From a virus: DNA of 24,563 nt. The stretch spans positions 1-24,563 of IMG/VR virus record IMGVR_UViG_3300046009_007953; one strand, given 5' to 3'. Positions 1 to 24,563 of the stretch are shown in pieces. The notes beneath the pieces were generated by a model. That model was given only the letters and a program-made list of their open reading frames with translations. It made no database searches and was not told the DNA's origin. Each line of letters begins with the position of its first letter. The first letter of the stretch is position 1. A program made the translations under genes and the position numbers.

Positions 1-128
1 TTTTCGTCAAAATAAGGTAAATGATTGCCAATAAAAACGTAGCCAATTTCTGGCGCAGGCTCATAGAAAGATTCTTTGAACTGAACCGCAGAGATATATG
101 GTATTTTTTTAGATGTAACTGAAGTCAT
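1..128 (-). CDS. 5' part of a virion (probably baseplate) protein, cut by window edge
   Basis: An open frame starts with ATG at 126-128 on the minus strand and runs off the left edge, giving 42 residues (starts MTSVTSKKIPYISAVQF; later EIGYVFIGNHLPYFDE). It lies 9 bases after the stop of the 1443-residue gene and is probably in the same operon. The 'YVFIG...PYFDE' pattern near the N-terminus resembles the start of large baseplate or fibre-connector proteins in marine T4-like phages, but that is from memory of the family and too short to assign. There is no Shine-Dalgarno. The start follows an AT-rich leader in which the previous stop codon lies inside AATAAATA. Being real is likely; the product is uncertain. 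Confidence 0.7.
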   Translation of the reverse strand, partial: MTSVTSKKIPYISAVQFKESFYEPAPEIGYVFIGNHLPYFDE

Positions 129-137
129 AAATTATAT

Positions 138-3100
138 TTATTGCTTAAATATGATTGCTGTCTGTGCATTTGATGTCTGATACCACGACACTGGATTAAA
201 TGTAATGACCGCACCAGAGCCAGCACTATTTGGTGACACATCTGGTGTATAGTAATACTCTCCAACTCCTTGAAGTACACTATTACTATTTAGTGTAACT
301 TTACGAATGGCACCGTTTACAGTTCCGGCTGGTTCCAAGCCTGAACTATTGTCATATACTTCAATTGAAGCATTGGCTGCGGTGTTTCTGCCAGTAAATC
401 CAACAGTGATTACAGCATTCGTTTGAACGTTCGCAACAGGAGTGATCGTAAACACAGCGTTTGTATATGAATTGCTGTTCGCCGTAAGTGTTACAGTAGC
501 AGTTTGACCAACATTTGTGGTTGTTGTGAGTGTCAAATTAGCCACGTTTCTAGTGTTAGCATTGTATCCTATACCGAAAGAAGCAGCAGTTGTTGGCGTT
601 TGCAACGTAGCCGTAGCAGGATTCAAAACGCCCACGACAATAATATCTGCACCGTTAGCATACAGTCCAACGTCACGCATAGTTGTTCTAACAATTGCAC
701 CGAATGCGCCATTTACTTCTACTGTGCAGTTTGCCACAAGATTGGCTGTCGATTGTGTGGTCGAGAATACAATGTTGCCGTTCACATATCCTGAACCACC
801 AATTAATGGACGAACTTCTGTAATAGAAACTGGAGTAATATTTGACGTAACATTTGAAGGTGGAATACGATACAAGCCCGCATCCACAATCAAAATAGAG
901 TTCATGTTAATTACACCATTTGATGGGAATACATTGTAAGTTGCTATGGCATCTCTTACAGCGATACCACCAGTGAATACGAATCTACCATTCGCAAGTG
1001 CAACACCAGCAAAAGTATTTGTAGCAGTATTGGATGTAATTGATATCACAGAGTTTGGCGAATTATTCATTACCGCCGTTGGTAAAGTGCCATTTGCATA
1101 CAAGCCAGGATCGACGATTGTTATTTTACGAATCTGACCATCCAGAGGTTTCATCTCTAATGTAAATGATGCATTACCAATATTCGCACGTGCAATCGGA
1201 GTTCCTTTGTACAAACCTTTATTGAATAGCGTGACGTTTTGTACAAGGCCTTCTGTTGTTACATAAATTCGTGCGTTTGCTGCAATGTTGTCATCTCCGC
1301 CACCTGTAAATTGAATGAAACTATTAACTCCGTAAGCAAAAGCGTTAACGGCGATAGAATTTACTTGTGCAGAGTATTGTGGGAAAGTTTCAACACGAAT
1401 TGTAGCAGCACGACTAGGACTACCACCAGAAATTACAAGAACACCATTTGAGTGTCCGTTACCAGTGCTTGTTATAGTTACCGAAGAAATTACAACGTTT
1501 GCATTAGTGTTCGGTCTAGCCAATGGAGCTGATTGATATAATCCAGAGTCAATCACTTCAACTGTATTAACTACTGTGTTAGGATGAACAATCAATCTCA
1601 CATTGGCTTCTCTTAATGGTGAACCACCAGAGAATATCAGCCATCCATTTGAGTAACCTTGTCCTCGAACATTTATTCTAATGCTATTCGCATCAATTAC
1701 ACGATGTGGGTTACTATCTGGTATTGCAATAGGTTTGTTGGCATACAAACCACCAGACACAAGTGTTAATGTTCGAATCGTACCATTTGAATTAAATACT
1801 TCTACGTTTGCAACTGCTGGTATTGCTTCATCTGTGCCAGAGAATGTCATCACACCATTTTCGTAACCAGAACCACCAGCAGTGATTGTAAGGCTTGTGA
1901 TTTGTCCACCACCATTCGAAAATACTAGGTAACCATTTGAGTAACCAGAACCAGCATTAGCAATTACAAGATTTGAGATATTTGATGTTGTAATTATAGA
2001 GGTGTTGCTAACAATTGTATTGATTTTTCTAATCTCACCATTAACGGCGATGAGAGAACCTAATGACAAAATGCCTCTTGTGTTTGCAATATTATATTTT
2101 GTACTATTACCGGTGACAACTACTCTACCATTTCCGACATTAACTGTACCAGCAATCGTATTTGCGGTGAAACTTTGAACTGCCACATCAGTTAGTTCTA
2201 CAAGATTTTCTTTGTTGTATAGTGCGTAGTTGACCATACCAACAGGATGCAACAACTGCTTCAGCATTGACTTATATTTGCTGAATTCTGTTTTTGAAGA
2301 AATCACATATGAGTAATCAACATAGTAATCTTCACCTTGAATCTTTCTTTCAAAAGAAGAAATAATAGAATCTGATGTAGTCCAACGACCTGGTGCAGAT
2401 GCATATGAACGCTCAATCTCTGCTGTTGCTGTGGCGGTACCATCTCCACCAACGATACTTACGGTAGGATTGTATTCGTAACCAGAACCTGGATTAATAA
2501 CTTGAATCGAAATAATTTGACCGTTAGCAGTAAAGCCAGTAGGAGTTAAGATTTCACCATCACCAGCCAACGAGTCGATTTGAATATTGGCGCCTAATCC
2601 TGTATTAGAACTAACGGAAATTGTTGGAAAATTACCTTGCGTATAACCATAACCACCGATTGGCCAACGATCATATACACCAATTTTTTTGTTTGATGCT
2701 GAATATGTAAATACTGATGAAACTGTGGCGATAGTGTCGCTTGTGATAGAAGAAACTATTCTTGATTCATTGTTAATATCTACAAGGTCGCCACCTTTTA
2801 AATCTTGTGTGAAGAAAGTTCCTGTTCCAGTAATTTCATTACATGCGGCTGAAACAGCACTCACACCACGGATACGAGAATTAGCAGAGTCAATTCTTTG
2901 AATTGCACCAGTAACAGAAATTTTACCAACAACAGCGGCAGCCATTTGTCCATAAGTGCCGGGCGGATTTGATCCAAAAATAACTTCATCACCGATCTGA
3001 TAATTTGAACCAGCGTCAACGATTCGATAACGACCGATTGATTTCAAACTCTTAGAGTATCGGAAAGGAGCTGATGCGTATTGTGCGCCAGCGGCATCTA

Positions 3101-4469
3101 AGAACGTCGAATTCTTTTCTGTTAACGGTACCGTAGAAGAAAGAATTTTAACATTACTAATTGGACCAACAGTGAGTGTGACATAGTTAATAGCATTAGC
3201 GATTGAGTTCGCAACGTTAATAAAAGGCCTTGCAAATGCTGAACCAAAGTTTGCGTTAGTTATGGCCGACTGTACATTTAAATTAGAGATTACATCAGGT
3301 GAAACTTTAAATGAGTTCGCTGCGTTGGCACCGGACGTATCAATATTATCAACAACAACAGTCATTGTTGTAAATGTGCTGTTGCCATATACGGAGATTG
3401 GAGATGCATTTGTAAATACTGCACCGCCGTGTACAATACTTACAGTATCAATTTCACCAGTAATAACTCTCTCAACAGTGCCGAAAGCATTAACGGATGC
3501 GTTTCCACCAAATACGAAAACAGAATCGCCTACACTATAGTTGTTTCCTGCGTTTGTGATATTGAATTTTCTAACAATCGAAAATGTCGATGCTCGAATG
3601 TCAATTGAAATATTATTTGTCTCATCATTAATTGGTATTGTAACGATCTCACCATTTAAAAAATTACCACTGAGAGATTTTAAATTGATTAGAAGTTCAA
3701 TAGGTAAACCAAGATTTAACGTATCTGAGACAATTCTTCGACTTGCAGTTTCAATAATTGCCGAAGCACGTGAAGTAATTCCTGTAACTTTACGATTGTT
3801 TAATAATGTAATATCAAAATTTTCGTAATTTACATTAATTATTGAGCCGTTGGCAGGAGCAACGACAAAATTCAGTTGACGATATTCTTTGTTAATAAAG
3901 TAATCAACATTTGGAATTTTAATTACATTATTTACGTAAACACTTACTTCATTTTTTCCAGACTTTTGTGCAAGATAAAATGTCTTGTTTGTTCCATTTC
4001 CAACATAGCGACTTGAAATATCAGGATTAACTCGTAAACGATTGTCTATTTGCCAGTTACTAGCCGATGCACGAAGAACATTATTTTTTGGTAAAATGAT
4101 ATCAATGTCTTCACCAAATACCAATTGAAATAAAAGTTTGAAAGAGTTCTCTGAACCTTTTGTTTTATATAAAGGCAAAAGGTGTTTGAACAAAAGTGCT
4201 TTGTTCGATTGTACTTCAAATGGTACTAAAGCGCCATATGTATTGTAAAAATTGGCTTCGAATTGATCCAAAGAATCATCAACATCTCGAATGTTTCTTA
4301 GAGTTTTTGCTGTTGTGACTAAATTATTTGAAGTGGGCGCAGTGTTGGCCTGAGTTTCTAAAAACTCATAATACGCTTCTAGGAACGAGATGAACTTCGG
4401 ATATTCATCACGGATAAATTCTGGTACCTGTTGATTAACAAGTATCGATGTTTTTAAATCTACGGACAT
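138..4469 (-). CDS. Large baseplate-associated structural protein with Gly-rich tandem modules (1443 aa)
   Basis: The N-terminus (residues about 10-40, VPEFIRDEYPKFISFLEAYY) is a motif I know from large virion structural proteins encoded just after gp6 in marine T4-like phages; T4 itself has no clear equivalent of this length. From about residue 300 on, the protein is built of Gly/Asn/Thr-rich beta modules of the type G-x-G-Y-x-N-G-x3-F-x-G-G. At residues about 835-1275 these alternate with a second half-module of the form G-L-Y-x4-P-x-A. No signal peptide or membrane segment is visible. The start codon shares one base with the gp6 stop (TAATG at 4467-4471), so translation is probably coupled to gp6. 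A peripheral wedge or fibre-linker role is inferred from gene order and composition only. Confidence 0.85.
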   Translation of the reverse strand: MSVDLKTSILVNQQVPEFIRDEYPKFISFLEAYYEFLETQANTAPTSNNLVTTAKTLRNIRDVDDSLDQFEANFYNTYGALVPFEVQSNKALLFKHLLPLYKTKGSENSFKLLFQLVFGEDIDIILPKNNVLRASASNWQIDNRLRVNPDISSRYVGNGTNKTFYLAQKSGKNEVSVYVNNVIKIPNVDYFINKEYRQLNFVVAPANGSIINVNYENFDITLLNNRKVTGITSRASAIIETASRRIVSDTLNLGLPIELLINLKSLSGNFLNGEIVTIPINDETNNISIDIRASTFSIVRKFNITNAGNNYSVGDSVFVFGGNASVNAFGTVERVITGEIDTVSIVHGGAVFTNASPISVYGNSTFTTMTVVVDNIDTSGANAANSFKVSPDVISNLNVQSAITNANFGSAFARPFINVANSIANAINYVTLTVGPISNVKILSSTVPLTEKNSTFLDAAGAQYASAPFRYSKSLKSIGRYRIVDAGSNYQIGDEVIFGSNPPGTYGQMAAAVVGKISVTGAIQRIDSANSRIRGVSAVSAACNEITGTGTFFTQDLKGGDLVDINNESRIVSSITSDTIATVSSVFTYSASNKKIGVYDRWPIGGYGYTQGNFPTISVSSNTGLGANIQIDSLAGDGEILTPTGFTANGQIISIQVINPGSGYEYNPTVSIVGGDGTATATAEIERSYASAPGRWTTSDSIISSFERKIQGEDYYVDYSYVISSKTEFSKYKSMLKQLLHPVGMVNYALYNKENLVELTDVAVQSFTANTIAGTVNVGNGRVVVTGNSTKYNIANTRGILSLGSLIAVNGEIRKINTIVSNTSIITTSNISNLVIANAGSGYSNGYLVFSNGGGQITSLTITAGGSGYENGVMTFSGTDEAIPAVANVEVFNSNGTIRTLTLVSGGLYANKPIAIPDSNPHRVIDANSIRINVRGQGYSNGWLIFSGGSPLREANVRLIVHPNTVVNTVEVIDSGLYQSAPLARPNTNANVVISSVTITSTGNGHSNGVLVISGGSPSRAATIRVETFPQYSAQVNSIAVNAFAYGVNSFIQFTGGGDDNIAANARIYVTTEGLVQNVTLFNKGLYKGTPIARANIGNASFTLEMKPLDGQIRKITIVDPGLYANGTLPTAVMNNSPNSVISITSNTATNTFAGVALANGRFVFTGGIAVRDAIATYNVFPSNGVINMNSILIVDAGLYRIPPSNVTSNITPVSITEVRPLIGGSGYVNGNIVFSTTQSTANLVANCTVEVNGAFGAIVRTTMRDVGLYANGADIIVVGVLNPATATLQTPTTAASFGIGYNANTRNVANLTLTTTTNVGQTATVTLTANSNSYTNAVFTITPVANVQTNAVITVGFTGRNTAANASIEVYDNSSGLEPAGTVNGAIRKVTLNSNSVLQGVGEYYYTPDVSPNSAGSGAVITFNPVSWYQTSNAQTAIIFKQ
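640..1980 (-). repeat. Protein-level tandem array of alternating GxGYxNG / GLYxxxP modules
   Basis: Inside the 1443-residue gene, six copies of the half-module G-L-Y-(x)n-P (for example GLYANKPIAIP, GLYQSAPLARP, GLYKGTPIARA, GLYANGTLP, GLYRIPPSNV, GLYANGADII) alternate with copies of G-x-G-Y/H-x-N-G-hydrophobic-x-F-x-G-G (for example GSGYSNGYLVF, GQGYSNGWLIFSGG, GNGHSNGVLVISGG, GSGYVNGNIVF). The combined unit is very roughly 75 residues with irregular spacing. Similarity is clear in protein and weaker in DNA, which suggests an old expansion. Confidence 0.7.
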
Positions 4470-6526
4470 TATACAGTTTCTAACGTTGTACTGATTGATG
4501 TTGGATCATCTTGATCTATTGTAACTATTGTATTTTTTTCTGTACTTATAATGCCTTTTTCCGATTCAATCGTAACTCGAATATCACCCTCAACAGACTG
4601 TGTGCCTTTGATGTTAATGTTTGATATTTTAATTGAACCAACATCATAGTCAATTTCGCCAGCATTTTCATCTACAATTTGTCTCTGAGCAAAAGAGTCG
4701 TAATAAACTGTGCGAATTGTACCGGTTCTTCCATCGATCACTGCTGAAGCAGTTGCGCCATAACCTCCACCACCAGTAATAGTAACAGTAGCACGTGTGT
4801 AGTCAATACCACGGTTGACCATTTCGATACTTTGGATTCTACCGTTCACGATTGTTGCTGAAGCATTTGCTCCTGTTCCATCGCCTTCAATTGTAATTGT
4901 GGGTTGAGAAGTAAAGCCTGCTCCAGGATTTATAACTTGAATCGAAGAAACACCGGAGAAAGATTGTGGAACTTCATCAAATTGTACTTCACGGTCAACT
5001 CCATTGGAGTCTGCTACTGTAAAAATTGTTGAAGTCAGTTTATTGCCAATAGTACCTCTACGCAGAGGTGCATTAAAATTAATAGTATACGGCGTCGAAA
5101 TGTTTAAAATTGGAGTGAATCTTTTTTGTAAACGAACTGATACACTTGAACCAATAATCGCATTTGTATCCACAGAATCAATCGTATCTTGCACTTTAGA
5201 TAGAATGAATTGTGAACCAAACTTATCCAAATTTACGGTCTTGTAATTGAGAATGGCATTTCTAATTGCCGATTTAAGTTGTGTATCACTGAGTTTAGTT
5301 TTTGTTGGATTATAGGTAACGTCAGAAGACACCAGTAAATACAGAAACTCTGGATCACGGAACACGGTGTTAATAGCAACGATTGCTCTAGGCTTAATTA
5401 GTTCGTCGATAATTTTTTGTTTCTCAACATCCGAAAGAAAATAGTTTACCTTAGACTTGATAGCAATATAAACGATACCAAATTTTGGAGGTGACTCATC
5501 TTCTCCGCCCCAAACGGAAACAGAATCTACAAAAGGATAATTCTTTATAATATAAGATTCATAGTCTGGAAAAGTGACTAAACGATTCTGTGTTGTAAAT
5601 TGCAGTGGTGCAGAAAACTTAATTTGATCAACAGACTCTCTTTCGGAACCACCCGAAGCCTCAGTTATTGGATCAATGATAAAATCTGTACGAGAATTGT
5701 TTAGTGAATCCGTTAAAGAATCAGTCGAAATAAAATTATTGGCTTTGTTGGCCGCACTTCCATTCGTAACAAGATATTCAACAGTTACAACTGAGCCGTC
5801 TGGTATTTTTTTGCCTATGATATTGTCGCCAAAATAAATTGCATATTGCTGCGCTCTGTTTTCTTGTAAGTAAAATACTTCAGATTGTGTAGTTGTATTT
5901 GACGCATCAGTTGACAACGTATAAACTGAAAAGTCTGTGTTTGCCGGCGATGGCTGCACAGTGACGTATAAAGTTGATGTGTCTACGTTCGGATCAGGAA
6001 GTATAAAGAGTTGTTTTGGATTTGAAGCGTTTTCTTGAACGAATGAATAAGATACAAGTTGGCCCTCATAGAGGGGCAAATTCAAAAAAGAAAAATTAGT
6101 ATTAGATTTCGTTACGGTATAATTCGAGAGTGTGACGAAATTATAAGAAGCACCATCAACCTCATTTGAAATAAATCTATGGCCTTTTGGAATCGTAATT
6201 GTGGTATCATCTACTGTATTTGTTACCACGCTAAAGTTGATTACGGCACGTGCCGCTTTACGTGAATGTGGAATATATCCTAAAACTTTTGAGTGAGAAA
6301 CGACAGAATCACGAAGTAAAGCGGTGTCCATGAATGCTTCATTTGCAATCATGTTTAAGTAATATGCTTGATAGTGGGTGTTATATGCTAAAATATCCAA
6401 GAGAATATTTAAGCCAGAACCCTCAAAATCATAATCAGTAAACTCCGACTGTTGATTTAAAAACGTTTTTAAATTATTCTTGATTGAGTCAAAATCAAGT
6501 TCTGTTACGGTTAAACGATCTGCCAT
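4469..6526 (-). CDS. 6: Baseplate wedge subunit gp6-like (685 aa)
   Basis: The N-terminal 110 residues contain the family's conserved stretch (residues about 36-80: YDFEGSGLNILLDILAYNT, then YYLNMIANEAFMDTA and SKVLGYIPHSRKAARA). T4 gp6 forms the wedge dimers that make the inner ring of the baseplate together with gp25 and gp53. Length is close to T4 gp6 (660 residues). At residues about 530-610 it carries two Gly-rich modules (INPGAGFTSQPTITIEGDG and a degenerate second copy) that resemble modules in the downstream 1443-residue protein. It follows gp25 after 2 bases and overlaps the next gene by one base. Gene order gp25-gp6 matches T4. Confidence 0.94.
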   Translation of the reverse strand: MADRLTVTELDFDSIKNNLKTFLNQQSEFTDYDFEGSGLNILLDILAYNTHYQAYYLNMIANEAFMDTALLRDSVVSHSKVLGYIPHSRKAARAVINFSVVTNTVDDTTITIPKGHRFISNEVDGASYNFVTLSNYTVTKSNTNFSFLNLPLYEGQLVSYSFVQENASNPKQLFILPDPNVDTSTLYVTVQPSPANTDFSVYTLSTDASNTTTQSEVFYLQENRAQQYAIYFGDNIIGKKIPDGSVVTVEYLVTNGSAANKANNFISTDSLTDSLNNSRTDFIIDPITEASGGSERESVDQIKFSAPLQFTTQNRLVTFPDYESYIIKNYPFVDSVSVWGGEDESPPKFGIVYIAIKSKVNYFLSDVEKQKIIDELIKPRAIVAINTVFRDPEFLYLLVSSDVTYNPTKTKLSDTQLKSAIRNAILNYKTVNLDKFGSQFILSKVQDTIDSVDTNAIIGSSVSVRLQKRFTPILNISTPYTINFNAPLRRGTIGNKLTSTIFTVADSNGVDREVQFDEVPQSFSGVSSIQVINPGAGFTSQPTITIEGDGTGANASATIVNGRIQSIEMVNRGIDYTRATVTITGGGGYGATASAVIDGRTGTIRTVYYDSFAQRQIVDENAGEIDYDVGSIKISNINIKGTQSVEGDIRVTIESEKGIISTEKNTIVTIDQDDPTSISTTLETV
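4725..4940 (-). repeat. Two Gly-rich beta modules at gp6 C-terminal region
   Basis: These encode INPGAGFTSQPTITIEGDGT and then RGIDYTRATVTITGGGGYGA, each followed by an alternating Ala/Ser/Thr strand. The module is the same type as INPGSGYEYNPTVSIVGGDG in the next gene (about 2425-2515). The DNA around both first modules shares a stretch reading taacttgaatcgaa. Confidence 0.6.
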
Positions 6527-6528
6527 TT

Positions 6529-6951
6529 TTATCTAATTCTCTCTAAGAAGAAATCAATGGTAATTGGATTAGGATTATTGATAATAAAAAATGTCATTGA
6601 AATATTGTATCGATTTTCATCTGGATACGCTGTTGCTATTACTTCCGTAACATTAACTCTGGGTTCATAATTCAATATCGTTTCTATAATCGCTCTTTCT
6701 ATTTGAGCAGAAATGATTGGATCAACATTCTCAAACAATAAACTTCTTAGTCCGCTTCCAATTTCGGGCCTAAACGGACGCTCATAAAAGTTAGTGGAGA
6801 TTAAGTTTTTGACGGAGTTAATTACAGCATACTCATTTAGATGCTTCGCTATGTCCTTTTTAACAGGATGAACTGTAAATGCCAAATTTAAATCCCTATA
6901 CGTTCTCTCTGAGGGTATTCTGGGATTATTGGATGTGATTGTAGTAGTCAT
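6529..6951 (-). CDS. 25: Baseplate wedge subunit gp25-like (140 aa)
   Basis: Length and sequence match the gp25/TssE family (T4 gp25 is 132 residues). The conserved E-P-R motif is present at residues 96-98 (LNYEPRVNV). In T4 and T6SS structures that motif helps bind the sheath-nucleating core of the wedge. The upstream arginine/proline-rich stretch FYERPFRPEIGSGLRSLLFE (about 55-74) is also typical. gp25 with gp6 and gp53 forms the inner baseplate and nucleates the first sheath ring. It lies between PAAR and gp6 with gaps of 11 and 2 bases. No clear Shine-Dalgarno precedes the ATG; the leader is A/T-only (AATAAATAAAAC). Confidence 0.96.
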   Translation of the reverse strand: MTTTITSNNPRIPSERTYRDLNLAFTVHPVKKDIAKHLNEYAVINSVKNLISTNFYERPFRPEIGSGLRSLLFENVDPIISAQIERAIIETILNYEPRVNVTEVIATAYPDENRYNISMTFFIINNPNPITIDFFLERIR

Positions 6952-6962
6952 GTTTTATTTAT

Positions 6963-7253
6963 TCAACCGGCAAAAACATTTGGTGAACCGGCAGCAACTG
7001 CCGTGCATCCACCAATTCCGTCACCCACTCGACCTGCACCTCTACCATTCACTCTGACTGTGCTAGAACCACCAGATATAGCACCAACATGCACATAACA
7101 AGGCTTATCGCCTGGCACCAAATGAGGTGTATTAATATGTCCCTGGCAACTCCAAGGTATGCCGTTCACAAAAACATTGGTTGAGCCTTGAGCCCTTATG
7201 GGAGTTGAGCAATGTGTAATATCTGTATCTCCAATCCTACATGCTGCTGGCAT
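6963..7253 (-). CDS. 5.4: PAAR-domain spike tip protein (T4 gp5.4-like, 96 aa)
   Basis: The whole protein is a PAAR domain. It starts MPAACRIGDTDITHC, contains VNGIPWSCQGHI, and ends with STVRVNGRGAGRVGDGIGGC and GSPNVFAG. PAAR proteins form a sharp zinc-bound cone that caps the gp5 needle and leads membrane penetration; H14, C15, H39, H44, H55 and C83 are candidate metal ligands. The ATG at 7251-7253 is chosen because AAGGAG sits 6 bases upstream. A longer reading from a TTG at 7272-7274 would read through this Shine-Dalgarno and add seven residues (MDLKEKN) not seen in PAAR proteins. It sits 11 bases after the 313-residue gene. Confidence 0.95.
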   Translation of the reverse strand: MPAACRIGDTDITHCSTPIRAQGSTNVFVNGIPWSCQGHINTPHLVPGDKPCYVHVGAISGGSSTVRVNGRGAGRVGDGIGGCTAVAAGSPNVFAG

Positions 7254-7264
7254 ATTTTTCTCCT

Positions 7265-8206
7265 TTAAGTCCAACCTGGTGGGTTAGTAGTGTAACTGGG
7301 TGGTGTATCCACACCCTGTCCTTCAGATAACCATGCACCAGAGTCTTCTGTTGGATAAATTTTTATTGGTCCCGCTGGCGGCGGTGAAGTAAAAGTTATA
7401 AAATTTCCATTTACGGTATACATCGAAGGTGTAACAACTATTGAACTACCTTCAAAATAAACTGCAATATTATATTCCGTTGTACCGGGTTTATATGAAG
7501 GAGTTCTCGACAAAGGTCCAAATGTGGTCAAAACTCCATTACCCGTGAACGTATCCGCTTCAAATTGATACTGTTGAACAACTCTCGTTGGATCTTCTGG
7601 ATTCTCTTCAACATATACGCTATTAACTAACGAATTTAATCTTGTAAAATGTCTAGTCGGTATCAAATGTACATATTGAATAATGCCAGAATTCGCACTA
7701 ACTGTTCCTTGAAAATTGAAAACTGCCAATTTTTCTAAAGAATCATCCGGATAAAATTTTATAAGATGATTCCATCCAGTTTTAGAACTGTGTGTTGGTG
7801 CCCTATTTGCAATCAAAGTTGAATACGAATTATATGTTGTTACAACAAAATCCCCTTCGGGCTTTGAATCTGAGCCATAAAAACTTGGCTGATCTTCTAT
7901 GTAATTATTTGAATTGATCACCTGATATATGTCTCTAGTTGCTAAATCTTCTCCATATTCACCAGTTAAAGTGAATGTCACTTGATATGTTTGCACAATT
8001 CCAGCAGTGATAAGAATACAACTTGTGTTTACCATTGTAACGCCAGTTATCGCCGTTTCCGTGGCAAGTCCCTTATCAACAATTGCATTAACGTAAGTAA
8101 TGTTTACTGGCTGTCCAGCATCAACATCCATTTTAGGATGTGTAAAAACTACAGTTTCTCCAGCAGGAACTGGAGTAAATTGTCTACCATATTCCGAAAG
8201 TGCCAT
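7265..8206 (-). CDS. Predicted virion structural protein between spike and PAAR genes (313 aa)
   Basis: I do not recognise a named family. The protein starts MALSEYGRQFTPVPAGETVVF and is rich in Thr, Val, Asn and Pro, with alternating beta-strand patterns throughout and no membrane segment. Residues about 215-290 (FTGNGVLTTFGPL, then YNIAVYFEGSSIVVTPSMYT and ITFTSPPPAGPIKIY) read like a small beta-sandwich of the kind found in phage fibre and baseplate proteins. The C-terminus is Pro/Gly-rich (TPPSYTTNPPGWT). It starts in a TAATG overlap with the preceding 65-residue gene, with GAGGT about 8 bases upstream. Position next to the gp5 and PAAR genes suggests a baseplate or spike-associated part; this is inference. 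Confidence 0.85.
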   Translation of the reverse strand: MALSEYGRQFTPVPAGETVVFTHPKMDVDAGQPVNITYVNAIVDKGLATETAITGVTMVNTSCILITAGIVQTYQVTFTLTGEYGEDLATRDIYQVINSNNYIEDQPSFYGSDSKPEGDFVVTTYNSYSTLIANRAPTHSSKTGWNHLIKFYPDDSLEKLAVFNFQGTVSANSGIIQYVHLIPTRHFTRLNSLVNSVYVEENPEDPTRVVQQYQFEADTFTGNGVLTTFGPLSRTPSYKPGTTEYNIAVYFEGSSIVVTPSMYTVNGNFITFTSPPPAGPIKIYPTEDSGAWLSEGQGVDTPPSYTTNPPGWT

Positions 8207-8403
8207 TAAAAACTACCTCTAGACATTAACTCTTTGAATCTAGGCATCCAAGATTCTATTTCATCATGATCTTCTTTCGAGTGTGGCGGTGGCGGCATGT
8301 ACGGATTAAATTTAATCACCGCATCAAACTTTTTAGGTATATCTTCCCAACGATCATAAGTTTTAAGTTCACCTTCAAGCAAAATAATAAATTCATGTTT
8401 CAT
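8206..8403 (-). CDS. Small conserved-type hypothetical protein (65 aa)
   Basis: A short acidic, proline-containing protein starting MKHEFIILLEGELKTYDRW, with a central FNPYMPPPPHSKEDHDEIE segment and a likely C-terminal helix ending RFKELMSRGSF. I recall similar 60-70 residue proteins near gp5 in marine T4-like phages but know no function. It begins 1 base after the gp5 stop and ends in a TAATG overlap with the next gene, so it is tightly coupled within the baseplate operon. No catalytic motif is visible. Confidence 0.8.
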   Translation of the reverse strand: MKHEFIILLEGELKTYDRWEDIPKKFDAVIKFNPYMPPPPHSKEDHDEIESWMPRFKELMSRGSF

Positions 8404-8404
8404 T

Positions 8405-9505
8405 TTAATTCAGCCTAATTATTGATCCTCTTATTGTCATGACACCACCCGATCTAATTGATGCCGATCCACTTGCTGATATATCTAAAGTCTGACACGT
8501 TGCTTTTAATTGCTGTGATACTGTCAGTGTGGCATTTTTTCTAATTGTGCCACTCAAATTTCCATCAACTGTTGCAGTGACATCTCCTTTAACTGTAGCA
8601 GTAACATTTTTTCCTACAAGAGCAGTAACATTCTCATCAACTTTTACGAATGCATTTTTCTTCACATATACTTCAGCATCGCCCTGCACAGTCACAAAAC
8701 ATTTGCCCATAATGTAAACACGATCATTACCCATAACTATTTCATAATTATCTTTTGTAACTTTTTCCACTTTGTCGCCGGCAGGAAACCATTCTTGAAA
8801 TGATCCATTACGGTGAGCAAGATGAATGCGTTCTTTGCCGACAGTATCATCGAACTCCATAATGTGTCCTGATTCAGTTTCCGTAACATTATTATATGGA
8901 TATTTCGTTCCATATTTTGTTTCAGGTTCATTCCAAGTTCCATTGTATGTCGGCACAGATTTCACTACATTAGTTTTGCGTTCTTGAATAAATGTTTTTT
9001 GAATTGTGTCCGAATCATTTCGTGCGATTCTAGAAGTTGTTGGCTCATCTAAAATATTAGGATATAAAGATGCTTTACTTTCTTCTGTGATTTGTATTCC
9101 AGTTCCATCCGTCTTATACGTTTTAGATTTTGGTGGTCTTGGTGCAGAAGATAATTGTGCATCAGTTCTTGGATCATTAAACGGATCTTGATTGTTTGGT
9201 GCTTTTAATGGTATACTAGGAAAAGAACCCAGCATTACAGGTTGTTGAGCATTTTCGGCATCAAGAAAGAAACCGAAAACCATATCTCCTTCATTTGGAG
9301 TATACACATTAACAGAGTTTACAGGAATACTTGGAACAGCCCAAGGCAAACTATTGGTAGGTAATTCCATTTTATTAGCAGAATGCCAACCGACACAACG
9401 AACTCGACAACGACCTAATTTTAATGGGTCTTGTCTGTCTTCTATTACTCCAGTCCACCAGATAAATCCATCTTTACCTGCAAAATTTTTTTTATTTTCT
9501 ATCAT
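8405..9505 (-). CDS. 5: gp5-like baseplate hub/needle protein lacking a lysozyme domain (366 aa)
   Basis: Residues about 14-100 form the gp5 N-terminal OB-fold region (WWTGVIEDRQDPLKLGRCRV, then WAVPSIPVNS and GDMVFGFFLDAENAQQPVMLG). Residues about 279-334 are seven consecutive octads (VKVDENVT, ALVGKNVT, ATVKGDVT, ATVDGNLS and so on) like the VxGxxxxx repeats of the T4 gp5 C-terminal triple beta-helix. T4 gp5 has 575 residues with a lysozyme domain between these parts. Here the linker (about 110-270) is Thr/Asn/Asp-rich and shows no E-x8-D-x5-T lysozyme motif. The protein would form the central trimeric puncturing needle, capped by the PAAR protein. The start ATG is 3 bases after the gp27-like stop. 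Confidence 0.92.
   Translation of the reverse strand: MIENKKNFAGKDGFIWWTGVIEDRQDPLKLGRCRVRCVGWHSANKMELPTNSLPWAVPSIPVNSVNVYTPNEGDMVFGFFLDAENAQQPVMLGSFPSIPLKAPNNQDPFNDPRTDAQLSSAPRPPKSKTYKTDGTGIQITEESKASLYPNILDEPTTSRIARNDSDTIQKTFIQERKTNVVKSVPTYNGTWNEPETKYGTKYPYNNVTETESGHIMEFDDTVGKERIHLAHRNGSFQEWFPAGDKVEKVTKDNYEIVMGNDRVYIMGKCFVTVQGDAEVYVKKNAFVKVDENVTALVGKNVTATVKGDVTATVDGNLSGTIRKNATLTVSQQLKATCQTLDISASGSASIRSGGVMTIRGSIIRLN
8504..8671 (-). repeat. Seven octapeptide repeats of the gp5 beta-helix
   Basis: Reading residues 279-334 in steps of eight gives VYVKKNAF, VKVDENVT, ALVGKNVT, ATVKGDVT, ATVDGNLS, GTIRKNAT and LTVSQQLK. Hydrophobic residues recur at the same positions and a turn (K/D-N or G-x) recurs in each, the pattern known for the T4 gp5C three-stranded prism. 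Confidence 0.8.
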
Positions 9506-9508
9506 AGT

Positions 9509-10864
9509 TTAACCCGCACGTGTAATTTTATCATATGCTTTCAAAGCACTTTCTTGCGATTGTGTTGTTGAATACTTCTGTGTTTCATTTGTAGAATCTG
9601 TGGCAACTTCAATCACTGTGACATGGCGACGAAGACTTAGAATATGTCTAGTACCAACAATAATGTATTTTCCGGATATAGTTTTATCAAAGTCTTTCTC
9701 ATCCGTTTTTGCCGCAGCACCAAAGCCAGGAGAAATTACGTTTACCATAAAACCAGAAGACAACTGAAAATTGCCTGGCATCACAATTCTCATTCTTCTT
9801 TCCATCAATCTAGTTAATATAGCTTTTCTTTGCTGAAGGAATAATTCTTGAGTTTCTTCTTTTGAAATTGAAGAAGGATCATTCTTCTTCACATACTTGC
9901 TGTTTTTTCTATTCGCTTGATTCGAACTCAAAACCTGATTACCTTGATAATTATCTTTGACAGAAGTCCTATCTCTGTTAATTATTTCAGTGCCTGCTGC
10001 ATTCTTATTTGCGTGTGACATGCTGGCAAAAGTATCATCTCCATTTATTGTTTTTTCACCTATGCTTCTTGTAAGAGGATCAAAACCTATGAACACACCC
10101 GCATCGACACCACTTTTAATTTTTGTTATCGTGTCTTCTTGTGAAACAATTTCAAAACCTCTTGCTCTTCCCATTTCAAGAATTGCTTCACCCGTATCTA
10201 AATTTTTTGGGGTAAATGTTATATCTAGAATAGGATTTTTTGATAAAAGCCTGGATAAAGAAGAAAAATTATATCCCGCAATGTTTGAATAAAAAACATA
10301 GTCAGGAACATTTTTGTCGTTTATGGCCCTTTTGGCGCACCACTCCAAAGCATCAAGTGGAGGCAAATTAGGCACAGTGATTTTTCTTATGCCGTTTGTT
10401 GGTTCGATTTCCGATATCTTCTTTGTATCTAAACCAAATCCAATTCTACTGTCCGTCAATATCTTTCTTACCAAATCAGAATACTTACCGTCAAAACCAA
10501 AAGACAATTTCTTTTGCTCCGAATAAATTAGTTCATCGGACACAAAGTGGATAATATAAGATTCACTCGTATTGTTTACATTCTTTCGAGTTGATATGTG
10601 ATAGATTCTGAAAATCTTAACAAAAGAAGCAAAATCATCGTTAGGAGTTTTAGTTATATAAAACTGAATCGGATCACCATTCGGCGACACTCTTTCTTGA
10701 AGTTTGGCAGCATCAGTTATTAATACTTCGCCAGAACTGACGGGCAAAAAAAGATTATCATAAAGATGGATTTCTTCAATCAAATCGGTTATGTTTAAAG
10801 CCCCACCCTTGGTTTGAATGGATACTTCTTTAACAATAAACTGTGTGGAATCAATTAAATTCAT
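9509..10864 (-). CDS. 27: Baseplate hub protein, gp27-like (451 aa)
   Basis: The protein has the pattern of phage hub proteins: an N-terminal beta domain (KGGALNITDLIEEIHLYDNL, then SGEVLITDAAKL), a middle section with YIIHFVSDELIYSEQKKLSF, and the conserved helix NLPPLDALEWCAKRAI at about residues 168-183. T4 gp27 (391 residues) forms the trimeric torus between tail tube and gp5 needle. The gene lies directly upstream of gp5, and the two products would bind each other. The region around residues 290-345 is polar and charged (DRTSVKDNYQGNQVLSS and after), probably a loop or linker. The start is a TAATG overlap with the gp53 stop. Assignment as gp27 rests on recalled family patterns and position. 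Confidence 0.8.
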   Translation of the reverse strand: MNLIDSTQFIVKEVSIQTKGGALNITDLIEEIHLYDNLFLPVSSGEVLITDAAKLQERVSPNGDPIQFYITKTPNDDFASFVKIFRIYHISTRKNVNNTSESYIIHFVSDELIYSEQKKLSFGFDGKYSDLVRKILTDSRIGFGLDTKKISEIEPTNGIRKITVPNLPPLDALEWCAKRAINDKNVPDYVFYSNIAGYNFSSLSRLLSKNPILDITFTPKNLDTGEAILEMGRARGFEIVSQEDTITKIKSGVDAGVFIGFDPLTRSIGEKTINGDDTFASMSHANKNAAGTEIINRDRTSVKDNYQGNQVLSSNQANRKNSKYVKKNDPSSISKEETQELFLQQRKAILTRLMERRMRIVMPGNFQLSSGFMVNVISPGFGAAAKTDEKDFDKTISGKYIIVGTRHILSLRRHVTVIEVATDSTNETQKYSTTQSQESALKAYDKITRAG

Positions 10865-11526
10865 TACGGATTCATCAACTGTTTAAACTCTTCCATGACC
10901 ACAGTAACATATTGTGGCTTTAAAAGACGGATTTCTCTTTTCGCTTCGTTCTCTTGCATTTCGTAGTCATAATAAGTTAATCGTTCTTTTGAAACAGTTT
11001 CTTTTATTTGTCTTCCATTCTGTAGAGTGTATGTGTCGGAAGTGACACTTACGTTTGCATATGTGTTCGCCGTGATTTGTATTTTTTCGGATATTGTTTT
11101 ATCTTCGGGTCCACTCAACACAAAACTTCTAGTAACTACTTTATAATACGAGTGTACATTATTTCCATTTTGTGCCCAAGTTAAACCAGATTGTACAGTT
11201 GTATTCGAAGCACCATTCGCCGCATACTTCTGATTAACGTAATTAATAAAATTTGGATAGTTTAATGGCCAATCATATTGTGGATCAATGATATCATTAA
11301 ACAATAAAACGATCCAATGTTTTTCTGAATCGTTATAATACTTAGATGCTATAATTTCTGGCGTGTCAGAGTCTTTGACTTCATATGGATAAAACGCCGA
11401 AGAATTTTCTTTTATCGAAGATAAAAAGCCAAATCGTGCCGTTATATTTGTAACAGTATCTAAACTACTATTATTATTTGCCGAAGCATAAAAAGTTAAC
11501 GGAAAGTGTCTAAAAAAGTTTGCCAT
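10864..11526 (-). CDS. 53: Baseplate wedge subunit gp53-like (220 aa)
   Basis: The protein starts MANFFRHFPLTFYAS and contains the family's central LysM-like stretch (YPYEVKDSDTPEIIASKYYN, then EKHWIVLLFNDIIDPQYDWP, about residues 75-120). T4 gp53 (196 residues) clamps neighbouring wedges together around the hub. The C-terminal half is charged and ends in EMQENEAKREIRLLKPQYV and VMEEFKQLM. The ATG at 11524-11526 is preferred over a TTG five codons upstream that lies inside the gp48 frame; the ATG is 1 base past the gp48 stop. The Shine-Dalgarno is weak (AAGAA). Confidence 0.92.
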   Translation of the reverse strand: MANFFRHFPLTFYASANNNSSLDTVTNITARFGFLSSIKENSSAFYPYEVKDSDTPEIIASKYYNDSEKHWIVLLFNDIIDPQYDWPLNYPNFINYVNQKYAANGASNTTVQSGLTWAQNGNNVHSYYKVVTRSFVLSGPEDKTISEKIQITANTYANVSVTSDTYTLQNGRQIKETVSKERLTYYDYEMQENEAKREIRLLKPQYVTVVMEEFKQLMNP

Positions 11527-11527
11527 T

Positions 11528-12850
11528 TTATTTTCTTGCAAATATTCCTTGTTTCATACCTTCCACATTAGGTCTTTGTCCAGCACTAGATGTACTGGTT
11601 GCCATATCAAAATCTTCTTTTGTAATGTATGTGATTTCTCTAAATCTGAGCGACATTTGAATCGCCACTGGCATACCCGTTCTACCTAAAGCAGCACTGT
11701 TTTCGCCTACGGATTCATATGCGGCAAAACCACGTGGCGCATAATTGATCTGAATGTTTTCTAAAACACAAGTGGCGATTGGCGGTATGTTTGGATTTTG
11801 TCTGCCAGCATAAAAAAATCTAATGTCAAATTCAGAAGGAGGTATCAACAATCCAGTTTGATTGGCAACACCACCCATCAGTTCTGGTGCTTGATGAAAA
11901 CGAAAACGTTCGATAATTTTTTGTACTTGAAACGCTTCTTGTTCACTTCTTGGAAAAAACATAAACTCAAATTGAAATGAACGAAATTCTGGTGCAGTGT
12001 ATATCATTTCAAGCATTGGGTTTGTTACACCGCCAGTGGCAACGAACGCTCCTATGCGTGAGAGATTTTCTCCAACACCGGCATTTTCTGCAATTTTTCG
12101 AATCAACTGTGAACCAAGTCCTGATTTGCCAACTGCCGCAACTGCGCCCTTTAAATCACCTGCTCTGACTCTTTCAATCAAATTTGGTGCTGCAACAAGT
12201 GCTTGACCCAACATTTCATCGCCCGGTCTAATTGTATCATAACTTGCATTCGAATCGAAATTCAAAGTGTCTGGCATGTACAGTGCAATTGCATCCGTTG
12301 TCAACTGCGTTCTTGTTAAGAATCCACCAGCAGCAGTGCCAGCGTTCTTATCAATGATTGATTTGACTGAGGTTTCGACTGTGCCTTGTCTATCGGTAAG
12401 TTGTCTTTGTGGCTGAGGACCTTTTACAAATCCATCAATCGCTCCAGCAATTTTACCTGCAACACCACCGGAGCCAAAGTTTTTAGTTAATGATGATGTG
12501 CCTTTTGAGATCACATTAGTCAATGCCGAATTTATAGTATCAGCGAAAGTATTTCTACCAATGCCAAATCCACCGCCTGAGAAAGTAGAACTTCCCCTCA
12601 AGCCATCAAGTATTTGTCTTTCAGTTTCTTTTGAGAAGGTTTGTCCACCCCTAAGACCTACGGAGTATTGTGTATTTTTTTGTTCTCTTACAAAGAACAC
12701 CATGTAGTGGCCTTTGTCGGCACTTCCAACGTCTAGTGGATATTTAAGTGTGCTTTTTTGATATGATGAACCCTCTAATGCCGCCAGTGCGCCAATTTTT
12801 CTTGGCTCAATTTGATTGAATTTTATATCCGTAAGACCAAAAAATGCCAT
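11528..12850 (-). CDS. 48: Baseplate tail-tube cap protein, gp48-like (440 aa)
   Basis: The C-terminal half (about residues 275-425) carries the conserved features I know from gp48 of T4-like marine phages: NPMLEMIYTAPEFRSFQFEF, FFPRSEQEAFQVQKIIERF, the PPSEFDIRFFY strand and VAIQMSLRFREI. gp48 joins the hub to the first tail-tube rings and, with gp54, starts tube polymerisation. Residues about 90-175 are Gly/Ser/Thr-rich and probably form a flexible or membrane-like amphipathic segment. The protein is longer than T4 gp48 (364 residues). It is the first gene of the leftward operon, with AGGAA about 7 bases before the ATG and a late-promoter-like motif about 30 bases upstream. Confidence 0.88.
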   Translation of the reverse strand: MAFFGLTDIKFNQIEPRKIGALAALEGSSYQKSTLKYPLDVGSADKGHYMVFFVREQKNTQYSVGLRGGQTFSKETERQILDGLRGSSTFSGGGFGIGRNTFADTINSALTNVISKGTSSLTKNFGSGGVAGKIAGAIDGFVKGPQPQRQLTDRQGTVETSVKSIIDKNAGTAAGGFLTRTQLTTDAIALYMPDTLNFDSNASYDTIRPGDEMLGQALVAAPNLIERVRAGDLKGAVAAVGKSGLGSQLIRKIAENAGVGENLSRIGAFVATGGVTNPMLEMIYTAPEFRSFQFEFMFFPRSEQEAFQVQKIIERFRFHQAPELMGGVANQTGLLIPPSEFDIRFFYAGRQNPNIPPIATCVLENIQINYAPRGFAAYESVGENSAALGRTGMPVAIQMSLRFREITYITKEDFDMATSTSSAGQRPNVEGMKQGIFARK

Positions 12851-12884
12851 GTGAGTTCCTGTTTAGATTGACTAGATAGTATTT
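12851..12884. promoter_or_regulatory. Divergent intergenic region with T4-late-type motif on the minus strand
   Basis: This 34-base gap separates the leftward gp48 operon from the rightward gp4 operon. Read on the minus strand, CATAAATA (12880-12887) matches the T4 late consensus TATAAATA at seven of eight positions. It lies about 30 bases upstream of the gp48 ATG, leaving room for a start site and the AGGAA Shine-Dalgarno. The motif overlaps the gp4 start codon on the other strand. I found no equally good motif for the rightward operon in the gap, so its promoter may lie inside gp48 or be of another type. Confidence 0.45.
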
Positions 12885-13319
12885 ATGTCAAATAAAGGAA
12901 GATTTAGACCGAAAAACCCACAGAAATATAAGGGTGATGCAAACAATATCATCTATAGGTCTACGTGGGAGATAAAGGTAATGAATTATTTAGATGAGAA
13001 TCCGAACGTCATTTGGTGGGGTTCGGAAGAGTTGCCTATACCCTATTATAGCCCAGTTGACAAAAAGAAGCATCGTTACTTCCCAGACTTTATTGCCAAG
13101 ATGCGTAAAGCAGATGGTACAGTGATGACTTACATCATAGAGGTCAAACCAGAGAAACAAACTCAACCGCCAACACAAAAACGCAAGACAAAAACATATC
13201 TCCAAGAAGCCATCACTTACGAAATCAACAAAGCTAAATGGTATGCTGCCGAAGAATTTTGCAAAGATCACGGGTGGCAGTTTCAGATTTTGACTGAAAA
13301 GCATTTGGGTATCAGATAA
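12885..13319 (+). CDS. 4: Head completion protein gp4 with PD-(D/E)xK nuclease-type motif (144 aa)
   Basis: The protein matches gp4 (gp50/65) of T4-like phages in length (T4 about 150) and in its core: IIYRSTWEIKVMNYLDENP (22-40), IWWGSEELPIPYYSPVDKK (43-61), HRYFPDFIAKM (63-73) and YIIEVKPEKQ (83-92). D68 and E86-x-K88 form a PD-(D/E)xK-type active-site pattern. T4 gp4 is needed to finish filled heads before tail joining, possibly by trimming DNA at the portal. It is the first gene of the rightward operon. The ATG has no Shine-Dalgarno (leader AGATAGTATTT), yet no other start in frame keeps the conserved N-terminus. Confidence 0.94.
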   Translation: MSNKGRFRPKNPQKYKGDANNIIYRSTWEIKVMNYLDENPNVIWWGSEELPIPYYSPVDKKKHRYFPDFIAKMRKADGTVMTYIIEVKPEKQTQPPTQKRKTKTYLQEAITYEINKAKWYAAEEFCKDHGWQFQILTEKHLGIR

Positions 13320-13326
13320 ATATAAG

Positions 13327-13908
13327 ATGGCGAAACGACTTATTGATAGAATTAAGGAATCCCTTGCAAAATCAGGATATGCTCCACGTTCACGTGAGGC
13401 ACGTGCTTGGCTAAAGTCCAAAGTTCCGACACTCAGGCCCACTAAGGGTGATTTAATGCGTGATCGTGAACGATTAAAAAATCAGTCTATCATTGGTCGT
13501 ATGTACTTTTACTATTATGATCCAAAGACGAAAGATTCGTTGCCATATTACGATAGGTTCCCATTGGTTATTCCAATAGAACGATACTCAGACGGCTTTT
13601 TAGGGTTGAATTTACATTACATTCACCCAAAGCGACGAATCATTCTTCTCGACAAGTTAAGTACAATTTTGAATAACCGTGATTATGATGAAACCACAAG
13701 ATTTAGAATTAGTTACGACTTTTTGAAAAGAGCATCTAAAATCTATGAAGCGACTCCATGTATCAAACGATACTTATCTGGACACGTTCAATCTAGATTT
13801 TTAGAAATAAATGCCGATGAATGGGACATCGCTGCTCTATTGCCTGTGGAATCTTTTGCAAAAGCAACGGCTAGCAAAGTCTGGTCAGACTCAGAGGACA
13901 AATTTTAA
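13327..13908 (+). CDS. Conserved T4-like virion/packaging-associated protein of unclear role (193 aa)
   Basis: A basic N-terminus (AKRLIDRIKESLAKSGYAPR) is followed by a compact domain with MYFYYYDPKTKDSLPYYDRF, FPLVIPIERYSDGFLGLNLHY and C-terminal DEWDIAALLPVESFAKA. I recognise this pattern as widespread in marine T4-like phages next to gp4. In T4 the gene next to gp4 is gene 2 (DNA end protector, 274 residues), so a gp2-like role is possible, but I cannot confirm homology. The gene starts 7 bases after the gp4 stop in an AT-only leader without Shine-Dalgarno and ends in a TAATG overlap with the tube-like gene. Confidence 0.85.
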   Translation: MAKRLIDRIKESLAKSGYAPRSREARAWLKSKVPTLRPTKGDLMRDRERLKNQSIIGRMYFYYYDPKTKDSLPYYDRFPLVIPIERYSDGFLGLNLHYIHPKRRIILLDKLSTILNNRDYDETTRFRISYDFLKRASKIYEATPCIKRYLSGHVQSRFLEINADEWDIAALLPVESFAKATASKVWSDSEDKF

Positions 13909-14639
13909 TGGCATTTTCACCAAACTCATTTCTATCGAATGTCAACGCAAAGGGTGGATTGGCAAGACCTTCAAGGTTTCAGGTAATATTACCTATACCA
14001 CCTTACATTGCACAATTCGTAAGGAACTCTTTGATAGAAAAAATTCTGAATTTGCCCAACTCAATTATGGCAGATGTTACCGATGCTATTAACAATGCAA
14101 TCGGTTCTGGAACTGAAGCAAGCAGAAGTGCCAATCCTACGATGACACGTTATCTGGCATTGCAATGTGAATCGGCAGAATTGCCAGGCAAAAATTTTGT
14201 TACTGACGATGTTAAAATTTATGGTCCTGTATTTAAAGTGCCTTATCAAGTTCAGTACGCAGAAACAACATTAACATTTATTTGTACAAACGATTTCTAT
14301 GAGCGTAAATTATTTGAACGTTGGATGGAAGCAATCATGCCAACCGACACAAACAATTTGCGTTTTCCTAAAGGCGAAAATTCAAAGTACATGACTGAGA
14401 TAACAGTCAAACAATATAACGATGAAGTAACACAAATTTTTGGCGTCAAAATGATTGATGCATTTCCTATTAATATTGCTGCACAACAACTGAGTTGGGG
14501 TGATGATAGTTTCCATCGACTTTCTGTACAGTTCGCATATCAAAGATATGAACCGATTCTTGAGAGTCAAGTTAATGCTGGCGAAGCAATTACGAATCTT
14601 GCGGTTGGTGGTGGTAGAGCATTGTTTAGAACATTTTAA
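13908..14639 (+). CDS. Tail-tube family protein, gp19/gp54-like (243 aa)
   Basis: The N-terminus (FLSNVNAKGGLARPSRFQVI, about 8-27) and the later LQCESAELPGKNFVTDD, VKIYGPVFKVPYQVQYAETT, LTFICTNDFYERKLFERWME and YNDEVTQIFGVKMIDAFPIN segments follow the tail-tube (gp19) fold family, which also includes the tube initiator gp54. Since it sits among hub-assembly and tape-measure genes and not beside sheath and portal genes, a tube-initiator or hub-proximal tube ring (gp54-like) is more likely than the main tube; this is inference. GAGGAC lies about 9 bases upstream of the ATG, and the start overlaps the previous stop (TAATG). The 18-base gap to gp26 holds only that gene's Shine-Dalgarno. Confidence 0.85.
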   Translation: MAFSPNSFLSNVNAKGGLARPSRFQVILPIPPYIAQFVRNSLIEKILNLPNSIMADVTDAINNAIGSGTEASRSANPTMTRYLALQCESAELPGKNFVTDDVKIYGPVFKVPYQVQYAETTLTFICTNDFYERKLFERWMEAIMPTDTNNLRFPKGENSKYMTEITVKQYNDEVTQIFGVKMIDAFPINIAAQQLSWGDDSFHRLSVQFAYQRYEPILESQVNAGEAITNLAVGGGRALFRTF

Positions 14640-14657
14640 TTTTTTAATGAGGACATT

Positions 14658-15380
14658 ATGTTACCTAAAATAGATATACCGATTTATGAAACTCATTTGA
14701 TTTCGAATGGAGAACTTGTCAGATTTAGACCATTTCTGGTCAAAGAACAAAAATTGTTTTTGATGGCAAATGAATCTGATGATCCTAAAGAGACAATCAA
14801 CACAATCAAACAAGTATTGAGAAATTGTATTTTGGATGATCTTGATGTTGATAATCTAGCGACATTTGACATTGAATATCTCTTTTTACAACTGAGAGCA
14901 AGATCGGTAGGTGAAGTTGTTACCCTTAGATTCACCTGCAACAACGACATCACAGAAGAAAATAAATGTGGTAATGTTGTGAAGATTGATGTCAATGTTT
15001 TGGATATAAAGCCGACTGTAAACACCGAACACTCTAACAAGATTCAAATCAATGACAAGATTGGTATCGTTTTAAAATATCCAACTTTCGGCAGTGTGGA
15101 TGTGGCATCTTTAGATACTGAAAATCTTGATCAGGTTCTTGATATTATTGTTGCTTGTATCGATTATGTTTACGACGAAGAGCAAATATATCCAGCAAAA
15201 GATAGTAGCAAAAAAGAACTCACAGAGTTTATTGAAAACTTGAAACAAACAGACTTAGAAAAAATCTCAGCATTCTTTAATAGTTTGCCCAAAATGAAAA
15301 AAGATGTGGATTTTAAATGCGATAAATGTGGCTATCACGAAACACTACAACTTGAAGGAATCCAAAGTTTTTTCGTATAG
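14658..15380 (+). CDS. 26: Baseplate hub assembly protein gp26-like (240 aa), probable frameshift donor
   Basis: The protein starts MLPKIDIPIYETHLISNGEL and continues VRFRPFLVKEQKLFLMA, the typical start of the gp26 / T4_baseplate family. C94, C104, C221 and C224 (the last pair in KCDKCGY) form a four-cysteine set that could hold zinc. T4 gp26 (208 residues) acts in hub assembly. GAGGAC lies 5 bases before the ATG. The last codons AGT TTT TTC GTA TAG contain a T TTT TTC slippery heptamer at 15368-15374 in the right register, with AAGGA at 15355-15359. A -1 slip would give a 308-residue product with the next frame. The gene lies immediately upstream of that extension and of the tape-measure-like gene. 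Confidence 0.92.
   Translation: MLPKIDIPIYETHLISNGELVRFRPFLVKEQKLFLMANESDDPKETINTIKQVLRNCILDDLDVDNLATFDIEYLFLQLRARSVGEVVTLRFTCNNDITEENKCGNVVKIDVNVLDIKPTVNTEHSNKIQINDKIGIVLKYPTFGSVDVASLDTENLDQVLDIIVACIDYVYDEEQIYPAKDSSKKELTEFIENLKQTDLEKISAFFNSLPKMKKDVDFKCDKCGYHETLQLEGIQSFFV
15354..15380 (+). promoter_or_regulatory. Candidate programmed -1 frameshift site (T TTT TTC)
   Basis: In the gp26 frame the heptamer reads T TTT TTC (15368-15374), the X XXY YYZ form. AAGGA at 15355-15359 sits eight bases before it, similar to the internal Shine-Dalgarno that stimulates the dnaX shift. The zero-frame stop TAG follows after one codon. The -1 frame is open from 15356 to the TAA at 15581-15583. No strong downstream pseudoknot is obvious; only weak pairings such as TCAAAC with GTTTGA are seen. 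Confidence 0.6.
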
Positions 15381-15583
15381 CTTTTAGTCATGATAATTTG
15401 TCCAATTATTTTCAAACAAACTTTGCACTTATGCAGCATCACAAATATAGTTTGACTGAATTGGATAGTATGATACCTTGGGAAAAACAAGCATACATTG
15501 ATTTATTATTGCAGCACTTGGAAGAAGAGAGAGAAAGAATTAAAGACGAAAAAAACAGAGCATCAGCGGCAGGTAGAAGGTAA
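15374..15583 (+). CDS. -1 frame extension of gp26 (tail-chaperone T-like), 69 aa
   Basis: After the slip this frame reads RIAFSHDNLSNYFQTNFALM, then QHHKYSLTELDSMIPWEKQA and LLLQHLEEERERIKDEKN. It looks like the C-terminal extension of tail-assembly chaperones, with a 'P-W-E-x-x-x-Y-x-x-L-L' helix and a charged coiled-coil-like tail. Independent starts are poor: a TTG at 15398 or an ATG at 15431, neither with a Shine-Dalgarno. The frame is continuous with gp26 through the heptamer. The next gene starts 6 bases later, preceded by AGAAGG inside this frame. As a separate gene it would be 61 or 50 residues. I favour the frameshift reading. Confidence 0.7.
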   Translation, partial: RIAFSHDNLSNYFQTNFALMQHHKYSLTELDSMIPWEKQAYIDLLLQHLEEERERIKDEKNRASAAGRR

Positions 15584-15589
15584 AAATTA

Positions 15590-18022
15590 ATGGCAGACAA
15601 TTCACCAGTTGGCATGATATGGAATGGACTTTTATGGGTTCCAACAGATCCAAAAAAAGCGTCATCTAAATCAAGTCGATACAAACCCACTAATATGAAA
15701 TCCAAAATCGGATTGTCTAAAGCCGACCCTTTGGGTAAATTTTTACCAAACATCGCAAAAGACGTATCCTCAATTAAAGCAAGTCTTTTCTCTCTTGTAA
15801 AAATTCAAGATCAAGAAAAAAAAGCAGCCGCTTTTGAGAAGACGAAAGAAAGGGCATTATCTTACGCCAGAAGGTACTTTAAAACTAAACCTACCAAGCA
15901 AGACAAAAAAGCATTTGAGCCAAACAAAAAAAGTTTTTTGGAAACAATCAAAGATGGTTTAACTAACATCTTTAAATTTGCTCTATTGGGTCTTGGTGCA
16001 ATCGGCGCCAGTAAACTTTTAAGTTTACCTGGTGTGATGGAAGGCATTACTAATTTTGTAAAAAAAGTAATTGTAGGTATTGCCGATCTAATTCAAAAAG
16101 GTACCAAATTTTTAACTGATCTGTTGAAAGATAATGAAGTTATAAACTCAATAGCGGGCGTTCTTAAAACCGTTCTTGGTGCAATTGCTAATGGTCTTTC
16201 AATAGCATCTGATTTTTTGAAAACCATTTTAGGTAACTCTGAAAACCAGAAAAGCATATCGAAAGTAATTTCTTCAGTAATTGGCGTAATCTTCAATGCG
16301 CTGTTGGCATCACTCACAGTTATTGGAAATGTTTTAAATGATAACAAAGATGCGATTGTCACTGGCGTAGTCAAACTATTCACAATTATTGCAAACGGAA
16401 TTGCTGGTGGTTTGAGAATGCTTGGAGACATGATTAGTGATCCTGATTTTAAAAATGCTGTTCAGCAAATATACTTTGCACTCAAAGACTTCTTAACAAC
16501 AATTCTAAATGAACCAATTGCTGAATTGGGTGGTGTGAAAGTAAATCTTAAAATGGCTTTTGTTGGTCTTGCTACTGTAATGGTAGGATTTGAACTTGCG
16601 ATGGCAGGATTCACAGCGTGGCTCGTAAGTAAATTTGTCACTGGTGGATTGAATTTACCTTCTAGGGGTGGTAGAGGAGGAGTAAAAACACCGACAACTG
16701 GAGGTTGGACAAAACCCAGTGCTGAAGTTACTGAGTATATTAGTGGAACAACGGAAAAAGTTGGCGGCACTGCCGGTGGTGGTTTAGTATCAAAAGCAAA
16801 AGGAATGGCAAAAGGTGTCGGTGGCTTTGTTGCGGGTAATGCTGGTAATATAGCCATGGGTGCAGTGACTTTAGGCGGAGCATATATCGGAGCAAGAGAA
16901 GGATATGATGCTTACAAAATGGCAAATGATCCAGAAGCACAAAGAAGAGCAAGAGAAGAAAGAGAATTAAGAAACGCACAAAATTTATCGCCGACAAGAG
17001 GCACCGAAGGACCCGCTTCAGAAAAACAAAGAACAGCGGCAACAACGGTAGCAAAATCTTTTTCAGGAAAATCGGCGGCAGAATTTATAGGATCAATGGA
17101 AGGTTTTGCTAAGAAAGCATATCTTGATCCTCCGGGTAACAATAAAAATCAATACTCAATCGGTTATGGACATCTAATTAAACCGCATGAGATAAAACAA
17201 GGATTCATAAATCTGGGTGATGGTAAGAAAGTTGTTGTAAAGGGTCCCGGTGGAGCAGACACGACAATCAGTGAATCTGAAGCAAAGACATTATTGAATT
17301 CTGATTTACCAAAATATGAAAACATGGCAGTCAGATCAATTGGTTCTGATGCATGGGAAAAACTTGGTCAAGACCAGAGAAATGCACTTACATCATTAGC
17401 TTATAACGGCGGCAAAGGTCAAATTGATTATCTGGTAAGATTTGGCCTAAGAAAAGCTATTATGGAAGGTAATAAAGAAGAGGCAGCAAAAATCATTTAT
17501 GAAAAAGGTTGGAAAACATCTGGCGGAAAATATCTAGCAGGTCTTGAAACCCGCCGCTTAAAAGAAGCATCGTTATTCGGTGGCGGTGCAGCGGCTGAGC
17601 AACTTGCAAAAGCACCGACACCTGCACCAACACCAGAAGCAAGAATATCTGAACAAGCGGGTGCATTTAACATTGCACCAATTTCTTCTGCTGCGGCAGC
17701 AATCTCAGATAAAAAAGTAGAAGTTCTAAAAAGAAGTCAAACTTTTGGACAAAAAGTAAGCCAGTTTGTGCAAGATACTCTGGTTTCTGGTTTGGAAAAA
17801 GGTGGTGATTTCTTAAAAGGCCTAGACGAAATGACCGGTGGCAAACTTGGAATTGCATCGGGTGAATTAGCATCTGCACTTAGAACCAGAGGATTATTTG
17901 AAATGACTCCTGATGTCATTGATGGTTCTAGAAATATATCTTATGCAGACAGAGTGCAAACCAATGAGCCTATTCCAAGTGTATACGATCAAACCCTTTT
18001 GACTAAGTTGAGAATGGCATAA
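15590..18022 (+). CDS. Tape-measure-like tail protein with GH24 lysozyme domain (810 aa)
   Basis: Residues 1-110 are basic and helical. Residues about 115-345 hold many hydrophobic helices (IFKFALLGLGAIGASKLLSL, VISSVIGVIFNALLASLTVI, FVGLATVMVGFELAMAGFTA), the composition of tape-measure proteins. About 365-490 is a Gly/Ala/Arg linker. About 495-645 is a T4-lysozyme-type GH24 muramidase: E504, eight residues, D513, then YSIGYGHL with S523 where the family has Thr; LTSLAYNGG and KTSGGKYLAGLETRR follow. The C-terminus has LDEMTGGKLGIASG (745-758). The next gene has the same plan and is probably a paralogue. AGAAGG lies about 10 bases before the ATG. A role as tape measure or hub-interior enzyme carrier is inferred; T4's tape measure gp29 has no lysozyme. 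Confidence 0.88.
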   Translation: MADNSPVGMIWNGLLWVPTDPKKASSKSSRYKPTNMKSKIGLSKADPLGKFLPNIAKDVSSIKASLFSLVKIQDQEKKAAAFEKTKERALSYARRYFKTKPTKQDKKAFEPNKKSFLETIKDGLTNIFKFALLGLGAIGASKLLSLPGVMEGITNFVKKVIVGIADLIQKGTKFLTDLLKDNEVINSIAGVLKTVLGAIANGLSIASDFLKTILGNSENQKSISKVISSVIGVIFNALLASLTVIGNVLNDNKDAIVTGVVKLFTIIANGIAGGLRMLGDMISDPDFKNAVQQIYFALKDFLTTILNEPIAELGGVKVNLKMAFVGLATVMVGFELAMAGFTAWLVSKFVTGGLNLPSRGGRGGVKTPTTGGWTKPSAEVTEYISGTTEKVGGTAGGGLVSKAKGMAKGVGGFVAGNAGNIAMGAVTLGGAYIGAREGYDAYKMANDPEAQRRAREERELRNAQNLSPTRGTEGPASEKQRTAATTVAKSFSGKSAAEFIGSMEGFAKKAYLDPPGNNKNQYSIGYGHLIKPHEIKQGFINLGDGKKVVVKGPGGADTTISESEAKTLLNSDLPKYENMAVRSIGSDAWEKLGQDQRNALTSLAYNGGKGQIDYLVRFGLRKAIMEGNKEEAAKIIYEKGWKTSGGKYLAGLETRRLKEASLFGGGAAAEQLAKAPTPAPTPEARISEQAGAFNIAPISSAAAAISDKKVEVLKRSQTFGQKVSQFVQDTLVSGLEKGGDFLKGLDEMTGGKLGIASGELASALRTRGLFEMTPDVIDGSRNISYADRVQTNEPIPSVYDQTLLTKLRMA

Positions 18023-20613
18023 TGGCAATTCCTACAATCACCACGCCAACGCCTGAGAAAAGTAATTTAGAAAAAGTATTAGTTAATGTTTCTAAAGATT
18101 TCGCTGCCATAAGAAAAAGTTTTGCTAGACTTAATCTTGGAAAAAAACAAGAGACAGCGATTCGTTCATCACAACAATCTGATGTAAGGCGAACTGCGTA
18201 TAAAGAAAAATTCTCGAAAGTTGTTAAAACCGAAAACATTGATGACGGAAAACGAAATTTAAAAGATACAACAAAAAGTTTTTTTGATTCGTTAAGTTCA
18301 ATCGGTGGAGTTCTAGGCACAGCGTTCGCTTACTTAGGTGTTGCAGGTATCGTAAAAATGTTACTTTCAGCAACAGGCACAGGCAAATATGTGTCTGGAT
18401 TTGTTACGAATATTTTCACATCGATTACAGATTTAATTAAAAAAACTGCCAACTTCTTACTCTCAATATTTCAAGATTCACAAGTTCGTGCGGCATTCGT
18501 AAAAGCATTCTCATCGCTTTTTTCGTTTCTAGGTAGTTTACTTTATGCCAGTTTCTCTCTCATAAAAACTCTGCTTACCGACAACGAAGTTATACAAACT
18601 TTAGGTAGAATTGTCAAATCGATTTTCACAGTCATTTTTGATGGCATTATTATACTAACTGAAATAATTAAAGACTTGTTCAACCAAAACGGTGCAGCGA
18701 TTAAAGATGGTGTAGTACAATTCTTAACTGAAATACTACGAACGCTTACCGTTGCATTTGAAGTTGCGAAAGATGTCTTCACAACAGCGGTAAACAATCC
18801 AGAGTTCATCGATTCGATGAAGAATGTCTTCAAAAATTTTTGGTATCTGATTGTAGAGGCATTTAAACAAGATTACAAAACAGCGTCTGGAGAAACCACA
18901 AATATTTGGTTCGAAATAGGTGAGATCATAGGAAAAATGGCATTATTTTATGGTGCCCTTTTGTCCGCAAAAGTATTATTGATGAAAGCCGTTCGTGATC
19001 TAAGTATGGCTAAATTTGATTTCTCAAAAGAGTGTGATTGTGGTATGGTAGGTCCTGACGATTTGGATAGAGATAAGAAAAAGCCAACTGGTAAAGGAAG
19101 AAAACCGTCAACGAAAAAGGGATCAGTTGGTGACAGATTAGGAAAATTTGGAAGTAACGTTGCAGAAGGTGCAAAAAATCTTTGGGGTAAAGTCAGTTCT
19201 TTTGGTGAGAACATTTACAACAAAGCCAAAGGCTTAGGTAAAGCGATCTATGGATATCTTGAAAATCGTATAAAGAGTTCTGCTCGTTATTTTCGTGCCA
19301 TATTTGGCAATCCATCTTTACGTAAAAAAGTTAATGGTATTATTTTGCAAAAACTTGGTCAAAAAGTCGCAGAGTATTTTGGTAAGTTAGCAACGAAGGC
19401 AACTGTAGCGGCCGCTGGAATTACAACTGGTGGTGTTATTACTGTATTGATGACTGCGTTAGCAGTGGCTGATACGGCGTTATTGCTCTACGCAATTTAC
19501 GAACTTCTATTTGTAACAACTGATGGTGAAAAAGAAGACGGTGGTTATTTTCCACAAATGGCAGCAGAGATAGAAAAATGGCTTAAAGAGAATCCAGAAA
19601 CGACACCTCTACCTGCTCCTGAAGAAGCACCAGTTGCAACACCAAACTTAGCACAATTAAATAAAGAAGGATCAAGAATTGGCGCAGGTTATGCTGAAGC
19701 GGCAGCACCTTCTGTCGCACCTATGCCAATACAAATGGCACCAGCACCAAGATCGACAACTACTCCTTCTCAATCTGCCGTAGCAAGTGCCGAATCTGAT
19801 GTTTCTAAAGCACAAGTAATTGGTGCTGGCAGTGCGGCAGCAACAGCAGCACTGCAAGAAAAAATGAAAAAAGGTGATGTGTCGGCTGAACCTCACGAAG
19901 CTGGAACAGACGTATTAGCACAAAATCTTATGGGATTTGTTCCTGGTTTCAAACAATTCACAGCATTTGATGACGCATTTCATGGTAAAGTATCACCAGG
20001 CTCGAAACACAATTCGGGACTTGCAATAGACTTTACTGTAAATGGCGGTTCAAAAGAATATGCCGCAGCGACAGCCGCAGTTAGAAAACATTTATCAGAT
20101 TTGGGTTTAGGACCTGGTGACGTAAGAGTAATCGATGAGTTGAATAATCCATCTTCTAAAGCAACCGGTCCACACATACATGTTCAGTTTCAATCAAAAG
20201 AAGCGGCTGACAGATACAGAAGTTTATTTCCAAATGTTCAACTCACAGCACTAGCAAAAGAATCGAACGATATTGGTCCTGTTGAAGGAACACCGTTTAC
20301 GATGGCAAAAAATGCTATGCAAGAAATTCCTGAACAAAAACAAAAAAGTTTTGCATCAAAAATGATTGAAGACATGATGGGCGGCATGACAGCACTTGAT
20401 GAGATGTCTGGAGGCAAATTGGGTCTTGCTTCTAGTGATATGAAAAGTTTGATGAGAGGCTTGGAAGATGAACTCAATAAGGGAACAACGTTTATCGACA
20501 ACTCTGTAAAAATAGCATCACAGAAAGTTGAAGAAAGAATAGGCTCACCAAGAAGTGTAGCACAGACAAATGAAAACGTGCTGAGTGCTATTTTGAATCG
20601 ACAAACTACATAA
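18022..20613 (+). CDS. Second tape-measure-like tail protein with M15-like peptidase domain (863 aa)
   Basis: The start overlaps the previous stop (TAATG). The backbone parallels the preceding protein: KDFAAIRKSF near the N-terminus, hydrophobic helices at about 95-340, LLTDNEVI (DNEVI from 187; from 181 in the other) and C-terminal LDEMSGGKLGLASS (792-805). A Lys/Gly-rich linker with the pair ECDCG follows at about 340-375, then a second hydrophobic stretch (about 465-500) and a Pro/Ala linker. Residues about 630-735 form an M15-type zinc peptidase: SKHNSGLAIDF with H663 and D670, and GPHIHVQF with H718 and H720. Such enzymes cut peptide stems of peptidoglycan. It is the last gene of the rightward operon. 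The domain assignment is by motif only; M23 is less likely because of the H-x6-D pattern. Confidence 0.87.
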   Translation: MAIPTITTPTPEKSNLEKVLVNVSKDFAAIRKSFARLNLGKKQETAIRSSQQSDVRRTAYKEKFSKVVKTENIDDGKRNLKDTTKSFFDSLSSIGGVLGTAFAYLGVAGIVKMLLSATGTGKYVSGFVTNIFTSITDLIKKTANFLLSIFQDSQVRAAFVKAFSSLFSFLGSLLYASFSLIKTLLTDNEVIQTLGRIVKSIFTVIFDGIIILTEIIKDLFNQNGAAIKDGVVQFLTEILRTLTVAFEVAKDVFTTAVNNPEFIDSMKNVFKNFWYLIVEAFKQDYKTASGETTNIWFEIGEIIGKMALFYGALLSAKVLLMKAVRDLSMAKFDFSKECDCGMVGPDDLDRDKKKPTGKGRKPSTKKGSVGDRLGKFGSNVAEGAKNLWGKVSSFGENIYNKAKGLGKAIYGYLENRIKSSARYFRAIFGNPSLRKKVNGIILQKLGQKVAEYFGKLATKATVAAAGITTGGVITVLMTALAVADTALLLYAIYELLFVTTDGEKEDGGYFPQMAAEIEKWLKENPETTPLPAPEEAPVATPNLAQLNKEGSRIGAGYAEAAAPSVAPMPIQMAPAPRSTTTPSQSAVASAESDVSKAQVIGAGSAAATAALQEKMKKGDVSAEPHEAGTDVLAQNLMGFVPGFKQFTAFDDAFHGKVSPGSKHNSGLAIDFTVNGGSKEYAAATAAVRKHLSDLGLGPGDVRVIDELNNPSSKATGPHIHVQFQSKEAADRYRSLFPNVQLTALAKESNDIGPVEGTPFTMAKNAMQEIPEQKQKSFASKMIEDMMGGMTALDEMSGGKLGLASSDMKSLMRGLEDELNKGTTFIDNSVKIASQKVEERIGSPRSVAQTNENVLSAILNRQTT

Positions 20614-20637
20614 AAAAACGGCACCCGAAGGTGCCGT
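20612..20637 (-). terminator. Intrinsic terminator for the leftward gp32 transcript
   Basis: An 8-bp perfect stem (ACGGCACC / GGTGCCGT) closes a four-base loop at 20618-20637. On the minus strand the loop is C(TTCG)G, the very stable UUCG tetraloop, and it is followed by seven T residues. It begins ten bases past the gp32 stop. On the plus strand the hairpin is followed by CAAACC, not a T run, so it should terminate leftward transcription well and rightward transcription poorly. Confidence 0.9.
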
Positions 20638-20646
20638 CAAACCTAA

Positions 20647-21504
20647 TTAATCTTCTGCTAGAGACTTAAAGTAATCAAGTTCTTCATCTTCAATATCCGG
20701 TGAAGAACGTGGTGTAAAGTCTTCAGCCTTAGTCTTAGACACTGGTGCAGCACCATCCAGACCAAGAACTTTATCAAGTTTTGCCTTCAACACATCATAT
20801 GACTTAAAGTGTTTAGGATCAAGAAACTCTTTGAGTGAATATTCTTTTTTCCACAATGCTTCAAGTTTAGCATCATCACCATCAAATAACGCTGACGGAG
20901 AATCAAACTCAGACTTGTCATAGTTACGATAGCCCTCAACTTGACGAATCTTGATTTTGAAGTTCGCACCATCCCAGAAGTCGAATGGATTGATTGCTTT
21001 CTCATCTTCAAACTGAGGATTCATTGCTTCGGTCAGTTTATCAAAGATTTTCTTACCAAACTTATACAGTTTGATTTTGCCTTCATTTTCTGGATTCTTA
21101 GGATCAGAAACGATCAATACATTTGAAATGTATGTGAGGCGGCGTTTCTGTTTACGTGCAATTTCTTTGTTCGCTTCGATACCAGAATTCCATAGAACAG
21201 AGTTGTATTCTGATACTGGATCTTTCTGATTCAAAGTGGTCAAAGAATTTTCAATGTACCAACCACCAGGACCTTGAAAGCCGTGATTGAAAACACGAAC
21301 CCAAGGAAGTGCATCATCACCATCTGCCGCTGGTGCTGGCAAAAAACGAATGATTGCCATACCATTACCGGCTTTATCTACTTCCGGTTGCCAAAAACGA
21401 TCATCATCTTTAGAACCTTCTGCTGGTGTATTAATTGATTCAATCGCTTTGGTGAGTTTGTCGAACGAATTGCGATTGCTTTTGAGACTAGCAAAATCTG
21501 CCAT
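20647..21504 (-). CDS. 32: Single-stranded DNA-binding protein gp32-like (285 aa)
   Basis: The core matches gp32 of T4-like cyanophages: LPWVRVFNHGFQGPGGWYIE (66-85), NSLTTLNQKDPVSEYN, EIARKQKRRLTYISNVLIV (114-132) and KLYKFGKKIFDKL (145-157), forming the OB-fold. The C-terminus is acidic (SPDIEDEELDYFKSLAED), as needed for contacts with replication partners such as gp59. The protein has no cysteine at all, so the zinc site of T4 gp32 (one His, three Cys) is absent; H74 remains. T4 gp32 has 301 residues. GAGG lies 7 bases before the ATG. gp32 coats ssDNA in replication, repair and recombination. It ends in front of a strong terminator, and the 24 bases upstream hold only the ribosome site. 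Confidence 0.97.
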   Translation of the reverse strand: MADFASLKSNRNSFDKLTKAIESINTPAEGSKDDDRFWQPEVDKAGNGMAIIRFLPAPAADGDDALPWVRVFNHGFQGPGGWYIENSLTTLNQKDPVSEYNSVLWNSGIEANKEIARKQKRRLTYISNVLIVSDPKNPENEGKIKLYKFGKKIFDKLTEAMNPQFEDEKAINPFDFWDGANFKIKIRQVEGYRNYDKSEFDSPSALFDGDDAKLEALWKKEYSLKEFLDPKHFKSYDVLKAKLDKVLGLDGAAPVSKTKAEDFTPRSSPDIEDEELDYFKSLAED

Positions 21505-21528
21505 AGTTTACCTCGTATAAGTTAATTG

Positions 21529-22071
21529 TTAAAAAGTATGTGCGTCTTGTCCACATGATTCATTATATACTTGTATATATGTATCGTCAAGAACCGATTG
21601 CACGATTTTTATCGTTTTAGCCGTATCTTTGTGAAGAATTCCTATACCACCTGCCATATTAAAGTCATCAATGACATCTTGCGTATCATCAATAAGAATA
21701 ATATCCGATTTGGCATAGTTCGCCTTCAAATGACGACCAGGTACGATATTGGCTTTGAAGTCAATGTAATGTCTTTTCAGCCAAACCTTTTTCTGTCGCT
21801 TCACCTCTTCATGATGCATACGACCACCCGAAGAAGAGAGTATCTCGACGGGAATATCCAGTGAGATAATATACTTTAGTAGTTCTTTACCACCAGGATA
21901 CCAATCTAAAGTTTCGAAGTTGCTACCGTCTACAAATTGATTCCATTTTTCATCATGTTTCTCACCACGTTCACGGCTGCTTGCCGCTTTTTCTTTGAAG
22001 ACCTCTTTATATCTTTTGTTGAAGTCGGATAATACTCCATCCATATCAAGATATATTTTCTGTATTCGCAT
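21529..22071 (-). CDS. 5'(3')-deoxyribonucleotidase, HAD superfamily (180 aa)
   Basis: The protein starts MRIQKIYLDMDGVLSDFNKR with the HAD nucleophile/acid pair D9-x-D11, then ILSSSGG as motif II, basic residues in EVKRQKKVWLKRHYIDFKAN, and DIILIDDTQDVIDDF as motif IV. This fits the NT5C (5'-nucleotidase, deoxy type C) family, which removes phosphate from deoxynucleoside monophosphates. In phages such enzymes may tune dNTP pools or protect against unusual nucleotides. The ATG at 22069-22071 is chosen because AAGGAA lies 5 bases upstream and the HAD motif starts at residue 6; a longer frame would add 14 residues from within gp59. It overlaps the end of gp59 by 26 bases. In T4 no gene of this type lies between 59 and 32. 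Confidence 0.88.
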   Translation of the reverse strand: MRIQKIYLDMDGVLSDFNKRYKEVFKEKAASSRERGEKHDEKWNQFVDGSNFETLDWYPGGKELLKYIISLDIPVEILSSSGGRMHHEEVKRQKKVWLKRHYIDFKANIVPGRHLKANYAKSDIILIDDTQDVIDDFNMAGGIGILHKDTAKTIKIVQSVLDDTYIQVYNESCGQDAHTF

Positions 22072-22657
22072 CGTATTCCTTTTTGAGTATAAGTTTATAT
22101 TTTGTTTGTTCAAACGGTATGAACGGTGTATACTTTTTTATTTTTCGACTGATGTTAGGATAGTGAATGGTATCACCGATTTTCTTATCCCATGACGGTA
22201 AGAAGTTGAGTATCTTATTCAGTATACAGATTGATTCCAGCGAAATTTCATCATGCAAAAGTTTCTGTAGCAATTCCGGATACTCACCGTCATGTACTAT
22301 TAATGAATCATTTGGGCTCTCCTGACTCATTAATGATTCAATATCATTCGTAAAGGTGTACGTCAACGATTGAACAATTTTCTGTCGTTTACGATACTCA
22401 ATGTCTGCATCATTGGTCAGAAGATGGCCTATCCAGACATCATGGTTATTAACCAAATTAGCAACAATATAATCACGGCATATGTCAGCATTTGTGAATC
22501 TCCGACTGAGTTTATAAAAGTGCCACTTATCTTTACGATTCTCAAATGCACCAATGCTTGTGCTTACCTTACCATTGTACTTAAAGTAATCGTAAGAATC
22601 TGAATTAAAGTGGAGTTTAAGAGAAGTGTATATACAGAATGCTTCATATCCTGTCAT
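22046..22657 (-). CDS. 59: Helicase loader gp59-like (203 aa)
   Basis: The N-terminal pattern YDYFKYNGK (22-30), ENRKDKWHFYKLS (39-51), then DYIVANLVNNHDVWIG (62-77) lines up with T4 gp59 (217 residues), which reads YDVIKYN, KRRDKYFFQKLS and FISNLVANQDAWIG at the same places. The C-terminal half has SLESICILNKILNFLPSWDK, like the family's second helical domain. gp59 binds forked DNA and gp32 and loads the gp41 helicase. Its start overlaps the gp33 stop in ATGA (22654-22657), so the two are coupled. The order 33-59-32 matches T4 apart from the inserted nucleotidase. Confidence 0.88.
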   Translation of the reverse strand: MTGYEAFCIYTSLKLHFNSDSYDYFKYNGKVSTSIGAFENRKDKWHFYKLSRRFTNADICRDYIVANLVNNHDVWIGHLLTNDADIEYRKRQKIVQSLTYTFTNDIESLMSQESPNDSLIVHDGEYPELLQKLLHDEISLESICILNKILNFLPSWDKKIGDTIHYPNISRKIKKYTPFIPFEQTKYKLILKKEYDANTENIS

Positions 22658-22878
22658 ATCGGTAAACGATTGCCTTTCACTTTCAACATATTCAAACGTT
22701 CTGCTTGTTCATGAATTTTTGCTTTAAGATTTGGTGTAATGAGTGAAGCAGCAACCTCAATTTCCAAACCAGTCTCTTTGCAGTGTTCGGTGATAGCCTC
22801 AAGATATGTATAATCTGTATTGGCCACCAATCTCTCAATCTGCAAAGAAAACTTCAGCATTTCATCTTTTGTTGGCAT
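22654..22878 (-). CDS. 33: Late transcription coactivator gp33-like (74 aa)
   Basis: The small protein starts MPTKDEMLKFSLQIERLVA and continues YTYLEAITEHCKETGLEIEV, AASLITPNLKAKIHEQAE. This is the pattern I know for gp33 in T4-like cyanophages; T4 gp33 is longer (112 residues). gp33 binds the RNA polymerase beta flap and links it to the sliding clamp for late transcription, working with gp55. It starts in a TAATG overlap with the upstream 143-residue gene and overlaps gp59 by four bases. The short length and weak information content keep this slightly below certainty; position next to 59 and 32 supports it. Confidence 0.85.
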   Translation of the reverse strand: MPTKDEMLKFSLQIERLVANTDYTYLEAITEHCKETGLEIEVAASLITPNLKAKIHEQAERLNMLKVKGNRLPI

Positions 22879-23309
22879 TAGAATTGAACTCTAATTTTGC
22901 TGCCTGTGCTACTTGGCAATTCTGCCGACCACGATGCTGCCATGCCTGCAGGTGATGCTGATAGTGGTATATCATGAACAGACAGTGCTTTAATTTGTGC
23001 CGATGTCAATGGTTGGATATCAGCAGTAGTCAAAGATTGTACAGGCTGACCTAGACCAAATGGCCATCCATTGTTAGGCAAGTGATCCATAGAAAACTTA
23101 TCTTGATTGGGTGTTTCTTCTTCATAAGTTTCATATGGCACGACTTCAATCGTGCCTTCGATTTGATAACCACAACCCTGCAAAAAGTCTCTCATAAAAG
23201 AAAGAATGTCATCAACATACAAGGCGTTACAGTTCATCTCCAAATCTCGTTCGCCTTCGGCAGAATGGAAGCGAAATGTAAAATTGTGTTCATCACTATT
23301 GTAACTCAT
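22878..23309 (-). CDS. Hypothetical protein with an LTxxDI-type repeat (143 aa)
   Basis: No function recognised. Residues 1-60 look like a small alpha/beta domain (FTFRFHSAEGERDLEMNCNA, then YVDDILSFMRDFLQGCGYQI), a type I recall near gp33/gp59 in marine T4-like phages. Residues 61-90 are acidic and Pro/Gly-rich. Residues 92-116 hold three short repeats (LTTADIQP, LTSAQIKA, LSVHDIPL), similar to repeats in surface and adhesin proteins. The C-terminus is Ser/Ala-rich and ends SSTGSKIRVQF. GGGAG lies about 9 bases before the ATG. It is coupled to gp33 by a TAATG overlap. Confidence 0.82.
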   Translation of the reverse strand: MSYNSDEHNFTFRFHSAEGERDLEMNCNALYVDDILSFMRDFLQGCGYQIEGTIEVVPYETYEEETPNQDKFSMDHLPNNGWPFGLGQPVQSLTTADIQPLTSAQIKALSVHDIPLSASPAGMAASWSAELPSSTGSKIRVQF

Positions 23310-23323
23310 AATATAATCTCCCT

Positions 23324-23545
23324 TTATTTACGATTAGCAGCGTGTGCAATACAAACAATATCATCACTCTTGGCATATGAACACCGTACAGCCAATGGGT
23401 CAATACCTTTTGCAATAGCGTTTTCAATATTTGCTGCCATCAGTTTACGGTCGTTTAAACCATAGATACATGCCGCAGCAACGATTGAAAGTAAAACCAA
23501 AGTAACTGAAACTGTGGTTATACTACTCAATCCTTTTTCCATCAT
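23324..23545 (-). CDS. Small single-pass membrane protein (73 aa)
   Basis: Starting MMEKGLSSITTVSVTLVL, the protein has one hydrophobic segment at about residues 8-28 (TVSVTLVLLSIVAAACIYGL) and a soluble C-terminal part with KGIDPLAVRCSYAKSDD and VCIAHAANRK. I recall small phage proteins with the same 'KG-DPLA-RC' element but know no function. AAGGAG lies just upstream; it suits the first ATG poorly (3 bases) and the next codon, also ATG, well (6 bases), so the true start may be 23542. A longer frame to 23575 overlapping the SleB gene in ATGA is also possible. Because it follows a secreted wall hydrolase, a holin- or spanin-like role can be imagined but is unproven. Confidence 0.72.
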   Translation of the reverse strand: MMEKGLSSITTVSVTLVLLSIVAAACIYGLNDRKLMAANIENAIAKGIDPLAVRCSYAKSDDIVCIAHAANRK

Positions 23546-23571
23546 CTTCTCCTTTTTGCTTGATAAAATAC

Positions 23572-24123
23572 TCATGAATTTTTCTTTGCCTTATTGTAGA
23601 ATAAATGTCTACCTATTTGTGTGGTATATCTCATATTATTCCAACCCGGTTTTACATAGTCTGCATGAAAGAACAAAGCGCCTTTTGTTGGATCTTTAAA
23701 CTTTTCTGTGTAAAGATAAAACGCCAACGCTAACTCAGTAACACTATTATACAACGAATTGCTCTCTAGTGTCAAGAGGCCTTTTCGCATCATATCCTTA
23801 GGACGATTCTCACATACCCAAGAAAATTGACAAACAGTACCGACCTTTTGTTTTACAACACCACAATAGGTATTTGGAAATACGCCAGACTGCATTCTAT
23901 TGTGTGTAACAAATGCTACAGCAAGTTGACCTAATCTTGGTTCTAGACCTGCTTCAAAATACATGTTCTGTGCAAGGCATTCTACTTCAGCCCTAGCATC
24001 GGGTGATAAATCTTGTAATTGAACTCTCGGTTCAATCGGTATTCTTATTTGTGCTGCTGCATGTCCGATGTAAACAACAAATGCTGCGAATATACTACAA
24101 AGTAATAGTGTGATGTAACGCAT
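23572..24123 (-). CDS. Secreted SleB-type cell wall hydrolase (183 aa)
   Basis: Residues 1-24 form a signal sequence (RYITLLLCSIFAAFVVYIGH, then AAAQ with likely cleavage near residue 24). The rest is the Hydrolase_2 (SleB) family: VECLAQNMYFEAGLEPRLGQ (48-67) with E57 as the probable catalytic Glu, VAFVTHNRMQSGVFPNTYCG, VCQFSWVCENRP and the C-terminal ALFFHADYVKPGW. SleB-like enzymes act on peptidoglycan as glycosidases or transglycosylases; in phages they serve as endolysins. The N-terminal segment could be cleaved or act as a signal-anchor-release. GGAG lies 6 bases before the ATG. It may overlap the following small membrane-protein gene. Confidence 0.9.
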   Translation of the reverse strand: MRYITLLLCSIFAAFVVYIGHAAAQIRIPIEPRVQLQDLSPDARAEVECLAQNMYFEAGLEPRLGQLAVAFVTHNRMQSGVFPNTYCGVVKQKVGTVCQFSWVCENRPKDMMRKGLLTLESNSLYNSVTELALAFYLYTEKFKDPTKGALFFHADYVKPGWNNMRYTTQIGRHLFYNKAKKNS

Positions 24124-24142
24124 TATTTCTCCTATAAGTTAG

Positions 24143-24162
24143 GAGAGTGCCAAAGCACTCTC
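24143..24162. other. Perfect hairpin in the gap before the SleB gene
   Basis: GAGAGTGC / GCACTCTC form an 8-bp stem with a CAAA loop, between the stop of the 90-residue gene and the SleB start. Neither strand has a T run after the stem, so it is not a standard terminator. It could be an RNA-processing or stability element that separates expression of the two genes. Confidence 0.55.
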
Positions 24163-24169
24163 GTTCCCG

Positions 24170-24442
24170 TCAGGCAGTTTTTTTGCTCTGTGATTTTTCT
24201 GCTGTGATATTTGAAACGAACCCATTCAAGGACTGTGCCTTGGTGATGATCTCGGTTTCTGTGGGATAAGTTGGAAAGGCTGGATGTTCAGGTATTGCTT
24301 GTCCGTTTAACTTAGCGGACTCTACCTTTACTTGCCATTCATTGATTAAGCGATCTTTGCCGGAATGATATTCTTCCAACAAAAGGTCTTTCGCCATTTT
24401 AAGAAGTTCAAGACGAATCTCGAACGGTGTAAGATTACTCAT
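24170..24442 (-). CDS. Conserved-type small hypothetical protein (90 aa)
   Basis: A helical, charged protein starting MSNLTPFEIRLELLKMAKDL, with central EWQVKVESAKLNGQ, a Pro-rich stretch IPEHPAFPTYPTETEI and C-terminal KAQSLNGFVSNI, ending in Lys/Ser. I recall very similar 'LTPFEIRLELLKMAK' proteins in T4-like marine phages, without known function. GGAG lies 6-7 bases before the ATG. It has a 5' region of about 90 bases with a promoter-like motif and an inverted repeat. Confidence 0.85.
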   Translation of the reverse strand: MSNLTPFEIRLELLKMAKDLLLEEYHSGKDRLINEWQVKVESAKLNGQAIPEHPAFPTYPTETEIITKAQSLNGFVSNITAEKSQSKKTA

Positions 24443-24466
24443 AATTACTCCTGTGTGTTGTGTGTT

Positions 24467-24498
24467 TACTGGCGGATTGTGTGTGTGTGATGCCAGTA
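24467..24498. repeat. Inverted repeat flanking a (CA)n/(GT)n run
   Basis: TACTGGC (24467-24473) and GCCAGTA (24492-24498) are perfect 7-base inverted repeats around an 18-base loop containing gtgtgtgtgtg. The right arm overlaps the -10-like TATACT on the minus strand. A second GT-rich patch lies at 24452-24465. This could be an operator or leader hairpin of the 90-residue gene. Confidence 0.5.
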
Positions 24499-24510
24499 TA
24501 CTTATTTAGT
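24493..24510 (-). promoter_or_regulatory. Late- or sigma70-type promoter motif upstream of the 90-aa gene
   Basis: Minus strand reads ACTAAATAAGTATACTGG. CTAAATA resembles the late-promoter core of T4-like cyanophages, and TATACT, three bases later, resembles a sigma70 -10 box. Both lie about 55-70 bases upstream of the ATG at 24442 in the only clear gap upstream of this operon segment. Which one is used cannot be told from sequence; no convincing -35 is seen. Confidence 0.4.
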
Positions 24511-24530
24511 TACTTTTAATCCCAGAGTCA

Positions 24531-24563
24531 TTATTCAACTCCAAAATGTTTCTTAATCTCATT
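24531..24563 (-). CDS. 3' end of an upstream gene, cut by window edge
   Basis: On the minus strand the frame entering from the right edge reads NEIKKHFGVE and stops at TAA (24531-24533). Only ten residues are visible, so no product can be named. The following 88 bases hold the promoter-like motif and repeats described for the next gene. Confidence 0.5.
   Translation of the reverse strand, partial: NEIKKHFGVE

Follow-up and report, generated by a model that had tools for sequence, protein, structure and literature searches.

A SleB-type cell wall enzyme and a small membrane protein encoded as a pair in the late-control operon of freshwater T4-like phages: a possible accessory endolysin

Among the described systems closest to the locus reported here, Tgl of Kayvirus is a secreted extra endolysin that works together with LysK (excerpt of PMC7150955). 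SleB-type enzymes are set apart from another endolysin or lysozyme in the phages CB7 (PMC7344957), DLP6 (excerpt of PMC5349666) and AKFV33 (excerpt of PMC3326045), and the Certrevirus SleB is toxic on expression (PMC7344957). SleB domains are classed with the lytic transglycosylases (excerpt of PMC6403190). The available part of PMC11148199 describes the SleB glutamate as catalytic and reports a SleB homologue that is toxic in E. coli, needs this Glu and is neutralised by a predicted periplasmic immunity protein; on its expression E. coli cells round and burst. A search of the open-licence PMC literature returned, in the portions of text covered, no description of a SleB gene paired with a small gene in a T4-like phage. 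We compared the SleB regions of ten named phages. The hydrophobic N-terminal stretch of SleB was above threshold in seven of them, while the two T5-like SleB have short signals as judged by eye and the SleB of MD18 has none. A small two-helix gene lies directly beside SleB in three of the ten (ACP17, CR3 and CHOED) and one gene away from it in DU_PP_I; it was not seen by SleB in five, and nom could not be judged.

The DNA analysed here, called the window below, is a 24,563-base fragment of a T4-like phage (IMGVR_UViG_3300046009_007953) with gp32, gp59, gp33 and structural genes. We found 235 related loci, which are redundant and overlapping and comprise 76 that are distinct by their SleB, small and gp33 proteins, and we compared 15 long records. 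The related phages that bear the SleB gene and the small membrane gene form a freshwater group. Among the matches listed, the named gp32 proteins nearest to that of the window belong to Synechococcus phages and Pelagibacter phage HTVC008M (54-59% identity); no SleB is annotated in the stretch around gp32 of this pelagiphage or of the cyanophages S-CREM1 and QB2. A periplasmic-binding-type protein of one long relative (G001) has, among 80 genome loci listed, its best match in an uncultured bacterium (75%) and its second in Undibacterium (71%), and the lower-ranked matches are mostly from betaproteobacteria. This is a weak lead to a betaproteobacterial host, which would therefore be Gram-negative.

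A sequence-only reading had proposed that an exported SleB-type enzyme and a 73-residue protein with one membrane segment, encoded among replication and late-control genes, may act as endolysin and pinholin or regulator. The operon has the following features, in the order of transcription:

24502..24509, minus strand: CTAAATAA, a motif resembling a late promoter, ahead of the operon (CTAAATA in relatives)
24170..24442, minus strand: 90-aa gene, first in the operon, with no Pfam, PHROG or PADLOC match
24143..24162, minus strand: RNA hairpin in the SleB 5' leader, 8-bp stem, loop UUUG, with covariation in 22 sequences
23572..24123, minus strand: SleB-type (Hydrolase_2) cell wall enzyme of 183 aa, PF07486, predicted N-terminal Sec signal at residues 1-24 (site between AAA and Q)
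23324..23575, minus strand: small single-pass membrane protein, 83 aa from the ATG in the ATGA overlap, 73 or 72 aa from 23545 or 23542
23549..23553, minus strand: AGGAG ribosome-binding motif of the short form, located within the stretch that only the long form has
22878-23309, minus strand: 143-aa fast-changing gene, with a weak phrog_935 match and an ALTTAQ repeat only
22654-22878, minus strand: gp33 late coactivator (PF16805, E 9.3e-19)

Both genes proved real, and their location in the replication/late-control operon, outside the structural block, was confirmed, as they sit upstream of gp33, gp59, NT5C and gp32. The two are adjacent on the same strand with SleB first in 231 of the 235 loci, and the contigs of the remaining four (L037, L078, L209 and L210) begin at the small gene or immediately ahead of it. 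The length of 73 residues likewise held, for an internal start (23545).

The window SleB matches Pfam PF07486 (Hydrolase_2) over residues 61-176 with E 1.2e-21 and 77.6 bits (cut-off 27), a cut-off that is also exceeded in all 15 long relatives, and it matches the PHROG endolysin family phrog_938 with E 1.7e-20. A profile built from 16 relatives matches the PDB SleB entries 4f55 and 4fet (E 4.9e-8 and 2.8e-7) with the conserved Glu aligned, and Glu57 is invariant in the 16 aligned rows. The phage SleB did not reach the cut-off of the spore SleB equivalog TIGR02869 (45 bits vs 236.5). The structure model of SleB was set aside at a mean pLDDT of 42.3. Matches to SleB were present by tblastn in 1020 of 50,697 phage records.

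SleB starts with a short basic segment, continues with a hydrophobic one and then shows a site of signal-peptidase type. In 68 distinct SleB proteins, position 24 (-1) is always Ala and position 22 (-3) is always small (A in 41, S in 17, G in 5 and T in 5), with h-region peaks of 1.63-2.33 as read from the sequences without SignalP. The 68 proteins were chosen by their start motif and an [YF]FEA motif and therefore the conservation of those motifs was left uncounted. With these n, h and c regions SleB would belong with the signal-peptide endolysins of the Lys44/Fletchervirus type, and the export signal proposed earlier is best read as a cleavable Sec signal. SAR endolysin anchors are weakly hydrophobic, rich in Gly and Ala and without a c-region; this reading of the SleB N-terminus was rejected, as Gly and Ala make up just 10-20% of residues 3-22 and the AXA-type site is conserved. 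A thiol switch like that of P1 Lyz, which has a free cysteine in its anchor, was not adopted as a reading, since Cys9 occurs in 62 of the 68 proteins and is Ser or Gly in the other six. Four cysteines of mature SleB are conserved in 67 of 68 proteins when a one-residue shift is tolerated, which would fit an oxidising compartment.

The ATG of the long form of the small gene overlaps the SleB stop by four bases (ATGA, 23575-23572). As proposed, the small protein has one hydrophobic segment: the 19-residue Kyte-Doolittle profile of the 72-aa form peaks at 2.42 in the span beginning at residue 8 and has no second peak above 1.0. About 45 residues follow the helix and carry the motif N-[DE]-R-[KR]-L-M-x2-N-I-E-x-A-I-x-K-G-[IV]-D-P-L-x-V-R-C-[ST]-Y-x4-D-x2-C, in which both cysteines are present in 64 of 64 distinct sequences. 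The predicted model has helices at 3-45, 49-56 and 62-70 with one cysteine in or near each short helix (mean pLDDT 78.7), and its overall arrangement is uncertain because pTM is 0.39. Searches of Pfam, PHROG, PADLOC and NCBIfam, holin families included, gave no match; a PDB fold search gave 17 matches, all at E 5.1 or worse. By tblastn, named phages had no match to the window protein at E 0.01 or to the version of locus L132 at E 10, and none of 38 pattern matches in bacterial genomes was a relative. The small protein thus represents a conserved family without a name in the libraries searched.

The stretch from the SleB stop to the short-form ATG is 26, 29, 32 or 35 nt long, so that the frame is kept, and is free of stops in all 44 unique strings, whereas the other two frames have stops in 13 and 16 of them; the SleB leader by contrast varies freely at 46, 47 or 48 nt (47 unique leaders). 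The 44 strings are related by descent and therefore represent few independent events. The upstream ATG is present in 42 of the 44 and lost in two, and in the deepest clade (L233, L236, L243, L244 and L254) an upstream TTG is the sole start, so the dual start is not universal. Dual-start holins have two conserved in-frame starts. We read most members as carrying two usable starts, from which an identity as a dual-start holin does not follow.

Three described types of lysis protein were considered and rejected for the small protein. The pinholin S of phage 21 has two membrane helices of which the first is a SAR segment, whereas there is a single hydrophobic peak of 2.42 here and no Pfam or PHROG match. 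Class III holins of the T4 T type form their own sequence family with a large periplasmic domain; again no Pfam or PHROG match was found, and just about 45 residues lie past the helix. Identity with the Mu releasin was rejected as DUF2730 is absent, with zero Pfam families matched. The synonymous divergence of the small gene (23324-23542) to close relatives is several-fold below that of SleB and gp33 (0.02 vs 0.31 and 0.29 in L086), and to distant relatives it is ordinary. A hidden overlapping frame was rejected, as of the two remaining sense frames one is open in 1 and the other in 0 of 64 sequences, and the antisense frames in 4, 31 and 3 of 64. With no overlapping gene, the low synonymous rate to close relatives is left without explanation.

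The SleB and small genes overlap in most loci, and the NG86 dN/dS is at most 0.32 for either gene in all 15 computable comparisons. Their identities to the window correlate at 0.86 across the 76 distinct loci (a raw value that includes kinship), which ties with gp33-NT5C as the highest of all gene pairs. In two loci a near pair sits on a distant backbone: L109 has 89% identity to the window in SleB and 88% in the small protein, but 68% in gp33, 53% in gp59, 56% in NT5C and 71% in gp32, and for L102 the values are 90% and 86% against 65, 55, 55 and 73%. We take this to mean that the two genes moved as a unit. The 90-aa gene accompanied the transferred pair in L102, and none was detectable in L109. 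Six of the 76 distinct loci have a diverged SleB (72-77%) yet a conserved small protein (90-96%). Identity in the 143-aa gene, which separates the pair from gp33, is as low as about 25%, against conserved genes on either side.

The SleB operon carries what appears by sequence to be a late-type promoter motif. Of 64 distinct upstream sequences, 62 contain CTAAATA at 58-64 nt ahead of the start of the 90-aa gene (a raw occurrence count), and by raw occurrence NTAAATA also stands ahead of structural genes, namely gp25, gp48 and sheath-like genes. It is similar to the T4 late TATAAAT (excerpt of PMC3037559). As the operon also holds gp33, gp59 and gp32, the late-type motif need not concern lysis. 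By eye, a second conserved stem, TACTGGC...GCCAGTA, follows the late-type motif and precedes the 90-aa gene (within 24442-24509).

The leader hairpin stands upstream of the SleB AGGAG at 24129-24133, and its loop is UUUG in the window and UUCG (CUUCGG) in most relatives. In 22 sequences 97.2% of cells are paired and all eight pairs change on both sides, with a covariation of 0.720 vs 0.312 in shuffled alignments; none of 500 shuffles reached its pairing, double changes or covariation, and further pair types were not above shuffles (260 of 500). A stem of at least 7 was found in 44 of 48 leaders vs 15% of simple shuffles, in a survey in which at least one best stem lies at another place. By eye, the window also shows a second leader hairpin that would mask the ribosome site of SleB; it was dropped because many relatives differ in sequence there.

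The sequence-only reading of the pair as the phage's lysis system was not supported, for three long relatives (G001, G002 and G004) each contain a separate lysis cassette elsewhere in the genome, made up of:

a protein of 145 aa with a membrane helix, coiled-coil-like, with weak Rz-like matches
a lipoprotein of 86 aa whose gene overlaps the 145-aa gene, matching the Rz-like spanin phrog_456 (E 1.3e-5)
a GH19-type endolysin of 205 aa without a signal, matching phrog_181 (E 7.6e-76 and 5.5e-78)
a second lipoprotein
a protein of 155-158 aa with two strong hydrophobic peaks
a protein of 75 aa with a clear hydrophobic peak (2.31) and a weak one (1.32)
an exported protein of 65 aa

Endolysin and spanins of a canonical system are thus present elsewhere in these three relatives, while its holins, the 155-158-aa and 75-aa proteins, are only candidates by size and place. 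The GH19-type endolysin is below the cut-off of PF00182. In G001 (172,439 bases) the terminal 100 bases of either end are found again near the opposite end. A full-length GH19 gene occurs in 3 of the 15 long records, the same three that have a ribonucleotide reductase gene 3.3 kb further on; the cassette region is missing from the 12 remaining, shorter records, so that nothing follows for them, and SleB is present in all 15. The 24.6-kb window does not span the cassette region.

A hub-like protein of the window (15590-18022) has a PF00959 lysozyme domain, as in G001 and G008, and G005, G006, G014 and G015 have instead a 689-692-aa frame with a GH19-like stretch at 41-43% identity. Among relatives, the tail enzyme seems to have been exchanged. 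An 863-aa protein (18022-20613) without a Pfam match at 0.01 has near its C-terminus an HxxGxAxDF...HIH stretch that is M15 peptidase-like by eye, and an S-CREM1 gene at a like place is annotated as M15 metallopeptidase.

We favour, at about even confidence, the explanation that SleB is an accessory signal-peptide endolysin, co-translated with the membrane protein and serving as a helper in bursting the cell rather than as the main lysis system. It draws on the type of export signal, the domain, the pairing, the late-type motif, the hairpin and the cassette in relatives. The sequence-only reading is partly supported. In the course of events that we infer, SleB would be made late, exported by Sec and freed of its signal, and the mature enzyme would cut glycan strands in the periplasm of a Gram-negative bacterium, supplementing the GH19-type endolysin, which is cytoplasmic and released by the separate cassette. 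The small protein would be co-translated from the overlapping start and lie in the inner membrane with N-in/C-out topology, its periplasmic tail possibly forming a hairpin paired by a disulfide between the cysteines. It would most likely modulate the exported SleB, perhaps by contact, either restraining it until the membrane collapses or helping at release. As a holin, regulator or functional partner the small protein is a candidate only, and its role may lie in restraint, in release or apart from SleB; the regulator proposed earlier is possible. An immunity-type inhibitor of a periplasmic SleB would fit in gene order, pairing and co-transfer only.

That the pair itself is the lysis system, with the small protein triggering the exported endolysin as a pinholin, would account for the export signal, the tight pairing and the late-type motif, and for the in-frame second start with its 44 stop-free strings, as in some holin genes; it is nevertheless very unlikely given the endolysin/spanin cassette found in each of the three relatives whose records include the region, the single helix, the lack of a holin family match and a dual start that is not universal (TTG in the deepest clade, two strings without the upstream ATG). 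Still more improbable is a SleB used at entry as a virion protein, as some phage murein enzymes are. The PF00959 domain in the tail-hub-like protein means that the virion already has a murein enzyme, which can be counted for this role, but the secretion signal is conserved in 68 of 68 proteins and the gene lies outside the structural block. A SleB whose export serves to loosen or reshape the wall in the course of infection, making assembly space, releasing wall material or excluding other phages, would suit its place among replication and late-control genes away from the lysis cassette, and SleB is likewise separate from the remaining lysis genes in T5-like, Vequintavirinae and T4-like phages. 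We consider this role unlikely, since the promoter motif is of late type, a SleB homologue bursts E. coli (excerpt of PMC11148199) and the Certrevirus SleB is toxic (PMC7344957). A defence-system reading was rejected, as four proteins searched had no PADLOC match.

A less improbable alternative is that the small protein has an envelope function of its own, for example against superinfection, and is a mere operon neighbour of SleB. It has a relative in Pseudomonas phage ZY21 (Nickievirus; profile E 1.6e-5), hhalign against a nickie/ZY21/SBP1/G016 set gives a probability of 86.5%, and Foldseek against the nickie and SBP1 proteins gives 0.97 (E 0.13 and 0.29). PF07486 was not found in these four records, and the remote relatives adjoin a replicative helicase or lie in an early-looking region, away from lysis genes. 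The family is therefore wider than the pair, the small protein need not regulate SleB, and it may have a job of its own beyond SleB. Against this, the small gene and SleB occur together in every one of the 235 loci that is not truncated, the small gene was co-transferred with SleB in L102 and L109 and overlaps it in most loci, and nickie, SBP1 and G016 were not among the hits of a profile search of genomes at E up to 1; we regard an independent function as somewhat unlikely. Small single-pass proteins with a G-x-x-P...C...C tail, possible remote relatives, are encoded beside replication genes or tRNAs in Nickievirus and Electravirus phages (L355 43817-44116, L359 2001-2225 and L358 2444-2722).

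The accessory-endolysin explanation can be extended to a mobile, two-gene second lysis module in which an exported SleB-type lytic transglycosylase is restrained by a membrane-tethered periplasmic inhibitor of two forms, the leader hairpin tunes synthesis of the enzyme, and the two-helix partners in ACP17, CR3 and CHOED are unrelated solutions to the same need; this is speculative, and we think it improbable as a whole. Exported SleB-type enzymes are widespread in phages and often labelled 'the endolysin', though several such phages have another. If they are accessory and checked by small membrane partners, phage lysis annotation needs correcting, and the partners would be a new sort of endolysin control.

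Compared with known systems, of which Kayvirus Tgl and the Certrevirus pair are the nearest precedents, our SleB would resemble Tgl as a phage-coded, Sec-secreted lytic transglycosylase beside a separate major endolysin, but Tgl has a Gram-positive host, an IsaA/SceD-like fold family and an early-type promoter, and the excerpt of PMC7150955 mentions no paired membrane protein. The gp22/gp25 releasin system of phage Mu has, as may be the case here, a single-pass membrane protein acting on an exported endolysin; gp25 however is N-out/C-in, contains DUF2730 and acts on SAR endolysins (excerpt of PMC9239132). In Firehammervirus F379 an exported endolysin has an overlapping neighbour, F379_024, which delays and reduces lysis, but this gene is upstream and encodes 106 aa, and the endolysin is, unlike our SleB, an SLT with a membrane anchor and a coiled coil (excerpt of PMC7692668). 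In Certrevirus CB7_83/CB7_82 a signal-peptide SleB-like hydrolase is followed by an overlapping small membrane gene, with a separate endolysin; the small gene encodes a candidate class II holin with two helices, unlike our single-helix protein (PMC7344957). The CR3 partner matches phrog_10205 whereas our small protein matches nothing, and the Certrevirus pair lies outside a T4-like gp33-gp59-gp32 operon, unlike ours. In Acidovorax phage ACP17 (NC_041997) the small membrane gene is upstream of SleB, overlaps its start and encodes two helices, whereas ours is downstream with one helix, and ACP17 had no match to our small-protein profile. Still, as in the window, SleB of ACP17 stands directly before gp33 (PF16805, E 3.6e-12), gp59 and gp32 and, as in our long relatives, another annotated endolysin, gp101, is encoded elsewhere in the part of ACP17 covered, up to its last 7 kb.
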